A stretch of 50,694 nucleotides of DNA from Candidatus Woesebacteria bacterium GW2011_GWB1_33_22 (GTDB lineage: Bacteria > Patescibacteriota > Microgenomatia > UBA8517): the NCBI GenBank assembly GCA_000989765.1, contig LBOW01000006.1, positions 1-50,694 on the forward strand. The letters run 5' to 3'. The position numbers and the translations under genes are program-made. Shown here piece by piece: positions 1 through 50,694 of the stretch (position 1 is its first letter; the number at the start of each line of letters is the position of its first letter). The notes under the pieces were generated by a model. The model saw nothing but the letters and a program-made list of their open reading frames with translations. It was not told where the DNA came from and did no database searches.

Positions 1-2
1 AA

Positions 3-221
3 TGTCAAAAATATTACTCTACTACAAATGAATTTCGTATATGTGACAAGAACGAATCATTAAATAAAAAGGTGGCAATCTACACTAACAAAATAGGAGA
101 ATTTTTAAACTCTGGGAATTTATTGGCGACAGTTATTATTACGTCAATAACAATAGCACTATTTTATGGTGTGGTATCTATCCTCAAAAAATTTAAGGGT
201 ATCAAGCGGGAGAAAGACTAA
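3..221 (+). CDS. C-terminal part of a single-pass membrane protein (cut by window start)
   Basis: The frame is open from the first bases and stops at a TAA at 219-221, giving at least 72 residues with no start in the window. Around residues 40-60 there is one clear hydrophobic segment (LLATVIITSITIALFYGVV), followed by a basic tail (KKFKGIKREKD). This suggests a C-terminal anchor with a short cytoplasmic end. The protein family cannot be recognised. The next gene starts 53 bases downstream with its own promoter, so this is probably the end of a separate transcript. Confidence 0.5.
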   Translation, partial: CQKYYSTTNEFRICDKNESLNKKVAIYTNKIGEFLNSGNLLATVIITSITIALFYGVVSILKKFKGIKREKD

Positions 222-262
222 AACAGATCAAAATACTAACCAAGGTCGCCAATACTTAGTAT

Positions 263-268
263 TATAAT
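263..268 (+). promoter_or_regulatory. -10 box of a leaderless promoter
   Basis: TATAAT at 263-268 ends exactly six bases before the ATG at 275. The transcript would start at or within a base of the start codon. No clear -35 is seen. This spacing recurs at many genes in the window. Confidence 0.6.
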
Positions 269-274
269 CAAAAT

Positions 275-643
275 ATGAATAGTTTTATATCTTACTTAGA
301 TAAAATTGAATCTCTGATTAAAGAAAAGCGATACGATGAAGCATGGTCTATCGCCAACGAAGGCTTAATCAAAATCGAAGGTGAAGATAAATACATGATG
401 TATTATCAAATGGCAAACATCATGGCCAGAGAAAAGAAATGGTTTGATGCATTAGAAAAAATGGGCTTAGTTATTTATTACTTAAAAGGCTTGGGTGGTA
501 TTAGCCATAAAAAATTCGTGTTGAGGTTATTAAAAAAGTTCAAGAAGGAAGCGTACCTTGAGGAATATCTTAACTTGGTAGAAAAAACTCATCCTAGAGA
601 TTTAGCTCAACCATTGAAAACTTTTCTAGGAATAAAAGAATAG
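275..643 (+). CDS. Hypothetical helical protein, possibly TPR-like
   Basis: This is a soluble 122-residue protein with no signal peptide or membrane segment. The sequence looks all-helical. Residues 1-60 read like a pair of TPR-type helices (SLIKEKRYDEAWSIANEGL, then MYYQMANIMAREKKWFDALEKM), a pattern of bulky residues seen in tetratricopeptide proteins. This is inference from the pattern; no specific family is recognised. The ATG at 275 is chosen because a TATAAT box ends six bases upstream and there is no Shine-Dalgarno. The gene is followed by a hairpin at 646-666. Confidence 0.6.
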   Translation: MNSFISYLDKIESLIKEKRYDEAWSIANEGLIKIEGEDKYMMYYQMANIMAREKKWFDALEKMGLVIYYLKGLGGISHKKFVLRLLKKFKKEAYLEEYLNLVEKTHPRDLAQPLKTFLGIKE

Positions 644-645
644 AG

Positions 646-666
646 TTTACTAATTAAATTAGTAAA
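646..666 (+). terminator. Hairpin between convergent genes
   Basis: TTTACTAAT (646-654) and ATTAGTAAA (658-666) form a perfect 9 bp stem with a 3-base loop just after the stop at 643. There is no strong T-run, so termination is plausible but not certain. It sits between a + strand gene and a - strand gene and could serve both. Confidence 0.4.
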
Positions 667-690
667 TTGCGAGCTTATCAACTATTAAAC

Positions 691-960
691 TTATTTTTTA
701 TAAACTTTTTTACTCCACAAGTTCTTGAAGAAAGGTAGTGTTAGTGTAGATAGTAAAAATCCTGTAGCTGGAACGATTGCGTTTAACCAAGGCCTATCTA
801 TATTTATAGTCATCATGTATAAGGCTATCGCAAGGTAAGTAAAAGTAATAAGCAGTAATTTTCGTGTGAGGCTTGTTTCCCACGCCTTATCTACTTCAAC
901 CTTTTTATTTCGTTGTTCAATTTTTTCTATTCTTTTTTCTAATCCAGATAGTCCATTCAT
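691..960 (-). CDS. Small two-helix membrane protein
   Basis: The protein has 89 residues. The N-terminal third is charged and likely a coiled coil (LEKRIEKIEQRNKKVEVDKAW). Two membrane segments follow (LLLITFTYLAIALYMM and AIVPATGFLLSTLTLPFF) and the C-terminus is basic. The family is not recognised; the architecture resembles the small coiled-coil and two-TM proteins common in accessory regions. The start overlaps the stop of the upstream gene by 4 bases (ATGA at 957-960), so the two are probably translated together as an operon. Confidence 0.65.
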   Translation of the reverse strand: MNGLSGLEKRIEKIEQRNKKVEVDKAWETSLTRKLLLITFTYLAIALYMMTINIDRPWLNAIVPATGFLLSTLTLPFFKNLWSKKVYKK

Positions 961-1253
961 ATTTGTCCTCTACCTAATATTCTATCTAACAAACTATTAA
1001 CTTTACCAATATCTTCCGATGTGGTTAAAGGCTGAGCATGAAATTCATCAGAAGTGTAGTGTTCTAAAAAGCCCTCTGTTTCTTGTTTCAAATCGTTAGG
1101 AACAAGACCCTTACTTAGTGCTGTTTCTAAATCTCCAATCACTCCTTGCCACCAATTTCTACGCACCTTGAAACTGCCATCACCATGCAAAACCGTATCT
1201 GGGATATCATCTGAAAATTCATTCCTTAAACGTTTTAGGTGTTCCATTGTCAT
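957..1253 (-). CDS. Hypothetical 98-residue protein, first gene of a two-gene operon
   Basis: This is a small soluble acidic protein with no recognisable domain. A TATAAT box on the - strand (1268-1263) lies 9 bases before the ATG at 1253, giving an almost leaderless transcript. A second in-frame ATG at 1247 would leave a 9-base leader. Its stop overlaps the start of the two-TM protein gene by 4 bases, so the pair probably acts together, for example as a soluble partner of a membrane component. Function is unknown. Confidence 0.55.
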   Translation of the reverse strand: MTMEHLKRLRNEFSDDIPDTVLHGDGSFKVRRNWWQGVIGDLETALSKGLVPNDLKQETEGFLEHYTSDEFHAQPLTTSEDIGKVNSLLDRILGRGQI

Positions 1254-1487
1254 AATATACGTATTATATCAAAATAGTACATTTTATGTCTAATCTCTAC
1301 ACAGAGCTTCTACAATGCGATTTAACGAGAGGTAAATTCAAACCTAACTAAAGCTATATCTTTGTGGTATACATCAGTTCCCTTTGATTAGAACTTGCTA
1401 GAAGCTATTGTTTTTCTTTTCACTCGACAAGGTTGTTTTGGTTTAACAAACCTTGCCTTCAAGAAGTATCAAAGTATATCAAACTAG

Positions 1488-1559
1488 CTCCCTCGAGATG
1501 ATTCGAACATCTAACATCTTCGTTAACAGCGAAGCGCTCTACCGTTGAGCTACGAGGGA
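1488..1559 (-). tRNA. tRNA-Asn (anticodon GTT)
   Basis: On the - strand this gives a full cloverleaf of 72 bases. The acceptor stem TCCCTCG/CGAGGGA is perfect and the D arm contains GCTC..GAGC. The anticodon stem CTTCG/CGAAG encloses the loop CTGTTAA (anticodon GTT). The T arm AGATG TTCGAAT CATCT is also perfect. The discriminator base is G, as usual for tRNA-Asn, and CCA is not encoded. A TATAAT-like box lies upstream (1581-1576). It differs at many positions from the other tRNA-Asn at 22632-22703. A 14-base near-copy of its 5' end (13 of 14 identical) lies at 1564-1577. Confidence 0.93.
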
Positions 1560-1625
1560 ATATAGCTACGATGGAATTATAACAAATTTAATAGAATTTG
1601 TCCTATAACCTATATTGTTGAAGTA

Positions 1626-2222
1626 TTATTTGAAGCTGAATGTGGCTAGGATTTGATCTGTGATAGCCTTGTTTTCTAGTACTGGAGGCCAGGTTGAAAT
1701 TGTATATATTTTTCCATTGTTAAGTAAGGCTGTAACGAAATGTGCTTTTGGACCTGTAACTGAGCCTTCAATACCTTTGTAACCGTTAATAGTGACTTCC
1801 TTAATAGTAGTTGGGTCCATTCCTACTTTTATTTTTTCCAATTCCTGTTGGGTACCGACTAAATTTGGTTGATATACAAAAAACAATTGATAAAAATCAT
1901 TGTCTGTAGGTTTTCCTTTTTCAATATAAAAACTGGCTGTTCTTATCTTCCCTGCATCGTCTGCTATTTCTTTTCTGAAAATTGTATCGGATGGAATTTT
2001 AAAAGACAATCCAGCTTCATCAAATGTTTGTTGTTTCCAATTGTCTTTTGTCTCACCGCAACCAGTTAACGGCATTTGCTTACTTGGATTGCCGTGTTTT
2101 ATCCACTGGTTATCCACACAAAGCCAAGTATCCTCTTCACCACCAAAAAGGAAGCGAGCAGTTAAAATTCCTGCTAACCCGATTGCCACAACAAGCAGTA
2201 ACGGTATTAAGAATTTCTTCAT
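1626..2222 (-). CDS. Membrane-anchored secreted protein with PsbP-like domain
   Basis: The 198 residues start with a basic N-terminus and one hydrophobic segment (residues 3-27) that acts as an uncleaved anchor or signal peptide. Next comes a short cysteine-containing region with the pattern WLCVDNQWIKHGNPS..C, a type I have seen in exported CPR proteins. From residue about 65 onward the domain resembles PsbP/DUF-type exported domains and ends ILATFSFK, like the other exported proteins in this window (QILSTFKF). A TATAAA box ends 8 bases upstream of the ATG, so the mRNA is nearly leaderless. The role is unknown; it is probably cell-surface. Confidence 0.6.
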   Translation of the reverse strand: MKKFLIPLLLVVAIGLAGILTARFLFGGEEDTWLCVDNQWIKHGNPSKQMPLTGCGETKDNWKQQTFDEAGLSFKIPSDTIFRKEIADDAGKIRTASFYIEKGKPTDNDFYQLFFVYQPNLVGTQQELEKIKVGMDPTTIKEVTINGYKGIEGSVTGPKAHFVTALLNNGKIYTISTWPPVLENKAITDQILATFSFK

Positions 2223-2238
2223 ACTTGTATTTTATACT

Positions 2239-3156
2239 TTAAAAGTAAACCTTGCTAAATCTCAGATTTAATACAATGTCTTCAGTATTTTTAACCATAC
2301 CCTCAATGTTTTTCTCTTTAGTTTCGACTGTGTCTGTACTAAAGGGTTTAAGCATCAAAGCAGATTCAATATTTTTTAGTGGAGTTTTTCCAATACTCTC
2401 CGCCTCAAAAATGTATTGAGAGACCTTTCCGTCTATTAATGCTTTTGCCATAGCACTTTCGCTGACAACATCCCTATCAGAAAGATTTACGATAATCACT
2501 TCATTTTTAAGTTGTGTGATCTTATCTTTTGACAAAAAGTTCCTATTCTCCTCAGAGTTGGGAAGAAAAAGCACAAGCAAATCTGAATCATGAAGCAAGT
2601 TGTCTAATGGTTGCCTGATTGAGTCTTCAAAACGTTCTTCGGTATATACAGTTATACCGAGAGCTTTTGCCAGACGTACCGTTTCTTCTACTGCAATTCC
2701 TGAACCGATTATTCCTAATCTTTTTCCTATAAGCTCAAAACCAGGCTCGGGTTGATATTTTCTTCTATAAGTCATTCGATCATTTATAAGAATCCGTCTT
2801 GAACCCGTAAAAAGCAGACCAATCGCAAATTCTGCTTTAGATTTTGCATCATAAAAAGGAACAAAAGAAATTGTAATACCTTTTTCTTTGCAGATACCAA
2901 GATCGACAAAGCTATAGTCAGAGCTACCTAATACCAAAAATTTAAGATTGGGAAGCAAACTCAACAATTCCGACAACCTATTTTTGAACTTAGATTCGTG
3001 ACTGGCGGTAGGCACTATTAATATTTCCGTATCTCCTGGACATTTCGAACCAATATTCTCAATAAAGTTAACCCTTCCTAACCCATTAAGCCTTTGCAAC
3101 TGAACATCCGTAAACTTATCCTTTGAACATAAAACTGAAATGTTTTTTGTATTCAT
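2239..3156 (-). CDS. Degenerate D-2-hydroxyacid dehydrogenase-like protein
   Basis: The 305 residues align by eye with the D-2-hydroxyacid dehydrogenase family. The NAD-binding motif region is KRLGIIGSGIAVEETVRLAKALG (middle of the protein), where the family has GxGxxG. The active-site region is altered. The family pattern NTARG appears as NLSDRD, and the TPH segment carrying the catalytic histidine reads KPF. I infer that it may bind NAD but has lost the usual dehydrogenase chemistry. The Shine-Dalgarno AGAAAGGA lies just upstream of the ATG. Another degenerate homologue is at 17173-18096 and an intact one at 38873-39829. Confidence 0.65.
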   Translation of the reverse strand: MNTKNISVLCSKDKFTDVQLQRLNGLGRVNFIENIGSKCPGDTEILIVPTASHESKFKNRLSELLSLLPNLKFLVLGSSDYSFVDLGICKEKGITISFVPFYDAKSKAEFAIGLLFTGSRRILINDRMTYRRKYQPEPGFELIGKRLGIIGSGIAVEETVRLAKALGITVYTEERFEDSIRQPLDNLLHDSDLLVLFLPNSEENRNFLSKDKITQLKNEVIIVNLSDRDVVSESAMAKALIDGKVSQYIFEAESIGKTPLKNIESALMLKPFSTDTVETKEKNIEGMVKNTEDIVLNLRFSKVYF

Positions 3157-3353
3157 AAAAATCCTTTCTAAAAGTGGTATTTCTCTTTCCTGAAGTACTA
3201 TCTTGCTTAATTCTTTATCTTTCGAAGCCTACGTATTGTGACCGTAGTTATACTACCAAATTTATAGGCTTTTTAAAAGACCATCTTTTACGGGGTGATT
3301 TCTTTAAAATACGTCTTGATACTTAAAGGGTAAGCAGGAAGAAGGTGATAAAT

Positions 3354-3518
3354 ATGAGTTGGACAAATGCACAAAAAAAGTATGCAAAAAGCGAAAAAGG
3401 GAAAATCGCTAGACAAAAATATCAATCAAGCGAAAAGGCAAAAGAGGCACACCATCGCTATATGCTGAGGCGTAAAGCAAAAATTGCAGAGGTAAAACAG
3501 GTAAATGAAATTACCTAG
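3354..3518 (+). CDS. Small basic KGK-repeat protein
   Basis: The 54 codons encode a highly basic protein with two imperfect repeats (KYAKSEKGKIARQKY, then SSEKAKEAHHRYMLRRKA). Small basic proteins with SEKGK-type repeats occur in CPR genomes and phages and are likely nucleic-acid binding; this is inference. The start is supported by a good Shine-Dalgarno (GAAGGTGATAAATATG). The stop is TAG (3516-3518), followed at once in the same frame by GTG and 17 more sense codons to a TGA at 3573-3575. The gene may therefore be a truncated longer form, or have a coupled or readthrough extension. A strong terminator follows. Confidence 0.55.
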   Translation: MSWTNAQKKYAKSEKGKIARQKYQSSEKAKEAHHRYMLRRKAKIAEVKQVNEIT

Positions 3519-3589
3519 GTGGAAATTAAACCTGAAACAGGTAAAATCGTACAGGAAGTCGCAGAAAAGAAGTGAGACTCTTTAGGAGA

Positions 3590-3619
3590 AAGGCTGGTAA
3601 TTAAATTCCAGCCTTTTTT
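3590..3619 (+). terminator. Rho-independent terminator
   Basis: AAGGCTGG (3590-3597) pairs perfectly with CCAGCCTT (3608-3615) around a 10-base loop, and a T-run follows (3614-3619). It ends the + strand KGK-repeat gene and lies just beyond the stop of the convergent gene at 3624. Confidence 0.8.
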
Positions 3620-3623
3620 CTGC

Positions 3624-4523
3624 TTAGTGATGTACTAACTTTATTTCAAACCCACAAGTGTTGCATTTTGTAACATGGTTAGGTTGATGAAAACCGTATT
3701 CTTTACATTTAGGACATTTATTATGAATAAAATAGTCCCAAGAATCAAGTATAAAATTGCCTAGTTTAGCTTCAAAAGAATTGAGCAACGTTTTCAAGGA
3801 TAATTTGTATCGTTTATTTGGTATCTGATTATAAAATTGAGCTAAATATATAGATAGTTTATCTTCCCATTTACCGTTAATTTCTCTCGTAAAGCGAAAC
3901 GGAACATAGTTATTTGTAAATAATTTAGTAGATATTCCCACAAATAGATCAAGTACAATTAGTACTTTAAATAAATCCTCAAATCCAATCTTTCCTGGTT
4001 GAACATTTAATCCCAGATTTTTAGTTTTTCGTGTTCTGTTATTAACAAAGTTATGATATTTTTGGTTGTCTCCATATCCCTCAAGCAATTTTTGTCGATG
4101 ACTAACCATATCCCAATTGTCATCAGAAACAACCACCACTTCGTAAATATGGTTATGAACGATGACGTCCCGTATTACAAATACTTCGCTTAAAATATCT
4201 TCAAAATATTGTTTAGGGAAATTGCTATCCTTTTTGGCAAACATAGTGGAAATATCACTAGGCACACTTTTACCAACCTTTTTCTTTTCGAGATAGTAAA
4301 TCCTATTTCTATAGGCCTCTATGCCTAGAACTGATAGTACTATTGCTGAGGTTGAATAGGTGTTTTCGTGAACGCTTAGCTGAAAATTCCTTTTAGTGAA
4401 ATCTCGTTTATTGTAAATATCAAAAATCTTTTCTAATAAGTCAGGAACGAATAATTCCACATAATTGGCAGTCACTACAGTTACCAGTTTTTGTTTTGTC
4501 ACAGTTTGTTTCTTTTCAATCAT
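3624..4523 (-). CDS. Putative HEPN-domain protein with C-terminal zinc ribbon
   Basis: The protein has 299 residues. Residues 118-123 (RDVIVH) match the R-x4-H motif of HEPN ribonuclease domains. The motif lies at the end of a helical stretch (EDILSEVFVIRDVIVHNHIYE), where HEPN domains carry it. The C-terminus has two CxxC pairs (CPKC and CNTC), a zinc ribbon probably for nucleic acid or protein binding. HEPN proteins are common as RNases in toxin-antitoxin and defence systems; the assignment is by motif only. It lies 1 base downstream of the gene at 4525-5154, so the two are an operon and are probably partners. Confidence 0.55.
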   Translation of the reverse strand: MIEKKQTVTKQKLVTVVTANYVELFVPDLLEKIFDIYNKRDFTKRNFQLSVHENTYSTSAIVLSVLGIEAYRNRIYYLEKKKVGKSVPSDISTMFAKKDSNFPKQYFEDILSEVFVIRDVIVHNHIYEVVVVSDDNWDMVSHRQKLLEGYGDNQKYHNFVNNRTRKTKNLGLNVQPGKIGFEDLFKVLIVLDLFVGISTKLFTNNYVPFRFTREINGKWEDKLSIYLAQFYNQIPNKRYKLSLKTLLNSFEAKLGNFILDSWDYFIHNKCPKCKEYGFHQPNHVTKCNTCGFEIKLVHH

Positions 4524-4524
4524 A

Positions 4525-5154
4525 TTATAATTTTAGTTCACTATCTTCGGGCCAATAGATCAATGCTGGCACACGTTGATTTATTAGATTGAAGCTAATT
4601 CTAACGAGATATCTTGGGCAATATCCCCAAAATATCCAAACACTGTTCTTCTGCGGAAAGTGTTCTTGAGTATCTCTTGGAAAGAGATCAATTTTTAACT
4701 GAATTGAACTTGTGTAGTTATCTTGAATCGGAGTAAAAAAAGGACACTTTTTCTTATCAGCTAAGCATGTATCCAAAGGTGGAGAATATAAATACAACAA
4801 GTTGAAGGGAGTATCAACTGGATACCAGTGAAATTTTCTTGTATACAAAATTTTTCCAGGAAAGTTCTCTCTAAAATGCATTACTTGTTTTTCTGGGTGT
4901 AAAGAAATATGACATCCGTTAGATATTATGTGGTTCTGTTCTTTTTTATGATTGACCAAGGTTTGGCCTACTAATCTTGATGTACCAACCTCAATTGGTT
5001 CTTTGTTGTTGTGAAATTTAGAACTAAAAATAAACGAACCATCTTCTGTAAAGTTTACTGAGCAAAAATTTATCCATTTATTTCGCCAGTTAACCCCAAG
5101 TCTAGATTCCTTTTTGTCCAATTTACTTACAGGTTCAATTTTATCGTTGTTCAT
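4525..5154 (-). CDS. Hypothetical protein paired with the HEPN/zinc-ribbon gene
   Basis: The 209-residue soluble protein is rich in aromatic residues and probably mostly beta-strand. It has several cysteines and histidines (CHISLHPE, CLADKKKCPFF) but no motif I recognise. The start at 5154 lies 3 bases after the stop of a 22-codon ORF in the same frame. The stop is 1 base before the start of the HEPN-like gene, so the two are co-transcribed. If the HEPN protein is a toxin or effector, this could be its sensor or antitoxin. That role is inference from position only. Confidence 0.55.
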   Translation of the reverse strand: MNNDKIEPVSKLDKKESRLGVNWRNKWINFCSVNFTEDGSFIFSSKFHNNKEPIEVGTSRLVGQTLVNHKKEQNHIISNGCHISLHPEKQVMHFRENFPGKILYTRKFHWYPVDTPFNLLYLYSPPLDTCLADKKKCPFFTPIQDNYTSSIQLKIDLFPRDTQEHFPQKNSVWIFWGYCPRYLVRISFNLINQRVPALIYWPEDSELKL

Positions 5155-5157
5155 GTT

Positions 5158-5226
5158 CTACTTTGATACAAAAAATAGCGGTTCTTTAATCTTCTCACCC
5201 TTACTTGTTTGCGTTTTTGTATTCAT
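5158..5226 (-). CDS. 22-codon leaderless leader ORF upstream of the HEPN operon
   Basis: On the - strand, TATAAT (5238-5233) is followed after exactly six bases by ATG (5226). The ORF is MNTKTQTSKGEKIKEPLFFV plus SK, then TAG. The next base triplets AAC ATG lead in the same frame into the 5154 gene. The ORF may be a translated leader coupled to the operon, or a longer protein interrupted by TAG. The promoter is convincing; the peptide itself is uncertain. Confidence 0.4.
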   Translation of the reverse strand: MNTKTQTSKGEKIKEPLFFVSK

Positions 5227-5314
5227 ACGCAGATTATAGTCTTTTTATGCTCAGACTACAGGTAAACTGAGAGTGAAACCACGAAGGAACGAGGCTCTTT
5301 GTTTATCAAACTCT

Positions 5315-6247
5315 TCAAAGTGTAGTTATTGGCCTACTTTGAATTATATAGAATGAGTTTCCCCAATATGACCATTCAATGTCTTGCGGTTTTCCGTAGT
5401 ATGCTTCCACTTTCTTACATAGATGGGCTAGTTCTAGGATTTGTTTGTAGTCAAGCTTCTGTTTTTCTTGTAGATTTTTTGGTAATTCTTCCCACATAAT
5501 TCCTTTTAATTTTTTATCTAAGGACAAGGTTTTAGTTTGTTTTGCTTTTTCAACCTTTAGAAGTACATCATAATCTTTGTCATATAAATAAGAATCGGGG
5601 GTTACTTCACCAGATACGATTGCTTCACCAAGTCCATAAACCGCATCCATCAAAAGATGCGTCTTCCTCATTGTGACTGGGTGAATTGTAAAAGATACAC
5701 CCGACACTTCACTTTGAATCATTTCTTGAACAACGACTGACACATAAATATCTTTGTCCTGAAATCCTTTTTCGTATTTATAAAGAATTGCTCTTGGTGA
5801 AAAAAGAGAAGTCCAACATTCTTTCACTTTTTGTAAAATTTGCTCTTTAGGTGTGTTAAGAAAAGTTTTTAGTTCTCCAGCCCAGGAAGCGTCAATTGTG
5901 TCCTCACTTGTGGCACTACTTCTTACTGCAACTAATGATAAGTTAAGTTCGTCATATATTCTAAAGATTTCATTGATAATGTCTTCTGGGATTTCAATAG
6001 ACATAATATATTGTTGGAGTTTGGTACTTATATTATTTACAGATTCAAGATTCTCTGTATCTATACCTTTAAAAAGATTTTTAACTTTTGCGTTATCAAC
6101 CACACTTTCGTAAACTTCCGAAGAAACAATAAAACCAGGTGGCACTGGAATACCGAACTGGGTCATGTGAGCAAGCGATGAGCCTTTACCACCTGATAAA
6201 GATACCTGTTTTGCTGGCTCGTCTGTAAATTTTAAAATACTTTTCAT
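5315..6247 (-). CDS. PEP synthase/PPDK-type ATP-binding domain protein (split enzyme, part B)
   Basis: The 310 residues match the PEP/pyruvate-binding (ATP-grasp-like) N-terminal domain of PEP synthase, PPDK and rifampin phosphotransferase. Visible motifs are [20 protein letters not shown] near the N-terminus, [42 protein letters not shown] and the closing IEWSY....IIQSRP. This is the ATP half-site that phosphorylates the swivelling histidine domain, which is encoded separately by the gene just upstream. The start ATG overlaps that gene's stop by 4 bases. The PEP-binding barrel of true PEP synthase is missing, so a rifampin-phosphotransferase-like kinase is as likely as pyruvate phosphorylation. 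Confidence 0.8.
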
Positions 6248-7728
6248 TTAATTAGATTAACTGTTCCTTTTTGAGCATCAACTTTAACCTTATCTCCAGT
6301 CTTAAAAACTTTTGTAGCAAACTCGGTTCCGATTACACAAGGGATTTTTAATTCTCTTGAAACAATGGCCGCATGACTTGTTATTCCACCCTCATCGGTA
6401 ACAATGGCGCTAGCTTTTCTGATTGCTGGCATTAGACTTGGCCTTGTTTGTCCAGCGATCAGTATTGCTCCCTCAGGCATGTTAATAATTTGTTTATTAA
6501 AATCTTTATCTCCCCAGTTAAATACAAAGACCTTACCCTCAACCACTCCTGAATAAGCTGGTTTTCCTTCAAGATATTTTGTTTTAGAAAAGTCTTTATC
6601 GGGGATTAGTTTTTGTTTTAATTCTATTGCTTTGTCCCCGTATTCTGATTGAATGGTTTTGCCATTTAACACAAAAATATAAGCCTTTCTTCTTTCAATA
6701 ATTTCTTTTTCAGTTAATTTTTTATCATTAACAAACCAATCTTGAATTTCGTTGGGTGAGCAGACTAACAGATCATATGCAGGAACTTCTAAAGTGTTTG
6801 ACATTGTATAAACTATTTTTCTTAGCATTCGATAGAGCGAAGACCATGCGATTCTCAGTTCAAGTCTCTCGTGTCCGATTTCACCTAACTTGAAAGCAAT
6901 ATCTTTATGGTAGGAATCAATTTTATATTTTTCGTGAATTGAATTCTTCTTTTCCTTTGTGCTTAGCGAATAAGTTTCAATATTTTTTATCTCTTTGTTT
7001 ATATCAAACGACACTTTTTGCAGAATTTCTTTAAGTAAATTTTTGTAATATTCACTATCCCACTTGTCGTTTCCTTCATTTCCACCAAGATATAGATATT
7101 TTTCAGAATGTTTGTCCAGGTCTTCATTGAGTTCTGGTGATTCATTTTTAATATTTGACCAATGTTTTTGAAGAACTTTGTAAAAATCCAGAGATTCTGT
7201 TTGTAGAGTTGATAATTTCTCAGGAGTTGTTAAATCTCCAATAACTTGATCCACCGAGTTATCTATCTGTTTTGACAAATATTTACGAAGCTCGTTTTCC
7301 AAGCCAAAAGTAAAATTTGGATTAGTTAAGTTAAAATGACAAAAAGTATAAATCTGTGCGTTACTTACTTCTAATAACAAATCTCCTAGTTCTTTTTTAT
7401 CAATTGATGATTTAGATAACAAAGTACTGGTTTTCTTTTCTAAAGATTTTATTTGTGAACTGATTTCTACTACTCCAGCTAAATATCTTTGCCAATTCTT
7501 ATCATCGGAGTAAAAGTCTAAACCAACTTTTGAGGCTTTTTCTAAATCTTCGTTGGTATGGTAAGAAGAAACTACCTCATTTTTTGCAAAAAGAATTTGA
7601 CCTTCGGTTGTATATCCAAATAATTCTTTCTGTTTTTTATCTGCAAAAAACGTCCCATGCCCCATTTCAAAAATTGGAGCGTCTGCGACCTCCCAAATCA
7701 GTTTCCACTTAGATACTATTTGCTTCAT
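6244..7728 (-). CDS. PEP-utilising phosphohistidine domain protein (split enzyme, part A)
   Basis: The protein has 494 residues. The last 100 form the swivelling domain with the phosphohistidine motif [21 protein letters not shown]. The preceding 390 residues are helical and resemble the middle substrate domain of rifampin phosphotransferase-like enzymes (for example [16 protein letters not shown] and [16 protein letters not shown]). It is the first gene of a two-gene operon with the ATP-binding domain gene (4-base overlap). Fused relatives normally have the ATP-binding domain first, so the gene order here is permuted. A - strand TATACT box 11 bases before the ATG gives a short leader. The substrate cannot be told from sequence. 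Confidence 0.75.
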
Positions 7729-7808
7729 ATTTACACAGAAAGTATACCATTTATTTAGTTACGTGATCTCGCTACAAATCTTAATACTTATTTCGTTGTT
7801 TAATTGTA

Positions 7809-8030
7809 TTATCTGTGAAATAAATCTTCCACTTTTACCCCAAACTTTCTGGAGATTTTCATTAGAAGTTTTAGAGAAGGACTTCCCTTTCCCGCTTCAA
7901 GGAACCCAACGTAAACGGTTGATATTCTCAATTGCTCCGCTAACTTCTCCTGTGTTAATCCATTTTCTTTTCTTAACTTCTTAATTTTCTTGCCTAATGC
8001 ATTTAAGGTTTCCCGTCTAGTTTTTGCCAT
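7809..8030 (-). CDS. XRE-family helix-turn-helix regulator
   Basis: The 73 residues are almost entirely a Cro/C1-type helix-turn-helix domain (LRKENGLTQEKLAEQLRISTVYVGFLEAGKGSPSL, residues 19-53), with a basic N-terminus. It probably acts as a dimeric transcriptional repressor. It is oriented away from the small membrane protein genes at 8151-8547 and from the replication module further right, so it could control those or itself. No clear operator is visible. The length is typical for a minimal XRE protein. Confidence 0.85.
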   Translation of the reverse strand: MAKTRRETLNALGKKIKKLRKENGLTQEKLAEQLRISTVYVGFLEAGKGSPSLKLLMKISRKFGVKVEDLFHR

Positions 8031-8150
8031 ATGACATATTGTGCATTGTATTAACTCAAATATTGATAAACTAGGATTATAGATTTAGCCTTGGATATAC
8101 GTTGTTTTTAACTTCTAGAGAGGTTAAGATAATATCAATCGAGTTCATCT

Positions 8151-8297
8151 ATGGCAAATGGAAAACTACCTTACATAATGCTTGTAATGGGATTGATTTT
8201 GGTAATTGCTGGCCTGTTAATCATAATTTCGTGGCAGAGAGGATTTGTTAGATTGGTACCTTTACAATGTCCTGAATATAGGAAGTTATATGTTTAA
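8151..8297 (+). CDS. 48-residue single-pass membrane protein
   Basis: This short ORF encodes one strong membrane segment (MLVMGLILVIAGLLIIIS, residues 10-27) and a basic C-terminal tail. A TAATAT box at 8130-8135 leaves a leader of about 9 bases. Its stop overlaps the start of the next gene by 8 bases (ATGTTTAA), so translation is probably coupled. Function is unknown. Confidence 0.45.
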   Translation: MANGKLPYIMLVMGLILVIAGLLIIISWQRGFVRLVPLQCPEYRKLYV

Positions 8298-8547
8298 ACT
8301 AACTATAAAAATTGTTTTGTTATTCCTAGTTGTGGTTCTTACTTCTGCTTTTGTTGCTTATTTTGTTGCAAGAAGTCAATCAAATGTTCGTTTTGTTTCA
8401 CAACCAAGAGAAGATAATGAAAGCTACGGATATCTCGAAATAAATGGCAAAAAATATTATCAGCTTTATACTACTACCCAAGTAGATATCGGAAATGGCC
8501 TACATTATCACAGAATTGATTTAAGAAGCTCGAATTCTGAACAATAA
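8290..8547 (+). CDS. Small membrane-anchored protein with extracytoplasmic domain
   Basis: The 85 residues have an N-terminal membrane segment (KIVLLFLVVVLTSAFVAYFV) followed by a hydrophilic domain of about 55 residues (YGYLEINGKKYYQLYTTTQ...). The ATG at 8290 is preferred over upstream alternatives. It has a Shine-Dalgarno (AGGAAG, 8280-8285), overlaps the previous stop, and places the hydrophobic segment at the N-terminus. The family is not recognised. With the preceding ORF it may form a small membrane complex. Confidence 0.5.
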   Translation: MFKLTIKIVLLFLVVVLTSAFVAYFVARSQSNVRFVSQPREDNESYGYLEINGKKYYQLYTTTQVDIGNGLHYHRIDLRSSNSEQ

Positions 8548-8777
8548 ACCATATTTTCCAAATTAATTAAGAAAAATAAGAAATAACTATTAGTTTTTAA
8601 CCCTAAAACACATTCTTCAATTTTGAAATAAAAGACTTTTCCAAGAGTCACTGGCCTTGAGTTGGAGGGTCTTATTAATTTCTTAATTGAAATCAAAACT
8701 ATATATTAACCGCCCATATGATAGTAAAATAGAATGGAAACAAAACAGTTCCAAATATAAAGTGGTAGTGAAACAAA

Positions 8778-9434
8778 ATGGCAAGTGAATACATTCCCTT
8801 ACAACAAGATATTTCTCGTCTTACCAAGATTTTTGGTGTTGAAACAGAAAATGGTATTGATAAAAAACTAACGATTTACTCATATCAAGATAAAAGATTA
8901 CCTCCTAACCCAATTGTTTATTATCACCCTAACACCGTAAAAACATTGAAAAAGGAGGGTATTTTAAGAATTGTCGAGATCAGCAACAACATAGATGAAC
9001 ATGCACCAAACTTTGCAGGACCGCTTTTTTATATCGTTAAGTTATTTGCTCAAAAAGTAAAAGAGAGAATTCAGGCAACACAAACTATTACTAAACAAGT
9101 GCCAAAACGTTTACCAAAAGATGTAAGTTGGATCACGACTAAAGAACAGTTCTCACTTAAATTTAAAGATGGAAAAAAATTAGAGTTCAATATCCCCTCA
9201 AAACCTTCTGCAAAATATTTCAAACTTCTAATTGAAAATCATGGTCTACCAGTAAGTCACAAAGCGGCTCTTAAAAGATGCAAAATAGAAAATAATACGG
9301 ATTTAAGAAATTTAGTAAAAACCCTAAAGGATAAAATAATAGGCAACAACTTGAGAGGTAGAATAACTATTCCTAATGACATCCCTGGTACTTATACTCT
9401 GAAAATTTCTTCAGTAAACACAACTCGACACTAA
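8778..9434 (+). CDS. Hypothetical protein of the integrative element, possible C-terminal winged helix
   Basis: The 218-residue soluble basic protein has an N-terminal half I do not recognise. Residues about 140-190 (AKYFKLLIENHGLPVSHKAALKRCKIENNTDLRNLVKTLK) have the spacing of a winged-helix DNA-binding domain like the C-terminus of response regulators. This is pattern-based and uncertain. It is the first gene of a + strand cluster that continues with the PrimPol-helicase and the recombinases, so a replication or regulatory role in the element is plausible. There is no strong Shine-Dalgarno. Confidence 0.5.
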   Translation: MASEYIPLQQDISRLTKIFGVETENGIDKKLTIYSYQDKRLPPNPIVYYHPNTVKTLKKEGILRIVEISNNIDEHAPNFAGPLFYIVKLFAQKVKERIQATQTITKQVPKRLPKDVSWITTKEQFSLKFKDGKKLEFNIPSKPSAKYFKLLIENHGLPVSHKAALKRCKIENNTDLRNLVKTLKDKIIGNNLRGRITIPNDIPGTYTLKISSVNTTRH

Positions 9435-9565
9435 CTACACCCCCTGTCTACCTCTTTTCAAGAGCAAATTCAATTTAAAACTACCTATTGTGGCTATGGT
9501 TTTGTCGTGCTCTATCCTAAAGGAAGGTTAAAAGTAAGTTTTTTTAGAAAGAGGCGAGAAACTAT

Positions 9566-11938
9566 ATGACAGTCAATAAAGAAGAAAAATTAAATAGTAA
9601 TTGGGATTTGCGGTCCACAGCAGTTTGGTATTTTACTAAGCTTAATTGGAGAATCTTTCCAACTGGAAGGAATAAGATTCCTTTAATCACTTGGAGTAAA
9701 TATCGGACAGTTAAACCAGCAATAGAGGAAGTAAAACAATGGTTTATTCAGTTTCCGAATGCAAATATTGGTTTAATCACTGGTAAAACAACTGGAATAG
9801 TGGTAATTGATATTGATCCCAGACACGGAGGTACAGATGAAGATTTCAAAGGTATTGAAACGGTAAAAAGTAAAACAGGTGGAGGTGGTTTTCACCTCTT
9901 TTTTAAGTACGAAGAGGGTTTGACAAACAAATCTGGTATAAAAGGGGGAATTGATATTCGAGCCGAAGGCGGTTATGTAGTTTTGCCTCCTTCAATCCAT
10001 GAATCAGGCAATAAATATGTTTGGATAAATTCACCCGACACTACGTCTATTGCTCCACTTCCGTCATTTGTTAGAGAATGGCTGAACAAAACACAATCAA
10101 AAACAAAAAGTAATTGGAATCCAGGCATATTGGGAGGTGCTGAGGAAGGTACTCGGAATGCAAGTGCTACGTCAGTTATAGGTAAGTTACTAAAACGTTT
10201 TCCCGAAATAGAATGGGAGACGGAAGTCTGGACTATTTTTAAAAATTGGAATTCACAGAACAACCCCCCACTCTCAGATAAGGAGTTAAGAATCGTATTT
10301 GAAAGTATTTCTAAAAAAGAGAAAATTTCAAAAGAAAGTAAAAACAAAACTCAAGCTAGTGGGACAGAAATTCCAGACGTCTCAACAAAGCAAAAATTGA
10401 TAGAACAACTACTTAGCTATATTGAAGTAGAGGAAAAGGTCAAAATACTTTTACCCAATTCTCAAACGGCATTAAAACTAGTACTAGCGGTAGCTGTATC
10501 GAGTAACTTTCCAAATCCTCTAATGTTATGGCTACTTTTGGTGGGAGTACCGAGCAGTGGAAAGACCGAACTTGTCCGTTTGATTAAAAATGCCGATATT
10601 ACATTTTATCTAGACAATCTTACTCAAAATGCTTTTATTTCTGGTGAAAGAGCAGATAAGAATAATAAAGTTTACGATCTTTTACCGCTTTTAGATAAAA
10701 AATGTTTAGTCATTAAAGATTGGACTTCTATTTTCTCCCTAGATGAAAAGATGACTAAGAAGTTGCTTGGTGATTTAGTGGGAATCTATGACAAGGAATT
10801 TACTAAATTCAGTTCAAGACGTGGAAGTATTAGCTATTCTAGTGCTTTTTCTCAATTGGGCTGTATCACACCAGCAACTTTAAATAGGCACACCAACTAT
10901 ATGAATATGGTTGGTCCAAGATTCCTTTGCTATACAATGCCTGTTAGTAGTTCAGAGGACAAAAAACAAAGTTATGATCGTATATTTTCTAATCAGGACC
11001 GATCACTAGTCGAAAAGGAAACTCGACTTTATGTTTCATCTTATTTAAACCAACTAGCCCAAGAAGTTCCCAATGTAAAACCTTTAAGTAGAGAAATCCA
11101 GGAATATTTGAAAACTGCCGCAGAATTGATGGCTAATTGTCGAGGCATTGTTATACTTCAATCAGCCTCATTTAAGAGTGAAGAGGGAGAGGATATAAAG
11201 TACTACGAAGTATTAGACGTTCAGATTGAAGAACCCTGGAGAGCAGTTCAGCAACTTATTAATTTAGCAAAATATCTAGCGTTTGTTGTTGGAAAAGACG
11301 AGGTAGGAGTTAGTGAACTAGCGATTATTAAAGATGTGGTTCTCTCCTCAATGCCAGCTGATCGTTCTCAGGCATTAAGAATAGTAAAAGATCAAGGTGG
11401 AAACATAACAGCTAAAGGGTTAACGGAGTTTTCTGATAAGTCTGTAAAAACTTCTAGACGGTTACTAGACGAACTTGTGGCTTTAAAAGTACTTGAAAAG
11501 GTCAAGGGATCGGGTACAGTAGCTTCCGATTACAAAATATTCACTCACTTTCAAGACTTTCTATTACTGGACCCCACCGAGTTTATGTCCCACAAGGATA
11601 GAGGGACAGAAACTCCGCAGGGTGTAGAAAGGCCCGAAGTTGGGATAGAAAAACTAAGAAGCTTGCTTGCTCAAGATCTCAAATTGATATCTGACAAAGA
11701 TTTGCACATTTATCTGGAAAGTGCTGTGAAGTGGCTCACGGACAACCTAAATCAACCCTTGAGTGACGAGTATGGTCTTGTCGATTCTGTCTGGGACAAG
11801 ATAAACGAAGAAACTAAAAGGAGAGAAAAAGAAGCAAATAAATATACCAAACACGATCAAAGACTCACAAATGAGTTATTTAACAACGAAGAAATTCCAA
11901 TAGATCAATCGCAGGAAGGGGGTGAACAAACCCTATGA
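9566..11938 (+). CDS. PrimPol-helicase replication protein of a mobile element
   Basis: The protein has 790 residues. Residues 20-170 are a bifunctional primase-polymerase (Prim-Pol) domain. The catalytic DID is at D82 and D84 in IVVIDIDPRHGG, the histidine is at about H110 in GGGGFHLFF, and a third acidic segment is GGIDIRAEGGYVVLPPS. Residues 190-200 (AEEGTRNAS) are a common linker motif. Residues 320-470 are a P-loop ATPase with Walker A GVPSSGKT (327-334) and a Walker B-like LVIKDW (381-386), probably the helicase. Such fusions initiate replication in plasmids, phages and integrative elements. The Shine-Dalgarno is purine-rich (AGAGGCGAG). The stop overlaps the next gene by 4 bases. Confidence 0.85.
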   Translation: MTVNKEEKLNSNWDLRSTAVWYFTKLNWRIFPTGRNKIPLITWSKYRTVKPAIEEVKQWFIQFPNANIGLITGKTTGIVVIDIDPRHGGTDEDFKGIETVKSKTGGGGFHLFFKYEEGLTNKSGIKGGIDIRAEGGYVVLPPSIHESGNKYVWINSPDTTSIAPLPSFVREWLNKTQSKTKSNWNPGILGGAEEGTRNASATSVIGKLLKRFPEIEWETEVWTIFKNWNSQNNPPLSDKELRIVFESISKKEKISKESKNKTQASGTEIPDVSTKQKLIEQLLSYIEVEEKVKILLPNSQTALKLVLAVAVSSNFPNPLMLWLLLVGVPSSGKTELVRLIKNADITFYLDNLTQNAFISGERADKNNKVYDLLPLLDKKCLVIKDWTSIFSLDEKMTKKLLGDLVGIYDKEFTKFSSRRGSISYSSAFSQLGCITPATLNRHTNYMNMVGPRFLCYTMPVSSSEDKKQSYDRIFSNQDRSLVEKETRLYVSSYLNQLAQEVPNVKPLSREIQEYLKTAAELMANCRGIVILQSASFKSEEGEDIKYYEVLDVQIEEPWRAVQQLINLAKYLAFVVGKDEVGVSELAIIKDVVLSSMPADRSQALRIVKDQGGNITAKGLTEFSDKSVKTSRRLLDELVALKVLEKVKGSGTVASDYKIFTHFQDFLLLDPTEFMSHKDRGTETPQGVERPEVGIEKLRSLLAQDLKLISDKDLHIYLESAVKWLTDNLNQPLSDEYGLVDSVWDKINEETKRREKEANKYTKHDQRLTNELFNNEEIPIDQSQEGGEQTL

Positions 11939-12597
11939 AAAATAAAAAGCAAGAGAAGTTAGTAGTGGGATATGTGAGAACAGCGACAGTTAGTCAAAAC
12001 AAAAATGGTTTATCTACAGAAATCCAAGAGGAAAAGATAAAGGAATTTTGTAAAGCAAAAGGATATCAGTTATTAAAGACATTTAGTGATAATGGATGTT
12101 CAGGTGCAAATCTGAATCGTCCAGCATTAAAAGACCTTTTGGTGGAAACATCAAAGGGAAAGGTTTCCAAAGTTATATGTCTAGACAGCAACAGGTTGTC
12201 AAGAAAAGTAGCAGATTTTTTAATTCTGAAATCAATGTTTAAAAAACATGATGTAGAATTGGTTTTTCTTTCAGGCTCATCTGTAGCTGGAGATCCTTAC
12301 ATGCAGTCCTTTGAAGAAATACTGGCGGCCATCAATTCAATACAATCAAGAGTTGATATGCGTAAACAAATACAGAGATCGCATGAGTATCGGTCCCATA
12401 AAAGAACTCGTCATGTAAGAATGATTGTCAGCAAAGACGATTTGGATAACTATTCCAAATTTAAAAAAGTTATAGAGAACGAGCCTCTTTATGCTTCAAC
12501 GTGTGGACTAAGTAAATCACAAATGGTATTAATCGCAAAGATTTTGAGATTGAATTTAGAAAACACAACAGAAGTTGGAGCAGAGTTCCGTTTTTAG
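11935..12597 (+). CDS. Serine recombinase homologue lacking the catalytic serine
   Basis: The 220 residues match the resolvase catalytic domain: GYVRTATVSQ at the N-terminus, DNGCSGANLNRPALKDLL, LDSNRLSRKVADF, and an element of the E helix (LAAINSIQ). Aligned without gaps to the neighbouring recombinase (YGRISTSSQ), the catalytic serine is alanine here (A17, codon GCG). The RLSR arginines are kept. There is no large recombinase domain or zinc ribbon; a short basic tail of about 90 residues follows. It should be unable to cleave DNA and may be an accessory subunit or regulator of the neighbouring active enzyme. The start overlaps the PrimPol stop by 4 bases, so the two are coupled. Confidence 0.75.
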   Translation: MKNKKQEKLVVGYVRTATVSQNKNGLSTEIQEEKIKEFCKAKGYQLLKTFSDNGCSGANLNRPALKDLLVETSKGKVSKVICLDSNRLSRKVADFLILKSMFKKHDVELVFLSGSSVAGDPYMQSFEEILAAINSIQSRVDMRKQIQRSHEYRSHKRTRHVRMIVSKDDLDNYSKFKKVIENEPLYASTCGLSKSQMVLIAKILRLNLENTTEVGAEFRF

Positions 12598-12607
12598 GGT
12601 AGTGAGT

Positions 12608-12868
12608 ATGAGCCAGTCAAACAAAAAGATCTTAAAAGATAAAATGGACCGACTGGCTCAGTCAGACAGTTCAATATCATATGCGCAGTTATCACGAAAA
12701 AGTAACAAATTTATAGAAAAATGCGGGGTAGGTAGCCAGTTGGTTCAAACCAACAAGGCCGTACCCCGTCCCCCTGAAGAAGAAATAAATCACCTCGCAA
12801 AAACTTGGTGCGAACTGATGCTTAATCAGATACAAGAAAAGGCAATGCAGACACGTGTTGCGGAGTGA
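12608..12868 (+). CDS. Small hypothetical protein between two recombinase genes
   Basis: The 86 residues form a soluble, mixed-charge, probably helical protein. The ATG at 12608 is chosen over an upstream in-frame ATG at 12575. AGGG lies 8 bases before 12608, and the upstream start would overlap the previous gene by 23 bases. No family is recognised. Its size and position, between an inactive and an active recombinase, would fit a recombination directionality factor or an antirepressor; this is inference from context only. Confidence 0.5.
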   Translation: MSQSNKKILKDKMDRLAQSDSSISYAQLSRKSNKFIEKCGVGSQLVQTNKAVPRPPEEEINHLAKTWCELMLNQIQEKAMQTRVAE

Positions 12869-12916
12869 TTCTGAACCTAAAACAAATGAAAATATTATTA
12901 GTAGTAGGAAAAGAAT

Positions 12917-14656
12917 ATGCAATCAACAGACGAGGAGAAAGAGAAGCTAAAAGCAATTTGTCCTAAATGTGTAGGATACGGAAGAATTTCGACATCATCA
13001 CAAAAAGAGGAGGGGTTTTCCATTGACGTTCAGCAAACCAAGATTTACGAAAAGGTACGGGAGTTAAAAGGAGAACTAATAGGAATTTACACAGATGAGG
13101 CAAAAACTGGTACAAATCTTAATAGGCCTGGATTAACAGCATTATTAGCTCGTTGCACTAAGGGAGATATTGATTATCTAGTCGTTCAGGACACCTCAAG
13201 ACTTTCAAGAGACACTAAAGATTATTTGGGGGTTAAGGCATTGTTAAAAAAGGAGAGGGTTGAAATTGTTGCTTTATCGGGAATGCAATCTCAAGGGGAC
13301 GATCCATACTCACAGTTTCTAGATGAAGTTATAGCCGCAGTTAACGCATTACACCCTAGAGTGTCAGGTTACAAAGCACGACAAACCGCCATTGAAAAAT
13401 TTAAGAATGGTTATTATCCCTCCTGGGCACCTTTGGGTTATAAAAATGTTAAGAATGAACATCCGACAGGCCCATACGACAAACGTATAGTAGTCCCCGA
13501 TGAAGATACAAGTGCTTTTATTACTGAATCTTTTAAGATGTATGCCACTCGCAATTTTTCAATCTATGATATTCGACAATATCTTCACAAAAAGGGAGTA
13601 CGAGGTAGAAAAGGAAGACCATTACAATATTCAGTTGTTCACCATATGCTTCGCAATACTTTTTATTGGGGTTGGATGAAACATGGGGGTTTGGAGGGTG
13701 ACGGTAAACACGTTAAATTAATTGATAAACCGACATTTGATCTTGTTCAGCAAGTATTGACCGATAAAGGTGACTACAGCATTAGACGCAGAAAACATAA
13801 TTTTCTTTTAAGAGGTATTGTATTTTGTAAAGAGTGCAGTCGGAGATTTGTGGCCGAATATCACTACAATTCAAAGTACAAATCTGGAGGTGGAAAAATT
13901 GGAATGTATCACTGCTCGCAAACTGGCAAGCGTGGTAAATGCCATGCAAGAAGTCTTTCTTTGACCAATCTGGAGGATCAAGTTCAATTGGAAGTTAGTA
14001 AACTCGCATTTAAGCCAGAGTTTGTTGAGGCAGTTAATAAAAATATCGAGATTGTCTACCAGGAAGGAATTGATAAGATGAAGGACGCTAAAAAAGCAGC
14101 AGAGAACCGTAGAGATGCAATTGAGATGAACAAAGAAAGAATTCAACACGACTACACCACTAGCGGAAAGTTAAGTATTGATGAGTACCACATGTTTAAT
14201 GCCAAGTTTGATGCAGAAATGCTTAATGTTCAGAAAGAACTAGCAGACATTGAAAAGATAAAAACAATTGATGTGGCCGTAGTTAATGAAGTAATAGAGC
14301 TAACAAGGAATATTTCTCAAAGCTATGCTAAAGTCGATGTCGACCACAAAAGAGCCTATTTACACTTCTTCTTTCAAAAAATCTGGGTAAAAGATAGGAA
14401 AATCGTGGAGGTAGAATACACACCAGCTATTGAAGTTTTACAAGAGACGAATTTGGTTATATTAGGCGCCAAGTGGCTCGAGAGTCGTTCAACTAATATA
14501 ACCATGCAATTGTCACATATTTACGAGGCTTTTTCAAACTTTAGGCTTGTAGCTCAGATCAGAGAGGAAATAGAAAAAGTTAGTTCATTTCAAACTGTAA
14601 CCGCCATCAACCACCAAAATCTCGCCAGTGATGTAACTTGCATCATCAGATGCTAG
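12917..14656 (+). CDS. Large serine recombinase (integrase)
   Basis: The 579 residues show the full large serine recombinase architecture. The catalytic domain has the nucleophile in YGRISTSSQ (S25) and QDTSRLSRDTKDY. The recombinase domain follows (about 160-290), then a zinc ribbon (FCKECSRRF ... YHCSQTGKRGKCHA, about 300-350). A long coiled-coil region runs to about 460. An N-terminal CPKC before the catalytic domain is unusual. The Shine-Dalgarno AGGAAAAG precedes the ATG. The last 24 codons lie antisense to the 3' end of the SDR gene (14585-15316), so the coding sequence appears to run across the integration site. It is probably the integrase of the 8.7-14.6 kb element. Confidence 0.9.
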   Translation: MQSTDEEKEKLKAICPKCVGYGRISTSSQKEEGFSIDVQQTKIYEKVRELKGELIGIYTDEAKTGTNLNRPGLTALLARCTKGDIDYLVVQDTSRLSRDTKDYLGVKALLKKERVEIVALSGMQSQGDDPYSQFLDEVIAAVNALHPRVSGYKARQTAIEKFKNGYYPSWAPLGYKNVKNEHPTGPYDKRIVVPDEDTSAFITESFKMYATRNFSIYDIRQYLHKKGVRGRKGRPLQYSVVHHMLRNTFYWGWMKHGGLEGDGKHVKLIDKPTFDLVQQVLTDKGDYSIRRRKHNFLLRGIVFCKECSRRFVAEYHYNSKYKSGGGKIGMYHCSQTGKRGKCHARSLSLTNLEDQVQLEVSKLAFKPEFVEAVNKNIEIVYQEGIDKMKDAKKAAENRRDAIEMNKERIQHDYTTSGKLSIDEYHMFNAKFDAEMLNVQKELADIEKIKTIDVAVVNEVIELTRNISQSYAKVDVDHKRAYLHFFFQKIWVKDRKIVEVEYTPAIEVLQETNLVILGAKWLESRSTNITMQLSHIYEAFSNFRLVAQIREEIEKVSSFQTVTAINHQNLASDVTCIIRC

Positions 14657-15316
14657 AAAAACAATTGCCTTAGCTAATTCTTCAGGTTCCGCAATACGCT
14701 TTAGAGGGGTGTTTTGTTTCATCCTTTCGATCAGTTCTTCACCTGCTCCTTTGGTCATGTCTGTCATTACGTTGCTAGGAGCCACTGCATTAACCCTAAT
14801 ATTCGGAGCCAACTCTTTTGCAAATGATTTTGTAAGTGCGACAATCGCATTTTTTGCGCAGGAATATGCTAGAACATATTGTGATCCCAACAGTCCTACC
14901 GTAGAAGTTAAATTTACAATTGCTCCCTGTTTCTGCATAATGGGTGCAACTTCTTTTGTCATTAACCAAACACTTGTGAGATTTACATCAATTGTTTTTT
15001 GCCACGTTTCAATATCAGTTTTCCAATCCCCAGGTCTAACAATTTCTCCTGCATTATTAATCAGAATATCTATCTTTCCAAATTTACCCAATGTATCTTC
15101 AACTAATCTCTTTACCCCATCTTCTTTAGATATGTCTGCTTGTACCAAAAGGCAGTTTTCAGCTCTAACTTCTTTAGCAACTGACTCTGCCTCTTTTTTA
15201 TTGGTTTTGTAATTTATTACGACCTTTGCTCCCTCTTGTGCAAAAAGAATAGCCGTAGCTCGACCTATTCCTCTAGAAGAACCTGTAATAATTACAACTT
15301 TATTTTTCAATTTCAT
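14585..15316 (-). CDS. SDR-family oxidoreductase (FabG-like)
   Basis: The 243 residues form a classical short-chain dehydrogenase. The NAD(P)-binding motif is GSSRGIGRA near residue 12, followed by NNAG, a serine in NLTSTVG, YSCAK (the catalytic YxxxK) and the closing VVDGGYSLK. The family reduces 3-oxoacyl-ACP or other carbonyls; the specific substrate cannot be told. The isolated setting does not support a fatty-acid operon. An extended -10 (TGATACAAT) ends exactly six bases before the ATG, so the mRNA should be leaderless. The 3' end overlaps the recombinase gene by 72 bases and may be the attachment site. Confidence 0.9.
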   Translation of the reverse strand: MKLKNKVVIITGSSRGIGRATAILFAQEGAKVVINYKTNKKEAESVAKEVRAENCLLVQADISKEDGVKRLVEDTLGKFGKIDILINNAGEIVRPGDWKTDIETWQKTIDVNLTSVWLMTKEVAPIMQKQGAIVNLTSTVGLLGSQYVLAYSCAKNAIVALTKSFAKELAPNIRVNAVAPSNVMTDMTKGAGEELIERMKQNTPLKRIAEPEELAKAIVFLASDDASYITGEILVVDGGYSLK

Positions 15317-15457
15317 AGATAAATTGTATCAACTTGGTATATTAAGTGCGAATTGGCTCTCTGTAGCTTACAAGCTTCGTAATTGGTTTTCAACTAATTC
15401 GTTCGAGTATGTATACGATGGAGGTAAACTAAATTTAGCTTTATCTTATGCGACAAG

Positions 15458-16165
15458 TTAACCAAATTTGATTCTTTCGTCAGGTTGGCTTCTCATACCT
15501 TCAGAACTTGATTGTTCTGGTTCATTGTTTTCAAATCTTCGCCAGCCACCATCAGTGGGTGGAAGTTCAAGCTGTGCACCTGATTTACGAGCCAAACTCA
15601 ATTCTTCCTTTAATGTCTGCCAATTTTCCATTTCAGGCGATACTACTTGCCAGTTAACAACTTCGTGATCTATTGGCTCATTGTTTATGTAGTTATAATC
15701 TCTTGCTAGCAACTCTCTTGTTCTTTGACCCACCTTTGTGATATGAAGAATATCTAAATTTTGTGCTGACTCATCAATGCGAATTATATCTCCGATACTT
15801 CGTTCGTGAGCCTCATATCCAGTTGATAAAAATGCAATATTTTCTATAACTTCTCTTTCTCTTTCAAGCCCATGATTTAAGCTTCCTTCAGGACTTCTTG
15901 GCTGATCAGAAATTCTTACCTTTTCTCCATTAGGCTTTTTGTAATAGATTTCCTTTTCGATAAGCGGGCTTCCATCTTCCATTCTGTGGACACGATGGCT
16001 AACCGACCAATAGTTGCCTTCACTTTCTGAATCTCTTGGCTTACCATCATTTTTTGTTTCCCAATAATCTTTATAAGAAGCCTTTAACATTCCCAAAAGT
16101 TCACGTTCGTCTTCATACATTCCTTTTGCTTTGATTCTTACATTTGCTTGTGTGGGGTTAGTCAT
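15458..16165 (-). CDS. Hypothetical 235-residue soluble protein
   Basis: This hydrophilic protein is rich in Glu and Arg and has no signal peptide, membrane segment or motif I recognise. A central stretch (ENIAFLSTGYEAHERSIGDIIRID) might be a folded core; the C-terminal 40 residues look disordered. A TATAAT box ends 7 bases before the ATG, an almost leaderless arrangement. It is divergent from the gene at 16211, and the two promoters share about 45 bases. Function is unknown. Confidence 0.55.
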   Translation of the reverse strand: MTNPTQANVRIKAKGMYEDERELLGMLKASYKDYWETKNDGKPRDSESEGNYWSVSHRVHRMEDGSPLIEKEIYYKKPNGEKVRISDQPRSPEGSLNHGLEREREVIENIAFLSTGYEAHERSIGDIIRIDESAQNLDILHITKVGQRTRELLARDYNYINNEPIDHEVVNWQVVSPEMENWQTLKEELSLARKSGAQLELPPTDGGWRRFENNEPEQSSSEGMRSQPDERIKFG

Positions 16166-16198
16166 ATTTGAAATTATAGCAGATCTTTTTGGAAGCGG

Positions 16199-16204
16199 TA
16201 TAAT
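16199..16204 (+). promoter_or_regulatory. -10 box of a leaderless promoter
   Basis: TATAAT ends exactly six bases before the ATG at 16211. A TATAAT for the divergent gene (start 16165) lies close by on the other strand. Confidence 0.6.
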
Positions 16205-16210
16205 CGGAAT

Positions 16211-16600
16211 ATGACTTTGAAATTAAAGATAAAACGGATGATCAACAAATTGGCTCTAATTACCAGACCTCACTTGCTTTTACTACGCATGTTTTACAGA
16301 TTCATTGGAAAGGAAATACCAAATCTAGCACAAATAATTGGTATCCCTACCATTTTTGGTAGTATTAAAAATTACAACGACAGACAATCATTGTACTTAG
16401 GTGTGTTTGTAGGCAGCTTGGTTACTGTATTTTTAGTTACAAAGAACATCGAGTACTGGAAGAAAAACGCCACAAAAATTAGCAAATATACAGGAATTTC
16501 TAGAAAAGATTTAGACATTGAATGGGATAATCTTCTCCACATATTTTGTGTGTTTTGTGGTTTTGTAACTGTTGCAGTTGTAAATAATTTCCGCCATTAG
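16211..16600 (+). CDS. Small membrane protein, unknown function
   Basis: The 129 residues start with a very basic N-terminus (KLKIKRMINK) and have probable membrane segments around LYLGVFVGSLVTVFLVT and LLHIFCVFCGFVTVAVV near the C-terminus. A TATAAT box ends six bases before the ATG and there is no Shine-Dalgarno. The stop lies 2 bases from the stop of the convergent gene at 16603. No family is recognised. Confidence 0.55.
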   Translation: MTLKLKIKRMINKLALITRPHLLLLRMFYRFIGKEIPNLAQIIGIPTIFGSIKNYNDRQSLYLGVFVGSLVTVFLVTKNIEYWKKNATKISKYTGISRKDLDIEWDNLLHIFCVFCGFVTVAVVNNFRH

Positions 16601-16602
16601 AT

Positions 16603-17124
16603 CTAGCCTCGAGATAATTGACGAGTAACAACTTGCACGATTGTTTTAGCTATTTCGATAATATAAAGGTGATTTTGTTCAAAAAAAAGTTTATCTCGAG
16701 CAGGGTTACCTAATGGCAAAATAGTTCCCTGTGATTGCCTGTGTAGGGGATCAATTCCATCATCAATGTGTGCACCTTTTTGATCAGCTACAAGCTTAAC
16801 AACCTCTATTCTAGTGACTGGTCTTCCTCCAATACTAAAAATCATTCTGTTGATGTATTCATCTAGTCCAACATCAATTCGCGTGGGTGGTAAAATCTTT
16901 GACCGATCAGGGAATATAAATGTCCTTTTAATTACATGCTCGACCCTTTTCAATCCACTGTCGCCATTTGAGTTTGGATTTAAGAGCTTTCGTATTTCTA
17001 CAGAAAGAGGCTTTATTCTAGCAACAGCGTTATTTTCGATGATGTCTTTTAGAAAAAATTCTATGTTTGAAATACTGTCAAATATTTCTTCTATAAATTC
17101 TTTTTTTGTAGATTTAATTCTCAT
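16603..17124 (-). CDS. Hypothetical protein with a VADQKGAHIDDG motif
   Basis: The 173-residue soluble protein has a helical N-terminal half. The segment IEVVKLVADQKGAHIDDGIDP (residues about 105-125) resembles a motif (VANxxGGAHVD) that I recall from uncharacterised accessory proteins, possibly HEPN-like. I cannot name the family with confidence. The gene stands alone between convergent neighbours, 48 bases downstream of the start-proximal side of nothing obvious; no strong promoter was found. Confidence 0.5.
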   Translation of the reverse strand: MRIKSTKKEFIEEIFDSISNIEFFLKDIIENNAVARIKPLSVEIRKLLNPNSNGDSGLKRVEHVIKRTFIFPDRSKILPPTRIDVGLDEYINRMIFSIGGRPVTRIEVVKLVADQKGAHIDDGIDPLHRQSQGTILPLGNPARDKLFFEQNHLYIIEIAKTIVQVVTRQLSRG

Positions 17125-17172
17125 TTAATAGCTCGTTGTTTCTGTGCCTAATAACAATGAAATAACAACGAC

Positions 17173-18096
17173 TTAATTTATCCTTGTTGGATATTTTCCT
17201 CTACTTGCATTAACAATTGCTTCAGTCCATTGAATTGCATTTTTTCTCATTGAATCTTCTGTACACCACGCAAGTTCAGGTCCTGCCCAGACATTACCTT
17301 TATATTTTCCAAATTCTGCTTTGCTGGTCTCAAATCCATATCCATAAATCTTTCCTGTTTCTGCAAGTTTTAATAATAAATCGTGGTTGTAAACATGATG
17401 AACGATACTTACAAAAATTGCTGTTTTCTTCATGCTTTTAAGCATTTTGTCTGTAATCATCCCTTTTGTTTGTTCGTTCTGAGCAACAGCAGGAAGAATA
17501 ATATCTGAAGTTTCCATTAACTTTTCTAGAGTTACAGACCTGAATCTTTTATCTTTTGAGCTTCTTGAATAATACTGAACATTCATTCCAAGCCCTGCCA
17601 TGTTTTCTGCAATTGCTGTTCCAATGTTTCCAAGTCCAACTATACCTGCAGTTTTACCTCTTAATTCAATTCCTTGATGCTTTGTATAATCTTGTTTCCA
17701 TTTATCTTGAGCAACAACTGGAACCTTGCGAGCCACATTCATTGCAATCATTGTTGCCCATTCTGCAACGGCAATTGAAGAAAAACCTCTGAGATTAACT
17801 ACTGGAATTTTTAATTCTGCAATATGCTTTCCATCAATCCAACTAAAAGAGGTGGTTTGTAGCACAACAGCTTTAAGATTTGGAATCTTATCTACCGCTT
17901 CATTTGGAACACTCCAATCACAAAAGTCTGGGTCAATTGCAAGGATTCTTGCTTCAGTCCCATCCATCAAACCTTTGACTTTTTCAAATGGAATAATTTC
18001 TTTTTGAACTACAACAGTTCCTGCCTTTTTTAGTTGAACTTTAAGGTTTGAGGAAAACAAAGTATCGTAATTGGGACTTAAGATAAATATTTTCAT
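17173..18096 (-). CDS. Divergent D-2-hydroxyacid dehydrogenase-like protein without catalytic Arg/His
   Basis: The 307 residues keep the fold of the family, with an intact Rossmann motif (GKTAGIVGLGNIGTAIAENMAGLGM). The catalytic positions are changed: the NTARG segment reads VSIVHH, and the TPH segment reads GPELAW, so both the substrate arginine and the proton-donating histidine appear to be gone. It may bind NAD(H) without classical oxidoreductase activity, or use other residues. The ATG at 18096 is preferred. A TTG at 18123 would only add nine polar residues. A second degenerate homologue lies at 2239-3156. Confidence 0.7.
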   Translation of the reverse strand: MKIFILSPNYDTLFSSNLKVQLKKAGTVVVQKEIIPFEKVKGLMDGTEARILAIDPDFCDWSVPNEAVDKIPNLKAVVLQTTSFSWIDGKHIAELKIPVVNLRGFSSIAVAEWATMIAMNVARKVPVVAQDKWKQDYTKHQGIELRGKTAGIVGLGNIGTAIAENMAGLGMNVQYYSRSSKDKRFRSVTLEKLMETSDIILPAVAQNEQTKGMITDKMLKSMKKTAIFVSIVHHVYNHDLLLKLAETGKIYGYGFETSKAEFGKYKGNVWAGPELAWCTEDSMRKNAIQWTEAIVNASRGKYPTRIN

Positions 18097-18330
18097 ATTC
18101 TTTACATTTGTTTTATATCGCAAATTATTTATATAAGCAAGTGCTAGAGTTAATAATAGTTAACTTAAATTACTTGTTAAACAAGTAAAACAGGGTCTGA
18201 AATATTTTCGACTTTATGCCTGAGTTATCCAGTTTAATTGGAGATAACTGGATATATAAAATCTTGATTTACTTGTAATTACAGTTAACCGTTAAAAACG
18301 GTGGAAAACGGTTAGATCTTGAAATTTTAT

Positions 18331-18696
18331 TTAAGATCCTTTTGTCTTGTACTCCCACTGTTCAATTTTCAATAGTGCAGCCGTATCCGAAGAATTGTTA
18401 AAAACTGTGCTACTTAAACCCCAATAATAAAAAAAAGTTGTAGATCCATTTGGGTTCGCTCTCTGTGATGAAACTCCAGACTTGGTATACAAAACTATTT
18501 TGTCTCCGTCTTTCACATTTTGATCTGGAAACCAATATGAATTTTTTGGAGTACTACTAATACGACCAGGAGTAGTTTCTCTCGTTAAAAAAACAACATA
18601 GAGACCAATATTATCAATGCCAGTAGCTTGAAGTATCAATCTTTCGTTATTAGCCACTCCACCATCAACAATTCCTTGTATTTTTATGTTTGTCAT
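18331..18696 (-). CDS. Hypothetical beta-rich protein paired with a two-TM protein
   Basis: The 121 residues are predicted mostly beta-strand. The pattern LYVVFLTRETTPGRISSTPKNSYWFPDQNVKDGDKIVLYTKSG resembles a lamin-tail-like beta sandwich, but I am not sure. There is no signal peptide. Its start overlaps the stop of the upstream two-TM protein gene by 4 bases, so they form an operon. A soluble beta domain with a small membrane partner recalls sensor or effector pairs in accessory regions; no function can be stated. Confidence 0.5.
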   Translation of the reverse strand: MTNIKIQGIVDGGVANNERLILQATGIDNIGLYVVFLTRETTPGRISSTPKNSYWFPDQNVKDGDKIVLYTKSGVSSQRANPNGSTTFFYYWGLSSTVFNNSSDTAALLKIEQWEYKTKGS

Positions 18697-19115
18697 TTTT
18701 TATTTATAAAGAAACTCAAAACTGAACCAACCAAAAGCAACACAACACCAGATAATATTAAAACAAATTTTGTTTCGCCTGAAGTTGTAAAGGCAATACC
18801 GAATATGGCACCCCCGATAGTTAAACACAACGAATACAATATTTGAAATTTATTTTCACCTTGTACTTGTTGATCTAAAATTGCGGAACGCTTATCAGCA
18901 TCGTAGAACTTTTGCCTAAATCCTGACAGCTCAACCTTTTCGCTTGAAAGTGTGTCTATTTTTTCAAGCAACATCCTTCCCACAGCTGGATTTTTGAGAT
19001 CAGTTTCACTCAACTCTCTACTTAACTTAGAGAAAGCCCCCGTTCCAGGTTGCTTAGTATTTTCGTCTACTGACGAAGTTTCATTTCCAACTAGAATCTC
19101 GGTATCTTTAGTCAT
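18693..19115 (-). CDS. Coiled-coil protein with two C-terminal membrane helices
   Basis: The protein has 140 residues. The N-terminal 80 are polar with a helical, probably coiled-coil stretch (LLEKIDTLSSEKVELSGFRQKFYDADKRSAILDQQV). Two adjacent membrane segments follow (YSLCLTIGGAIFGIAFTT and FVLILSGVVLLLVGSVLSFF), and the C-terminus is short and basic. It is the first gene of a two-gene operon with the beta-rich protein (4-base overlap). The layout resembles small SLATT-like or effector-anchor proteins; this is inference. Confidence 0.55.
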   Translation of the reverse strand: MTKDTEILVGNETSSVDENTKQPGTGAFSKLSRELSETDLKNPAVGRMLLEKIDTLSSEKVELSGFRQKFYDADKRSAILDQQVQGENKFQILYSLCLTIGGAIFGIAFTTSGETKFVLILSGVVLLLVGSVLSFFINKK

Positions 19116-19219
19116 ATATTTTTGTTAACTGTAGTTTACTACTTTTGAAGCTATTTCTCCATTAAGATTAGAGTGCTTTTTGCACTACTTAATTATGATA
19201 TTCTTAAGGTCAAGAGATT

Positions 19220-19834
19220 ATGATGACAAAACAAGACAAAAAAATTAGAGTATCTTTTGGCGGAGGTTTCAAGATTAAAAACGATAACCAAAGAAACCTT
19301 TACCCAAAAGAAAGACTATCGGAGTTCTTAAATGTAGACCCAAACAACGAGATTGATGTAAGAAATTACTGCTCAAAATACACACTCATTCCACAAGATT
19401 TGACAGGTGGATTGCTAGCTGGTTTTGCTATTGAGCAACGACTAATTAAGCAGATATTAGAAAACTTCAAATCTGGAAAACTTACCGAAGAGAATATTAA
19501 AAAAATAAATAGCGAAATAAAAATCTATCCGAGTTTCAAGGTGTTCAGTAAAAGAGATTTGTCTGAATTTAATAAATCACTGGGTCGTGACGATAGTATT
19601 CTCGCAAATCACTCAAATGACAAAATATTATTAAAAGTTAGTACTCATCAATCAACTTTTTCATCGTTATTATCAGATTTGGTTGAGCATTTCATTAGCG
19701 AGCAAAAAATAAGAGAGTGCGTCGACTGTGGTAAGTTTTTTGTTTTAGAAAATCCGAAGAGACTATTTTGCGATGATTCTTGCAGAGACAGATATAAAAA
19801 ACGCAAGAAATACAAAGTTAAAAAAGAAAGTTAA
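19220..19834 (+). CDS. CGNR-type zinc-finger protein
   Basis: The protein has 204 residues. The C-terminal 35 contain CVDCGKFFVLENPKRLFCDDSC followed by RDRYKKRKKYK, a CGNR-like zinc finger with a basic tail, as in putative regulators with an N-terminal ligand-binding domain. The N-terminal 160 residues are not recognised and are shorter than the usual family domain. A TATGAT box (19194-19199) and an AAGG Shine-Dalgarno precede the ATG. It is the first of several + strand genes leading to the recombinase at 21093 and is possibly the element's regulator. Confidence 0.65.
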   Translation: MMTKQDKKIRVSFGGGFKIKNDNQRNLYPKERLSEFLNVDPNNEIDVRNYCSKYTLIPQDLTGGLLAGFAIEQRLIKQILENFKSGKLTEENIKKINSEIKIYPSFKVFSKRDLSEFNKSLGRDDSILANHSNDKILLKVSTHQSTFSSLLSDLVEHFISEQKIRECVDCGKFFVLENPKRLFCDDSCRDRYKKRKKYKVKKES

Positions 19835-19892
19835 ATTCTCCCCGATTGTCTCCCTGTTCAGCCTCCTCACCTTGCCTTATTGTTTATCTGTT

Positions 19893-20015
19893 ATGAGAAA
19901 CAAGATGACACAAAACAGTAGAAAAGTAATTGCAAACGATGACCTTGTTAAGTTTTTTGCAATTTTATTACAAATTTATAAAAGGAGACAAAACAATGGA
20001 CAAATTCAAAACTAA
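19893..20015 (+). CDS. Possible 40-residue small protein
   Basis: The short ORF MRNKMTQNSRKVIANDDLVK... ends 20 bases inside the following gene. It contains that gene's Shine-Dalgarno, so coupling is possible. Helical, basic; similar short ORFs occur before DUF5659-type genes in CPR elements as I recall, but evidence is weak. Confidence 0.3.
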   Translation: MRNKMTQNSRKVIANDDLVKFFAILLQIYKRRQNNGQIQN

Positions 20016-20232
20016 AGATATTTTTGAGGCTTCATTTATTTACTCGCAAGATGTTGATCTTGCGAATCTCGAATTAGATTCAAACTACTACTGGTTTGTG
20101 TTTATGCAAAAAGAAAACGCTGAAAAATTATCATCGCTTTACTGGTCAGGCAAAGCTGAGGGTAATATTAAAAAATTTGTCGATTCCTTAAAAACACTGA
20201 AGGATTTAGTTTTTTCAAGGAAAAGAGATTAA
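19996..20232 (+). CDS. DUF5659-like small protein
   Basis: The 78 residues (MDKFKTKDIFEASFIYSQD ... YYWFVFMQKENAEKL ... YWSGKAEGNIKKFVDSLKTLKD) closely follow the pattern of DUF5659, a small domain of unknown function often found near recombinases in mobile elements. The ATG at 19996 is fixed by a strong Shine-Dalgarno (AAAGGAGACAAAACAATG). An in-frame upstream start at 19930 would add a hydrophobic stretch not seen in the family. It lies in the second recombinase module. Confidence 0.7.
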   Translation: MDKFKTKDIFEASFIYSQDVDLANLELDSNYYWFVFMQKENAEKLSSLYWSGKAEGNIKKFVDSLKTLKDLVFSRKRD

Positions 20233-20320
20233 GTTGTGAGGGTGCCGAGCATTACGGATGATCAGACAACTATAAAAAGCTGACAAAGTGAATGCCTCCC
20301 ATACGGGAAGGACTGTTATA

Positions 20321-20366
20321 CGGAATGAAAAATATAAAAAATTGTTAAAGCAATAATTATATTCCG
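20321..20366 (+). promoter_or_regulatory. Hairpin in the leader of the ribbon-helix-helix gene
   Basis: CGGAAT (20321-20326) pairs with ATTCCG (20361-20366), and an inner ATTG/CAAT (20341-20344 with 20351-20354) gives a stacked stem-loop. It lies in the 184-base gap between the DUF5659-like gene and the RHH gene. The gap also contains a shorter TCCC/GGGA stem near 20297-20308 and a purine-rich run before the RHH start. It may be a regulatory leader. Confidence 0.35.
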
Positions 20367-20416
20367 GCAACAGGGAGCAGAGCGGAGGGAAGGTTGTTAG
20401 GGAGGGGAAAGAAAGT

Positions 20417-20587
20417 ATGAATAATCGACAAAGTGACACAAAAACAACAAAACAAATAAGGATCGATAGTGGTCTGCATAAGTTACTCAAAGTGAAAGCT
20501 TCTAAAGCGGAAATGACGCTTAGGGACTTTCTGGAGCAATGTTTGAATGAGTCCGACACATTTAATTTTGAAGATAAAGAAATATGA
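20417..20587 (+). CDS. Ribbon-helix-helix DNA-binding protein
   Basis: The 56 residues contain a CopG/Arc-like ribbon-helix-helix core (TKQIRIDSGLHKLLKVKASKAEMTLRDFLEQCL). One strand pairs across a dimer and two helices follow. Such proteins repress their own operon or regulate element transfer. The start has a strong purine-rich Shine-Dalgarno region (GGGAGGGG). The stop lies just before the structured leader of the next genes. The gene is too short for most ORF callers, but the motif is clear. Confidence 0.7.
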   Translation: MNNRQSDTKTTKQIRIDSGLHKLLKVKASKAEMTLRDFLEQCLNESDTFNFEDKEI

Positions 20588-20617
20588 ATAAACATCAAAA
20601 ATTACAATTAACAAAAA

Positions 20618-20655
20618 TAACCTGTTATTACGAAAGAAAACAGGTTAATAACAGG
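20618..20655 (+). repeat. Nested inverted repeats with alternative pairing
   Basis: TAACCTGTT (20618-20626) can pair with AACAGGTTA (20639-20647). The overlapping CCTGTTATTA (20621-20630) can instead pair perfectly with TAATAACAGG (20646-20655). It sits just downstream of the RHH gene and could be its operator or a regulatory hairpin. Confidence 0.5.
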
Positions 20656-20674
20656 TCGACAAATAAGCCTCTTC

Positions 20675-20703
20675 TTTCAAAACAGGCGAAATCTGAGTAT
20701 ACT
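20675..20703 (+). promoter_or_regulatory. Predicted promoter of the structured leader
   Basis: TTTCAA (20675-20680), a 17-base spacer and TATACT (20698-20703) predict a start near 20710, about 10 bases before the first stem of the structured leader. The -35 is weak (3 of 6 match). Confidence 0.4.
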
Positions 20704-20709
20704 AAGGCT

Positions 20710-20831
20710 GATAACAAATCTCAGCGACGAAGTAGCACTTTAATTGGTGCAATGTATCGAACCCAAAGAGGGGTCACTCTCGTAGGGTTCGATGCTTCGT
20801 CGCTGAGAATACTGGGGGTGATCCCTCTTTG
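20710..20831 (+). ncRNA. Candidate structured leader RNA upstream of the recombinase operon
   Basis: A 14 bp perfect stem (20719-20732 with 20795-20808) closes a junction. The junction holds a short hairpin (GCAC 20735-20738 with GTGC 20747-20750) and a 9 bp perfect stem (ATCGAACCC 20756-20764 with GGGTTCGAT 20785-20793), which is capped by AGAG/CTCT around the loop GGGTCA. The strand 20764-20777 can instead pair with 20818-20831 over 14 bp with one G-U, which would break the capped stem or form a pseudoknot. The element ends 13 bases before the Shine-Dalgarno of the next gene, so a switch-like leader controlling that gene and the recombinase is plausible. No known RNA family is recognised. 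Confidence 0.5.
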
Positions 20832-20853
20832 TTGTCAGAAGGCGGTGATATTG

Positions 20854-21096
20854 ATGAAAGAATATAAATTTATTTCGTTCAGCGACGATAAAAAAGGCAG
20901 AAAGCAAATGCAGGAAGCTATCGATAACCTATCTTCAGAAGGATGGAAAATTGATAAAACTGAAACTGTAAGTGGTGGTTGGAATGTACTTAAAGCAATA
21001 CTTCTTGGTATTTTATTTTTACCGTTAGCATTTTTTGGAAAAAGAAAACCTTTAACTAAAATCATGCTTTCTAGAACAAAGAAGGGAGAAAAATGA
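20854..21096 (+). CDS. Small DUF4177-like membrane protein
   Basis: The 80 residues begin with a short domain MKEYKFISFSDDKKGRKQMQEAIDNLSSEGWKIDKTE, similar in pattern to DUF4177 (EYK...LN.L..EGW). One membrane segment follows (AILLGILFLPLAFFG), with a basic tail. The ATG at 20854 has GGTGA 6 bases upstream. Longer upstream in-frame starts would read through the structured leader and are rejected. The stop overlaps the recombinase start by 4 bases, so the two are co-translated. The role is unknown. Confidence 0.6.
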   Translation: MKEYKFISFSDDKKGRKQMQEAIDNLSSEGWKIDKTETVSGGWNVLKAILLGILFLPLAFFGKRKPLTKIMLSRTKKGEK

Positions 21097-22670
21097 AAAA
21101 GTACATTTCCTATTATCGAAAGTCTACAGATTCTGAGGAAAAACAGATATTATCTTTATCTGACCAAAGGAGAGTAACTTTGGATTTTTGCAATCAAAGA
21201 CAATTATTTGTTCCGAATGAATATCATTTCGAAGAAAGTTGCTCTGCAAAAAAAGCTGGCAGACCCATATTTAACGAGGTTATAAAATTATTAAAAGATC
21301 GAAAAGCAGACGGGTTGATTGCCTACAAGGCAGATCGACTTACGAGAAATTATACTGACTTAGGCACAATAATGGATTTACTTGAATCTGGCATCGAAAT
21401 TTGGGCTGTGGATTATGGTCAGTATAAAAATAATTCAAACGATAAAACAATGATTGGTCTCAATACTGTTATGGCAAAGCGAAAAATTGATGATTTATCT
21501 GAGGATGTAAAAAGAAGTTTGTATGGGACAATAAAGGAAGGTAGATGGGCAGGATGGGCACCCTTAGGATATCTGAATTGTGATATTCGCGGTAGAATAA
21601 CTGGTAAAAGTTATACATTTGAGAAACAAGGTATTTTAGAAAATCTAGGAAGACCAATCACAAGAGTTGAAAAGGATCTACTAGTAGCACCTTTGATTAA
21701 AAGGATGTTTGAAATTTATGCATATCAGCCTGTTGCATTAAAACAACTTGCAGAAATTCTATACGAAGAAGGTTTAAGAAACAGAGTAGGAAACAAACTA
21801 AAAAAAGGAAGTGTTCATCAGATATTAACAAACCCATTTTATTACGGTGTTATGCGATGGAAAGGATTGATCGAAGAATCCAAACATGAACCAACTATTG
21901 ATAAGCGATTATTTGATCTAGTTCAAAAGAAATTAAGTGATAACGCACAGTTTACAATTAAACCAGATTTAGATTTTTTGTATAAAGGTTTGTTGAAATG
22001 TGGATCCTGTGGGATGAACATCACAGCAGAAGAACGAGAAAGATGTCAAAAGAACGGAAATGTTCATCATTATGTTTATTATCATTGCACTAAATCACAA
22101 GGTAATTGCGGACAAAAGCATATTGAAGAAAAAGATTTAGAGAATCAACTTTCTGAAATGTTTAAGAGCTTCTTTTTAGAGGATAAACAGGTAGAAGAAA
22201 TAAAATCAAAGCTGACAGAGCTTTATGATGAAGATAATAAGTATCAAACAATTCAAGAAAAAGCACTTAAAACTCGACTGACAAAACTTCAAAATGAAAA
22301 GAAGTCTATTTATAAACGAATGCTCATGGGCGATGTTGATGATAAGGAAACATATCTTGAAGTAAAAAACGATCTTCAGAATGAAATAAGCCAAGTTCAA
22401 GATAAACTTTTGCAGATAACAGATCATAGTCAAAACTGGTTTGATCAGTCTTCGAACCTTCTTTATTTGGCTACCCACGCACAAGAATTGTTTTTAGAGG
22501 GTACAAAAGAAGAAAAACAGATGTTGATCAGGTGTGTATCTTCGAACCTCTTTTTGAAAGATAAAAAGGTCGAATTTAGCTTCAATAAACCATTTGAGAT
22601 ACTCTCTCAGACACCTAAATTGAGTTCCTTGCTCCTCGGGCACGATTCGAACGTGCGACCTTATTCTTAA
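21093..22670 (+). CDS. Large serine recombinase next to tRNA-Asn
   Basis: The 525 residues carry a catalytic domain with YYRKSTDSEEKQ (nucleophile S11) and KADRLTRNYTDL, followed by the recombinase domain (about 150-280). A zinc ribbon with LKCGSCGMNI ... YYHCTKSQGNCG lies around 300-345. A coiled coil follows (about 370-450). The Shine-Dalgarno is strong (AAGGGAGAAAAATG). The last 13 codons (..LLGHDSNVRPYS) are read from the antisense strand of the tRNA-Asn at 22632-22703. This is the signature of an integrase whose 3' end abuts a tRNA attachment site. It is distinct from the recombinase at 12917-14656. Confidence 0.9.
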   Translation: MKKYISYYRKSTDSEEKQILSLSDQRRVTLDFCNQRQLFVPNEYHFEESCSAKKAGRPIFNEVIKLLKDRKADGLIAYKADRLTRNYTDLGTIMDLLESGIEIWAVDYGQYKNNSNDKTMIGLNTVMAKRKIDDLSEDVKRSLYGTIKEGRWAGWAPLGYLNCDIRGRITGKSYTFEKQGILENLGRPITRVEKDLLVAPLIKRMFEIYAYQPVALKQLAEILYEEGLRNRVGNKLKKGSVHQILTNPFYYGVMRWKGLIEESKHEPTIDKRLFDLVQKKLSDNAQFTIKPDLDFLYKGLLKCGSCGMNITAEERERCQKNGNVHHYVYYHCTKSQGNCGQKHIEEKDLENQLSEMFKSFFLEDKQVEEIKSKLTELYDEDNKYQTIQEKALKTRLTKLQNEKKSIYKRMLMGDVDDKETYLEVKNDLQNEISQVQDKLLQITDHSQNWFDQSSNLLYLATHAQELFLEGTKEEKQMLIRCVSSNLFLKDKKVEFSFNKPFEILSQTPKLSSLLLGHDSNVRPYS

Positions 22671-22703
22671 CAGGAATCTGCTCTGCCGTTGAGCTACCGA
22701 GGA
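22632..22703 (-). tRNA. Second tRNA-Asn (anticodon GTT), at a recombinase gene's end
   Basis: The 72-base - strand cloverleaf has a perfect acceptor stem TCCTCGG/CCGAGGA and the D arm GCTC..GAGC. The anticodon loop is CTGTTAA (GTT), and the T arm is GCACG TTCGAAT CGTGC. The discriminator base is G, and CCA is not encoded. The first pair of the anticodon stem is a G-A mismatch (GATTC/GAATA), which may be tolerated. The recombinase coding sequence overlaps its 3' half by 39 bases. It differs widely from tRNA-Asn at 1488-1559, so the two are not recent duplicates. Confidence 0.9.
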
Positions 22704-22761
22704 TTATAATTAAAAAGAGCATGGCTATTATATATTAAAATTGTGGTATTTTGGAGTATTA

Positions 22762-22805
22762 TTAATTATAAGAGGTTAATTATAAGTTTGTATATTGTAA
22801 CTTAT
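22762..22805 (+). promoter_or_regulatory. Probable operator of the brnTA operon
   Basis: A direct repeat TTAATTATAAG occurs at 22762-22772 and 22776-22786. It overlaps an inverted repeat ATAAGTT (22782-22788) / AACTTAT (22799-22805). It lies just upstream of the brnT start at 22828. BrnA antitoxins bind such sites for autoregulation. Confidence 0.5.
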
Positions 22806-22827
22806 ATGTATAAGTAGTAATATAACT

Positions 22828-23115
22828 ATGCACATAAAATTTGAGTGGAACGAATATAAAAATAAGTCAAATATTGAGAAACATAATGTAAAGTTTATTG
22901 ATGCCCAGAGGGCGTTTCTTGATAAAAAGCGCGTTATACATAAAGATCAATTACACAGTAAAATTGAAAAAAGATTTTACTGTTTTGGTAAATTAAAAGG
23001 AAGAATATTAACAGTCAGATTTACTTATAGAAATACGAAAGTAAGAATAATAGGTGCAGGGTATTGGGACAAAGGAAAGAAAATATATGAAAAAGAAAAT
23101 AATATACACAGATGA
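22828..23115 (+). CDS. brnT: BrnT-family toxin (RNase)
   Basis: The 95 residues match BrnT: FEWNEYKNKSNIEKHNVKF at the N-terminus, FIDAQRAFLDKK, then a strand-rich region with RILTVRFTYRNTKVRIIGAGYW. BrnT has a RelE-like fold and inhibits growth by cutting RNA. The partner antitoxin gene overlaps its 3' end by 29 bases, the usual toxin-first order. A repeat-rich operator lies upstream. There is no strong Shine-Dalgarno; a TAATAT at 22818-22823 suggests a nearly leaderless mRNA. Confidence 0.85.
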   Translation: MHIKFEWNEYKNKSNIEKHNVKFIDAQRAFLDKKRVIHKDQLHSKIEKRFYCFGKLKGRILTVRFTYRNTKVRIIGAGYWDKGKKIYEKENNIHR

Positions 23116-23347
23116 GCCAATACAGTCTAGGAAGATTAAAGACTTTTTACCAAGTCCGGAGTTTTTTATTCTTAAAAAGGAGAGTAAAAAAAGAGTAACA
23201 ATCGAATTATCAGATAAAAGCTTGAATTTTTTTAAAAATGCTGCACAAAAACAAAAAGCTTCGTATCAAGTTATGATCAGAAGACTTTTAGATTTTTATG
23301 TAGCAAAGCAACAAAGCAAAGATAACTTCAAGATAGTTGCTGCTTAA
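23087..23347 (+). CDS. brnA: BrnA-family antitoxin
   Basis: The 86 residues form the antitoxin of the BrnT/BrnA pair. The C-terminal part (KKRVTIELSDKSLNFFKNAAQKQKASYQVMIRRLLDFYV) is a ribbon-helix-helix DNA-binding domain, which binds toxin and operator. The ATG at 23087 is chosen; an upstream in-frame ATG at 23054 would add 11 residues and a longer overlap with brnT. It probably represses the operon through the repeats at 22762-22805. Confidence 0.8.
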   Translation: MKKKIIYTDEPIQSRKIKDFLPSPEFFILKKESKKRVTIELSDKSLNFFKNAAQKQKASYQVMIRRLLDFYVAKQQSKDNFKIVAA

Positions 23348-23362
23348 AATCTCCAAATAAGT

Positions 23363-23368
23363 TATAAT
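23363..23368 (+). promoter_or_regulatory. -10 box of a leaderless promoter
   Basis: TATAAT ends exactly six bases before the ATG at 23375, within the short gap after brnA. It gives the peptidase E-like gene its own leaderless transcript. Confidence 0.55.
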
Positions 23369-23374
23369 TGCTAG

Positions 23375-23926
23375 ATGAAAACTAAATATATTCTTCATGG
23401 TGGTTATGCTTCTAGAGTAAATGTAGAAAATGACAAGTTTTTTAAGGAAATTTTAATAAACACACCTCAAAAGCTAAAGGTTCTATTAGTATTTTTTTCA
23501 AAAGAAAACGACAGGATACCTGTAAATAGAGACGAAGATATCAAAATGTTTGTTAAAAATAAAGATAATCATGATCTCGAGTTTGAAGTAGCAGAAGAAA
23601 ATAGGTTTGTTGTCCAGATTAAAAGGTCTGACATTATTTATTTCCATGGTGGTAATACTCAAAAACTAGTTGACGCTTTAAATATGTTTTCTAACTTAAA
23701 GGAGTCGTTTGAAGGCAAAGTAATTGCCGCTGAATCAGCAGGAGCAAATGCATTATCTGCTTTTTATTATAGCCCTGTTACCAACACACCAAATAAGGGT
23801 TTGGGGATTGTCCCCGTTAAATTAAGCCCACATTTTGATGGAACAACCGGAGGAAAAGAATTAGAAGAAGTCGCTTCAGATTTAGAAAGCTGTTATTTGC
23901 CTGAGTTTAAATATAAAGTTTTTTGA
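23375..23926 (+). CDS. Peptidase E-like (S51 family) hydrolase
   Basis: The 183 residues have the class I glutamine-amidotransferase-like fold of family S51 (peptidase E, cyanophycinase). Signature segments are IIYFHGGNTQKLVDAL, the nucleophile elbow AAESAGANALS (serine), and PHFDG with a histidine. Substrates in the family are Asp-X dipeptides or cyanophycin; the specificity here is unknown. It is shorter than typical (about 200-230). A leaderless promoter precedes the ATG. The 3' end overlaps the convergent gene at 23882 by 45 bases. Confidence 0.75.
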   Translation: MKTKYILHGGYASRVNVENDKFFKEILINTPQKLKVLLVFFSKENDRIPVNRDEDIKMFVKNKDNHDLEFEVAEENRFVVQIKRSDIIYFHGGNTQKLVDALNMFSNLKESFEGKVIAAESAGANALSAFYYSPVTNTPNKGLGIVPVKLSPHFDGTTGGKELEEVASDLESCYLPEFKYKVF

Positions 23927-24424
23927 GTATAAATATTTTAAAATTAAATCAAAAATTAAAAATCCAAGTGGAACAAAGAGTAGGGTGCTTACTAATTGAT
24001 ACTTCAAGAATGGCAGCCCATTAAAATAAGAAGACATCAGTCCTAAGATTGTTTTAGGGTACATTCCCCATGAATCAAGGGCCCAAACTCCAAAATTAGT
24101 CCAGAAAAAGAAAAATAAGTTAGATGATATTCCTGCCAGTGTCCCTGAAAAAATATTATTTAGTTTTAAATTTTTAAAGTGTTTTATAAATAAAATAGGG
24201 ATTAAAAATCCACTCCAAGTAAATATAAAAATATTATTGTTTCCAATGATTAAATCAGAAGAAATCATCAGAAGAGAAGTTAAGAGTAAAGAAGATTTAG
24301 GATTTAGATAAAAAGCACTTAAAACCATGGCCAAAGTAACAAGTTCAAAGTTTGGGCCTAGATCAAAAACTGTTCTTTCTAAAAAAGCCAGAAAGAATAT
24401 GAAATAAACAAGGTAATTTTTCAT
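23882..24424 (-). CDS. DUF6580-like multi-pass membrane protein (possible uptake S-component)
   Basis: The 180 residues have about five membrane segments. The motif FFFFWTNFGVWALDSWGMYPKTILGLMSSYFNGLPFLKYQL matches the conserved core of DUF6580 proteins (N-x-GVW...YP.T..GL..Y..G.PF). These resemble substrate-binding S-components of energy-coupling transporters. The gene is downstream of, and overlaps by 1 base, a DUF4430 lipoprotein-like gene (TAATG). The pair may bind and import a cofactor such as cobalamin; this is inference. Confidence 0.65.
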   Translation of the reverse strand: MKNYLVYFIFFLAFLERTVFDLGPNFELVTLAMVLSAFYLNPKSSLLLTSLLMISSDLIIGNNNIFIFTWSGFLIPILFIKHFKNLKLNNIFSGTLAGISSNLFFFFWTNFGVWALDSWGMYPKTILGLMSSYFNGLPFLKYQLVSTLLFVPLGFLIFDLILKYLYSKNFIFKLRQITAF

Positions 24425-24837
24425 TAGTATTTTGGAGTTTCATATTTCCACAAAACAGTATCATTTTCCTTTAATGAGTAAAGATCAGCTGCTTTGTCTC
24501 CTGAAACATTATTTACATAATAAATCCAAGATTTTTTTGTTCCAGATTCAAGAATACCTATCTTTTTAACAAAAACGCCAAAATCATATTGCTGTGTTTC
24601 CAAATATATTCCCTGTTTTTCAGTTTCTGATTTTAGGATTGAAAAAGCAGTATCAGTCTCTTTTGCATTAATTTCATATGAATTTGCATTCTCATCCCCA
24701 TAATCAATAATTAGGGTAGTTTTGAATTCTTGAGCCTGTGGTTTTGCTGTCTGAATGTCCTGTTTTGTCCTAAAGCTGTAGACTATAGTCAACAAGCCAA
24801 TAGCAGTCACTGCAACTAAATACCAGTATTTTTTCAT
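24424..24837 (-). CDS. DUF4430-domain exported protein
   Basis: The protein has 137 residues with an N-terminal membrane anchor (YLVAVTAIGLLTIVYSF). From residue 40 there is a DUF4430 domain (TTLIIDYGDEN...TAFSILK...W IYYVNNVSGDKAADLYSLKENDTVLWKYE). The fold is shared with the C-terminal domain of transcobalamin-like binding proteins. The Shine-Dalgarno AGGAAGAC precedes the ATG. It is the first gene of an operon with the DUF6580-like membrane protein. It is likely an external ligand-binding partner of that transporter. Confidence 0.75.
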   Translation of the reverse strand: MKKYWYLVAVTAIGLLTIVYSFRTKQDIQTAKPQAQEFKTTLIIDYGDENANSYEINAKETDTAFSILKSETEKQGIYLETQQYDFGVFVKKIGILESGTKKSWIYYVNNVSGDKAADLYSLKENDTVLWKYETPKY

Positions 24838-25399
24838 GTCTTCCTATTTAAAATTATGTTACACTTTTTGTAAAGTGGGAATTAATGTTTTGATACATGA
24901 TAAGGCCTTGCGTGTACACTCAATAGTAGTCTCTGCTAACGATGGTATTACTACTACTTTTGCAGTTGTGGCAGGTTCTCTTGGAGCTTCCCTTTCTCCT
25001 AGCATTATTTTAATTCTTGGTTTTGCTAATCTTTTTGCAGATGGTTTGTCTATGGCAACAGGATCATATTTGGGTGTTAAATCTGAAATAGAATTTGAAG
25101 AGGATAATGGGCAGAAAATTGAAGTTGGAAAAGAACCAATTAAAAACGCTGTTACAACCTTTATATCATTTGTTGTTGCCGGTTTGGTACCAATATTGCC
25201 TTATATATTCAAAATGAACAATAGTTTTATTGTCTCAATAATTCTTGTTTTTTTAGCTTTAAATATGGTTGGAATTATACGAGCAAAATTAACAGGCAAG
25301 AATATTATTAAAACCGCAATAGAAAACACATTAATTGGTGGATCAGCAGCCTTTGTTGCATATGGTGTTGGATATTTAGTCAGAAGATATTTAATTTAA
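24836..25399 (+). CDS. VIT1/CCC1-family membrane transporter
   Basis: The 187 residues carry the CCC1/VIT core: SIVVSANDGITTTFAVVAGSLGASLSPSIILILGFANLFADGLSMATGSYLG (residues 29-80), then further membrane helices. Family members move Fe2+ or Mn2+. The metal-binding cytoplasmic region between helices is short (KSEIEFEEDNGQKIEVGKEP). The start is uncertain: ATG 24836 overlaps the divergent gene's first bases; GTG 24875 or TTG 24890 are alternatives that would remove a non-family N-terminus. Confidence 0.75.
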   Translation: MSSYLKLCYTFCKVGINVLIHDKALRVHSIVVSANDGITTTFAVVAGSLGASLSPSIILILGFANLFADGLSMATGSYLGVKSEIEFEEDNGQKIEVGKEPIKNAVTTFISFVVAGLVPILPYIFKMNNSFIVSIILVFLALNMVGIIRAKLTGKNIIKTAIENTLIGGSAAFVAYGVGYLVRRYLI

Positions 25400-25400
25400 G

Positions 25401-25429
25401 GCTTGCCCTGAGCGAGGCCGAAGGGGGGT
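25401..25429 (+). repeat. REP-like palindrome remnant
   Basis: CCTGAGCGAGGCCGAAGG within 25401-25429 matches the common short repeat with core CTGAGCGA..CGAAGG found between genes in many bacterial genomes. Only one copy is in this window. It lies between the VIT gene and the next small ORF. Confidence 0.45.
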
Positions 25430-25437
25430 GGTAAAAA

Positions 25438-25611
25438 ATGACAAAACTTGAATCTAAAAAATATTCTAAAGTGTTAATGACAGGATCTTTTGTGGCAGTA
25501 GCTTTGGCGGGTGTAGGTTATTTAGGTTTTGACTTTTGGTTAGCATCAACACAATGGCTATTGGTTTCTGCAGTTTTGGCGTTATTTGGTGTTTATATGA
25601 AACTTTCTTAA
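25438..25611 (+). CDS. 57-residue membrane protein
   Basis: The small ORF has two hydrophobic segments (VLMTGSFVAVALAGVGYLG and WLLVSAVLALFGVYM) separated by a short polar turn. GGGGGGTGG upstream of the ATG is a plausible Shine-Dalgarno. It is not recognised. It follows the VIT gene by 38 bases and may be co-transcribed. Confidence 0.45.
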   Translation: MTKLESKKYSKVLMTGSFVAVALAGVGYLGFDFWLASTQWLLVSAVLALFGVYMKLS

Positions 25612-25670
25612 AAGTTTAAAGTTTGACTAAGCCTGGCGGTAATTGTGCGTTAAATTTGCGGAGAAAACAT

Positions 25671-25703
25671 AGAATTTAGATATTAGACACTAGAATCTAG
25701 TAG
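25671..25703 (+). repeat. CTAGA-type intergenic repeat, copy 1
   Basis: The block contains TTAGATATTAGACACTAGA and ATCTAGTAG, made of alternating TAGA/TCTA words. It is one of six related blocks between 25.6 and 36.6 kb. Confidence 0.6.
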
Positions 25704-25705
25704 GC

Positions 25706-25734
25706 TTGACAAACACTAAATACAGTAGTATTCT
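25706..25734 (+). promoter_or_regulatory. Sigma70-type promoter
   Basis: TTGACA (25706-25711), a 17-base spacer and TATTCT (25729-25734) predict a start near 25741, four bases before the ATG at 25745. The mRNA would be nearly leaderless. Confidence 0.75.
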
Positions 25735-25744
25735 TCGCCTGCAT

Positions 25745-26215
25745 ATGAATTATAATCGAAAAGACATCTTGGTTGGCCTTGTTATTGTGGTTGTTGTTGT
25801 TTTGGGAGTACTTCTATTTAAGAAGTTAAAGACAGCTAAAGTTTTATCTACTCCTGTCCCACAAGAAATAAGCTTTAAGAATGACATTGAAGATAGTTTT
25901 AAGTTTGATATTCCAGATAATGTTAAAACCACAGAACTTAAAGATGTATCAGGTAGTAATGGTAGGGGAATTGCTACTTCAACAGAAGTTTTAGCAGATA
26001 TTGAAGATCCTGTAACTGGTTATTTTTACGAAGCTTGGTTACAAGGTTCAAATAACCAAGACCTTATATCTTTAGGAAAACTTCGAATCGCTAAGGGTGG
26101 ATGGCTTTTGGAATATGAAGGTAGTAAATATCCGGAATACAAAAAAATTATTATCTCTCTTGAAAAAGTATTTGATTCTAATTTAGAGAAAAGAATTCTT
26201 GAAGGCACTTTTTAA
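25745..26215 (+). CDS. Membrane-anchored exported protein, unknown function
   Basis: The 156 residues have an N-terminal anchor (DILVGLVIVVVVVLGVLLF, residues 7-25) and an extracytoplasmic domain (residues 35-156) with a pattern like small PsbP/DUF-type CPR exported domains (FKFDIPDNVKT, ISLEKVFDSN). The ATG at 25745 is preferred over an upstream TTG because that TTG is the -35 box of a consensus promoter. The family is not recognised with confidence. Confidence 0.6.
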   Translation: MNYNRKDILVGLVIVVVVVLGVLLFKKLKTAKVLSTPVPQEISFKNDIEDSFKFDIPDNVKTTELKDVSGSNGRGIATSTEVLADIEDPVTGYFYEAWLQGSNNQDLISLGKLRIAKGGWLLEYEGSKYPEYKKIIISLEKVFDSNLEKRILEGTF

Positions 26216-26245
26216 ATTCTTCTATTTAAGCTAATATTAATTAGA

Positions 26246-26707
26246 ATGCGAAAGGCTATTTTATTTTTTGTTTTATTTATAATCTTTATTGCCTTTGCTG
26301 TTTTTTTAACAAACGCATTTGTACTTCAAAAGAATTATTTTGAAAATAAAAACGGGAACTCTCAAGCTGAAACTGGTCCAGATTTGAAAGAAGACTATGA
26401 AAGGGCCATAAATGAAAAAAGAGTGTTAGTGTTATATTTTACATCCAATTGGTGCCAGAAATGTATAGATCAAGAAAATGTTAATAAACAAGTATTTGAT
26501 GAACTGGTTAGTGAAGGTGTGGTGGGTTTAAAAATTCATATTTTGGATTCAGAAACAACAATAGAAACTGATGCTCTTTCTCAGAAATTTGATGTTACTA
26601 AAGAACAATCCTTTGTAATTTTGGATAAAAATGGAGTCGTGTATTTTAAATACACTGGTATTTTAGAAAAAGATTTGTTAAAACAAAAAATATTGGAAGC
26701 GAGGTGA
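26246..26707 (+). CDS. Membrane-anchored thioredoxin-like protein
   Basis: The 153 residues start with a signal anchor (AILFFVLFIIFIAFAVFLT), followed by a thioredoxin-fold domain with the redox pair WCQKC (VLYFTSNWCQKCIDQENVNKQVFDEL). The domain resembles the C-terminal domain of DsbD or TlpA-type proteins. It probably reduces or relays electrons to disulphides on the cell exterior. A TAATAT box ends 8 bases before the ATG (short leader). The next gene, glutaredoxin, follows directly and may share its redox role. Confidence 0.75.
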   Translation: MRKAILFFVLFIIFIAFAVFLTNAFVLQKNYFENKNGNSQAETGPDLKEDYERAINEKRVLVLYFTSNWCQKCIDQENVNKQVFDELVSEGVVGLKIHILDSETTIETDALSQKFDVTKEQSFVILDKNGVVYFKYTGILEKDLLKQKILEAR

Positions 26708-26712
26708 TTTAT

Positions 26713-26964
26713 ATGAATTATACAATTTATTCAACAACAACATGTCCATACTGCAAAATGTTAAAGAATTATTTAACATCAAAAAATGTTTCATATACGG
26801 AAAAATTAGTTGATCAAGATGAAACCGCAAGAAACGAAATGATGGTGGAATCTGGTGGATTTTTGGGCGTACCGTTTAGTGTCATCACCAAAGACGATGG
26901 AACAAAAGAAACAGTTATCGGTTTTGACAAAGGCAGGTTGGAGAAGCTAGTAGCTAGTAACTAG
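26713..26964 (+). CDS. Glutaredoxin
   Basis: The 83 residues form a glutaredoxin with the active site CPYC (YSTTTCPYCKMLKNYL) and the following GVPFSVI segment (cis-proline). The ATG at 26713 has the Shine-Dalgarno GAGGTGA 5 bases upstream, formed by the end of the previous gene. An in-frame GTG at 26704 is less likely. The last codons (LVASN and stop) are encoded by the CTAGA-type repeat at 26947-26978, so the C-terminus may be recent. Confidence 0.85.
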   Translation: MNYTIYSTTTCPYCKMLKNYLTSKNVSYTEKLVDQDETARNEMMVESGGFLGVPFSVITKDDGTKETVIGFDKGRLEKLVASN

Positions 26965-26978
26965 AATCTAGATTCTAA
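26947..26978 (+). repeat. CTAGA-type repeat, copy 2
   Basis: Contains CTAGTAACTAGAATCTAGA plus TTCTAA. It supplies the last codons and stop of glutaredoxin, and its TAGATT lies 8 bases before the tpiA start. Confidence 0.65.
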
Positions 26979-26982
26979 ATAT

Positions 26983-27642
26983 ATGATTTTTTTAAATTTC
27001 AAAAATTATCAAAGTGGAACAGGAGAGTCAGCTCTTGATATGGCAAAAATTGTTGACGAGGTGTCCCACACATCTGGGGTAAAGATTGTTTCTGTTGTAC
27101 AAGCACTTGATATCAGGGAAGTTGTTTTGGAGGTTTCCACTGAAGTATGGTCACAAAAGATTGATCCTGTAGAATTTGGTGCAAGTACAGGAAGTATCCT
27201 GCCTGAAGCAGTTATTGATGATGGTGCTGTAGGCACATTTTTAAATCACTCAGAAAATAGACTCTTAACCTTTGAAGATTTATCTAAAGCTCATGATAGG
27301 GCAAAGGAAGTGGGTTTAAAAACATTGATTTTTGCAAAAGATGTTGAAGAGCTTCTAAAAATAACTTCACTAAATCCAGATTTCATATCATATGAACCAC
27401 CTGAACTTATAGGAAGTAAAGACATATCAGTAGCTACAGCCAAACCGGATGTTATTGCCCAAGCGGTAGAAATTTCTAAAAAATCTGGAATTCCATTAGT
27501 TGTTGGTGCAGGAGTTCATTCGGCACAAGACGTTAAAAAATGTTTAAGTTTGGGTGCGGTAGGTGTGGCAGTTGCCAGTGATGTTATGAAGGCACTTGAT
27601 CCCAAAAAAGAACTTTTAGATTTAACAGAAGGGTTTCGCTAG
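26983..27642 (+). CDS. tpiA: Triosephosphate isomerase (short archaeal-type)
   Basis: The 219 residues are close to archaeal TIM length and about 30 shorter than most bacterial ones. Catalytic residues are visible: NFKNY (lysine), FLNHSENR (histidine) and ISYEPPELIG (glutamate), plus the phosphate loop VVGAGVHSAQD. It interconverts dihydroxyacetone phosphate and glyceraldehyde-3-phosphate. It opens a run of central carbon genes (rpiB, pgk, gap, transketolase, aldolase). A repeat-derived TAGATT 8 bases upstream may act as its -10. Confidence 0.93.
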   Translation: MIFLNFKNYQSGTGESALDMAKIVDEVSHTSGVKIVSVVQALDIREVVLEVSTEVWSQKIDPVEFGASTGSILPEAVIDDGAVGTFLNHSENRLLTFEDLSKAHDRAKEVGLKTLIFAKDVEELLKITSLNPDFISYEPPELIGSKDISVATAKPDVIAQAVEISKKSGIPLVVGAGVHSAQDVKKCLSLGAVGVAVASDVMKALDPKKELLDLTEGFR

Positions 27643-27673
27643 TAGCTAGACATTAGAATCTAGAATTTAGACT
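27639..27673 (+). repeat. CTAGA-type repeat, copy 3
   Basis: CTAGTAGCTAGACATTAGA and following ATCTAGAATTTAG lie at and just after the tpiA stop and before the IVP gene start. Confidence 0.6.
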
Positions 27674-27676
27674 GAG

Positions 27677-28039
27677 ATGACAAAAACATATAGAGAGCTA
27701 ATTGTTTGGCAAAAATCGTACAAATTATCGCTGTTGATTTATGAACAAACAAGCAGGTTTCCAAAAAGTGAGATTTATTCTTTAACCTCACAAGTAAGAA
27801 GAGCGGTTGTTTCCATTCCTTCAAACATTGCTGAGGGGTATTGTAGATATAGCAAAAAAGAATACATCCAATTTTTACAAATTGCTTACGGTTCTGGAGC
27901 CGAATTAGAAACACAGGTTCTTTTGGCTAAAGATTTAAAGTACATATCAGAAAAAGATTATTATGAAATGTCAGATTTGTTATTGGAAGTGATGAAGATG
28001 TTAAATTCGCTAATTGCAAAAGTTCGATCTAGTATCTAA
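27677..28039 (+). CDS. Four helix bundle protein (23S rRNA intervening-sequence protein family)
   Basis: The 120 residues match the four-helix-bundle IVP family. Signature segments are LIVWQKSYKLSLLIYEQTSRFPKSEIYSLTSQVRRAVVSIPSNIAEG and YGSGAELETQV. The function in the cell is unknown; members are encoded in 23S rRNA insertions and also as stand-alone genes in CPR. Here it is inserted between tpiA and rpiB and flanked on both sides by CTAGA-type repeats, which suggests an inserted cassette. The stop codon is inside repeat copy 4. Confidence 0.88.
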   Translation: MTKTYRELIVWQKSYKLSLLIYEQTSRFPKSEIYSLTSQVRRAVVSIPSNIAEGYCRYSKKEYIQFLQIAYGSGAELETQVLLAKDLKYISEKDYYEMSDLLLEVMKMLNSLIAKVRSSI

Positions 28040-28058
28040 TATCTAGATTCTAGTTACT
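28026..28058 (+). repeat. CTAGA-type repeat, copy 4
   Basis: GATCTAGTATCTAATATCT followed by AGATTCTAG overlaps the last codons of the four helix bundle gene and ends 7 bases before rpiB. Confidence 0.6.
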
Positions 28059-28064
28059 TGATTT

Positions 28065-28514
28065 ATGAAAATATATATTGGTGCGGATCATAGAGGCTAC
28101 TCATTAAAAGAAAAAATAAATAAGTGGCTATTTGAAATGGAATATGAATTTATGGATCTTGGGGCAAGCAGTTTAGATCCTATCGATGACTACACCAAGT
28201 ATGCAACTGAGGTGGCTTCACTTGTTTCAAAAGATAAAGAAGCCTTGGGAGTTTTGATTTGTGGAAGTGGAGTGGGCGTTGAGGTTATAGCAAACAAGTT
28301 TGATGGTGTGAGAGCTGGAATAGGAAAAGACGCCATGCAGGTTAAAAAAGGAAGAATTGATGACGATATGAATATACTAGCCATAGCTTCAGATTACACA
28401 ACGGAAAAAGAGGCCAAGGCCATGTTAATCGCTTTCTTGGAAAGCAGGTTTTCAGCTAAAGAGAGATACAAAAGAAGACTTTCAGATATCTCAAAAATTG
28501 AAGCTAATAATTGA
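28065..28514 (+). CDS. rpiB: Ribose-5-phosphate isomerase B
   Basis: The 149 residues match RpiB/LacAB: IGADHRGYSLKEKI at the N-terminus, the catalytic cysteine in LICGSGVGVEV, and the GVRAGIGKD and DDDMNILAIASDY segments. It interconverts ribose-5-P and ribulose-5-P. With the split transketolase it forms the non-oxidative pentose phosphate route that feeds nucleotide synthesis. It starts directly after a CTAGA-type repeat. Confidence 0.93.
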   Translation: MKIYIGADHRGYSLKEKINKWLFEMEYEFMDLGASSLDPIDDYTKYATEVASLVSKDKEALGVLICGSGVGVEVIANKFDGVRAGIGKDAMQVKKGRIDDDMNILAIASDYTTEKEAKAMLIAFLESRFSAKERYKRRLSDISKIEANN

Positions 28515-28550
28515 TTAGTTAACCTTCCATGATTTCATTCTAGGTTGTGT

Positions 28551-28630
28551 GTGTGTGTGAATGTCAATATGAGCTTAGCTTTTGTCAAGGTCTGACCCTG
28601 TAAGCGCTTTCAAGGTCCGACCTTTTAAGA
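28551..28630 (+). repeat. Paired GGTCNGACC palindrome element, copy A
   Basis: GTGTGTGTGAATGTCAA (28551-28567) is followed by AAGGTCTGACC (28587-28597) and, 16 bases on, AAGGTCCGACCTTTT (28612-28626). The same order and motifs occur at 43761-43851, and a shorter version at 38797-38840. It lies between rpiB and pgk. Confidence 0.6.
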
Positions 28631-28636
28631 TAGAAT
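28631..28636 (+). promoter_or_regulatory. -10 box of leaderless pgk promoter
   Basis: TAGAAT ends exactly six bases before the pgk ATG at 28643. A weak TTTCAA lies 17 bases upstream (28608-28613). Confidence 0.55.
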
Positions 28637-28642
28637 TAAAAT

Positions 28643-29572
28643 ATGAATTTACCAAAGATTACAGATTTGGATGTAAATAAAAAAAGAGTTTTGGTTAGAC
28701 TTGATTTGGATATTAAAGAATTTAATGAAAACGACTTAAGGCTTAAATCAGCAACCAAAACACTAGATTATTTAAAAGATAAAGCGTCAGAAATAATTAT
28801 TATTGCTCATAGGGGCAGGCCTGAGGGAAAAGTTAATGATAATTTGAGCTTAAAAATATTTCAACCCTATTTTGATAAATGGGGAGCTAAGTTAGAAGAA
28901 AACTTGAGATTTGATAAAGGCGAAGAGGAAAATGATCCTGAATTTGCAAAAAAACTTGCCAGCTTAGGTGATGTTTTTATAAACGATGCTTTTGCAAGTT
29001 CTCATAGAAACCACGCCTCAATTGTAGCTATTCCAAAATTATTGCCAACCGCTTTTGGTTTTAGATTTTTAGAAGAGATAAAAAATTTGGGCAAAAACTT
29101 TAATAAACCAGTAGTTGTTGTTATAAGTGGAATCAAAAAAGACAAAGTTGAAATGGCTAAAAAATTATCAAATATTTATGACAAAGTTTTAGTTGGAGGT
29201 AGATTACCCGAATATATGGAAAGTTCAAACTCTGACAAATTAATTATTGGTAATTTAATTCAAGATAAAGAAGATATTACGATTAATACTATAGAAAAAT
29301 TTAAAAGTGAATTAAATAAAGCAGGTACTATTATATTAGCTGGAGTATTGGGTAAGTATGAAGATGAAGGACACTCTCAAGGAACAAAAGAAATCTTTGA
29401 TTTCGTCTCGAAGCTATCTGCTTTCAAGATCGCTGGGGGTGGAGATACAGAGACGGCTATTGGTCGTTTGTCTATAGCTAATAGCTTCGATTGGATTTCA
29501 GTTGGTGGTGGAGCAATGATAGAATTTTTAATCAACAAAACACTTCCTGCTATTGAAGCAATTAAAATTTAA
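28643..29572 (+). CDS. pgk: Phosphoglycerate kinase (compact form)
   Basis: At 309 residues this is about 80 shorter than usual PGK. N-terminal domain motifs are VLVRLDLD, IAHRGRPEGK, ENLRFDKGEEENDPEFAKKLA, and VFINDAFASSHRNHASI. The C-terminal nucleotide domain is reduced but keeps GTIILAGVLGKYEDEGHSQGT and the GGGDTETAI phosphate motif. It makes ATP from 1,3-bisphosphoglycerate. The shortening lies mainly in the linker and nucleotide domain (residues 140-230). A leaderless promoter precedes it; gap follows 15 bases after the stop. Confidence 0.92.
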   Translation: MNLPKITDLDVNKKRVLVRLDLDIKEFNENDLRLKSATKTLDYLKDKASEIIIIAHRGRPEGKVNDNLSLKIFQPYFDKWGAKLEENLRFDKGEEENDPEFAKKLASLGDVFINDAFASSHRNHASIVAIPKLLPTAFGFRFLEEIKNLGKNFNKPVVVVISGIKKDKVEMAKKLSNIYDKVLVGGRLPEYMESSNSDKLIIGNLIQDKEDITINTIEKFKSELNKAGTIILAGVLGKYEDEGHSQGTKEIFDFVSKLSAFKIAGGGDTETAIGRLSIANSFDWISVGGGAMIEFLINKTLPAIEAIKI

Positions 29573-29581
29573 ATCTATACT
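29553..29581 (+). promoter_or_regulatory. Promoter of leaderless gap mRNA
   Basis: TTGAAG (29553-29558, inside the pgk 3' end), a 17-base spacer and TATACT (29576-29581). The -10 ends exactly six bases before the gap ATG at 29588. Confidence 0.65.
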
Positions 29582-29587
29582 AAATTT

Positions 29588-30655
29588 ATGGTAACTGTAG
29601 GTATTAACGGATTCGGTCGTATAGGTCGTTTGGCTTTTAGGATTGGTGTATCAAAACACTTGGATGAGATTAAATTTGGTGCCATAAACACTTCAGGTTC
29701 AATGCCTGCTTCAAGTTGGGCACATCTTGTTAATTACGACACTATGTATCGAGAGTACGAGTACAAAGTACAAAGTACAGAGAATTCTCTTTTAATCCCA
29801 GAAAGAAATGTGGATGTACCAATTTTAGCGGAGAAAGATCCTGCCCTTATTCCTTGGGGGAAGTATGGTGTTGATGTTGTTATAGAAGCTACTGGAAGAT
29901 TCACCTCGGAAGAGGATGCTAAAAAACACGCATTAGGTGGGGCTAAAAGAGTAATTATCTCGGCTCCTAGTAAAGGGGGAAATGTGGGCACATATGTAAT
30001 AGGGGTTAATGAGGTTAAAAAAGATGCGGTTGTTCTTTCAAATGCTAGTTGCACTACAAACTGTGTTGCTCCTGTTGCTGCAGTAATGCATGCTAAGTTT
30101 GGGATTGAAAAAGCTATGATGACTACAGTTCATAGTTATACCGATGACCAGAATTTACAAGATGGATCACATAAAGATTTGAGGAGGGCGAGAGCGGCGG
30201 CAGTTAATATAGTTCCAACAACTACAGGTGCAGCGGTTGCAGTTACAGAAACTATTCCAGAATTAAAAGGCTTATTTGATGGTATGGCATTAAGAGTTCC
30301 AGTTGCAACAGGGTCGTTAACTGACTTTACCTTTCTATTAAAGAAAAATGTAACAGTTGAAGAGGTAAATAATGCATTTAAAGAAGCCGTAGAAAACACC
30401 ATATATAAGGGAATACTGGGGATTTCTGAGGGATTTTTAGTTTCAAGCGATATTATTGGAAGATCGGAGTCTGCGATTGTTGATTTACCATTAACTCAGG
30501 TTGTCGCGGGAAATATGGTTAAAGTTTTTGCTTGGTATGACAATGAGTGGGGATATGCTAACCGTCTTGTGGAACAAGTAATACGTGTAGGAAGATCTTT
30601 AGAGAGTAATTTAGTACCTACTGACAGTATTACCTTGTTGCATACCAGTAACTAG
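29588..30655 (+). CDS. gap: Glyceraldehyde-3-phosphate dehydrogenase, type I
   Basis: The 355 residues have the NAD motif GINGFGRIGRLAFR and the active site SNASCTTNCVAP (catalytic cysteine). HSYTDDQNLQDG, the phosphate site RAAAVNIVPTTTGAA and the C-terminal WYDNEWGYANR are also present. It oxidises glyceraldehyde-3-phosphate. A small insertion sits around residues 55-75 relative to common forms. The end (HTSN and stop) lies in a CTAGA-type repeat. It has its own promoter inside the pgk 3' end. Confidence 0.96.
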   Translation: MVTVGINGFGRIGRLAFRIGVSKHLDEIKFGAINTSGSMPASSWAHLVNYDTMYREYEYKVQSTENSLLIPERNVDVPILAEKDPALIPWGKYGVDVVIEATGRFTSEEDAKKHALGGAKRVIISAPSKGGNVGTYVIGVNEVKKDAVVLSNASCTTNCVAPVAAVMHAKFGIEKAMMTTVHSYTDDQNLQDGSHKDLRRARAAAVNIVPTTTGAAVAVTETIPELKGLFDGMALRVPVATGSLTDFTFLLKKNVTVEEVNNAFKEAVENTIYKGILGISEGFLVSSDIIGRSESAIVDLPLTQVVAGNMVKVFAWYDNEWGYANRLVEQVIRVGRSLESNLVPTDSITLLHTSN

Positions 30656-30686
30656 ATACTAGTATCTAGAATCTAGATTCTAACTA
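30647..30686 (+). repeat. CTAGA-type repeat, copy 5
   Basis: AGTAACTAGATACTAGTATC, then TAGAATCTAGATTCTAACTA. It contains the gap stop codon. Its TAGATT (30674-30679) lies 8 bases before the next ATG (30688), as in copy 2 before tpiA. Confidence 0.65.
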
Positions 30687-30687
30687 T

Positions 30688-31302
30688 ATGGATGATTTAA
30701 AGAAATATTCAGAGCATGACGGCTTTATTAAAAATATAGCCTTCTTTGGTGATGCTAATATCTCAGAAACAGACGAGACTTATACTCAAGCGTTCAAGTT
30801 AGCTGAAATTCTTTCTGGTGAAGGTTATATCATTGTTGATGGTGGCGGACCCGGAGTGATGGAAGCTGCAACAAACGGAGCCAAAAAAGGCGGTGGAAAA
30901 ACAATTACTGTTACTTTTGATCCGACCAATGCCCCCGGATTTGAGGGTAAATATATTGGCAATGTCCCGGATACTGAAATTGTAACTACAAACTATATTG
31001 AAAGGATGTTTAAACTGATGGAAATGGGAGATATTTTTATTATGTTTAAAGGCGGAACGGGGACAATTTCAGAATTTGGTACGGCTTGGGTTTTAGCTAA
31101 ACTTTATTTTGGTTGCCATAAACCATTTATACTTTTTGGTGATTTTTGGGTTGAAGTCATTGATGTTATGAGGAAAAATTTAAATATTGACTCAAAAGAG
31201 ATGTCGGTTTTTGAGATTGCAAGTGATATTGAAGATGTGCCTGCAATAATTGCTAAGTTTGAGAAAAGTATTTCCGAAAGGCCGTACTGTGCCATAAATT
31301 AA
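30688..31302 (+). CDS. LOG-family (Lonely Guy) nucleotide-binding protein
   Basis: The 204 residues have a Rossmann-like fold with IAFFGDANISETDETY, the GGGPGVMEAATNGAKKGGG segment and FKGGTGTISEFGTAW, matching the LOG/lysine decarboxylase-like family (GGGxGTxxE). Relatives hydrolyse nucleotide 5'-monophosphates or act as phosphoribohydrolases. The position between gap and transketolase fits a role in ribose-phosphate or nucleotide salvage; this is inference. The transketolase gene follows after 2 bases. Confidence 0.82.
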   Translation: MDDLKKYSEHDGFIKNIAFFGDANISETDETYTQAFKLAEILSGEGYIIVDGGGPGVMEAATNGAKKGGGKTITVTFDPTNAPGFEGKYIGNVPDTEIVTTNYIERMFKLMEMGDIFIMFKGGTGTISEFGTAWVLAKLYFGCHKPFILFGDFWVEVIDVMRKNLNIDSKEMSVFEIASDIEDVPAIIAKFEKSISERPYCAIN

Positions 31303-31304
31303 AA

Positions 31305-32150
31305 ATGAAAACACACACAATTGATGAACTTCAAGATATTGCACAAGAAGTAAGACAAGATATTGTTAAAATGCTTCTTAAGGCTGGAGCGGGTCATCCT
31401 GTAGGGTCGTTGGGTATGGCTGATGTTTTAGTCGCTTTATATTATACAGTTTTAAGAAATGATCCCAAAAATCCTACTTGGGAGGATAGAGATAGATTAA
31501 TTTTAAGCTGTGGGCATATTTGTCCCGCGTTATATGCTGTTATGAGTCATGTTAGTTATTTTGAACATAAAAACTTACTTAAATTGGGAAGTTTTAAAAG
31601 TATCTTGCAGGGGCATCCTGACAAAAGATTTTTACCAAGTCTTGAAACTACTTCTGGGCCTCTTGGTTGTGGATTGGCTCAAGCTTCCGGAATTGCCTAT
31701 GTTGCAAGACTTGATCAGAAACGATTTAGAACATTCGTTATAACCTCAGACGGTGAACATGATGAAGGAAATCATTGGGAAGCAGTAGCCTTCGCTGGTA
31801 AAAACAATCTTTCAAGCCTTACTATGATTGTTGATAGAAATAATATTCAAATAGATGGTTTTACCGAAGATGTTATGCCGTTAGAACCTTTGGCAGATAA
31901 ATATAAATCTTTTCACTGGTCAGTAATTGACATTGATGGGCACAATATCAAAGAGATCGTTGATGCATGTAACAAAGCCAGGGCCATTTATGAAAACCCA
32001 ACGGTGATAATTGCGAGAACCATACCCGGAAAAGGTGTTCCTTTTATGGAAAATAACCCCAATTGGCATGCCAAAGCGCCAAATAGTGATGAGGTAAGAG
32101 AAGCAATTAAAAATATTAGAAACATGAAAGGGGCAATAGAAGATTATTAA
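31305..32150 (+). CDS. Transketolase, N-terminal subunit
   Basis: The 281 residues are the thiamine-diphosphate-binding half of a split transketolase. KAGAGHPVGSLGMADVLVALYY lies near the N-terminus, with SCGHICPALYAVM, the ThDP motif TSDGEHDEGNHWEA(20)..VDRNNIQIDG, and the closing IPGKGVPFMENNPNWHAKAP. It transfers two-carbon units between sugar phosphates together with the C-terminal subunit. The partner gene begins about 730 bases downstream, with a DUF3800 gene in between. Confidence 0.93.
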   Translation: MKTHTIDELQDIAQEVRQDIVKMLLKAGAGHPVGSLGMADVLVALYYTVLRNDPKNPTWEDRDRLILSCGHICPALYAVMSHVSYFEHKNLLKLGSFKSILQGHPDKRFLPSLETTSGPLGCGLAQASGIAYVARLDQKRFRTFVITSDGEHDEGNHWEAVAFAGKNNLSSLTMIVDRNNIQIDGFTEDVMPLEPLADKYKSFHWSVIDIDGHNIKEIVDACNKARAIYENPTVIIARTIPGKGVPFMENNPNWHAKAPNSDEVREAIKNIRNMKGAIEDY

Positions 32151-32151
32151 T

Positions 32152-32796
32152 ATGATAACTGCATATATTGACGAATCAGGTAATTTAGCAGATAATCGCC
32201 CTTTTTTAATTACAGCTATTGTATGTTTAGAAAATGATAATATACCTTCTCGAATAATCAAGAGATTAAGACGCGTATTAGGAAGAAAGAAAGGCAAAAT
32301 TGGAAAAGAGATAAAATTCAGTAATAGTTCAGACAGAATAAAAAATTATTTTATCAAAAGATTAAGTAACGAAAAATTATATAGTCTAGTTTTTGTTTTT
32401 GATAAAGAAAAAAAACAGATTAAAGATAATCCTGAAAATTATGCTAAAATTTTAAATTGGGTGATCAAAATAGGTATAGCTATTCATGGTTGGGGCAAAG
32501 TAATAGTTGATAGAAAATTTGATAAAAAAATAGATCAAGAAAAATTAGCAGAAGAAATCGTTACTTTGGGTTTAGATATCAATAAAATATCATTTGTTGA
32601 TAGCAAGATTAATGATGGTATTAAACTTGCTGATTTTGTTGCTGGCTTTTATGGTCAATTTTATAATTCAAACAAACCTTTACCTAAATTGATACTAGGT
32701 ATGGTAAGCGAGGAAAGATTATCGTGGAATTTATTAAAGCAAAAAACGGTGGTTCCCAAGGGATCTGACGCTCCGAAAAAATCGGAATCCAGATGA
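32152..32796 (+). CDS. DUF3800-domain protein inserted between transketolase halves
   Basis: The 214 residues start with ITAYIDESGNLADNRPFLITAIV and contain DRKFDKKI and VDSKINDGIKLADFVAGFYGQF, the DUF3800 pattern (Y.DESG ... LADF.AG), an RNase H-like fold of unknown function found in mobile and defence-linked contexts. It starts 1 base after the first transketolase gene. After its end there is an inverted repeat (32795-32815), and the second transketolase gene follows. It is probably an insertion into an older tktN-tktC operon. Confidence 0.8.
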   Translation: MITAYIDESGNLADNRPFLITAIVCLENDNIPSRIIKRLRRVLGRKKGKIGKEIKFSNSSDRIKNYFIKRLSNEKLYSLVFVFDKEKKQIKDNPENYAKILNWVIKIGIAIHGWGKVIVDRKFDKKIDQEKLAEEIVTLGLDINKISFVDSKINDGIKLADFVAGFYGQFYNSNKPLPKLILGMVSEERLSWNLLKQKTVVPKGSDAPKKSESR

Positions 32797-32815
32797 TCCT
32801 TCATTCCGAAGGATC
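32795..32815 (+). terminator. Inverted repeat after the DUF3800 gene
   Basis: GATCCTTC (32795-32802) and GAAGGATC (32808-32815) form a perfect 8 bp stem with a 5-base loop. There is no T-run, so it may be a boundary or attenuator hairpin rather than a terminator. Confidence 0.35.
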
Positions 32816-32883
32816 GATCACACTTGGACTTACACCAACCGTCTTTGCAGTATAGAGTATATAGCAATTATGAATTTAGTCAA

Positions 32884-33879
32884 ATGATTAATCAAAAATT
32901 ATATTTATCTGACAAAATATTTAAAAAAGATATTGAGATGAAACTAATGAGAGATGGATTTGGTTTGGGGCTTCTTGAGGCGGGGGAGAAGGATCCACGA
33001 ATAGTTGTTTTATCTGCAGACTTGAAAGAATCTACAAAGGCAAACTATTTTGCTGAAAAATTTCCTGAAAGATTTATTGAAGTTGGCGTTGCAGAACAGG
33101 CAATGGTAACAATTGCCTCAGGAATGGCCAATTATGGGAAAATTCCATTTTGTACATCCTATGCAATTTTTTCCCCTGGAAGAAATTGGGAACAGATAAG
33201 AACAACCATTGCTATTGATAGTTATCCTGTAAAAATAATTGGAGCTCAGTCAGGACTAAACATCGGTCATTATGGAGTTACACATCAAGGATTAGAAGAT
33301 ATTGCTCTTGCTTCAGTTATACCAAATATGAATGTTGTAGTTCCCTCAGACTTTGATGAAGCAAGGAAGGCTACCTTGCTAATGGCTGTAGATAATAAGC
33401 CCTATTATATGCGACTTCCTAGAATTGAAAGTCCTGTTTATACGAGCAGTGAAACTCCTTTTAAGTTTGGCAAGGCCAATATTTTAACTGAAAGTAAAAA
33501 TCCAGAGGTAACAATTATAGCAACGGGGTTAATGGTTTACGAAGCACTTATGGCTTACAAAGAACTTTATAAGAATGGTATAGAAACAATTGTTATTAAT
33601 ATGCACACAATTAAACCTCTAGACGAAGAATTAATAATAAGAAATGCAAAATTAACAGGGGCAGTCGTTTCAATTGAAGAACATCAAGTAATTGGAGGAT
33701 TGGGGTCTATGGTTTCATCTGTATTATCCAAAAATTTCCCAGTTCCCATGGAAATATTAGGAGTACAAGATAGGTTTGGACAGTCAGGAACTCCTAAAGA
33801 ATTGTTTGCTGAATATGGTCTGACCAAAGAAGATATTATTAAAGCTTGCAAAAAAGTCATTGCCAGAAAAAATAGTTAA
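32884..33879 (+). CDS. Transketolase, C-terminal subunit
   Basis: The 331 residues are the pyrimidine-binding and C-terminal domains of split transketolase. RDGFGLGLLEAGEKDPRIVVLSADLKEST lies near the N-terminus, with RFIEVGVAEQAMVTIASGMA (the catalytic glutamate of the Pyr domain) and EDIALASVIPNMNVVVPSD. The C-terminal domain has EEHQVIGGLGS. The ATG at 32884 (MINQKLYL...) matches the usual N-terminus; a TTG at 32824 would extend into sequence left by the insertion upstream. It must assemble with the N-terminal subunit to act. Confidence 0.92.
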   Translation: MINQKLYLSDKIFKKDIEMKLMRDGFGLGLLEAGEKDPRIVVLSADLKESTKANYFAEKFPERFIEVGVAEQAMVTIASGMANYGKIPFCTSYAIFSPGRNWEQIRTTIAIDSYPVKIIGAQSGLNIGHYGVTHQGLEDIALASVIPNMNVVVPSDFDEARKATLLMAVDNKPYYMRLPRIESPVYTSSETPFKFGKANILTESKNPEVTIIATGLMVYEALMAYKELYKNGIETIVINMHTIKPLDEELIIRNAKLTGAVVSIEEHQVIGGLGSMVSSVLSKNFPVPMEILGVQDRFGQSGTPKELFAEYGLTKEDIIKACKKVIARKNS

Positions 33880-33994
33880 ATACTCCTAACATATTGACAG
33901 ACCTTAGGAATTAACACTCAACGATTCCTAACAATGTACTTTTAAACGCAAGAATTATCTTACTGAGTTTCTGAAACGTTTTGATAAATAAAAG

Positions 33995-34225
33995 TTATTT
34001 CTTCTTTTTAATTATTTCTAAAACATCATCGATTGAAGTGTGTCGATCAGCTTGAAGAATAGATAAAGCGTTTTCAAAAGCATGACCGCTTAAGCCAGCC
34101 ATGGTTAGTCTCATCACACCACCACCTGCCAAATTAAGTTTATCTGAAAATTGATCATTATTAGCTAAACCCACAGCTTTTTCAGATGCGTCTACAATTC
34201 GTACTTCAGACAATTTATCTGCCAT
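33995..34225 (-). CDS. Small hypothetical protein
   Basis: The 76-residue soluble protein (MADKLSEVRIVDASEKAVGLANNDQ ... HTSIDDVLEIIKKKK) has no recognised motif. It looks helical with a glycine-rich middle (NLAGGGVMRLTMAGLSG). A run of about six CTA units (34235-34254) lies just upstream of its start in the promoter region. It is convergent with the transketolase gene. Confidence 0.45.
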   Translation of the reverse strand: MADKLSEVRIVDASEKAVGLANNDQFSDKLNLAGGGVMRLTMAGLSGHAFENALSILQADRHTSIDDVLEIIKKKK

Positions 34226-34234
34226 GCCTGAATT

Positions 34235-34254
34235 CTACTACTACTACTACTACT
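34235..34254 (+). repeat. CTA trinucleotide microsatellite
   Basis: About six and a half CTA units lie 10-30 bases upstream of the - strand start at 34225 and upstream of the + strand promoter at 34276. Unit-number changes could alter promoter spacing. Confidence 0.8.
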
Positions 34255-34275
34255 CAATAGTCAAATTTTTTGGTA

Positions 34276-34281
34276 TATAAT
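34276..34281 (+). promoter_or_regulatory. -10 box of a leaderless promoter
   Basis: TATAAT ends exactly six bases before the ATG at 34288. No clear -35 is seen. Confidence 0.6.
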
Positions 34282-34287
34282 TTTTTT

Positions 34288-34479
34288 ATGACCAATAATA
34301 TTTGGTTTTTGATTGCTTCGGATTTGTTAATTAACTTAGCTGCTGGTTGGTTGGGAGCTGTGCTCATTGTCCCAAATTTTTCAAGTAAAAATAAAAGACA
34401 AAAACTCGTCGTATTGACGATGGACATAGTCTTTGCTATATTTTGTATATTGGGGGCTTATAAATTTAGATCATTATAA
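34288..34479 (+). CDS. 63-residue two-TM membrane protein
   Basis: The protein has two membrane segments (WFLIASDLLINLAAGWLGAVLIV and LTMDIVFAIFCILGAY) around a basic loop (SSKNKRQK). The ATG at 34288 is placed six bases after TATAAT; an upstream in-frame TTG at 34270 would place the -10 inside the gene and is rejected. The family is not recognised. It lies 25 bases before another small membrane ORF. Confidence 0.55.
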   Translation: MTNNIWFLIASDLLINLAAGWLGAVLIVPNFSSKNKRQKLVVLTMDIVFAIFCILGAYKFRSL

Positions 34480-34504
34480 GTAAAGCTTGTTAGAATATCT
34501 TAAA

Positions 34505-34618
34505 ATGGCAAAAAAATTAAAAAAACTTGATATTTTGGATGTTAATGCGAATGTAGGTATAGCCTTTGGATTATCTGTCATATCATTACTTCTTTTGTAT
34601 TGGGTTTTCTTCAAGTAA
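34505..34618 (+). CDS. 37-residue single-pass membrane protein coupled to aldolase
   Basis: The short ORF MAKKLKKLDILDVNANVG.. ends in one membrane segment (IAFGLSVISLLLLYWVFF). Its stop overlaps the aldolase start by one base (TAATG), so the aldolase is translated by coupling. A TAGAAT box ends 8 bases before the ATG. Function is unknown. A similar basic-plus-TM micro-protein before a metabolic gene may anchor or regulate it; this is inference. Confidence 0.5.
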   Translation: MAKKLKKLDILDVNANVGIAFGLSVISLLLLYWVFFK

Positions 34619-35586
34619 TGATAAACCCTACCGTTCAACAACTTTTAGCTCCATATAAAGGAATTTTGGCGGCTGATGAATCAACAAAAACAATTGAGAA
34701 AAGGCTTATGGCTTATGGTCTACAGTCTACAGAAGAGATAAAACAAGCATATAGAAAGATGCTTTTCACAACACCAGATATAGAAAAATACATAAATGGA
34801 ATAATTTTATATAAAGATAGTTTAAATTTTATTCCACTTCTTAATCAAAAAGGAATTATTGCAGGTATTAAAGTTGATGAAGGTCTTGAGAGTTTTAATG
34901 ATTTTGAAGAACAAGTAACCAAAGGCCTTGATGGATTATCAGAAAGACTTGATGAATACAAAAATCTAGGAGCAAGGTTTACTAAATGGAGGGCAGTTAT
35001 CAAAATTTCGGACCTTTATCCGAGTGATGCTTTTTTGGAAGAGAATCTAAGTAGAATGGCGAAATATGCAAAGTTGGTACAAGAAAAAGAAATGACACCA
35101 ATTGTCGAACCTGAAATTTTATTGGACGGTAATCATACAACAACAAGGTGTGAAAATATAACAACTAAGACATTAAAAAAGTTGTTTGAGCTTTTGAACC
35201 GAGAAGGCGTTGATTTATCTAATCTTCTACTTAAGACAAGTATGGTTCTTCCTGGTAAAGACAGTGGCGTTACTGTGATGCCTTTAGAGGTATCGAATAC
35301 AACTCTTCGTACACTCAAGAATTCAATTCCAAGCAATTTGCCTGGCATTGTGTTTCTGTCTGGTGGGCAAACCCCAGATCAAGCCATAAACAATTTAAAT
35401 GAAATTGTTAAATTAAACTTAAACAAAAGTTTTGGTCCTTGGGATATCTCATTTTCGTATTCTCGAGCTTTACAAAATGATGCATTAGCTACCTGGATAG
35501 GTAAGGAAGAGAATACGGCCGATGCGCAGGACATTTTTGGGAAGAGATTGCAAATGGTATCAAAGGCTAGAATGGGGGAACTGTAG
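34618..35586 (+). CDS. Class I fructose-bisphosphate aldolase
   Basis: The 322 residues match the class I (Schiff-base) aldolase: YKGILAADESTKTIEKRL, GIKVDEGL, RFTKWRAVIKI, PIVEPEILLDG, the active-site lysine in LLLKTSMVLPGK, and FLSGGQTPDQA. It cleaves fructose-1,6-bisphosphate. The ATG at 34618 overlaps the preceding micro-protein stop; an upstream TTG at 34600 is rejected. It is followed after 2 bases by a PfkB kinase, so these two likely form the upper glycolysis pair. Confidence 0.93.
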   Translation: MINPTVQQLLAPYKGILAADESTKTIEKRLMAYGLQSTEEIKQAYRKMLFTTPDIEKYINGIILYKDSLNFIPLLNQKGIIAGIKVDEGLESFNDFEEQVTKGLDGLSERLDEYKNLGARFTKWRAVIKISDLYPSDAFLEENLSRMAKYAKLVQEKEMTPIVEPEILLDGNHTTTRCENITTKTLKKLFELLNREGVDLSNLLLKTSMVLPGKDSGVTVMPLEVSNTTLRTLKNSIPSNLPGIVFLSGGQTPDQAINNLNEIVKLNLNKSFGPWDISFSYSRALQNDALATWIGKEENTADAQDIFGKRLQMVSKARMGEL

Positions 35587-35588
35587 CT

Positions 35589-36581
35589 ATGAGCTCTTTT
35601 GATTTACTTTCAGTAGGAGACGCTAATTTAGATGTTTTTATCAACCCTTCCGAATCTGAATCGTTATGCGACATCAATACAAAAGAGTGTTTAATTGCCT
35701 TTTCATATGCCGACAAAATACCAGTTAAAGATTTAGAGTTTTCTGTTGGGGGTAATGCTGCCAACAATGCAGTTGGAACTAAAAGATTGGGAATTAATAC
35801 TGGGACAGTTCTGACTCTTGGAGATGATTCTACTGGGTTACAAATAATTGAAAAGTTAAAAAAAGAGAATATAGATTTAACCTATGTAGTTCAACAACCA
35901 TCAACACCTTCGAACTTTAATGTAGCCATAACATATACAGGAGAAAGAACTATTTTTACTTACCACGCACCTCGTTCATATGAATTTCCTGTACAATTAC
36001 CTAAAGTGCCTTGGGTCTATCTAACTTCAATGGGTGAGTCCTTTAGGCCTTTTTATAATCATATTACAGAGTGGCTAGTTAAAAATCCTGAAGTTAGCTT
36101 GGCCTTTAACCCAGGTAGTTGGCAACTTCGTGCAGGACTAGAATCTTTAAGTAGTATTTTTAAATTAACAAAAATAATATTTGTTAATAAACAGGAAGCA
36201 GAAAAACTGACGGGGGTTGAAGCAAAAGATGAAGTTACCAAAGAATTGCTTGTTGCCCTATCAAATTTGGGACCAAAAATGTCAGTTGTTACAGACGGGG
36301 GAAATGGTGCATATGTATTTGACGGGGTTAAATGTTTTTATTCCAGTGTTTTACCAGTTGATGCCTACGAAAGAACAGGAGCCGGAGACGCCTTTGGATC
36401 GGGGTTTTTGGGGGCAATAATTAAAGGTAAAACAGTAGAAGAAGCTTTAATTTGGGGAACTGTAAATTCAGCTTCAGTTATTGGTTATGTGGGAGCACAA
36501 AAGGGACTTCTAAGAGAAATGGATATAGATACTTGGGTTGAAAGAGCAAAATCTTCAGGAGTTAAAGTAGAAGAAATGTAA
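35589..36581 (+). CDS. PfkB-family sugar kinase
   Basis: The 330 residues have the PfkB fold with FSVGGNAANNAVGTKRLG near the N-terminus, the anion-hole and catalytic motif RTGAGDAFGSGFLGAI near residue 265, and VVTDGGNGAYVF. The family phosphorylates sugars such as fructose-6-P, ribose or nucleosides. Adjacent to aldolase, it may be the phosphofructokinase of this organism; this is inference. The last codons precede a CTAGA-type repeat. Confidence 0.85.
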   Translation: MSSFDLLSVGDANLDVFINPSESESLCDINTKECLIAFSYADKIPVKDLEFSVGGNAANNAVGTKRLGINTGTVLTLGDDSTGLQIIEKLKKENIDLTYVVQQPSTPSNFNVAITYTGERTIFTYHAPRSYEFPVQLPKVPWVYLTSMGESFRPFYNHITEWLVKNPEVSLAFNPGSWQLRAGLESLSSIFKLTKIIFVNKQEAEKLTGVEAKDEVTKELLVALSNLGPKMSVVTDGGNGAYVFDGVKCFYSSVLPVDAYERTGAGDAFGSGFLGAIIKGKTVEEALIWGTVNSASVIGYVGAQKGLLREMDIDTWVERAKSSGVKVEEM

Positions 36582-36582
36582 G

Positions 36583-36618
36583 ACTAGTAACTAGAATCTA
36601 GAATCTAGAAACTAGTTA
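36583..36618 (+). repeat. CTAGA-type repeat, copy 6
   Basis: ACTAGTAACTAGAATCTAGA, then ATCTAGAAACTAGTTAG lie between the convergent PfkB and exported-protein genes. The repeat contains the latter's stop codon. Confidence 0.65.
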
Positions 36619-37400
36619 GGACATGGGGCAAATTCACAATTAGGCCCAGTTCTTCCTACACTTGTTCCATCAGGACAAAGTTTAGCCTCCTTTGTACAAC
36701 TTACGGGTTCCGAACCCGTAAACTTAAAAGTTGAAAGAATTTGATCAAATAGTTCCGTCGTTTTATCAACATCGTTCTTGTATTTCATTACATAAATCTG
36801 ATTTGTTTTGGGAGATTTCAAAAAGTTATATGTATATTCATTAAGGATTATTTTATATGCATTTATATCATTAATGATGATTTTATCTGTGTTGCTATAG
36901 GTAAACTTCTTAATTTCTGGAGGACAAGGATCTGAAAATTCTGATATAAAATTTTCCAACGTTTGTTTTATGTTGTTTCTAAATTCAGTAAAATAAATAT
37001 CAATTTCAGCAGTAGATCCATTTTTAAATTGTCTACCAAAAACCAAGTTCATCCATTTGACTCTAACATTTGAACAAGTCATGGGTCCGTATAAATTGTA
37101 GTTTTGGGGGATTCTCATAGTGTACATAACAGGCATATATCCGTCTGAGTCCGATAAAGGGTATTTAAAATCAACCAACGTAGATTCAGGCTGAATCCAA
37201 GGTGTCGGAGAATTTGTAGATGCTGAGTTTCTTAATTTTGTTATTTCCTTTACTAAATTCTGTGTTTGGTAGACAAAAAAACCAGCAATAATGCAGGAAA
37301 GTAGCAATAAAATAGACAAAAGTGCAATTAAAAGGCTGTTGCTTTTTGTGGATTGTGACTGGAGATTGGTGGTTGTTGATTCAGGTAAATTTTGATCCAT
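36612..37400 (-). CDS. Membrane-anchored exported protein with CPR-type cysteine tail, paralogue 1
   Basis: The 262 residues begin with a Ser/Thr/Gln-rich cytoplasmic stretch, one membrane anchor (LLIALLSILLLLSCIIAGFFVYQ, about 24-46) and an extracytoplasmic domain. The tail is CTKEAKLCPDGTSVGRTGPNCEFAPC, with six cysteines and probably disulphide-bonded. The paralogue at 38092-38775 shares the anchor and tail. An 83-base stretch (36667-36749) is nearly identical to its copy and contains a 21-base palindrome (36701-36721). The function is probably surface or envelope; not known. Confidence 0.75.
   Translation of the reverse strand: MDQNLPESTTTNLQSQSTKSNSLLIALLSILLLLSCIIAGFFVYQTQNLVKEITKLRNSASTNSPTPWIQPESTLVDFKYPLSDSDGYMPVMYTMRIPQNYNLYGPMTCSNVRVKWMNLVFGRQFKNGSTAEIDIYFTEFRNNIKQTLENFISEFSDPCPPEIKKFTYSNTDKIIINDINAYKIILNEYTYNFLKSPKTNQIYVMKYKNDVDKTTELFDQILSTFKFTGSEPVSCTKEAKLCPDGTSVGRTGPNCEFAPCPN
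36701..36721 (+). repeat. Palindrome within paralogue 1
   Basis: TTACGGGTTC, a central C and GAACCCGTAA form a 21-base perfect palindrome inside the coding region. The identical sequence is at 38190-38210. Confidence 0.85.
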
Positions 37401-37428
37401 GTATTAAGTATTTCATAGATACAACCAT

Positions 37429-37457
37429 TTGACAATTGCCATGATGTGTACTAACAT
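37429..37457 (+). promoter_or_regulatory. Promoter of the AbrB/Doc toxin-antitoxin operon
   Basis: TTGACA (37429-37434), a 17-base spacer and TAACAT (37452-37457) put the start near 37464, about three bases before the ATG at 37467. The mRNA would be almost leaderless. Confidence 0.7.
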
Positions 37458-37466
37458 TGTAATAAC

Positions 37467-37715
37467 ATGCAAATACAAACAATATTTAAAGCAGGAAATA
37501 GTGATGTTGTTTCTATACCCAGAGATCTAGCTGATGAATATGGCTATAATCAAGGCTTGATGGTTCAAGTTATACCAGCTGGATATGGCGACGATTTAAT
37601 TATCAAAAAAGTTAAAAAGGTCAATAAATCAAAGTCTAAAATTTCAACTGAATTCAAAAGCTGGCTTAAATCCACACTAGACGAGGATAAGGAGATTTTA
37701 GATGAACTTGCATAA
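37467..37715 (+). CDS. AbrB/MazE-like antitoxin
   Basis: The 82 residues start with a swapped-hairpin AbrB/SpoVT DNA-binding domain (QIQTIFKAGNSDVVSIPRDLADEYGYNQGLMVQVIP). The C-terminal tail is charged (KKVKKVNKSKSK...LDEDKEILDELA) and would wrap the toxin. The Doc gene overlaps its end by 14 bases. It probably represses the operon through the near-consensus promoter. The pair is inserted between two paralogous exported-protein genes. Confidence 0.8.
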   Translation: MQIQTIFKAGNSDVVSIPRDLADEYGYNQGLMVQVIPAGYGDDLIIKKVKKVNKSKSKISTEFKSWLKSTLDEDKEILDELA

Positions 37716-38091
37716 ATTAGACATTTTAGAAGTTTATGCAATTCATGAAGCCATTATAAAAAGAGCGGGAACAAAGGCATCAATTCGTGATTTTTCATTG
37801 CTTCATTCCGCAGTTGAAAGACCATACGCAACATTTGAAGGTCAAGATTTGTATCAAACAATATTTCTAAAAGCTGGAGCTTTAATTCAATCAATTTGTT
37901 TAAATCATGCTTTCTCAGATGGCAACAAAAGAACAGCTTGGCTCGCAACAAAAAGATTTTTGTGGGTAAATGGTTATCACTTGAAATCAGAAACTAAAGA
38001 AGCAGTTCACTTCATGATTTGGATAGATAATAGCCACCCTGAACTTAAAAAGATATCTAATTGGCTCAAAAACCATTCCAAAAAAGTTTAA
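37702..38091 (+). CDS. doc: Doc-type toxin (Fic/DOC family)
   Basis: The 129 residues carry the Doc motif HAFSDGNKRTA (residues 69-79; consensus HxFx(D/E)GNKR) and the upstream helix IHEAIIKRAGTKASIRDFSLLHSAVERP. Doc phosphorylates EF-Tu in the known case and stops translation. Downstream of an AbrB/MazE-type antitoxin, this is a type II toxin-antitoxin pair. Its stop is 1 base from the stop of the convergent exported-protein gene. Confidence 0.9.
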   Translation: MNLHKLDILEVYAIHEAIIKRAGTKASIRDFSLLHSAVERPYATFEGQDLYQTIFLKAGALIQSICLNHAFSDGNKRTAWLATKRFLWVNGYHLKSETKEAVHFMIWIDNSHPELKKISNWLKNHSKKV

Positions 38092-38775
38092 CTATGGTTT
38101 TGGGGTTGGGCAGGGGGCAAACTCACAATTTGGTCCAGTTCTGCTGACTGTTGAACCATCAGGACAAAGTTTAACCTCCTTTGTACAACTTACGGGTTCC
38201 GAACCCGTAAACTTAAAAGTTGAAAGAATTTGATCAAAGACGTTGTTATCTCCAGTTTTATTAAGACTGTTTTCTATTAGAAAAATATAATCCTTTTTTA
38301 TATAAACTCCCACTGTTTTTGCGGTTTCCCCATCATTTTTTTTGACATAGATTAGCATCTGGAAAGTTGCCTCGTCACCATAGTTAGGAGTTTTAGTAAT
38401 TGGAAAGTTTTGAAGTGATAACACCCCCGTGTAACCATTTTGTTCAAAGGCTGAGTTGTCATCCAGATATTTAAATTCAGTAGGATATTTGAAAGAAAAT
38501 CCATATTTTTCATTTATATATATTTTCCAGTCTGCAGTCGGGTCAGGAGTTGTAATTGCTTCTGGAGTTGGTTCTACCTGTACGTTGTATGTTGTCAACT
38601 CTTTAACTAACTTCTGCGTTTGGTATGCAAAGAATCCAGCAATGATGCAGGAAAGAAGTAATAAAATAGATAGAAGAGTTACTAGAAAAGTGGATTGTGA
38701 ACGGTGAACCGTGGACGGTGCGGTAGGAACAGTACTCTGTTCACTGATCACTGTTGACTGTTTTTCTTGTTCCAT
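38092..38775 (-). CDS. Membrane-anchored exported protein with CPR-type cysteine tail, paralogue 2
   Basis: The 227 residues have a polar, repeat-like N-terminus (EQSTVPTAPSTVHRSQST), a membrane anchor like paralogue 1 (LLSILLLLSCIIAGFFAYQTQ), and a PsbP-like domain (WKIYINEKYGFSFKYPTEFKY). The tail is CTKEVKLCPDGSTVSRTGPNCEFAPC. The C-terminal part shares 83 nearly identical bases with paralogue 1 (38156-38238). An extended -10 (TGTTATCAT) ends exactly six bases before the ATG, so the mRNA should be leaderless. Confidence 0.75.
   Translation of the reverse strand: MEQEKQSTVISEQSTVPTAPSTVHRSQSTFLVTLLSILLLLSCIIAGFFAYQTQKLVKELTTYNVQVEPTPEAITTPDPTADWKIYINEKYGFSFKYPTEFKYLDDNSAFEQNGYTGVLSLQNFPITKTPNYGDEATFQMLIYVKKNDGETAKTVGVYIKKDYIFLIENSLNKTGDNNVFDQILSTFKFTGSEPVSCTKEVKLCPDGSTVSRTGPNCEFAPCPTPKP
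38190..38210 (+). repeat. Palindrome within paralogue 2
   Basis: Identical 21-base palindrome to that at 36701-36721. Confidence 0.85.
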
Positions 38776-38796
38776 AATCTAATGATAACACATATT

Positions 38797-38840
38797 AAGG
38801 TCAGACCTTTTTACTGATTTTACTTTAAAGGTCTGACCTT
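38797..38840 (+). repeat. Paired GGTCNGACC palindrome element, copy B
   Basis: AAGGTCAGACCTTT and AAAGGTCTGACCTT form a perfect 14 bp inverted repeat, each arm itself palindromic around a central base. It sits between divergent genes at 38775 and 38873. Related copies are at 28551-28630 and 43761-43851. Confidence 0.65.
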
Positions 38841-38866
38841 GCAAGAGCTGTTCTTTGTGTTAAATT
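38839..38866 (+). promoter_or_regulatory. Leaderless promoter of the D-2-hydroxyacid dehydrogenase gene
   Basis: TTGCAA (38839-38844), a 16-base spacer and TAAATT (38861-38866). The -10 ends exactly six bases before the ATG at 38873. Confidence 0.5.
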
Positions 38867-38872
38867 GTATAT

Positions 38873-39829
38873 ATGAAGATTTTTGTTACAAGAAAAATTC
38901 CAGGAAATATAGAACTTCTAAAAAGCAACAATGAAGTTTCCATTTCTGAGTTTGATAGGCCCTTAACCCCAGAAGAATTAATTGAAAAAGCAAAAGGAAT
39001 AGATGCGGTACTTTCCCTTTTAACAGACAAAATTGATGGGGAGGTAATGGATGCAATTGGCCCGCAACTTAAGGTAATTAGTAATTATGCTGTTGGTTTT
39101 GACAATATTAATATTAAGGATGCAAATGACCGTGGAATTATAGTAACGAACACTCCCTGTGAAGAAGTTGATGAAGCTGTTGCAGAACATACCTGGGCCT
39201 TGATTGCTGGTTTAACTCGAAGAATCGTTGAAGCAGACGAAGCAACGAGAAGGGGGGGGTATAAAGGTTGGGAACCTGATATCTTTTTAGGCACTTCTTT
39301 AATTGGGAAAACATTAGGGATAGTGGGGTTTGGGGGGATTGGGCAAATGGTTGCCCGTAGGGCAGAGGGATATAAGATGAATGTTATATATAGCAAACGG
39401 ACGAAGGATGAAAAAAGTGTTGATCTTGATACTTTGCTTGCAACTTCCAACGTGGTTACAATCCATGTTCCCTTAAATGATGAGACGAGACATATGTTTA
39501 ATAAAGTTTCCTTTACCAAAATGAAAAAGGGAAGTTTTCTAATTAATACTGCCAGAGGTCCAATAGTTGACGAACATGATTTAGTTGATGCCCTAAGATC
39601 TGGGCATTTGCAAGGTGCAGCTCTTGATGTTTTTGATAATGAACCAAATATTGACCCAGAACTTATTGGTATGCCAAATGTTATAACCACACCACATATT
39701 GCTTCAGCAACACATGAGGCTAGAGAAGCCATGACCAAACTTGCAGTATCTGGTATCCTTGATGTTTTTGCTTCAAAGGAGCCAGTTAATATTGTAAATA
39801 AAGAAGTTTGGAGTAATCGTAGAAAGTAA
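38873..39829 (+). CDS. D-2-hydroxyacid dehydrogenase (glyoxylate/hydroxypyruvate reductase-like)
   Basis: The 318 residues are an intact family member. The NAD motif is GKTLGIVGFGGIGQMVARRA. The catalytic arginine is in LINTARGPIVDEHDL, the glutamate in ALDVFDNEPNID, and the histidine in VITTPHIASATHEAREAM. It most resembles glyoxylate reductase/phosphoglycerate dehydrogenase-type enzymes. It contrasts with the two degenerate homologues at 2239-3156 and 17173-18096. A leaderless promoter lies upstream, next to palindrome element B. The serine hydrolase gene follows 1 base after its stop. Confidence 0.9.
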   Translation: MKIFVTRKIPGNIELLKSNNEVSISEFDRPLTPEELIEKAKGIDAVLSLLTDKIDGEVMDAIGPQLKVISNYAVGFDNINIKDANDRGIIVTNTPCEEVDEAVAEHTWALIAGLTRRIVEADEATRRGGYKGWEPDIFLGTSLIGKTLGIVGFGGIGQMVARRAEGYKMNVIYSKRTKDEKSVDLDTLLATSNVVTIHVPLNDETRHMFNKVSFTKMKKGSFLINTARGPIVDEHDLVDALRSGHLQGAALDVFDNEPNIDPELIGMPNVITTPHIASATHEAREAMTKLAVSGILDVFASKEPVNIVNKEVWSNRRK

Positions 39830-39830
39830 T

Positions 39831-40787
39831 ATGGGACTTTTTAGCAAAAAAGAAAACGAAAGTTTTGAAGATGAGATTAATGAAGAACCTAGAAAAATTC
39901 GTGATCTAAGGCCTGAAAATAGACGAAAGAGGACAGAACCAGTAAAACCTTGGGGAATAAAAGAAAGATTTGTTATTTTAATTACCCTTTTGGCTACGGT
40001 TTTAACATCTGGTTTTTTGTCACTTTCTGCTCGTAATTTTAAACTTCCCAATTTACCTAGATTATCAATTCCAAAATTATCACTTAATAATCTATTCCAA
40101 GATCAAGTGATTGTGGTGGGGAATAGAGGTAGCAAAGTATCACAAGAAAAAATAGAAAATACCAAAAAACTATTTAAAGAAGCTGTAAATAATTACTCAG
40201 GAATTTATGCCTTTTATATTTATGATTTAAACGGCGATTACTATTACGGACTAAATTACCAAGAAATTATGCAGGCAGCATCATTAATTAAATTACCTAT
40301 CATGTATTTAGCAATGAAAGAAGGTCAAGACAAAAGTTTAATTGAAGCTATGGGAAAAAGGTCTGATAATAGCGCTTTTAATGAAATGGTTTCTGTTTTA
40401 GGAAAAGAAAGGGTTAATAAAACAATTTCTGAATTAGGGATGATTAATACTTCACTTTCCGAAAATACAACCACTCCAGAGGAGGTTGGAATGTTTTTTG
40501 TAAAACTTTACAAAAACGAGATACTTGATAAAGAAAAATCAGATCAACTAATGGAATATATGACAAATACTGCATTTGAGAGTTGGTTGCGATTGGGAAT
40601 TCCAGAAGATGTTCCCCTTACACATAAATACGGTAGAGAGTCGGGCACTGTAAATGATGCAGGGATTGTTTTATCTTCAAAACCGTTTGTGTTAGTTATT
40701 ATGACAGATGGGGCAATTGAAAGAGAAGCTGACGAACTGTTTCCAAATTTAACAAAAATATTGTATGATAATCATGTAAAGGATTAA
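39831..40787 (+). CDS. Membrane-anchored class A beta-lactamase-like serine hydrolase
   Basis: The 318 residues have a basic cytoplasmic region (about 1-45), one membrane segment (FVILITLLATVLTSGFLSLS, 47-66) and an extracytoplasmic domain. The catalytic SxxK is SLIK (S151, K154), with SDN at 178-180 and KYG in place of KTG. Such proteins may be D-Ala-D-Ala or peptidoglycan hydrolases, or beta-lactamases; true beta-lactamase activity is uncertain. Next to penicillin-binding proteins it fits envelope work. It starts 1 base after the previous gene's stop. Confidence 0.8.
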   Translation: MGLFSKKENESFEDEINEEPRKIRDLRPENRRKRTEPVKPWGIKERFVILITLLATVLTSGFLSLSARNFKLPNLPRLSIPKLSLNNLFQDQVIVVGNRGSKVSQEKIENTKKLFKEAVNNYSGIYAFYIYDLNGDYYYGLNYQEIMQAASLIKLPIMYLAMKEGQDKSLIEAMGKRSDNSAFNEMVSVLGKERVNKTISELGMINTSLSENTTTPEEVGMFFVKLYKNEILDKEKSDQLMEYMTNTAFESWLRLGIPEDVPLTHKYGRESGTVNDAGIVLSSKPFVLVIMTDGAIEREADELFPNLTKILYDNHVKD

Positions 40788-40788
40788 T

Positions 40789-41478
40789 ATGAAAGGACCT
40801 GTAGAATACATCAAAGCATCTTGGCAAATTTATTTCAAAAAAGAAAATTTTCTTTTCTTTGCCAAAATTATGGTTGTTTTGACAATTGTTTCAACTGTAA
40901 TTTCATATTCTCACACCTATATTTCGCAATTTGTATTAAGTCCAGATCCTGTAAGATTTAACTTCAACAATGTCCCATTAACCATTCTATATTTCTCAAT
41001 TGCATTGTTTTCCTTTGTTTTTTATTTTTATTCACAGGTAACAACATATCTCTCAGTTATAAATATGGGAGTTCTAGAGAAGGATGTCTTTAAACTAGGT
41101 TACAAGAACATGTGGAAGTTTTTTGTAATCTCTCTTGTTATCGGTTTAATTGTTGGTTTTGGAGCTTTACTACTTATAGTACCTGCCATTATTTTTGGTA
41201 TTTGGTACTCATTCTCAGCTTTTTTTGTTTTAGATAAGGGATTAGGAGTTGGTGAGGCATTGAAACAAAGTAAGGCTTTAGCTAAAGGCAAGTTCTGGGC
41301 AGTGTTAGGAAGAAATATGGTTTTTGGTCTATTTGGATTTTTAATAGGTTTTGTGGTTGCTCTTATTCCCTATGCAGGCTCAATAATAGTTTCATTTTTA
41401 GCACCTTTATTTCTTTTGCCAAGCTATCTATTCTACAGAGATTTGAGCGCTGGGTTCAAGGATTTTGGGACAGTTTAA
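40789..41478 (+). CDS. Multi-pass membrane protein (GPDPase membrane-domain-like)
   Basis: The 229 residues have about six membrane segments (for example ILYFSIALFSFVFYFYSQ, FFVISLVIGLIVGFGALLLIVPAIIFGIWYSF). The segment SAFFVLDKGLGVGEALKQSKALAKGKFWAVLG, conserved in glycerophosphodiester phosphodiesterase membrane-domain and DUF975-like proteins, is present. Its role is unknown. It starts 1 base after the serine hydrolase gene and overlaps the convergent PBP gene by 51 bases at the 3' end. Confidence 0.65.
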   Translation: MKGPVEYIKASWQIYFKKENFLFFAKIMVVLTIVSTVISYSHTYISQFVLSPDPVRFNFNNVPLTILYFSIALFSFVFYFYSQVTTYLSVINMGVLEKDVFKLGYKNMWKFFVISLVIGLIVGFGALLLIVPAIIFGIWYSFSAFFVLDKGLGVGEALKQSKALAKGKFWAVLGRNMVFGLFGFLIGFVVALIPYAGSIIVSFLAPLFLLPSYLFYRDLSAGFKDFGTV

Positions 41479-43551
41479 TTGTTTTTCCTCCAAAAACCAT
41501 TCTTTTCGACTGTAACACTCTTTATAAACCAAACCTTTAGGGGGTATCCATTCCTCAACAGGTTGATTTATAAGTAAACCTCTCATTATTTTGTTCCAGA
41601 TAGGTGCTGCTCCTGTTATACCTGAAGCAATTCTACTCATCGGAGATCCATCATTGTTACCAACCCAAACAGCTACGACATAATTTTTATTAAAGCCAAT
41701 TGTTAAATTGTCTTTAAGGTCATTACTTGTTCCAGTTTTAACTGCTACTTCAGGATGATCTGGTATAAAAAGCATCGAATTGCTTCCAAAGGCTGGAGCT
41801 CTTGCAATATTATCTTTTAAAACATCAATTAATAAGAATGCTATTCTAGGATCTAAATCTAATTTTTCTTCTTCAAATCTACCTTGGGTATATAATATTT
41901 TGTTTTTGTAATTTTTAATTTCAGTTATAGATTTTATATCGTTCCTAACTCCGTAATTGGCAATTACAGAATAAACTTCGGCAAGTTCCAAAAGTTTGAC
42001 CTCTCCACCACCTAATGTTAGTGACAATCCAAATCGAGAGGGTTCATTCCAGGTTGTTATACCCATTTTTTGCCCCATTTCAATCATTTTTTTAACCCCC
42101 AGAGAAGCTAATATTTTGACTGCAGGAATATTTCTTGACTGGGCTAATGCTTGTCTTACTGTAATTTTGCCTTTGAATTCACCATCATAATTTTTAGGTG
42201 AATAAGGCTGTTGACCTGGAACATTGAAGGTGACTGGAGAATCGTCAATTGTTGAAGCCAATGTTAGACCATTTGAAAGGGCAACTGCGTAATTAATTAC
42301 TTTGATAGATGATCCTGGTTGTCTAAGTCTGGTTGTTACATTTACGTTTCCACCACTTGCGGTATCAAAATAATTTTTTGATCCTACCATAGCCAAAACC
42401 TCTTCATTCTTGGGATTTAAAATGACAACCGCAGCATTACCCACGTTTAAGTTTTTAAGTTTCAATAATTCTTCCTCAACAACTTTTTCAGCCAAAGTCT
42501 GAATATTTAGGTCAAGTGTGGTTTTGACCGTTAAACCTCCCTTTTGAACAACTTCTTCACCATATTCTTCTATTAGTTTTTCTTTGATATACATTACAAA
42601 ATGTGGGGCTAATATCTGTTGCCTGTCAGAAGCAAAGGTAATTCTTTCTAATTTTGCGCCTTCTTCTTCTTCCAGAGTTATATATCTATTAATCTTCATT
42701 AGATGTAATATTTCTCTTTGTCTTGAAAATGTTAGGTCGGGATTATTGCCAAATGGGGAATATCTTGTAGGACTTTGAGGTAGACCTGCCAGAAGAGCCG
42801 CTTCAGATAACGTCAGGTCTTTTGCAGATTTATCAAAATAATGTTTAGAGGCTTCCTCAATGCCGTAGGTGGTACCGCCGTAAGAAACTTCGTTTAAGTA
42901 CATTTCTAAAATTTCGTCTTTTGAAAAATTCATTTCTACACCAATAGAAAGAATAAGCTCGCGGATTTTTCTTATATATGTTTTTTCAGAGGAGAGTAGA
43001 GCGTTTTTAACTAATTGTTGTGTAATTGTTGATCCGCCTTGAAGTTTTCCTTCCGCCATGTTTGTTCTTACCGCTCTCAACATTCCTCGAATTGAAAAGC
43101 CAATATGATCATAAAATTCAGCATCTTCAGCTGCGAGTGTCGCTAGTCTTACATGGTTTGGGATTTGAGATAGTTTTACAGGAGTTCTATTTTTATCTTT
43201 ATAAATTGTATAAAGAAGTATCCCATTTCTGTCATAAATTTTAGTTGATACTTCTTGCTCTCTTGTAATTAATTCTTTGGGGGAGGGAAGATCCTTGATT
43301 AGTAGTAAGTAGAATGTAGAAAGTAGAATGCAAACAAAGACAAAAAACAACAAATAGCGCTTTTTAATGGGAATACAAATTTTGATTTTTGGGATTTTAA
43401 GCGAGGTGAAAAAGTGACCAAGAATATATAGGATGAAAACTACTATTATCAAGATATGGGAAAGAATAAAATAAAAAGGACGACCGACGGAGGTTAGTAC
43501 TGCCGTAAGTAATGATAGGGCAGTAATGGTTTTCTTTTTTCTAAAAGCCAC
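41428..43551 (-). CDS. Class A penicillin-binding protein (PBP1A-like), copy 1
   Basis: The 707 residues have an N-terminal hydrophobic region (two segments, about 20-75), a GT51 transglycosylase domain (EDAEFYDHIGFSIRGMLRA, GGSTITQQLVKN, EILEMYLNEVSYG, LAGLPQSPTRYSP) and a transpeptidase domain (SxxK in PGSSIKVINY, SRN in SRNIPAVK, KTG in AVKTGTSND). It polymerises and cross-links peptidoglycan. The start is GTG at 43551: an extended -10 (TGTTACAAT) ends exactly six bases before it. It is the second of two PBP1A-type genes in a row. Confidence 0.92.
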   Translation of the reverse strand: MAFRKKKTITALSLLTAVLTSVGRPFYFILSHILIIVVFILYILGHFFTSLKIPKIKICIPIKKRYLLFFVFVCILLSTFYLLLIKDLPSPKELITREQEVSTKIYDRNGILLYTIYKDKNRTPVKLSQIPNHVRLATLAAEDAEFYDHIGFSIRGMLRAVRTNMAEGKLQGGSTITQQLVKNALLSSEKTYIRKIRELILSIGVEMNFSKDEILEMYLNEVSYGGTTYGIEEASKHYFDKSAKDLTLSEAALLAGLPQSPTRYSPFGNNPDLTFSRQREILHLMKINRYITLEEEEGAKLERITFASDRQQILAPHFVMYIKEKLIEEYGEEVVQKGGLTVKTTLDLNIQTLAEKVVEEELLKLKNLNVGNAAVVILNPKNEEVLAMVGSKNYFDTASGGNVNVTTRLRQPGSSIKVINYAVALSNGLTLASTIDDSPVTFNVPGQQPYSPKNYDGEFKGKITVRQALAQSRNIPAVKILASLGVKKMIEMGQKMGITTWNEPSRFGLSLTLGGGEVKLLELAEVYSVIANYGVRNDIKSITEIKNYKNKILYTQGRFEEEKLDLDPRIAFLLIDVLKDNIARAPAFGSNSMLFIPDHPEVAVKTGTSNDLKDNLTIGFNKNYVVAVWVGNNDGSPMSRIASGITGAAPIWNKIMRGLLINQPVEEWIPPKGLVYKECYSRKEWFLEEKQLNCPKILEPSAQISVE

Positions 43552-43760
43552 GGGGCAATTGTAACATCAAGTTCGCAACATATGAAGCCTTAACCTGTTT
43601 TTGATACAAAGCAAGAAGTTTTATTTGAAATCCTTTTTCTAGCTTCACTTTGCATTCCAGCCATTATGAAATTATCATAAAGCCTTAGTTTCAGGCACGC
43701 ATAATTTGCAAGCTCTACATAAGGCATTCGTAAAAGTCTCCATGGCCAGTATTATAGCCA

Positions 43761-43851
43761 GTGTGTGTGAATGTCAAGACTATGGGCGTTTTTTAGGAGT
43801 CTGTAAGGGTCGGACCTTTTTACAGATTTTTCTTTTAAGGTCCGACCCTAT
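43761..43851 (+). repeat. Paired GGTCNGACC palindrome element, copy C
   Basis: GTGTGTGTGAATGTCAA (43761-43777) is followed by AGGGTCGGACCTT and AAGGTCCGACCCT, a perfect 13 bp inverted repeat (43806-43849). The last codons of the upstream PBP gene (SNRVGP) lie in it. The layout is the same as in copy A. Confidence 0.65.
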
Positions 43852-46060
43852 TAGAAAGTGGATATTTAATAACTGCACTTTGAGAAGAAATGGGACAACT
43901 TAAACAGTAAAGTCCACCTGTTGGGTCAGTGTATGTTGGTTTATTTTCAACATGAACCTGTTCAGGTAAATAATCTTTTAGTGCAATTTGACTTGTATCG
44001 TTAAAAATAGTCAAATCTTGAGAAATTATATTTGATGTAGCAGGAACAGTCCCTTCAAGGAAATATTCAAATCGTCCTGGGCAACCTGGATTATTTGGAT
44101 CTCCTGATGGTATGGCTCCACCTGTATCTGCACAAATTGTTGCCCCAACTACATCCTCAGGTTGTAATGGCCAAGAGTGCCCATCATCGTCAGAATCGTA
44201 TTCACCCTTTTCTGATTTATCCAAAGCAAATTTTATTATTTTGTTCCAAATAGGGGAAGCTCCAGAAACTCCAGAGACGGCCCCGCCCATAGGAGTGTTG
44301 TCGTTATTACCAACCCAAACTACAGCTGTAATTTGCTTTGTAAATCCAACTGTCCAGTTATCTCTTCTGTCGTTTGTGGTTCCTGTTTTTACAGATACTT
44401 CGGGGTGCCCTTTAACATTTAAAAAGCTTGTTGTTCCAAATGCCTCCTGTCTGGCGTTATTATCATGCAAAATATGAGAAATTAAAAATGCTGTTCCAAC
44501 ATCCAATACCTTTTCACCTGTTAATTTTGCATCTTTAATATTGACCTCTTCCAATATTTTACCTTTCCAATCTTCGATTTTAGTAATAGCAATTAAAGGT
44601 TGTTTAACTCCGTCATTTGCAAATACACCAAAGGCAATAGCCATATCATACGGTTTAACTTCACCTCCACCAAGTGTTAATGAAAGGCCATATCTATCAG
44701 GATCAGTAAATGTGGTTAACCCCATATTTCTAGCAAAGTCTACAAATTCCTTAACACCATTAACAGCAAGTATTTTAACGGCTGGGATATTGTACGAGTT
44801 ACCCAATGCAAAACGGGCTTGGACCAGTCCGTGATATGTGCCGTCGTAATTTTTAGGGCAATATAAAGACTGTCCTGCAACAGAAAAACATGTGGGTACA
44901 TCGGCAAACGTTGTTGCTGCTGTAATTTTTTTGTTAGTTAAGCCATATGCATAATTAATTGGTTTAATTGATGATCCAGGTTGTCTTTCGGCTAAAACTA
45001 CATTGACTTTTCCATCTTCGTCTTCAGAAAAATAGTCCTTACTTCCAACCATGGTCAATATTTCACCGGTTGACGGGTGTGTGACAAGTGCTGCACCGTT
45101 TCCCACTTTTTGTTTTTTTAATTTACCAACCTCTGATGCTACTATAACTTCCGTAAAGTTTTGTAATTCGAGGTCAAGTGTTGTTGTAACTCTTAAACCC
45201 CCCTGTTCCACTCTTTTCTCTCCATACCTTTCGACTAGTTGATCTTTAACCCAGAGCGCAAAATGGGGGGCGCTGGGAGCTTTAACTTTTGCATATTTTA
45301 ACTCTTCTCCAAAGACCTTATCTGCATCCTCTTTTTTTAGGTAGCCATTTTTAACCATTTGGTTTAAGACTTCTTTTTGTCTAACTTTCGCTAGTTCTGG
45401 GTGCGCTCCAAAAGGTGAATATCTTGTTGGACTCTGTGGAAGGCCAGCTATTAAGGTTGCTTCGGCTAGGCTCAAATCTTTAGCTGCTTTGCCAAAATAA
45501 AGCTCACTTGCTGATTCGATTCCATAAGCAGTTGAACCATATGGAATTTGATTTAAATACATTTCCAATATTTTGTCTTTGGAATATATACCCTCAACCA
45601 ATATGGTTAAAAAAAATTCTCTTGCTTTTCTTCTGACTGTTCTTTCTGGAGTAAGTAGCGAATTTTTGACAAGTTGTTGGGTGAGAGTAGATCCACCTTC
45701 AATTTTACCTCTGGTTACAATTTTCCAGGCTGCACGGGCTATGCCTGTAAATGAAAAACCGTAATGTTTGTAAAAATCTTTATCTTCAATTGCGATCGTA
45801 GAATTCTTGATATAATCAGGCAATGAATTTAATTCGACAGGACTTCTTCTAGTGCCGGCGTAAATTTCATAAATTAATTTTCCATTTCTATCAAAAAGTT
45901 TTGTTGAAACAGGAATGTCTGCTGATGATAATTTGGTGGGCAGGGGAATACCCCAAAAAAGCCAAAGAGAAAAAGAAATAAGAATAGTAAAAAAAATAAC
46001 CCTTTTTCTATTTCTTTCGATAGAAAGATAACCTTTGATTTTTTGGAGAAGAGACCTCAT
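43835..46060 (-). CDS. Class A penicillin-binding protein (PBP1A-like), copy 2
   Basis: The 741 residues have one membrane segment near the N-terminus (VIFFTILISFSLWLFWGIPL). A GT51 domain follows (EDKDFYKHYGFSFTGIARA, GGSTLTQQLVKN, EMYLNQIPYGSTAYG), then a transpeptidase domain (PGSSIKPINYAYG, YNIPAVK with N after S, VKTGTTNDRRD) and a C-terminal tail with several cysteines (CADTGG, CPGRFEYF, CLSCP). The start is 11 bases from the divergent gene at 46072. Its TAGAAT ends five bases upstream. The C-terminus extends into palindrome element C. Confidence 0.92.
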   Translation of the reverse strand: MRSLLQKIKGYLSIERNRKRVIFFTILISFSLWLFWGIPLPTKLSSADIPVSTKLFDRNGKLIYEIYAGTRRSPVELNSLPDYIKNSTIAIEDKDFYKHYGFSFTGIARAAWKIVTRGKIEGGSTLTQQLVKNSLLTPERTVRRKAREFFLTILVEGIYSKDKILEMYLNQIPYGSTAYGIESASELYFGKAAKDLSLAEATLIAGLPQSPTRYSPFGAHPELAKVRQKEVLNQMVKNGYLKKEDADKVFGEELKYAKVKAPSAPHFALWVKDQLVERYGEKRVEQGGLRVTTTLDLELQNFTEVIVASEVGKLKKQKVGNGAALVTHPSTGEILTMVGSKDYFSEDEDGKVNVVLAERQPGSSIKPINYAYGLTNKKITAATTFADVPTCFSVAGQSLYCPKNYDGTYHGLVQARFALGNSYNIPAVKILAVNGVKEFVDFARNMGLTTFTDPDRYGLSLTLGGGEVKPYDMAIAFGVFANDGVKQPLIAITKIEDWKGKILEEVNIKDAKLTGEKVLDVGTAFLISHILHDNNARQEAFGTTSFLNVKGHPEVSVKTGTTNDRRDNWTVGFTKQITAVVWVGNNDNTPMGGAVSGVSGASPIWNKIIKFALDKSEKGEYDSDDDGHSWPLQPEDVVGATICADTGGAIPSGDPNNPGCPGRFEYFLEGTVPATSNIISQDLTIFNDTSQIALKDYLPEQVHVENKPTYTDPTGGLYCLSCPISSQSAVIKYPLSNRVGP

Positions 46061-46071
46061 ACTTAATTCTA

Positions 46072-46584
46072 ATGGATTTAAAGTTGGAAAACAAAGTTTG
46101 GTGGAATTATATCGAAGAGGATTTACAAGAATTAATGGTAGCTTCTGAATTTTTGGCCAACACTGTTAAAAGTTGGGGCGGGGACCTACCTGCTGGCAGA
46201 CAAGTATTTCATGATTATTCTTTTATTGTTTTTCCAATAGCTAAAGCCTATGAAGGTTTTTTGAAGAAGATGTTTTTTGACTTGGGTTTCATTACAGAAG
46301 AGGATTATAGAGGTAAAAGATTTAGAATTGGTAAAGCTCTAAATCCTTTTTTGGAAAAAGATTTAAGAAACAGGGAAAGTGTTTATGATAAATTAGTTAA
46401 ATATTGCAACGGCCGGGAACTTGCTGACAAACTTTGGGAAGCTTGGACTTCTGGTCGCAATCTTATCTTTCATTGGTTTCCTGAGGAAAAGAAAGCTGTT
46501 GGTTTTAAAGAGGCAGAAGAAAAAATTAATTTAATAATTAATGCTATGGATTTAGCTTTTGTAGGGTGTAATATTAGTAAATAA
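46072..46584 (+). CDS. HEPN-like RnlA/LsoA-type protein with an LPAGRQ insertion
   Basis: The 170 residues contain RNLIFH (R129 to H134), the canonical RNxxxH HEPN ribonuclease motif, within a helical protein (ELADKLWEAWTSGRNLIFHWFP). The N-terminal part resembles RnlA/LsoA-like toxins by length and helix pattern; this is tentative. Residues 39-45 (LPAGRQV) are encoded by a degenerate palindromic repeat of the LPAGRQ type common in CPR genomes. The CPBP protease gene follows directly (stop TAA adjoins ATG). Its -10 region lies inside the divergent PBP gene start. Confidence 0.6.
   Translation: MDLKLENKVWWNYIEEDLQELMVASEFLANTVKSWGGDLPAGRQVFHDYSFIVFPIAKAYEGFLKKMFFDLGFITEEDYRGKRFRIGKALNPFLEKDLRNRESVYDKLVKYCNGRELADKLWEAWTSGRNLIFHWFPEEKKAVGFKEAEEKINLIINAMDLAFVGCNISK
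46185..46208 (+). repeat. LPAGRQ-type palindromic repeat inside a gene
   Basis: ACCTACCTGCTGGCAGACAA is a degenerate copy of the palindrome CCTGCCTGCCGGCAGG, which codes for the recurring peptide LPAGRQ in CPR proteins. It keeps the reading frame. Confidence 0.65.
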
Positions 46585-47223
46585 ATGAAATCATTTAAAT
46601 ATGCGGTGGGATTTGCGGTTTACCTTTTAATTGTTTGGGGTTTTTATAGATTTTTGTTTCAATTACCTGAAACAATTGAAGAGTTAATTATTAAACCACT
46701 TGTATGGTTATTGCCTGTTTTTTACCTTTTAAGAAAAGAAAGAGAAGGGATTGCCTCTCTAGGCATAACATTTAAAAATTTATTTCCTGCGGTTTATTAT
46801 TCTTTAGGTTTGGGCGCATTTTTTGTTATTGAAGCTTTAGTTATTAACTTTGTTAAGTATGACGGCAAGTTTGATTTGAGAGCAAATATTGGAACTCTTC
46901 CACTTTTAACTTCACTAGGCCTTTCTTTTGCAACCGCAATTTCAGAGGAACTTGCATTTAGGGGGTATGTATTTACCAGAATCTGGAAATTTTTAGGGAA
47001 GGAACTTTATGCAAATCTTGTAACAAGTCTTTTTTGGGCCTTAATTCACGTTCCGATAACTTTCTTTGTCTGGAAGCTTGATCTTCCTGCAGCTTTAATT
47101 TATCTATTCTTAACCACTCTTTTTGGTATGGGTAGTGCTTTTGTCTATGCCAGAACAAAAAATATATTATCTCCAATTCTTCTTCATGTTCTCTGGCAAT
47201 GGCCAATTATATTATTTAGATAG
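46585..47223 (+). CDS. CPBP-family intramembrane metalloprotease
   Basis: The 212 residues have several membrane helices and the CPBP (Abi/CAAX) motifs ISEELAFRGYVFTRIW (EExxxR), TSLFWALIHVPITF (FxxxH) and ILLHVLWQWP (HxxxN-like position changed to W/Q). Members process CAAX or bacteriocin-immunity proteins. The target is unknown. It follows the HEPN-like gene with no gap, so the two are co-transcribed. Confidence 0.85.
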   Translation: MKSFKYAVGFAVYLLIVWGFYRFLFQLPETIEELIIKPLVWLLPVFYLLRKEREGIASLGITFKNLFPAVYYSLGLGAFFVIEALVINFVKYDGKFDLRANIGTLPLLTSLGLSFATAISEELAFRGYVFTRIWKFLGKELYANLVTSLFWALIHVPITFFVWKLDLPAALIYLFLTTLFGMGSAFVYARTKNILSPILLHVLWQWPIILFR

Positions 47224-47247
47224 TGTACATAGCAATGTACTTAGTAC

Positions 47248-47276
47248 TTGACAATTTATGGTACATTTGATATATA
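47248..47276 (+). promoter_or_regulatory. Leaderless promoter of the Phd/PIN operon
   Basis: TTGACA (47248-47253), a 17-base spacer and TATATA (47271-47276). The -10 ends exactly six bases before the ATG at 47283, so the mRNA starts at the start codon. Confidence 0.8.
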
Positions 47277-47282
47277 TAAAGT

Positions 47283-47549
47283 ATGAATTCCCTAAACATT
47301 ATTCCAATAACCAAAGCAAGAAGCCGATTGGGAGATTTGGCGGACATGGCTATAGCTAATAATTATTTTGTTCTTACAAAAGGTGGGGAGCCATCTGTGG
47401 CCTTAGTTGATTTTAATTATCTTAAAAAAATGGAAGATTTTGTTAAATTGGTTTATCAAAAGACATATATTGATCCAAAATTAGAAAAATATACAAGAGA
47501 ATTTACAACTCAAGAAATTGAAGAATGGCAAAAGGAAGATCAACCATAA
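47283..47549 (+). CDS. Phd/YefM-family antitoxin
   Basis: The 88 residues have the Phd/YefM N-terminal fold: LNIIPITKARSRLGDLADMAIANNYFVLTKGGEPSVALVDFNYLKKM. The C-terminus is charged and would bind the toxin. It is transcribed from a consensus promoter with no leader. The PIN gene overlaps its 3' end by 25 bases. It likely represses its own promoter. Confidence 0.88.
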   Translation: MNSLNIIPITKARSRLGDLADMAIANNYFVLTKGGEPSVALVDFNYLKKMEDFVKLVYQKTYIDPKLEKYTREFTTQEIEEWQKEDQP

Positions 47550-47956
47550 GTCTGTTTTTAGACTCAAGTGTTTTATTTTCAGCTACATATTCAGTTATTG
47601 GAGGATCTTCTAAATTATTTACATTAAAAAATATAAAACTTAATGTCTCAAAGGTTGTTTTGCACGAAGTAGAGAAAAATGTAAGACAAAAATTAGAAAG
47701 TTATCATCTAGATAGGTTTTTTATGTTAACTTCAAAATTAAATATTCTAGACAATTATCTAAACGACAATTTAATTAAAAAAGCGAAAAAGTATATTGTA
47801 GAAAAAGATAGTGTAATTTTGGCCGAGTTCTTGAATTCAAATTGCAAGTATTTAATAACTTTAGACAAGAAAGACTTTTTGCAAGAAAAGGTCATAAAAT
47901 TTGTAAAACCCAAAAAAATCCTCACCCCAAAAATGTTCCTTGAGGCTAATAAATAA
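47525..47956 (+). CDS. PIN-domain toxin
   Basis: The 143 residues have a PIN ribonuclease core with the acidic residues in LFLDSSVLFS (first Asp), LHEVEKNVR (Glu), EKDSVILAEFL (Asp) and ITLDKKDF (Asp). PIN toxins cut RNA such as tRNA or rRNA. It overlaps the Phd antitoxin gene by 25 bases, the usual antitoxin-first order. The start codon is within the antitoxin coding region. Confidence 0.85.
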   Translation: MAKGRSTISLFLDSSVLFSATYSVIGGSSKLFTLKNIKLNVSKVVLHEVEKNVRQKLESYHLDRFFMLTSKLNILDNYLNDNLIKKAKKYIVEKDSVILAEFLNSNCKYLITLDKKDFLQEKVIKFVKPKKILTPKMFLEANK

Positions 47957-48018
47957 TTCTTCACGTATCATTTTCCTCTTGACAGGTAGAGAGAGAGATT
48001 AGAGTTACGGGTGTATAT

Positions 48019-48522
48019 ATGACAGAACCAATATCTTTAGGAGATCCAGCACCTAGTTTTTTCGAGAAGCACATTTTGGGTGAGCAATATCTGGAATACC
48101 ACAAAGAACCATTAGTTAAGGTGGCGGGTCAGATAAATGGGGAGTATCGTGGCCTCCTTGAAAAGATGGGTGAGGGTGATCATAAACTGAATGCAAATTA
48201 TTTTGAGGAATTAGCACTTAAAAGAAAAGAAGTTTGTGAAGCCAGATTACAAGCTTCTAAAAATTCACGCGATCACCGATTACGTGATCAGGCTTTAGGT
48301 TGGGAAGCAGAATTGTGGTACACAGACATTGCGCTAGAATCATTACATAAAGATGGAGTAGATAAGAGGGTTTTAAAAGCGGTTACAAGATCAATAGCGG
48401 GAGAAATGAAGGAATTAGACAGGGAGGCGTATGAAAAGAGGAAGTTTAGTAAGATGTCTGCAACAATTGGTAATGTAGTATTTGAAAAAAGAGTCCTTGC
48501 ATTTGCTAAAATTAACGACTAA
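48019..48522 (+). CDS. Hypothetical helical soluble protein
   Basis: The 167-residue soluble, charged protein has helical patterns throughout (ELALKRKEVCEARLQASKNSRDHRLRDQALGWEAELWY) and no known motif. TTGACA at 47979-47984 upstream suggests a promoter, but its -10 is weak. It stands alone between the PIN toxin and the DUF5667 gene. Confidence 0.5.
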   Translation: MTEPISLGDPAPSFFEKHILGEQYLEYHKEPLVKVAGQINGEYRGLLEKMGEGDHKLNANYFEELALKRKEVCEARLQASKNSRDHRLRDQALGWEAELWYTDIALESLHKDGVDKRVLKAVTRSIAGEMKELDREAYEKRKFSKMSATIGNVVFEKRVLAFAKIND

Positions 48523-48593
48523 TAATATCTTTCTCCTTACTGTTTGTTTGCAGGGGTTGACTAAAAGATATACAATTACAATTACCCTTAAAA

Positions 48594-49202
48594 ATGAAAA
48601 GTAGGATTGCAGGAATTAGTGCTACAATTTTGATAGCTTTTATCATACTTTTGGCTTCATTGTTAAGAAGTGTTACTCCTAACTATGCATATTCTCCGAT
48701 GGTTTTATCAGAAAAAACAAACAAAGTAGAGAGCGTTACAATTGATTATGTGTTGGCTTATCAAGGTAAAATTCTACCTGATAATCCTTTGTGGTATATA
48801 AAGGTATTAAGAGATAAAATTTGGTTAGTTGGCACTTTTAAACCTGTCAAAAAGGCGGAATTAAATCTCCTCTTTGCTGATAAAAGGTTAAATGCTTCTT
48901 TAGAACTTTTTAAAAAGAATAAACCTGATTTGGGGTTATCTGTGCTTACCAAATCTGGAAAGTACTTGGAAAAATCAGCTAGTATCATGAATGATGATAA
49001 AGATTTTTATAGTAAATTAGCCGTAGCGTCGCTTAAGCATAGAGAGGTTATAGAAGAGGAAATACTTCCACTTACTCCAGAAGATTTAAGACCGCAGGTT
49101 ATCAAGGTGAAGGACTATTCGAAATTAGCATACGAAAAAGTGAAGGACAAAATGCTCTCAGTTGGCTTGGTTCCACCAAGTAATCCTTTTGAAACGAAGT
49201 AA
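48594..49202 (+). CDS. DUF5667-domain membrane-anchored protein
   Basis: The 202 residues have an N-terminal membrane anchor (ISATILIAFIILLASLL, about 8-24) and a DUF5667 domain (YQGKILPDNPLWYIKVLRDKIWLVGTFKPVKKAELNLLFADKRLNASLEL). This pattern (a short LP..PLY.K segment, helix with RL) is common in CPR envelope proteins. The function is unknown, probably at the cell envelope. A TACAAT-like box lies about 17 bases upstream of the ATG. Confidence 0.75.
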   Translation: MKSRIAGISATILIAFIILLASLLRSVTPNYAYSPMVLSEKTNKVESVTIDYVLAYQGKILPDNPLWYIKVLRDKIWLVGTFKPVKKAELNLLFADKRLNASLELFKKNKPDLGLSVLTKSGKYLEKSASIMNDDKDFYSKLAVASLKHREVIEEEILPLTPEDLRPQVIKVKDYSKLAYEKVKDKMLSVGLVPPSNPFETK

Positions 49203-49358
49203 TTTCTTGTACAAGATATATTTTTAATTTCCGATCAATTTCCGCGAGCAATTTTATGTTTTGTTTTTTCACGCTTAACTTACGCATAAGCTGATATATT
49301 TGGTTCTACAAACTAATAGTTGCTTATCCCTTGTCAGTATTAGATTATGTTTTTACGG

Positions 49359-50694
49359 ATGAAAAACTTTAAAGCCCCGTCTTACGAAAAAATAAAAAAA
49401 GAAATAACTAAAAAAATTGGTGTTATGCCTAAAAGGCCTAGTGATCTGCCATTAGGTAATTGGACAGAACAGGCATTAAAGGTTTTAGAAGAAAGATATT
49501 TAGTTAAAGATAAGGATTTAAAACCAATTGAAACCACTGAGGATATGGTTTGGAGAGTTGCTTTTGAAGTTGCCTCTTCTGAGGCAAGATGGGGAGCCAC
49601 AAAAAAGGAAGTATTGAAAATGGCTCGTGATTTTTATGAATTAATGGTAAGCAGGAAATTCTTGCCCAATTCTCCAACTTTAATGAACGCTGGAACTGAT
49701 AATGGTTTGCAATATTCTGCTTGTTTTGTTCTTCCTGTTGAGGATTCTATGGAAGGAATCTTTGATGCCTTAAAATATCAGGCAATAATCCATAAAACAG
49801 GTGGAGGAACAGGGTTTGCATTTAGTCGCCTTCGAGAAAGTGGATCAATAGTTAAGACCTCTTCAGGAACGGCATCTGGTCCAGTTTCATTTATGAGAAT
49901 TTTTGATGCAGCTACAAATGAGGTTAAACAAGGAGGTAAAAGAAGGGGAGCTAATATGGGGATCTTAAGGGTAGATCATCCTGATATTTTGGAGTTTATT
50001 CATTGTAAGGAAGAGGGAGGTATCACAAACTTCAATATCTCTGTTGCTATAACAGACACTTTTATGAAAGCATATTATAGTGATGGGAATTACGACTTAA
50101 TAAGTCCAAAAACTAAAGAAATTGTTGGTAGTCTTTCAGCTCGAAAAGTGTTTGACGAAATTGCAGACGGGGCCTGGAGGACAGGAGACCCTGGACTTGT
50201 TTTTATAGACAAAATAAATGAAAGTACAGCTAATCCAGTGCCCACACTTGGTAATATTGAAGCCACAAATCCATGTGTTACTGGGGATACTTTGGTGTCG
50301 ACAAAAATAGGATTACTTAGAATAAAAGATATTGTAGAGAATGGTAATAAGGGATTATTTTTTGATAATAGAGTTGAAAATATAACTAAAGGTGGAGTTT
50401 CGATTAGTGAAGCTGTTAAGTTATATGATTTGGGTCCCAAAAAAGTAATGAAATTAGTTACCAAATCAGGTTATGAAATAACTGCAACCCTAGACCATAG
50501 GGTAATGACTGTCAGCGGATGGAAGGAAATCCAATCGTTAAAAATAAATGATGAGATTCTTATACAAAGTGCCAAGGGTAGTTTTAATGAATCTGATAAG
50601 TTATCTTTTGAAACTATCAACAATTTTCCAAATAAGTGGACCAAAGAACTGGGTCAGGTTTTGGGTTTGTTAATAGGTGATGGCTGGTTACGAA
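49359..50694 (+). CDS. nrdJ: Class II (B12-dependent) ribonucleotide reductase, N-terminal part with intein
   Basis: The frame is open to the window end (445 codons). The N-terminus has LMNAGTDNGLQYSACFVLPVEDSMEGIFDALKYQAIIHKTGGGTGFAFSRLRESG and KQGGKRRGANMGILRVDHPDI, typical of class II NrdJ. The host sequence ATNPC is interrupted by an intein that starts with Cys (50274). The ATG at 49359 is used; an earlier in-frame ATG at 49347 abuts a possible -10 (TAGATT) and is less likely. The enzyme makes deoxynucleotides with adenosylcobalamin. The C-terminal part is outside the window. Confidence 0.88.
   Translation, partial: MKNFKAPSYEKIKKEITKKIGVMPKRPSDLPLGNWTEQALKVLEERYLVKDKDLKPIETTEDMVWRVAFEVASSEARWGATKKEVLKMARDFYELMVSRKFLPNSPTLMNAGTDNGLQYSACFVLPVEDSMEGIFDALKYQAIIHKTGGGTGFAFSRLRESGSIVKTSSGTASGPVSFMRIFDAATNEVKQGGKRRGANMGILRVDHPDILEFIHCKEEGGITNFNISVAITDTFMKAYYSDGNYDLISPKTKEIVGSLSARKVFDEIADGAWRTGDPGLVFIDKINESTANPVPTLGNIEATNPCVTGDTLVSTKIGLLRIKDIVENGNKGLFFDNRVENITKGGVSISEAVKLYDLGPKKVMKLVTKSGYEITATLDHRVMTVSGWKEIQSLKINDEILIQSAKGSFNESDKLSFETINNFPNKWTKELGQVLGLLIGDGWLR
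50274..50694 (+). other. Intein in nrdJ (truncated by window end)
   Basis: The intein begins at Cys (codon 50274-50276) after ATNP. Block A is CVTGDTLVSTKIG; block B is TATLDHRVMTVSG (T..H). A dodecapeptide-type homing endonuclease starts with LGQVLGLLIGDGW at the window end. The insertion point is at the conserved NPCGE-type position of class II RNR, where inteins are known. The splice junction at its C-end is not in the window. Confidence 0.8.

Follow-up and report, generated by a model that had tools for sequence, protein, structure and literature searches.

A candidate family of cis-regulatory leader RNAs in Patescibacteria phages and serine-recombinase elements

The leader at positions 20705-20853 of contig LBOW01000006.1 from Candidatus Woesebacteria bacterium GW2011_GWB1_33_22 (the window is the whole 50,694-nt stretch analysed) carries a member of an RNA family with conserved helices, a loop-tail pseudoknot, and a defined genomic context. 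The reading preferred here, on balance, is that 20708-20838 is one member of a new family of cis-regulatory leader RNAs, which occurs in temperate phages and in integrative elements with serine recombinases of the Patescibacteria, or candidate phyla radiation, and masks the start of cargo genes. The RNA is presumably transcribed, and it would control the cargo genes by acting at translation. The family is new, and its kind, the structured regulatory leader, is already known. Very little is known about regulatory RNAs in Patescibacteria or in the phages that infect them. The present family is defined and searchable, with strong covariation and a consistent promoter-RNA-membrane protein layout, and is linked directly to phage packaging genes and tRNA-targeting integrases. 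It offers a handle on how the phages of these episymbionts control cell-surface cargo genes.

The window RNA lies on the forward strand and is closed by stem P1 (20719-20732 with 20795-20808), in which the 14 bp of the original prediction are verified as Watson-Crick pairs (14/14). The predicted 9-bp stem P3 (20756-20764 with 20785-20793) is likewise perfect (9/9). The junction hairpin P2 (20735-20739 with 20746-20750), first described with 4 bp, has these and one further G-U pair. P2 is present in the MFE fold, and so is a possible outer stem P0 of 10 bp with one G-U (20708-20717 with 20829-20838), which competes with the end of the pseudoknot. The L3 loop (20764-20781, CAAAGAGGGGTCACTCTC) is the 5' strand of the pseudoknot and forms 18 contiguous pairs, including 3 G-U, with the 3' strand at 20814-20831. 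The alternative pairing proposed earlier is therefore real but was put too short, at 14 bp with one G-U. The 3' strand consists of a Shine-Dalgarno-like GGGGGT followed by GATCCCTCTTTG, and can alternatively form its own 5-bp hairpin (20814-20818 with 20823-20827), followed by U-rich RNA. Folding of 20705-20860 gives -73.3 kcal/mol (z = -8.4), and none of 200 dinucleotide shuffles is as good. The loop-tail duplex reaches -31.9 kcal/mol compared to -13.0 +- 2.7 in shuffles, of which 0/1000 are as strong. Ten bases of the P1 5' strand (TCAGCGACGA, 20721-20730) are repeated at 20879-20888, codons 9-12 of the first gene, and the P1 3' strand could thus pair there too.

Fifteen full copies comprise the window and 14 relatives (12 Patescibacteria genomes and 2 IMG/VR viral contigs). 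P1 and P3 are common to the full copies, and the pseudoknot is found in nearly all relatives. A blastn search of Patescibacteria genomes identifies G103 (Ca. Chisholmbacteria, MHCJ01000006.1) and G209 (Ca. Pacebacteria UBA1364, DBRQ01000002.1). The third relative, L051 (Ca. Collierbacteria, MFAQ01000002.1), comes from a pattern scan of ~85,000 species genomes, the nine matches of which are three RNAs (Chisholmbacteria, Pacebacteria, and Collierbacteria) and six chance hits. A covariance model built from the first four copies recovers nine more full copies in other Patescibacteria families, and two IMG/VR pattern scans yield the two viral contigs, to which the final model gives 91 and 85 bits. 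Among other viral-contig patterns, the first two return nothing or one false match in coding sequence, and a further one returns 12 contigs, none of them backed by the covariance model. The covariance-model matches G347/L037, G121, and G123 were dropped as chance matches or for want of the pseudoknot, and G451/L105 as a degenerate remnant. The window RNA has no blastn match in phage and plasmid records. The RNA is rare and scattered, being carried by just 3 of the 374 genomes from the class to which the window belongs, and in family f84 it occurs in 5 of 27 genomes. Genome G685 holds three copies. One of them, G685c (L118 5532-5641 in RNA orientation), is a sixteenth copy outside the 15 full ones. 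In this copy the loop, the 3' strands, and the tail remain but the 5' strands of both P1 and P3 are gone, and it is either a truncated relic or a rearranged form.

The original prediction that the RNA belongs to no known family agrees with Rfam searches at lax thresholds. None of the 4227 models of Rfam 15 matches over the window RNA at the gathering cut-off, none matches over the RNA in the loci of 13 relatives at E up to 5, and the two viral contigs are likewise without a match up to an E of 1. The model of the C4 antisense RNA (RF01695) finds no match in the window, nor in its relatives at lax thresholds. No catalogued family corresponds to this RNA in Rfam 15 or in the literature searched, which covers the field in part.

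A comparison of homologues for compensatory changes had been proposed as a check, and homologues that retain every pairing with such changes do exist. When four sequences are aligned by MAFFT without structural information, 95.5% of the cells are base-paired and compensatory changes appear in 14 of 39 pairs, as against 0/500 shuffles and 0-3 covarying pairs in slid controls. The 13-row model alignment gives 92.7% paired cells and covariation in 26 of 39 pairs, a result matched by 0/500 shuffles, and its slid controls have 8-12 covarying pairs. This alignment is biased towards P1-P3 by construction; the pseudoknot is absent from the structure of the search model, and its pairing is thus not built into the alignment. 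Across 13 homologues, P1 has 93.5% of cells paired with 10 of 13 pairs covarying, and P3 has all cells paired (117/117) with 7 of 9 pairs covarying. P2 is variable in sequence and length, and all four of its aligned pairs covary with 72.5% of cells pairing. The 13-bp pseudoknot core has 91.7% of cells paired in the 13-row alignment, in which the core of L111 is misaligned by one base and pairs perfectly when read by hand. Four further pseudoknot pairs (YYYC with GRRG) are formed in 94% of cells. The loop-tail complementarity extends to 16-18 bp in nearly every copy, and the duplex beats shuffles in all copies except the degenerate G398. At one pseudoknot position, 11 of 13 copies have G-U and two have G-C, which suits an RNA. 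As is expected of riboswitches, the operon has in its 5' leader a conserved, aptamer-like fold whose helices covary. The loop-tail pairing is conserved together with P1 and P3, which makes the pseudoknot part of the fold and not merely a rival to it. The earlier notion of two mutually exclusive folds is corrected in this respect; even so, the full 17-18 bp pairing and an intact P3 appear geometrically incompatible.

Directly upstream of the window RNA, a consensus scan finds a promoter-like site TTCAAA-16-TATACT (20676-20703), which would start the RNA ~6-10 nt before P1. The promoter that had been called plausible is thus present, but taken alone this site is no commoner than in shuffles, and it is the relatives that speak for it. 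A TATAAT-like -10 box lies directly upstream in 14 of the 15 full copies (the window and 13 of 14 relatives), G398 being the copy without one. Just 5' of the promoter-like site, the repeats AACCTGTTATT / AACAGGTTAATAACAGGT occur at 20620-20657, and they are possibly operator sites for the ribbon-helix-helix protein encoded at 20417-20587.

Downstream, the leader is followed by a predicted small membrane protein of 80 aa (20854-21096) and a large serine recombinase (integrase, phrog_95; 21093-22670), both on the forward strand and overlapping by 4 nt, as stated in the original description of a leader that heads a membrane protein and coupled integrase operon. The N-terminus of the small protein has a weak similarity to DUF4177, below the Pfam cut-off, and its gene shares the reading frame of a 170-aa ORF at 20584-21096. 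The 3' end of the recombinase gene overlaps a tRNA-Asn gene on the reverse strand (22631-22703), where the element has probably integrated. In G103 and G209, too, the end of the recombinase gene lies on a tRNA gene. The two tRNA-Asn copies were rejected as a simple att pair since the genes differ and the 3' end of the right tRNA has no second copy in the window. No left end of the element could be located in the window. Elsewhere in the window (12917-14656 and 14585-15316), a second large serine recombinase runs into the 3' end of a gene for a short-chain dehydrogenase, which points to a further integrated element.

The window and L051 share the gene order ribbon-helix-helix protein, RNA, small gene, and large serine recombinase. 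Their recombinases are 55% identical, and their small genes are unrelated. A large serine recombinase is located near most RNA copies, and a terminase large-subunit gene lies directly 5' of the RNA in G617, G739, L121, and L122. The RNA therefore sits in elements with integrase or phage genes, as a leader of phages or integrative elements should. The upstream regions of 29 other recombinase loci contain no RNA, and hence it is not a fixed companion of this recombinase family.

The RNA and the first gene are co-oriented throughout the copies. The first real downstream gene encodes a predicted membrane protein at 13 of 15 loci, compared to 54 of 190 baseline ORFs (28%; P 4e-6), the baseline being ORFs of the RNA loci. 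Cargo examples are DUF4352 proteins, a membrane-anchored Mrr-type nuclease, and, as the second gene in G209, a membrane SNase. The cargo genes have no common family, and thus no obvious metabolic signal explains the set.

The 3' strand of the pseudoknot has the consensus GRRGGUNGUCCCUUUU, in which a conserved Shine-Dalgarno-like purine run (GRRGGU) is followed by a U-run. In 7 of 16 copies (P about 3e-5), the U-run is succeeded by an ATG no more than a few bases away, and one more copy has GTG. This ATG opens a full gene in G472, G685a, G685b, and G446, and a short ORF in G739, L121, and L122. The short ORF of L122 (47 aa) begins right behind the pseudoknot and terminates on the first codon of the gene for the membrane protein, and that of G739 (46 aa) stops shortly ahead of the GTG with which the next gene opens. 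Both layouts are what translational coupling would predict. In copies with an ATG after the pseudoknot, this codon and the purine run are ~12-13 nt apart, a long spacing for a Shine-Dalgarno sequence. The remaining copies, including the window, have a gene start site of their own further downstream. In the window, the Shine-Dalgarno-like AGAAGGCGGTG of the first gene, as read from the sequence, lies at 20837-20847, outside the pseudoknot.

In the proposed mechanism, the promoter directly before the RNA would start the transcript, in which P1, P2, and P3 would form a three-way junction, and the P3 loop is complementary to the stretch right after P1. The loop-tail pairing would then mask, in cis, the region where translation of a cargo operon starts; the first gene of such an operon usually encodes a membrane or exported protein. 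Translation would start when the pairing opens, and the signal for opening or closing may be a metabolite, a protein, or a second RNA. For cargo genes at a greater distance, the switch may be relayed by a leader ORF or an alternative hairpin. By geometry, a 17-18 bp helix drawn from a 20-nt loop should remain incomplete as long as P3 is intact. Hence, either a shorter core would form within the intact fold, or P3 would fray or exchange.

Gene control was modelled in four copies (window, G103, G209, and L051), with the locked pseudoknot represented by holding its strands unpaired. Locking lowers the predicted access to the ribosome-binding site in L051 (0/300 shuffles), changes it marginally in G209, leaves it unchanged in the window, and causes no significant change in G103. 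The alternative hairpin of tail and spacer is stronger than in shuffles in three of the four copies (0.023 in G103; 0/300 in G209 and L051), the window being the exception (0.32). These folding models point to a possible switch in the family, but neither effect appears in the window copy. The control that had been predicted for the gene at 20854 gains no support from the model, in which locking leaves the predicted ribosome-binding site unchanged.

A more specific form of the proposed switch can be put forward tentatively, as a possibility that falls clearly short of the general reading. The RNAs would be a switch class of Patescibacteria elements in which the loop zips up 17-18 bp with the start region, and an exchange of P3, driven by a signal of the host or the phage, gates surface-protein cargo, possibly for superinfection exclusion.

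Riboswitches of the cobalamin, SAM-II, and preQ1 types combine a junction with a loop that pairs with the expression platform, and their ribosome-binding site is masked by a pseudoknot. The present RNA resembles them in its aptamer-like junction and in the pairing of its loop with a putative expression platform, but differs in topology and conserved bases, and it has neither an Rfam match nor a common metabolic regulon. The c4 antisense RNA of phages P1/P7 (RF01695) is a structured phage-leader RNA whose sequence complements a target further along its own transcript. The Patescibacteria RNA shares with c4 and P4 CI a loop complementary to a downstream target of the same transcript. In contrast to both, it is without a covariance-model match, and its target abuts P1 and contains the start region of membrane cargo. 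To our knowledge, it has no sequence relation to IsrK. IsrK of the Salmonella prophage Gifsy-1 is a trans-acting, terminated sRNA that activates translation, and the CI RNA of satellite phage P4 has its complementary target further down the transcript that it is part of (PMC4825925). In parallel with what is observed or proposed for the present RNA, IsrK is a prophage RNA located just 3' of its own promoter that pairs with the leader of the following ORF, its system hides an RBS in alternative structures, and an upstream ORF is translationally coupled to the next gene; however, no three-way junction with a loop-tail pseudoknot is described for it (PMC4825925). The STAXI motif, a tandem pseudoknot repeat, also occurs near mobile-DNA genes such as integrases (PMC2864571), whereas the Patescibacteria RNA is present as a single copy per locus and has no Rfam match.

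Among the other explanations, a transcription attenuator is rather unlikely. The tail hairpin and its U-run would serve as a terminator and the loop-tail pairing as an antiterminator, gating read-through into the cargo. What makes attenuation conceivable is the tail, which in most copies gives by itself a short hairpin, mostly of 5 bp, and then 2-6 U, and a scan finds three terminator-like sites at 20814-20828 where 0.4 are expected. However, the stems are short, at -2.4 to -10.5 kcal/mol, and many U-runs are interrupted. The U-run has a further explanation in its complementarity to the A-run in L3, and an ATG directly after it suggests translation.

It is unlikely that the leader is a trans-acting antisense RNA of the C4, P4 CI, or IsrK type, whose P1-P3 domain, freed by processing or termination, would pair with the start regions of other transcripts for immunity or dosage control. 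The phage- and satellite-like setting fits such a role, as does a loop complementary to a downstream target of the same transcript, known from P4 CI and IsrK (PMC4825925). In addition, the core GGGGCUAC/GUAGUCCC is common to the copies, and cross-pairing is thus possible in the three-copy genome G685. However, the target always lies a few nt after P1, as cis pairing predicts, and the downstream genes are membrane cargo rather than replication or antirepressor genes. Moreover, no second target was found in the window, and the lax search with RF01695 was empty.

An element acting as DNA, whether double- or single-stranded, with inverted repeats as attachment, packaging, or regulator-binding sites, is very improbable. 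Interleaved inverted repeats would covary in DNA too, the mobile elements bear recombinases, and four copies directly follow a terminase gene. Nevertheless, the orientation to the downstream gene is constant, with a -10-like box upstream and in many copies an ATG after, the tRNA site of the recombinase is 1.8 kb away, and the G-U pair kept at one pseudoknot position argues for RNA. A protein-coding origin of the hairpins, within a conserved frame of the 170-aa ORF, is rejected. Although this frame is open across the RNA in both the window and L051, whose translations are similar, it is broken in G103 by two in-frame TGA codons, and the sequence changes affect paired bases and are mutually compensatory.

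A second conserved stretch, GCTTTACGAAGC ... TTGCA ... TCATCAATC, is located ~60-130 nt after the RNA in L113, L121, L122, and L109, and seems to be common to the copies that follow a terminase gene. Behind the G103 copy, L052 12633-16908 encodes the membrane-anchored Mrr nuclease, an HTH protein, a GHKL ATPase, and a TOP6A/Spo11-Toprim protein beside a type I restriction locus, and looks like a candidate defence module.
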